DNA of 11,274 nt, taken from NCBI GenBank assembly GCA_903891375.1, contig CAITEL010000084.1, positions 1 to 11,274 on the forward strand, in the 5' to 3' direction. Both the position numbers and the translations under genes were made by a program. Positions 1 to 11,274 of this stretch are shown piece after piece. A model generated the notes under the pieces. The model was given only the letters and a program-made list of their open reading frames with translations. It was not told the DNA's origin and did not search any database. Origin of the DNA: an uncultured Neisseriaceae bacterium. GTDB taxonomy: Bacteria; Pseudomonadota; Gammaproteobacteria; Burkholderiales; UBA11063. Each line of letters opens with the position of its first letter. Position 1 is the stretch's first letter.

Positions 1-423
1 ATCATCCATGACTTGCTCAATACTCCATTCTGACTCTGATGGTAGTGCACTTTTAGAAATTCCAGTTTCAGCAACGGCTAATGAAATAGCTTTCTTATAC
101 CCTTTTTCAAACAATTCCGGTAAAAAATGTTTCAAACTTGGATTATCGCCGATCAAATCTACTATATCTAAACGTTGTTGAACAATAGTCATATACCAAC
201 TCTTTCCTTTATATTCTGGTTGGTATTTCCATTTTAAAAGATGCATGAGTAATATTGACAACCTGTTTCTTAATTCAGTTTTATTTTGATTTCCCATACT
301 TTCTATTTCCTCTACCAAATGCGACAAATCTAATTCTCCAAAGGCTTTTTGTTTAATTAATGCTACTTGTTGTTGTGTCCAAGCAAAAAAATCAACATCA
401 TGCAAATCAAATGCATTTTGCAT
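1..423 (-). CDS. DUF29 family protein, C-terminus cut by the window edge
   Basis: An open frame of 141 codons starts with ATG at 423-421 and runs off the left edge without a stop. The translation has the pattern I associate with DUF29: an N-terminal DVDFFAWTQQQ segment, then FGELDLSHLVEEIESMG, LLMHLLKWKYQPE, a Trp-Tyr-containing stretch before IVQQR, DNPSLK, and LPSESEWSIEQVMDD at the edge. DUF29 proteins are usually about 140-150 residues, so only a few residues should be missing. An AGGAGTT ribosome binding site (437-431) lies 7 bases ahead of the start and overlaps the stop codon of the upstream gene, which suggests translational coupling. It looks like the fifth gene of the ftsY-nrdB-dinG unit. 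It is probably a soluble helical protein with no evident catalytic motif. The family's molecular function is not established and I infer none. Confidence 0.85.
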   Translation of the reverse strand, partial: MQNAFDLHDVDFFAWTQQQVALIKQKAFGELDLSHLVEEIESMGNQNKTELRNRLSILLMHLLKWKYQPEYKGKSWYMTIVQQRLDIVDLIGDNPSLKHFLPELFEKGYKKAISLAVAETGISKSALPSESEWSIEQVMDD

Positions 424-435
424 ATTTTATAACTC

Positions 436-837
436 CTATAAAACCATAAATCTATATAAAGTATGACCACAGCTATTACATGTATAATAACGCCAACGAC
501 TATTTTGATTAAATAATCCAGTATGCTTTATATTATCTGAATTACAATGATTACATGCCACACCATGTGACAATCTACATTGTGGGTTTTGTTCTAAATA
601 CTTGTGCATATCTGGTAATTTATGCCAACGATAGAATTTAACTACCCATCCACACGAATAAAATATCAAACCAGCAATTAAAAACCATATAAAATTTATA
701 CTAAAAAATACAATAAATCCGCCTAATAAAAAAAGTACTAGCATTATCATAAAACAACCACCCAAAAATGGGCTGAACATTAACCCTAAAAACATAAATA
801 ATACGAATGCACCAAGCATTTCCATATAATATAACAT
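436..837 (-). CDS. Small membrane protein with C-terminal zinc ribbon, function unknown
   Basis: This 133-residue protein is not one I recognise by name. Residues about 6-65 are very hydrophobic and divide into two or three membrane segments (about 6-24, 27-46 and 48-64). A basic linker follows (KFYRWHKLP). The C-terminal domain has CNHC (C95, C98) and CNSC (C120, C123), a four-cysteine zinc-ribbon arrangement with 21 residues between the pairs. With two or three segments the side of the ribbon is undecided, though the basic linker favours the cytoplasm. The ATG at 837-835 is 2 bases after the dinG stop, with only a weak AGAG signal upstream; a start at Met5 has no better signal. It sits between dinG and the DUF29 gene in a tight run. 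The reading frame looks real because of the membrane/zinc-ribbon architecture and operon spacing, but no function can be assigned. Confidence 0.8.
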   Translation of the reverse strand: MLYYMEMLGAFVLFMFLGLMFSPFLGGCFMIMLVLFLLGGFIVFFSINFIWFLIAGLIFYSCGWVVKFYRWHKLPDMHKYLEQNPQCRLSHGVACNHCNSDNIKHTGLFNQNSRWRYYTCNSCGHTLYRFMVL

Positions 838-839
838 GC

Positions 840-2975
840 TTATCTCTTTTCTTTTACATTACATATCTTTTGATATGACTCATTAATAAAATCTTTATTG
901 TATTTTCGATTAAAATTAGGCAATGAGTTTAATAACATCGTCCCATAATTCTTTGTAATAACCCGAGAATCACAAATACTTAACTGCCCATAATCTAATT
1001 CATCACGAATTAGTCTTCCAGCAGCTTGAATTAATTTAATACACGTCTCAGGTAAAGATACTTCAATAAAATAATTACTCTTTTCAAACTTTAGCCAATA
1101 CTCTTGCACCATATTTAATGGGTCTTTATGTGTATCAAACGGTAATTTGGTGATTATAACATGAATACAATATAAAGATGGTAAATCAACACCCTCAGCA
1201 AATGAGTTTAAACCAAAAATAATACTCGGTTTACCATTATCTATTTGCTTTTTATGTTCATTAATTAATTTTTGATTACTTAAAAAATCAGTTTGTAACA
1301 AAACACGTTTTTGTAAATCAAGAGGCAATAAAGCATGTGTTTCTTGTAATTGGACTCTATTAAAAAACAATACCAAAGTACCATAACCATCATCATAATC
1401 AATAGTTTTAGTTAAATAATTAGCTAATTCTTTAGTAAATTCATTGCGAGTGGCAAAATCAGGTGTAGAATTAAATCTAGGCACAACAATCTGTGCTTGT
1501 TTTGTATATTCAAAACTTGTATCCAATTTTTTAGTAACCACATTTGGGTATAAATTTAACCCCAGTTTATGCTGATAGTATTTAAAGTCGCTCCCAACAG
1601 CCAAAGTAGCCGAGGTAATCGTTGCTGAATATACTCTACTCCACAACCGATTAAATAACATATTACCCACATGTGTTAAACACGAACTAATAACAAACTC
1701 AATATCTGATTTTATTTGCTTAACTTCAACCCAACGAGCATTGGCATTATAACGTGAATCGTCCTGATTGATCATATATTGACACGTCGCCAATACACTT
1801 TCAATGTTAGCAACGTAAAAACCTAATTTGTTCAGATTTGCTTCCACAACAAAATCCGTACCATCTTTAATCTTTTCTTTTAGCTTTTCTTGTATTTTAA
1901 TTAACCTAGCATATAACTCACCAGCAATAAACGCACAATTTACAAAATGTTCTTTGAATACCTCAACTCCAGAGACCAAATAATCATTTAACATCAATCT
2001 ATTTTCGCTAAACAGATGCGTATTTTGGTTCAAAATAAATAGCAGTTTATCTAATGCTTCACTTAAATCACTAGCAAGTTTGAAAGTATTATCACACAAA
2101 GGAATATCTACAGCGTACAGGTAAAGTTTAGTCTGAGGATTATAAATTAGCCGCGCTAGATGGTCGCAGGATGTCAGAGAATGTTTTAACTCAAATGTTT
2201 CAGTAAAACTATTTATGGCTAAATCTGCAAAGCTATGCCCCTCATCTAAACATAATAAATAATTCTCAGGGGATACTGGTAACACAACCCCACCACCCAA
2301 AGCAATATCAGCCAATAATAAGCTATGATTTGTGACAATAACATCTGCATATTTTAACTCATTACGATTTCTAAAATATGGACAGCGACAATTATCTTTC
2401 TCATTATATGGACAAGAAGAATTTAAACACCGTTCTTTATCTGTCGTAATTAAGGATTTAAGTTTTTTTTCAAATTTAACAGGCATTAAATCTAAATCAC
2501 CACTCCATTTGTTGTTTGAAAATAACTGCGACAATTCATATAATTTTTCTTGGGTTTTGGCGGTATCAAGAAACATATCCGGTTGAATATCCGTATAAGA
2601 TAACTCTAATTGATAAGGACACAAAAAATTAGACCGACCTTTAGCCAAACCATAACTGAATTTCACTCCACTATATTTGATAAAATTAGGGATATCTTTT
2701 TCAATTAATTGCGATTGCAGTGTTTTGGTTGCAGTACTAATTATTAATTTTTTACCTAATTTTTGTGCATTTAATACTCCAGCCACCAGATATGCCAAAC
2801 TTTTACCAGTACCAGTTGGTGCTTCAACTAAACAGATATTATGTCCATCTTTATTGTCAGTATCAACAGCACCAATACATTCATCAATGGTTTTAATCAT
2901 TGCAAATTGGCTAGACCTAACTTTAAAATTAGGCATTCTTTCTATAATATCTTCGTATAACTCATTTACCTGCAT
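840..2975 (-). CDS. dinG: ATP-dependent 5'-3' DNA helicase DinG (XPD-like, iron-sulfur)
   Basis: The 711-residue protein is close to E. coli DinG (716) and has the XPD/DinG superfamily 2 helicase motifs: Walker A EAPTGTGKS (51-59), Walker B box DEGH (244-247), AEGVDLPS (593-600) and motif VI QAAGRLIR (650-657). Candidate ligands for the [4Fe-4S] cluster of this family are C119, C183, C188 and one of C196/C198, lying between motifs I and II as expected. The family unwinds DNA 5' to 3', including D-loops, R-loops and DNA/RNA hybrids, and helps resolve replication-transcription conflicts. Translation starts with ATG at 2975-2973, three bases after the nrdB stop; a weak GGGAT stretch about 8 bases upstream could serve as ribosome binding site. 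The close spacing implies cotranscription with nrdB, linking dNTP supply to DNA repair. YoaA is the main alternative, but the length and cysteine layout fit DinG. Confidence 0.9.
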   Translation of the reverse strand: MQVNELYEDIIERMPNFKVRSSQFAMIKTIDECIGAVDTDNKDGHNICLVEAPTGTGKSLAYLVAGVLNAQKLGKKLIISTATKTLQSQLIEKDIPNFIKYSGVKFSYGLAKGRSNFLCPYQLELSYTDIQPDMFLDTAKTQEKLYELSQLFSNNKWSGDLDLMPVKFEKKLKSLITTDKERCLNSSCPYNEKDNCRCPYFRNRNELKYADVIVTNHSLLLADIALGGGVVLPVSPENYLLCLDEGHSFADLAINSFTETFELKHSLTSCDHLARLIYNPQTKLYLYAVDIPLCDNTFKLASDLSEALDKLLFILNQNTHLFSENRLMLNDYLVSGVEVFKEHFVNCAFIAGELYARLIKIQEKLKEKIKDGTDFVVEANLNKLGFYVANIESVLATCQYMINQDDSRYNANARWVEVKQIKSDIEFVISSCLTHVGNMLFNRLWSRVYSATITSATLAVGSDFKYYQHKLGLNLYPNVVTKKLDTSFEYTKQAQIVVPRFNSTPDFATRNEFTKELANYLTKTIDYDDGYGTLVLFFNRVQLQETHALLPLDLQKRVLLQTDFLSNQKLINEHKKQIDNGKPSIIFGLNSFAEGVDLPSLYCIHVIITKLPFDTHKDPLNMVQEYWLKFEKSNYFIEVSLPETCIKLIQAAGRLIRDELDYGQLSICDSRVITKNYGTMLLNSLPNFNRKYNKDFINESYQKICNVKEKR

Positions 2976-2978
2976 GAA

Positions 2979-4058
2979 TTAATCCCAATCTAACACCCCA
3001 CCACTTTGATATTCAATTACCCGAGTTTCAAAAAAATTCTTTTCTTTCTTCAAATCCATCATCTCACTCATCCATGGAAAAGGATTGGTCGCATTAGGAA
3101 ATAATTGTTCTAAACCAATTTGTTGCATTCTACGATTACAAATAAAACGCAAATAATCTTTAAACATATTTGCATTTAAACCCAGTACACCTCTTGGCAT
3201 AGTGTCTTCGGCATATGCATATTCTAAATCAACACCAGTACGAAATAATTCTACCACCTCTTTTTTCAAAGAGTCAGTCCATAACTTTGGATTTTCTAAT
3301 TTAATTGTATTAATTAAGTCAATCCCAAAATTACAGTGCATTGATTCATCTCGGAGAATATATTGGTATTGCTCAGCACTACCCGTCATTTTATTTTGTC
3401 TACCTAATGCCAAAATTTGCACAAAGCCCACGTAAAAAAAGATACCTTCCATAATACAGGCAAATACAATTAATGATTTTAATAAAGTTTGATCATTTTC
3501 CGTAGTTCCAGTTTTAAAGTTAGGATCAGTTAATGTGTTAATAAACGGGATTAAAAAATCGTCTTTATCTCGAATTGACGGAATTTCATGATACGCATTA
3601 AAAATCTCAGATTCATCTAAACCCAAACTCTCCACAATATACTGATATGCATGTGTATGAATTGCCTCCTCAAATGCTTGACGTAATAAAAATTGCCTAC
3701 ACTCAGGTGCTGTTATCTGCCGATAAGTTCCAAGTACAATGTTATTCGCCGCTAAACTGTCTGCAGTCACAAAAAAGCCCAAATTACGTTTAACAATGGT
3801 ACGCTCATCTTCCGTTAAACCTTTTGGATTTTTCCATAATTCTATATCACGTTGCATATTAACTTCTTGTGGCATCCAATGATTAGCACAAGAGGCAAGG
3901 TACTTCTCCCATGCCCATTTATACTTAAATGGCACTAATTGATTCACATCAGTAGTTCCATTAATAATCCGTTTATCCACAATATTAACTCTACCTGTTT
4001 CATTCGAAATTAGATCCTCAGGTAAACTTACCTCAGCAACTACAGTATTTGTATTCAT
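2979..4058 (-). CDS. nrdB: Class I ribonucleoside-diphosphate reductase, beta subunit
   Basis: The 359-residue protein is the radical-generating small subunit that, with NrdA, reduces ribonucleoside diphosphates to deoxyribonucleotides in the cytoplasm. The di-iron ligands line up with E. coli NrdB: D100, E131 and H134 (in EEAIHTHAY), E204 (in CIMEGIFFY), and E238 and H241 (in RDESMH). The radical tyrosine is present as Y138, so this is a tyrosyl-radical type and not the Phe-containing class Ic. The C-terminus ends SGGVLDWD, shorter than the E. coli tail. ATG at 4058-4056 is preceded by AGGA (4070-4067) at 8 bases. No nrdA lies beside it in this window, which is unusual because nrdA and nrdB are normally adjacent. 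It follows ftsY after 96 bases with no terminator or convincing promoter, so it probably depends on the NrdR-type promoter ahead of ftsY. Confidence 0.95.
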
Positions 4059-4117
4059 TTTTTTTATCCTTTATTAAGTAACTTACAGCGTAGCCATACT
4101 CGATGTATTAATCGCAC

Positions 4118-4156
4118 AACTACTCACATACACAATTCATGCACAAGTAAGTAGTT
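4118..4156 (-). repeat. Imperfect inverted repeat in the ftsY-nrdB spacer
   Basis: Arms 4118-4127 and 4147-4156 are complementary over 10 positions with one G-U wobble in the leftward RNA (AACTACTTAC with GTGAGTAGTT), around a 19-base loop. The upstream arm includes part of the ftsY stop codon. No U-run follows, so it is not a normal intrinsic terminator. It could be an mRNA processing or stabilising hairpin between ftsY and nrdB, or chance. Confidence 0.35.
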
Positions 4157-5300
4157 ATTCGAAGAGTGCGTTTACGTAGTCCCTAGCCTCAAATGGACGA
4201 AGATCATCAATTGTTTCCCCCACACCAATAAAACGCAATGATACTGGGCGCTCTTTAGCAATGGCACAAATAACCCCACCCTTGGCTGTACCATCAAGTT
4301 TAGTTAAGATCAATCCAGTTAAACCCAAAGCGTCATCAAAAGCTTTTACTTGATTTAACGCATTTTGACCAATATTTGAATCTAATACTAATAATATCTC
4401 ATGTGGCGCATTATTCAATGCTTTGCCAATAACCCTTTTAACTTTTTTGATTTCTTCCATCAAGTTAAGCTGTGTTGGTAGCCTCCCAGCAGTATCGGCT
4501 AGCACAATATCAATTTTATTTGCAATAGCTGAATTTATAGCATCAAAACATACTGCCGCTGAGTCACCACCATTTTGTGAAATAACCGTAACATTATTAC
4601 GGTTACCCCACTCTAACAATTGTTCACGCGCAGCTGCTCTAAATGTATCACCAGCAGCTAACATCACCGATTTACCCTGAGTTTGAAAGTATTTGGCTAG
4701 TTTTCCGATAGAGGTAGTCTTACCTGCACCATTAACGCCAACCATCATAATGACAAATGGTTTATGTCCATCCGTTATCAGTGGTTTTTCAATTGGCGTT
4801 AATAACTCTACAATACTATCTTTTAATGCCTCCTTAAGCTCCACCCCATCCTTTAATCCTTTAAGGCTAACTTTTTTACGAATTTTATCTAATAGTTCAG
4901 TTGTGGCAGAATAGCCCACATCAGCAGACAGCAAAATTGACTCTAACTCTTCATAGAGTTCTTCATTAATTTTGCCACCACCAAAAACGCCAAGTAATTT
5001 TTTACCTAACCCATCTCGTGTCTTGGCTAGACCAGACCTTAAACGCTCTCTCCATGACTTTTGCTTAGGATTATCTGCAACCACAGTTTCAGTTATTACT
5101 GCTGGCAATATTTCTTCATTTATTTCTGGTTGCGTTGTTTCATCAACATCACTCAACTTTGCACTATTTAGTACCGTATCTTGTGACGTTAGAGCTATGT
5201 CATCATTATTTACCACTATCGCCGAGTCTAATGTTGTTTGTTCTATAACAACATTTTCTTGTACTGGTACGGTTTTCTTACGTCGAAAAAAATTTAACAC
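4155..5300 (-). CDS. ftsY: Signal recognition particle receptor FtsY
   Basis: The 381-residue SRP GTPase docks ribosome-nascent chain-SRP complexes at the inner membrane and, with Ffh, hands them to SecYEG. After a basic start (MLNFFRRKK) comes a low-complexity acidic A region to about residue 78, much shorter than in E. coli FtsY (497 residues). The N domain follows (about 80-180), then the GTPase G domain with P-loop GVNGAGKTTS (188-197), DTFRAAA (218-224), DTAGR (269-273), TKLDGTAKGG (333-342) and a closing RDYVNALFE membrane-proximal helix. The usual DAxTGQNA segment reads DSNIGQNA, a small departure with the GQN core kept. The start is GTG at 5300-5298, with an AAGAG stretch about 9 bases upstream. 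It is first in a unit with nrdB and dinG behind a promoter with two NrdR-like operators, an unexpected regulator for this gene. Confidence 0.95.
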   Translation of the reverse strand: MLNFFRRKKTVPVQENVVIEQTTLDSAIVVNNDDIALTSQDTVLNSAKLSDVDETTQPEINEEILPAVITETVVADNPKQKSWRERLRSGLAKTRDGLGKKLLGVFGGGKINEELYEELESILLSADVGYSATTELLDKIRKKVSLKGLKDGVELKEALKDSIVELLTPIEKPLITDGHKPFVIMMVGVNGAGKTTSIGKLAKYFQTQGKSVMLAAGDTFRAAAREQLLEWGNRNNVTVISQNGGDSAAVCFDAINSAIANKIDIVLADTAGRLPTQLNLMEEIKKVKRVIGKALNNAPHEILLVLDSNIGQNALNQVKAFDDALGLTGLILTKLDGTAKGGVICAIAKERPVSLRFIGVGETIDDLRPFEARDYVNALFE

Positions 5301-5322
5301 GCTTTATTACTCTTCTTAAAAA

Positions 5323-5338
5323 ACACTATATATAGTGT
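5323..5338. promoter_or_regulatory. Candidate NrdR box 1, promoter-proximal
   Basis: The perfect 16-bp palindrome ACACTATATATAGTGT matches the known NrdR-box pattern ACAC-W-ATATAT-W-GTGT. It lies directly downstream of the TATAAT of the leftward ftsY promoter, over the predicted transcription start, where a bound repressor would block initiation. NrdR is the ATP/dATP-sensing repressor of ribonucleotide reductase genes. The second box is 43 bp away centre to centre, about four helical turns. Confidence 0.8.
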
Positions 5339-5344
5339 ATTATA
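5339..5344 (-). promoter_or_regulatory. -10 element of the ftsY-nrdB-dinG promoter
   Basis: The leftward strand reads TATAAT exactly, 39 bases before the ftsY GTG, predicting transcription start near 5332. At 16-18 bp spacing the -35 region is a T-rich stretch (about 5361-5368) with no good TTGACA match, running into the second NrdR-like palindrome. The upstream ihfB terminator supports a separate promoter here. Confidence 0.6.
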
Positions 5345-5365
5345 TCATAAAATCAAGAAAAAAAA

Positions 5366-5381
5366 ACACAATATATTGTGT
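5366..5381. promoter_or_regulatory. Candidate NrdR box 2, promoter-distal
   Basis: A second perfect 16-bp palindrome, ACACAATATATTGTGT, also fits the NrdR-box pattern, differing from box 1 only at the two W positions. It overlaps the -35 region of the leftward promoter. Paired NrdR boxes spaced by whole helical turns are the family norm; here the spacing is 43 bp centre to centre, with the -10 hexamer between them. Confidence 0.8.
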
Positions 5382-5405
5382 TTTACTAAATAATTCACAT
5401 GATAT

Positions 5406-5441
5406 AAAAAACCCATATGTTTTAATGCATATGGGCTTTTT
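5406..5441 (-). terminator. Intrinsic terminator after ihfB
   Basis: In the leftward RNA, CCCATATG (5435-5428) pairs perfectly with CATATGGG (5419-5412) around an 8-base loop, followed by six U. It starts 15 bases after the ihfB stop. An A-run before the stem on one strand makes it potentially bidirectional. It separates the tatD-cmk-rpsA-ihfB unit from the ftsY unit. Confidence 0.85.
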
Positions 5442-5455
5442 ATAAATGATAAGGT

Positions 5456-5740
5456 TTACATAACATCTACACGAGATTTAAGTTCTTTACCTGCTCGAAA
5501 ATACACAACATGCCGAGGGTCATCAGATGAAATGGTTACCCCATCTCTTGGGTTTCTAATAACTCCAGCAGCTCTTTCTTTCAAGGAAAAGCACCCAAAC
5601 CCACGTATTTCAATACGGTTACCTTCAGCGATATTGTCTACCAAATTACTAAAAAGAGTTTTAATTAAGTTATCAATTTCTTTTTTAGTCATTTTGGGAT
5701 ACAAATCGCATAATTTAAGAATTAAATCAGAACGATTCAT
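5456..5740 (-). CDS. ihfB: Integration host factor, beta subunit
   Basis: The 94-residue protein matches the E. coli IHF beta length exactly. It forms a heterodimer with IHF alpha that bends DNA sharply at specific sites in the nucleoid, acting in recombination, replication initiation and transcription. The family signature is NRIEIRGFGCFSL (41-53), with the DNA-intercalating proline P64 in IRNP and a closing FRAGKELKSRV. The frame stays open 15 codons further upstream into rpsA, but ATG at 5740-5738 gives the family N-terminus (MNRSDLI) and has an AGGT signal overlapping the rpsA stop, 8 bases before it. The gap to rpsA is 10 bases, suggesting coupling. rpsA-ihfB adjacency is classic in Beta/Gammaproteobacteria and favours IhfB over the related HU. 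Confidence 0.93.
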   Translation of the reverse strand: MNRSDLILKLCDLYPKMTKKEIDNLIKTLFSNLVDNIAEGNRIEIRGFGCFSLKERAAGVIRNPRDGVTISSDDPRHVVYFRAGKELKSRVDVM

Positions 5741-5750
5741 ACTACACGAC

Positions 5751-7421
5751 CTATTCTTGAGATAACTTATCTTGTAATAGTGCACCTAAACTAGTTGTTC
5801 CTGAAGTTTTTTCTGCTTGTTTTACTTTTTTTATAGCTTCAGCTTCTTCTTTAGCATCAACAGCTTTAACAGAAACATTAATAGTTCTATTTTTCTTATC
5901 AACATTAGAAATCATAACGGTTACCTCACTATCCACTGGGAATAGTTTAGCTAAGTCATCAATTCTTTCTGCTGAGGCTTCTTTAATTGGAAGAGTAGCT
6001 TCGATTCCTTCGGCTAAAGTTACAGTAACTTCCGTTGCATTAACAGCCTTAACTGTACCTTTTACAATAGAACCTTTATCGTGGTTAGTCACAAACAAGC
6101 CAAATGGATCATTATCTAGTTGTTTGATACTTAGAGCGATTCTTTCTTTTTCTACGTCAATTGAGACAATAACCGCTGTTACTTCTTGAGTTTTTTTGTA
6201 ATTACGTATTGCAGCATCACCTGAAACTGTCCAAGAAATATCAGACACGTGAACTAAACCATCAATCCCACCATCTAAACCAATAAATAAACCAAAATCA
6301 GTTATAGAACGAATTGTTCCTGTTACATGGTCACCTTTTTTATGTTTTTCAGCAAAATCAATCCAAGGGTTAGCTTTACACTGTTTTAAACCCAAGCTAA
6401 TTCTACGTTTAGATTCATCTATTTCAAGAATTTGAACTTGAACCTCATCACCTAATTTAACCACTTTCGATGGGTTAACATTTTTATTAGTCCAATCCAT
6501 TTCTGACACATGAACTAAACCTTCGATACCATTTTCAACTTCAACAAATGCACCGTAGTCTGTTATATTTGAGATTTTACCAAATAGGCGAGTTCCAACA
6601 GGATAACGCTCAGAAATACCACCCCATGGATCTTCAGATAATTGTTTCAAGCCTAATGATACACGATGTTTTTCTTGATCAAAACGTAGTATTTTTGCTT
6701 GAACTTCTTGGCCAACAGTTAAAACCTCTGACGGATGTTTAACACGTTTCCATGATAAATCAGTAATATATAATAGGCCATCAATACCACCAAGATCAAC
6801 AAATGCACCATAGTCTGTGATATTTTTAACAATACCCGTTACAATATTACCTTCTTGCATTTTTTCTAAAATAACTTTACTGTCTTCACCATTTCTATCA
6901 ACTAATACCGCTTTTCTCGAAATAACAATGTTATTGCGACGACGATCAACTTTAATTACTTTAAACTCAACATCTTTACCCTCAAATGGAGTAAAATCAC
7001 GTACTGTGCGTACATCAAGTAAAGAACCAGGTAAAAATAAGCGTACATTTTTGTATACAACGCCTAAACCACCTTTAATACGGCCATAAATTGGACCAGC
7101 CAATACAGTACCGTTTTCTAATGCTGTTTCTAATTCTGTCCATGCAGCTATTCTACGAGCTTTATCTCTAGATAGTCTGGTTTCACCATAACCATCTTCA
7201 ACAGCTTCAATAGCTACCTGTGTAGTATCTCCAACTTTAACTTCAAGTTCGCCATGCTCATCTTTAAACTCGCTAAGCGCAATTACTGACTCTGATTTTA
7301 ATCCAGCATTAACAGTAACGTATTTATTGTCAATAGCGACAACTTCAGCATTAATTACTTCACCTTCACGCATTTCCACTTGCGTTAAATGTGCTTCAAA
7401 CAAACTTGCAAAATTTTCCAT
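5751..7421 (-). CDS. rpsA: 30S ribosomal protein S1
   Basis: The 556-residue protein (E. coli 557) has six S1/OB-fold RNA-binding repeats at about 19-85, 103-170, 190-259, 275-345, 362-432 and 449-518. The first two anchor S1 to the ribosome and later ones capture mRNA leaders. Repeats 3-5 show the family's [40 protein letters not shown] and [23 protein letters not shown] segments. The acidic and basic C-terminal tail after 520 is non-repetitive. The start is ATG at 7421-7419. There is no purine-rich Shine-Dalgarno sequence ahead of it; the preceding bases are U/A-rich. This resembles E. coli rpsA, whose leader lacks a strong signal and is autoregulated by S1. A 9-bp stem-loop lies just upstream. 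It sits between cmk and ihfB in the usual order. Confidence 0.97.
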
Positions 7422-7455
7422 AAATTTTATATAACCAAAAAAAAGTTTTAAAACA

Positions 7456-7485
7456 TAGTTAGTAGCAAAATTGTATTACTAACTA
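7456..7485 (-). promoter_or_regulatory. Stem-loop in the rpsA leader, overlapping the cmk stop
   Basis: Arms 7477-7485 and 7456-7464 form a perfect 9-bp stem (TAGTTAGTA with TACTAACTA) around a 12-base loop, containing the cmk stop codon and ending 34 bases before the rpsA start. The stem is A/U-rich and is followed after several bases by a long U-run (TTTTAAAACTTTTTTTT). It could shape the S1 translation initiation region or act as a weak attenuator. Function is inferred from position only. Confidence 0.45.
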
Positions 7486-8153
7486 CACCTGATTGTATCA
7501 TTATACCACGTAACTATTTTACTCACACATTCTTCAATCGTTAAAGAGGTGTTATCCAACAGTTTATATCTACTGTCATGAGTAAGTGGCGCAACCTCTC
7601 GATTACTATCCTGCTCATCTCGAAGTATAATATCACGCAAAATAGACTCCATTTTAACAGATTTCCCTAATAATTGCAACTGGTTAAATCTCCTTTGTGC
7701 TCTTTTTTCTGCTGATGCAGTTAAAAAAATTTTTAATATGGCTTGTGGAAACACTACGCTACCCATGTCACGACCATCTGTTACTAAATTATTTTTCAGA
7801 GCAAAAGAACGTTGAAAATTTAATAAATTTTCACGAATTAATCCATTTTTTCCTAAAATTGATGCCATCATACCAGTTTTTTCTTCACGAATTTTAGCAC
7901 TGATGTTTTCGTTATCGATAAATACCCCATCTTGAGTAAATGACAATTTCATTGTTGTAATTAAAGATACAATTTGCATCAGGTTTTTTTCAACAGTTAA
8001 CTCATTTTTTATTACTAACAATGCTAATGCACGATATATTGCTCCAGAATCAAGATAATCAAAGCCTAGCTTTTGAGCAACAAGCTTTGCAATTGTACCT
8101 TTTCCCGAAGAAGATGGACCATCTATGGCAATAATTTTATATATATTGAGCAC
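7479..8153 (-). CDS. cmk: Cytidylate kinase
   Basis: The 224-residue enzyme (E. coli 227) transfers phosphate from ATP to CMP or dCMP in the cytoplasm, feeding CDP to RNA, phospholipid and dCTP synthesis. It has the P-loop GPSSSGKGT (12-20), the nucleotide-binding LDSGAIYRA (34-42), GRDMGSVVFP (127-136) and the LID arginine segment RDEQDSNR (178-185, family pattern RDxxDxxR). The start is GTG at 8153-8151, immediately after the tatD TAA with no spacer, preceded by AAGGA at a normal distance inside the end of tatD. That makes translational coupling to tatD likely. The gene order cmk-rpsA-ihfB is widely conserved; tatD directly ahead of cmk is not an order I know as standard. Confidence 0.95.
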   Translation of the reverse strand: MLNIYKIIAIDGPSSSGKGTIAKLVAQKLGFDYLDSGAIYRALALLVIKNELTVEKNLMQIVSLITTMKLSFTQDGVFIDNENISAKIREEKTGMMASILGKNGLIRENLLNFQRSFALKNNLVTDGRDMGSVVFPQAILKIFLTASAEKRAQRRFNQLQLLGKSVKMESILRDIILRDEQDSNREVAPLTHDSRYKLLDNTSLTIEECVSKIVTWYNDTIRCS

Positions 8154-8936
8154 TTACACTTCCTTCTTAGCTTTATTAAACAACGTAAAAAAATTATTTG
8201 AGGTTTGATACCCAAGTGCCTCTAAACTAATCTCTTTTAAATCCGCAATATACTGTGCAGTATATTTAACTAATGCTGGATGATTAGTTTTTCCACGAAA
8301 TGGAACTGGCGCCAAAAAAGGTGAATCAGTTTCAATCAATAACCTATCCATTGGTACAAATTTGGCCAAATCTTGAATAGCTGTGGCATTTTTGAAAGTA
8401 ACGATTCCTGATATAGATATATAGAAACCTAAATCTAGACATTTCTTAGCATTTTCGATACTTTCAGTAAAACAATGCATAACAGCACCACATTTATCCG
8501 CATTGTTATCCTTTAAAATTTGTATCGTGTCATCAATAGAGCTTCTGGTATGAATAACCAAAGGTAATCCCGCAGATAAAGCAACATCTATATGTAACCT
8601 AAATCTATCATGTTGCCATGACATATCTTCATTAATAACTCTATAATAATCAAGCCCTGTTTCTCCAATACCTACAACCTTAGGATTACTTAAATATTTC
8701 TCCAATAAGGTTCGATTAATATCAAAATCCTCACAGCGTTCGTCGGGATGTACCCCCACTGTAGCAAAAATATGTGGATATTGGGTTGCTATTTTAACTA
8801 CGGCCTCCAAATTATCTGGACGCGTCCCTATACATAACGCATAATCAACTTGGTTTTCTTGCATTTGTAACAAATATGTTTCTATGTTTTCTTGCAACTC
8901 TGAGAAGTTTAAATGGCAATGTGAATCTATAAACAT
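8154..8936 (-). CDS. tatD: TatD family metal-dependent hydrolase (DNase)
   Basis: The 260-residue TIM-barrel protein has the full TatD metal-binding set: HCH (H6, H8), E92 in GETGLDYYR, H129 in VIHTR, H154 in MHCFTE and D204 in ETDSPFLAP, followed by PFRGKTNHP. Characterised family members (TatD, YcfH, YjjV) are divalent-metal deoxyribonucleases or act on damaged nucleic acid ends. Despite the name, they are not part of the twin-arginine translocase. The start is ATG at 8936-8934 with AAGG 6-7 bases upstream. It is the first gene of the leftward cmk-rpsA-ihfB unit, so its promoter must lie in the divergent spacer, where I see only poor leftward -10 candidates overlapping the rightward promoter. 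The sequence does not say which paralogue it is; YcfH-like is equally possible. Confidence 0.88.
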   Translation of the reverse strand: MFIDSHCHLNFSELQENIETYLLQMQENQVDYALCIGTRPDNLEAVVKIATQYPHIFATVGVHPDERCEDFDINRTLLEKYLSNPKVVGIGETGLDYYRVINEDMSWQHDRFRLHIDVALSAGLPLVIHTRSSIDDTIQILKDNNADKCGAVMHCFTESIENAKKCLDLGFYISISGIVTFKNATAIQDLAKFVPMDRLLIETDSPFLAPVPFRGKTNHPALVKYTAQYIADLKEISLEALGYQTSNNFFTLFNKAKKEV

Positions 8937-8964
8937 TTTTTACCTTACTGTAATATGTAGTTTA

Positions 8965-8973
8965 TGGTATAAT
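8965..8973 (+). promoter_or_regulatory. Extended -10 promoter for gmk
   Basis: TGGTATAAT is a perfect extended -10 (TGnTATAAT). Such promoters need little -35, and the hexamer 17 bp upstream (TTACTG) is indeed poor. It predicts transcription start near 8980 and a gmk leader of about 180 bases. Confidence 0.6.
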
Positions 8974-8979
8974 TTAAGA

Positions 8980-9160
8980 CTTATACTCTTTTTATATTTA
9001 AGTTCCGATTTTGTTGCAACACTCCCAACTTACTACCAGTTGGCGTCATCGTGGAACAAAGCATTGGATTTTGAATCTGTTCGAGTATACCGTTAAAAAA
9101 TAATGATAATCAAGGTGGCAATTTTAACGCACTTTTGGTCTTCTTTGGAGAAAAATTTAC
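8980..9160 (+). promoter_or_regulatory. Long structured 5' leader of gmk
   Basis: About 180 bases lie between the predicted transcription start and the gmk GTG, with no convincing gene. Three consecutive stem-loops can be drawn: CCAACT/AGTTGG (9025-9030 with 9038-9043, 7-base loop), GAACA/TGTTC (9054-9058 with 9078-9082, enclosing a GATT-TTG-AATC hairpin), and CGTTAAAA/TTTTAACG (9091-9098 with 9122-9129). An 8-bp palindrome, GTTGCAAC, lies at 9013-9020. GGAG at 9147-9150 serves gmk. I do not recognise a known riboswitch class. Confidence 0.4.
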
Positions 9161-9721
9161 GTGACAGGAAACATATTTGTAATTTCAGCACCAAGTGGCG
9201 CTGGTAAATCTTCTTTAGTAAAGGCATTATGCGAGCTAGACACAAAATTAAAAATATCAATATCGCATACAACCAGAAAGATACGAGCTGGTGAAGTTGA
9301 CGGCATTGATTATTATTTTATCAATAAGAAAAATTTTGAAGAAATGATTTTTAATAATGAATTTCTCGAATATGCAGAAGTGTATGGTAATTATTATGGA
9401 ACTAATATAGATACTATAAATGAATTTATTGATAACGGTAATGACATTATTTTAGAAATTGATTGGCAAGGTGCACAACAAGTTAAAATTTTAATGCCTA
9501 ATGTTATAATGATTTTCATAAAACCACCAAGTTTAGAAGAATTAAAGAATAGATTAATCCGTAGAAATACTGATTCAAGCGCAGTAATAGAAAAAAGACT
9601 AGCAAGCGTTAAAGAAGACTTATCGCATGCACATAAATTTGACTATGTAATTGTTAATGATCAATTTGACAATGCACTACAAGAAATATATGCTATAGTT
9701 TCTGAATATAGAAACTCATAG
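9161..9721 (+). CDS. gmk: Guanylate kinase
   Basis: The 186-residue cytoplasmic enzyme phosphorylates GMP and dGMP to the diphosphates using ATP, supplying GTP and dGTP and the precursors of (p)ppGpp. It has the P-loop SAPSGAGKSS (9-18), the GMP-binding SHTTRKIRAGEVDGIDYYF (35-53, with R39, R42 and the YY pair), EIDWQGAQQV and the LID-type RRNTDSSAVIEKRL. It is about 20 residues shorter than E. coli Gmk (207); only the non-catalytic C-terminal tail is missing. The start is GTG at 9161, with GGAG 10 bases upstream, giving the expected N-terminus just before the P-loop. The neighbours rpoZ and spoT follow in the classic order, although a 170-bp spacer intervenes. Confidence 0.96.
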   Translation: MTGNIFVISAPSGAGKSSLVKALCELDTKLKISISHTTRKIRAGEVDGIDYYFINKKNFEEMIFNNEFLEYAEVYGNYYGTNIDTINEFIDNGNDIILEIDWQGAQQVKILMPNVIMIFIKPPSLEELKNRLIRRNTDSSAVIEKRLASVKEDLSHAHKFDYVIVNDQFDNALQEIYAIVSEYRNS

Positions 9722-9834
9722 TATACTCAACATTGGCATGTATTGAGCTTTCCGCTTTCGCTTCTGATGTACTCAAGCGCACGGCGTCGCTCCTCAGAAA
9801 CCTCAGTTTGTGCCCGTGCTCACGTATATACTAT
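9718..9834. repeat. GC-rich intergenic block bounded by 8-bp inverted repeats
   Basis: ATAGTATA (9718-9725, containing the gmk stop) and TATACTAT (9827-9834) are perfect inverted repeats about 117 bp apart end to end. The interior at 9731-9820 is about 53% G+C by hand count (48 of 90), against roughly one third for the window. Internal complementary words include CTCAA/TTGAG/CTCAA (9726-9730, 9743-9747, 9772-9776) and GCACGG/CCGTGC. This looks like a small dispersed repeat or MITE-like insertion. That reading is inference, since no second copy is in the window. The right arm contains TATACT (9827-9832), a possible -10 for rpoZ without a good -35. Confidence 0.4.
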
Positions 9835-9891
9835 TTAAACACGGCTGGCTCTGTACTACTTTATTTTTATTTTTTTAAGGATTTTTTAATT

Positions 9892-10098
9892 ATGGCAAGA
9901 TTTACTGTATCAGATTGTATGGACGAAATTCATAATCGTTTTGATATGACTCTCTCAGCATCGATTCGGGCTCGTCAACTTGAGCATGGCGATGACTCTT
10001 TTTTAACTAATGATGAAAACGATAAACCAACTGTCATTGCACTGCGTGAAGTGGCAGCAAAATACATCAATAAGTCTATTCTAAATACTTTGGAATAA
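9892..10098 (+). CDS. rpoZ: RNA polymerase omega subunit
   Basis: The 68-residue protein starts MARFTVSDCMDEIHNRFDMTLSASIRARQLE and has the conserved DKPTVIALREVAAKYI segment. Omega chaperones assembly of the beta' subunit and, in E. coli, forms part of the (p)ppGpp site at the beta'-omega interface. It is shorter than E. coli omega (91 residues) and of the size I associate with betaproteobacteria. The frame is open upstream to 9733, but ATG at 9892 gives the family N-terminus and has AAGGA (9877-9881) 10 bases ahead; the upstream extension runs through the GC-rich block and is not believable as protein. spoT begins 7 bases after its stop, so the two are surely cotranscribed. Confidence 0.93.
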   Translation: MARFTVSDCMDEIHNRFDMTLSASIRARQLEHGDDSFLTNDENDKPTVIALREVAAKYINKSILNTLE

Positions 10099-10105
10099 AA
10101 AAAAC

Positions 10106-11274
10106 ATGGAATTTGAGTATGGTGACTATCAGAAATTGGTAGAAGAAAAAAAACAATTACTATTAAAAAGTGTTAAACGCAATTTTAATAGTAAGGAAAT
10201 AGACACCATTAAACGTGCCTTAGATGTTGCCAGCCATTCTCATTTTTCACAAAAAAGAAAAAGTGGTGAACCTTATATAATTCACCCAATAGAAGTTGCC
10301 ACTATAATTGCCAATTGGGACCTTGACATGGCAACTATAGCCAGTGCTTTACTGCATGATGTCGTGGAAGATACTGCAGTTTCACGCGAAGATATTGAAC
10401 AAATATTTGGTCAAGAAATTGCAGAACTAGTGGATAGTGTAACTAAACTCGAAAAAATTAACTTTGAAACTGAAGAACTTGCTCATGCCGAATACTTTAG
10501 AAAAGTAGTATTAGCCATGGCAAAGGATATCCGTGTAATATTAATTAAACTTGCGGATAGATTGCACAACATATTAACGCTTTCGTCAATGAAACCAGAA
10601 AAAATACACAAAATAGCGCTGGAGACTATGGAAATTTATGTTCCAATTGCTAATAAAATTGGATTACATCGTGTGCACCTAGAACTAGCTAATGAAAGTT
10701 TTAAATATTTATACCCAATACGTTATAAAGTATTAGCAAAAGCAGTTGATGTTGCCCAAAAAAATAGAAAACCAATAATTGAAAGTATATTACATAGTAT
10801 TCGTGGTGGATTAAAATCAAATGGTATTGAAGCAGATTTTATTTATCGACAACGAACAATATACAATTTATATCGACGCATGGTTCGACGCAATCAAGGA
10901 TTTGATCGAATTTATGACATATACGAAGTAAAAATAATTCTCAACACCATTCGTGATTGTTATCTTACTCTTGGCGTATTGCATAGCTTATTCCAGCCAC
11001 TTCCTGGCAAATTTAAGGATTATATAGCAATACCTAAAAGCAATGGTTATCAATCACTGCATTCTACCTTAATGGGACCACAAGGAATACCACTACAAAT
11101 TCATATACGAACAACAGCAATGGAAGAAGTTGCCGAAAATGGAATAATAAGCCATTGGCTAAAACATAAAGACGATGACGTATTTATGTCAGCCAACCAA
11201 CGCACCACAAATTGGATTAACAATATCTTAGATATTCAAGCAAGCACTTTCTCGGCAAATGAATTTTTAGCAAG
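10106..11274 (+). CDS. spoT: RelA/SpoT-family (p)ppGpp hydrolase, synthetase site altered; C-terminus beyond window
   Basis: The first 389 codons of a long RSH protein (E. coli SpoT is 702 residues) run off the right edge. The HD hydrolase domain is complete: H60 in SGEPYIIHP, HD pair H84-D85 in LLHDVVEDT, and D151 and N155 in KLADRLHN, so breakdown of (p)ppGpp to GDP/GTP should work. The synthetase domain (about 240-350) keeps YD (D271) and KDYIAIPKSNGYQSLH (304-319). However, the catalytic Glu of the family's VEVQIRT or IEIQIRT motif is Gln (Q331 in LQIHIRT), and the R-x-K-x-P-Y-S-I-Y-R motif reads RQRTIYNLYR (248-257). Synthesis may therefore be weak or absent. The start is ATG at 10106, with GGAA in the end of rpoZ as a distant binding site. 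Regulatory TGS and ACT domains would lie outside the window. The rpoZ linkage and intact HD favour SpoT over RelA. Confidence 0.93.
   Translation, partial: MEFEYGDYQKLVEEKKQLLLKSVKRNFNSKEIDTIKRALDVASHSHFSQKRKSGEPYIIHPIEVATIIANWDLDMATIASALLHDVVEDTAVSREDIEQIFGQEIAELVDSVTKLEKINFETEELAHAEYFRKVVLAMAKDIRVILIKLADRLHNILTLSSMKPEKIHKIALETMEIYVPIANKIGLHRVHLELANESFKYLYPIRYKVLAKAVDVAQKNRKPIIESILHSIRGGLKSNGIEADFIYRQRTIYNLYRRMVRRNQGFDRIYDIYEVKIILNTIRDCYLTLGVLHSLFQPLPGKFKDYIAIPKSNGYQSLHSTLMGPQGIPLQIHIRTTAMEEVAENGIISHWLKHKDDDVFMSANQRTTNWINNILDIQASTFSANEFLA

What the first reader, a model, noticed from the sequence alone, without database searches (positions are those of the whole stretch)
5323..5381. Paired perfect NrdR boxes ahead of ftsY place the SRP receptor gene under a ribonucleotide-reductase repressor
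Two perfect 16-bp palindromes, ACACTATATATAGTGT and ACACAATATATTGTGT, fit the NrdR-box consensus and bracket a TATAAT: one over the predicted start site, one over the -35 region. NrdR normally sits directly before nrdAB. Here the first gene is ftsY, with nrdB second and dinG third, and no NrdR-like palindrome in the 96-bp ftsY-nrdB gap. If transcription reads through, membrane-protein targeting capacity would respond to dATP/ATP status together with dNTP synthesis. I know of no description of ftsY in the NrdR regulon.
Basis: partly seen in the sequence, partly recalled or inferred. Interest (0 to 1): 0.7.

Follow-up and report, generated by a model that had tools for sequence, protein, structure and literature searches.

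The report
NrdR-controlled ftsY–nrdB operon in Aquella
In a little-studied group of water bacteria, the switch that normally controls the enzyme making DNA building blocks appears to sit in front of a protein-targeting gene (ftsY) that has one of that enzyme's genes behind it, so the two would be turned up and down together; the switch has not been tested in the laboratory.

Summary
Two perfect NrdR boxes, 43 bp centre to centre (27-bp linker, four helical turns), flank a TGnTATAAT promoter ahead of ftsY-nrdB-dinG. They are the only perfect boxes in the 2.08-Mb assembly. nrdR is present, split over two contig ends; nrdA has its own weaker phased pair. Of 23 held genomes of the genus (Aquella, Neisseriales), ftsY lies directly before nrdB in 18 of 19 whose downstream neighbour is visible (exception G020). 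A phased box pair precedes ftsY in 13 of 19 testable genomes, plus one with a decayed partner. In two sister genomes the boxes stand before nrdB instead; three have none. Outside the genus nrdB is not beside ftsY (0 of 66 ftsY loci; 0 of 27 nrdB loci), while nrdA is beside nrdB (25 of 27). So nrdB left nrdA and came behind ftsY, and the single ftsY came under an NrdR-type operator, probably in the genus ancestor. Binding, start site and readthrough are inferred. Where ftsY and nrdB are separated the boxes are with nrdB, and ffh shows no pair: ftsY is more likely a tolerated passenger than a dNTP-tuned SRP component.

The parts
5323..5338 (-). Proximal NrdR box, ACACTATATATAGTGT, perfect palindrome over the predicted transcription start
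   Evidence: C4 and G13 present
5366..5381 (-). Distal NrdR box, ACACAATATATTGTGT, perfect palindrome, 43 bp centre to centre from the proximal box
5339..5347 (-). Extended -10 element TGaTATAAT, abutting the proximal box; no good -35 at 16-18 bp
   Evidence: read from sequence; TATAAT between the boxes in 12 of 14 Aquella promoters, the other two TACAAT and TTTAAT; not listed by the consensus scan, which needs a -35
4155..5300 (-). ftsY, SRP receptor, GTG start, first gene of the operon
   Evidence: TIGR00064 349.5 bits over cut-off 260.7; one copy
4059..4154 (-). ftsY-nrdB gap, 96 bp, no NrdR box; hairpin at its start without a U run
   Evidence: z -1.7, weak
2979..4058 (-). nrdB, class I ribonucleotide reductase small subunit
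   Evidence: NF005550 685 bits over cut-off 309
840..2975 (-). dinG-like helicase, 3 bp after nrdB
   Evidence: NF008729 576 bits, below cut-off 598; found behind nrdB in 7 of 14 Aquella loci, the rest lacking it or with short flanks
5405..5442 (-). Hairpin with T runs on both sides between ihfB and the boxes; on the minus strand it would end ihfB transcripts so that ftsY needs its own promoter
   Evidence: minus strand, z -5.1, 0 of 200 shuffles as stable; the terminator scan listed it on the plus strand only, the minus-strand reading is mine

Best explanation
The two boxes are an NrdR operator for an ftsY-nrdB(-dinG) operon. When dATP is high, an ATP/dATP-loaded NrdR tetramer would bind both boxes, which lie on one face of the helix four turns apart, close the extended -10 promoter between them and repress the whole operon. 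When dATP falls, repression is lifted and NrdB is made from the same transcript as FtsY, while NrdA is released in parallel from its own NrdR-boxed promoter. The arrangement most likely arose once, in the ancestor of Aquella, when nrdB left nrdA and came to lie behind ftsY. Repression of ftsY is most likely a tolerated side effect of controlling nrdB. Shown here: boxes, spacing, gene order, conservation, presence of nrdR. Inferred: binding, start site, readthrough, effect on FtsY level.
For: Both boxes perfect and unique in the assembly. nrdR present in two pieces at contig ends, with D15 and R17, the residues tied to specificity in PMC9110341. Box pair before ftsY with up to 9 mismatches in total in 13 of 19 testable Aquella genomes, 12 of them at 0 of 200 shuffles and one (G016) at 1 of 200. 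Background: 1 of 636 other 250-bp stretches from Aquella loci and 0 of 64 non-Aquella ftsY upstream regions reach that. Spacing 31-32 in the relatives, 43 here; PMC12051234 reports usual linkers of 15-16 bp, tolerance of four turns and repression at 26 +/- 1 bp (passages); the linker here is 27. C4 and G13, the G-C pairs needed in PMC9110341, are in 28 of 28 boxes (partly circular, since boxes were picked by a consensus that holds them). nrdA has a phased pair in 17 of 19 tested genomes. Of 51 sites checked out of 79 at up to 3 mismatches in the own assembly, only these two loci have a phased partner with 5 or fewer mismatches in total; the next best total is 8. ftsY before nrdB in 18 of 19. 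The boxes stay with ftsY although the upstream neighbour differs, and both deep branches of the tree have them.
Against: No binding or expression data. Three of 19 genomes keep ftsY-nrdB without boxes (G013, G014, G021), G013 despite having nrdR and nrdA boxes; in G010 and G011 ftsY is free of boxes. In G020 nrdB does not follow ftsY. G007 has boxes but no nrdR was found, perhaps because the assembly is incomplete. Relatives' boxes are often degenerate (up to 5 mismatches). No -35 is evident, and the scan found promoter-like sites only at chance level (11 against 12.0 expected), three of them weak minus-strand matches inside ftsY that could in principle serve nrdB.
Confidence: 0.85

Rival explanations
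1. Adaptive coupling: selection keeps ftsY under NrdR so that membrane-protein targeting is matched to dNTP supply and replication.
For: Boxes precede ftsY in both deep branches of the genus and persist across several changes of upstream neighbour; ftsY is single-copy in 20 of 20 genomes that have it.
Against: In G010 and G011 the boxes are at nrdB and not at ftsY; ten held loci taken to be ffh show no box at up to 3 mismatches and the own ffh region no pair; G013, G014 and G021 have no boxes at ftsY.
Confidence: 0.15
2. The palindromes serve another regulator that shares an AT-rich 16-bp operator, not NrdR.
For: No binding data; G007 keeps boxes although nrdR was not found.
Against: The same motif with the same helical phasing precedes nrdA in 17 of 19 tested genomes and nrdB in G010 and G011; G020 and G021, where no nrdR was found, also lack boxes where testable.
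Confidence: 0.04
3. The boxes control only nrdB in effect: ftsY has another promoter or upstream readthrough that swamps the NrdR effect.
For: In 11 of 19 genomes a MiaA-like gene ends on the same strand upstream of ftsY, 63-157 bp from its start, so readthrough there is possible.
Against: In the window a stable hairpin with T runs separates ihfB from the boxes and only 22 bp lie between the proximal box and the GTG.
Confidence: 0.15

Closest known systems
NrdR-controlled nrdAB / nrdHIEF / nrdDG operons (E. coli, S. coelicolor, Listeria)
   Same: Two 16-bp palindromic boxes in helical phase at the promoter of a ribonucleotide reductase operon (PMC12051234, PMC12176259 passages); nrdR in the genome
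   Different: First gene is ftsY; nrdB is separated from nrdA; four-turn spacing in the window
S. pneumoniae nrdDG and nrdHEF boxes with 24-26-bp linkers (PMC12051234, section 2.1)
   Same: Linker about one turn longer than usual (27 bp here)
   Different: Different phylum; the -10 lies between the boxes here and downstream of them there; relatives of the window have the usual 15-16 bp
P. aeruginosa topA, a proposed non-RNR NrdR target (PMC4409342 passages)
   Same: A gene outside dNTP synthesis with an NrdR box
   Different: topA has a single box and is reported as activated (questioned in PMC12051234); ftsY has a pair and precedes nrdB

Membership tests
NrdR regulon (operator side) | Two 16-bp palindromic boxes matching acaCwAtATaTwGtgt (consensus letters recalled) | tested here: met
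NrdR regulon (operator side) | Centre-to-centre distance an integer number of helical turns | tested here: met
   43 bp here, 31-32 in the relatives; rule from PMC12051234 passages
NrdR regulon (operator side) | Conserved G-C pairs at positions 4 and 13 of the box | tested here: met
   28 of 28 boxes (partly circular); importance from PMC9110341 passages; the mapping of its positions 9/18 and 40/49 to 4/13 is mine
NrdR regulon (operator side) | nrdR gene in the genome | tested here: met
   Two fragments, 114 and 50 bits, at contig ends, together spanning positions 1-145 of 147; neither alone passes the cut-off of 124.65
NrdR regulon (operator side) | Operon contains a ribonucleotide reductase gene | tested here: met
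   nrdB second; co-transcription not shown
NrdR regulon (operator side) | ATP/dATP-dependent NrdR binding and repression | not testable with these tools
   needs EMSA or MST and a reporter
Canonical nrdAB operon | nrdA and nrdB adjacent | tested here: not met
   nrdA lies on another contig with its own promoter; 25 of 27 held outgroup nrdB loci have nrdA beside them

The most novel reading that the evidence does not exclude
In Aquella, dATP sensing by NrdR sets the cell's only SRP receptor, so that capacity to insert membrane proteins is geared to DNA-precursor status as a selected regulatory link between replication and membrane growth.
Probability: 0.15. Interest if true: 0.7.

Novelty: new variant of a known kind. 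Interest (0 to 1): 0.45.

Why it matters
It puts an essential protein-targeting gene under the repressor of ribonucleotide reductase in most testable members of a genus. The genus also offers natural contrasts: boxes at ftsY, boxes at nrdB instead, boxes lost, and boxes missing where no nrdR was found. That makes it possible to ask whether FtsY level ever needs to follow dNTP status or merely tolerates it. The window itself is a natural case of four-turn NrdR spacing in a genus that otherwise uses three turns.

Tried and rejected
Chance match: rejected. Oddity of one assembly: rejected. Independent nrdB promoter in the 96-bp gap: none listed there and no box, but weak chance-level matches lie inside ftsY; the hairpin in the gap lacks a U run. 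Regulated ffh: no pair in the own genome.

A printed NrdR-ftsY link: searched as NrdR+ftsY (7 papers), NrdR+regulon+NrdR box, NrdR+RegPrecise, ftsY+nrdB+operon, NrdR+ATP-cone and others, NrdR+Neisseria, NrdR+signal recognition particle. Of the 7 papers I opened passages of four; none links NrdR to ftsY (PMC4989314 shows Euo, not NrdR, binding the Waddlia ftsY promoter); the other three I saw only in the listing. Passages of eight further papers (one section and the outline of PMC12051234) hold no such link either. All other papers were seen as listings only. A six-term ftsY expression search returned nothing. The RegPrecise database and Rodionov & Gelfand 2005 were not readable here.

Weak points. 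Shuffles were of single bases. Most non-Aquella ftsY loci are richer in G+C, so their lack of boxes is partly expected. By the bare score G012 would also pass (9 mismatches with a partner at 41 bp, 1 of 200 shuffles); I set it apart because its partner in register has 9 mismatches. Two nrdA pairs are weaker against shuffles: G018 1 of 200, G001 4 of 200; the other 15 are at 0. In one search the frame taken for G008 nrdA was wrong, so G008 was dropped. Tree: support is 49 and 48 at two inner nodes; G011 nrdB failed my text filter and was left out; G020 is placed by ftsY alone on a long branch; the root rests on ftsY alone; G003 and G017 are absent. ftsY was not found in G003, G015, G017, nrdB not in G003, G004, G017.

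Full report
What is there. On the minus strand the window reads rpsA - ihfB-like - hairpin - distal box - TGaTATAAT - proximal box - ftsY - nrdB - dinG-like. The boxes are perfect 16-bp palindromes at 5366-5381 and 5323-5338, 43 bp apart centre to centre. They are the only perfect matches in the 2,075,562-base assembly. At up to 3 mismatches the assembly holds 79 sites against 82 for a reversed control pattern, and 20 of 200 shuffles of the window hold at least two such sites, so weak single sites mean nothing. One search listed 50 of the 79; with one more found beside them I checked 51 for a partner in helical phase. Only this locus (0 mismatches in total) and the nrdA promoter (5) have a good one; the next best total is 8.

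The regulator. nrdR is present in two fragments at the ends of contigs C326 and C22, matching model positions 1-113 and 107-145. The first carries D15 and R17, the residues tied to sequence specificity in PMC9110341 (passages). nrdA lies on contig C304 with its own box pair at 32 bp.

The genus. One relative held as a single contig of 2,820,660 bases has the exact length given for the chromosome of Aquella oligotrophica P08 (PMC6612550 abstract), so I take the genus to be Aquella. The family as held contains only these 23 genomes. Twenty carry ftsY, each in one copy at E below 1e-80. In 18 genomes ftsY lies directly before nrdB on the same strand. G020 is an exception: its ftsY contig runs on for about 8 kb and nrdB, a fragment, is on another contig; the 1.5 kb held behind ftsY has no nrdB. 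In G004 the contig ends behind ftsY. Gaps run from about 10 to 393 bp, apart from 579 and 884 bp in G010 and G011; G011 has a 197-codon opposite-strand frame there.

Boxes before ftsY. Of 19 genomes with enough upstream DNA, 13 have a pair in register with up to 9 mismatches in total (G000, G001, G002, G004-G009, G016, G018, G019, G022). G012 has one good box (2 mismatches) and a decayed partner (9 mismatches, C4 and G13 kept). G010 and G011, sisters in the tree, have a pair directly before nrdB and none before ftsY. G013, G014 and G021 have none. G020 could not be tested at ftsY. Controls: 645 stretches of 250 bp from Aquella loci were scanned; 10 reach 9 mismatches or fewer, of which 9 are the ftsY or nrdB promoters themselves, leaving 1 of 636; 0 of 64 non-Aquella ftsY upstream regions do, best 12. 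With the best box fixed, the best partner lies at 31 or 32 bp in 11 of 14 genomes and at 43 in the window; in G012 four offsets tie at 7 mismatches and in G016 the anchor fell elsewhere. In 13 of 14 promoters the -10 hexamer directly follows the distal box; in the window it directly precedes the proximal box.

nrdA and nrdR in the genus. A phased pair precedes nrdA in 17 of 19 tested genomes; G021 and G020 lack it (G008 dropped). nrdR was found in 19 of 23, missing in G007, G014, G020 and G021. G020 and G021 group together (support 81), so joint loss of repressor and boxes is plausible, but G020 is only 52% complete, G021 87%, and G020 is placed by ftsY alone. G007 (90% complete) has boxes yet no nrdR was found, which I put down to an incomplete assembly without proof.

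Origin. In 66 non-Aquella ftsY loci nrdB is never in the held flanks, which reach up to 5 kb. Of 105 non-Aquella genomes with an nrdB match in the order sample I held the 27 best loci: nrdA is beside nrdB in 25 and ftsY in none. Both deep branches of the Aquella tree have boxes before ftsY, so that state is best read as ancestral to the genus. The upstream neighbour is MiaA-like in 11 of 19 (named by recall from its sequence, no family search) but ihfB-like in the window and others in G005, G007 and G009, which all keep the boxes.

How it would work. PMC12051234 (abstract, section 2.1 and passages; [quoted passage not shown] The 27-bp linker here fits. With +1 near 5332, bound NrdR would cover the start and the upstream promoter edge. 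The hairpin between ihfB and the boxes (z -5.1) could shield ftsY from upstream readthrough, leaving this promoter as its likely source; the terminator scan listed that hairpin on the other strand only.

Meaning. That ftsY lies in an NrdR-type operon is well supported by comparison. That FtsY needs to follow dNTP status is not. Where ftsY and nrdB are separated (G010/G011) the boxes are with nrdB; ffh, the partner in the SRP pathway, shows no pair in the own genome, and ten held loci of weaker FtsY-like matches, which I take to be ffh by length and identity, show no box at up to 3 mismatches. I judge ftsY a passenger whose repression is tolerated, with a minority chance of selected coupling.

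Noticed in passing
L182 / G020:C56:405-4292: nrdA is one 1310-aa open frame whose matches to nrdA residues 23-429 and 427-950 are separated by about 1.1 kb: looks like an intein.
   Followed up: no
L141, L142, L146 (between ftsY and nrdB): Frames of 108, 109 and 119 codons with a signal-peptide-like start and alike in sequence lie between ftsY and nrdB in G005, G009 and G008; G002 and G006 show similar but broken or shorter stretches (read by eye), while G001, near-identical to G006, has only a 43-bp gap.
   Followed up: partly
window 4090-4150: The ftsY-nrdB gap starts with a long hairpin with no U run (z -1.7), perhaps an mRNA processing or stability element.
   Followed up: no
window 436-837: 133-aa protein directly after dinG with a hydrophobic start and two CxxC motifs; no NCBIfam match.
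   Followed up: no
G003:C124: G003 (75% complete) has only a distant nrdA-like frame (29-39% identity), no nrdB match and no ftsY at E below 1e-80: another RNR, a phage gene, or an incomplete assembly.
   Followed up: no
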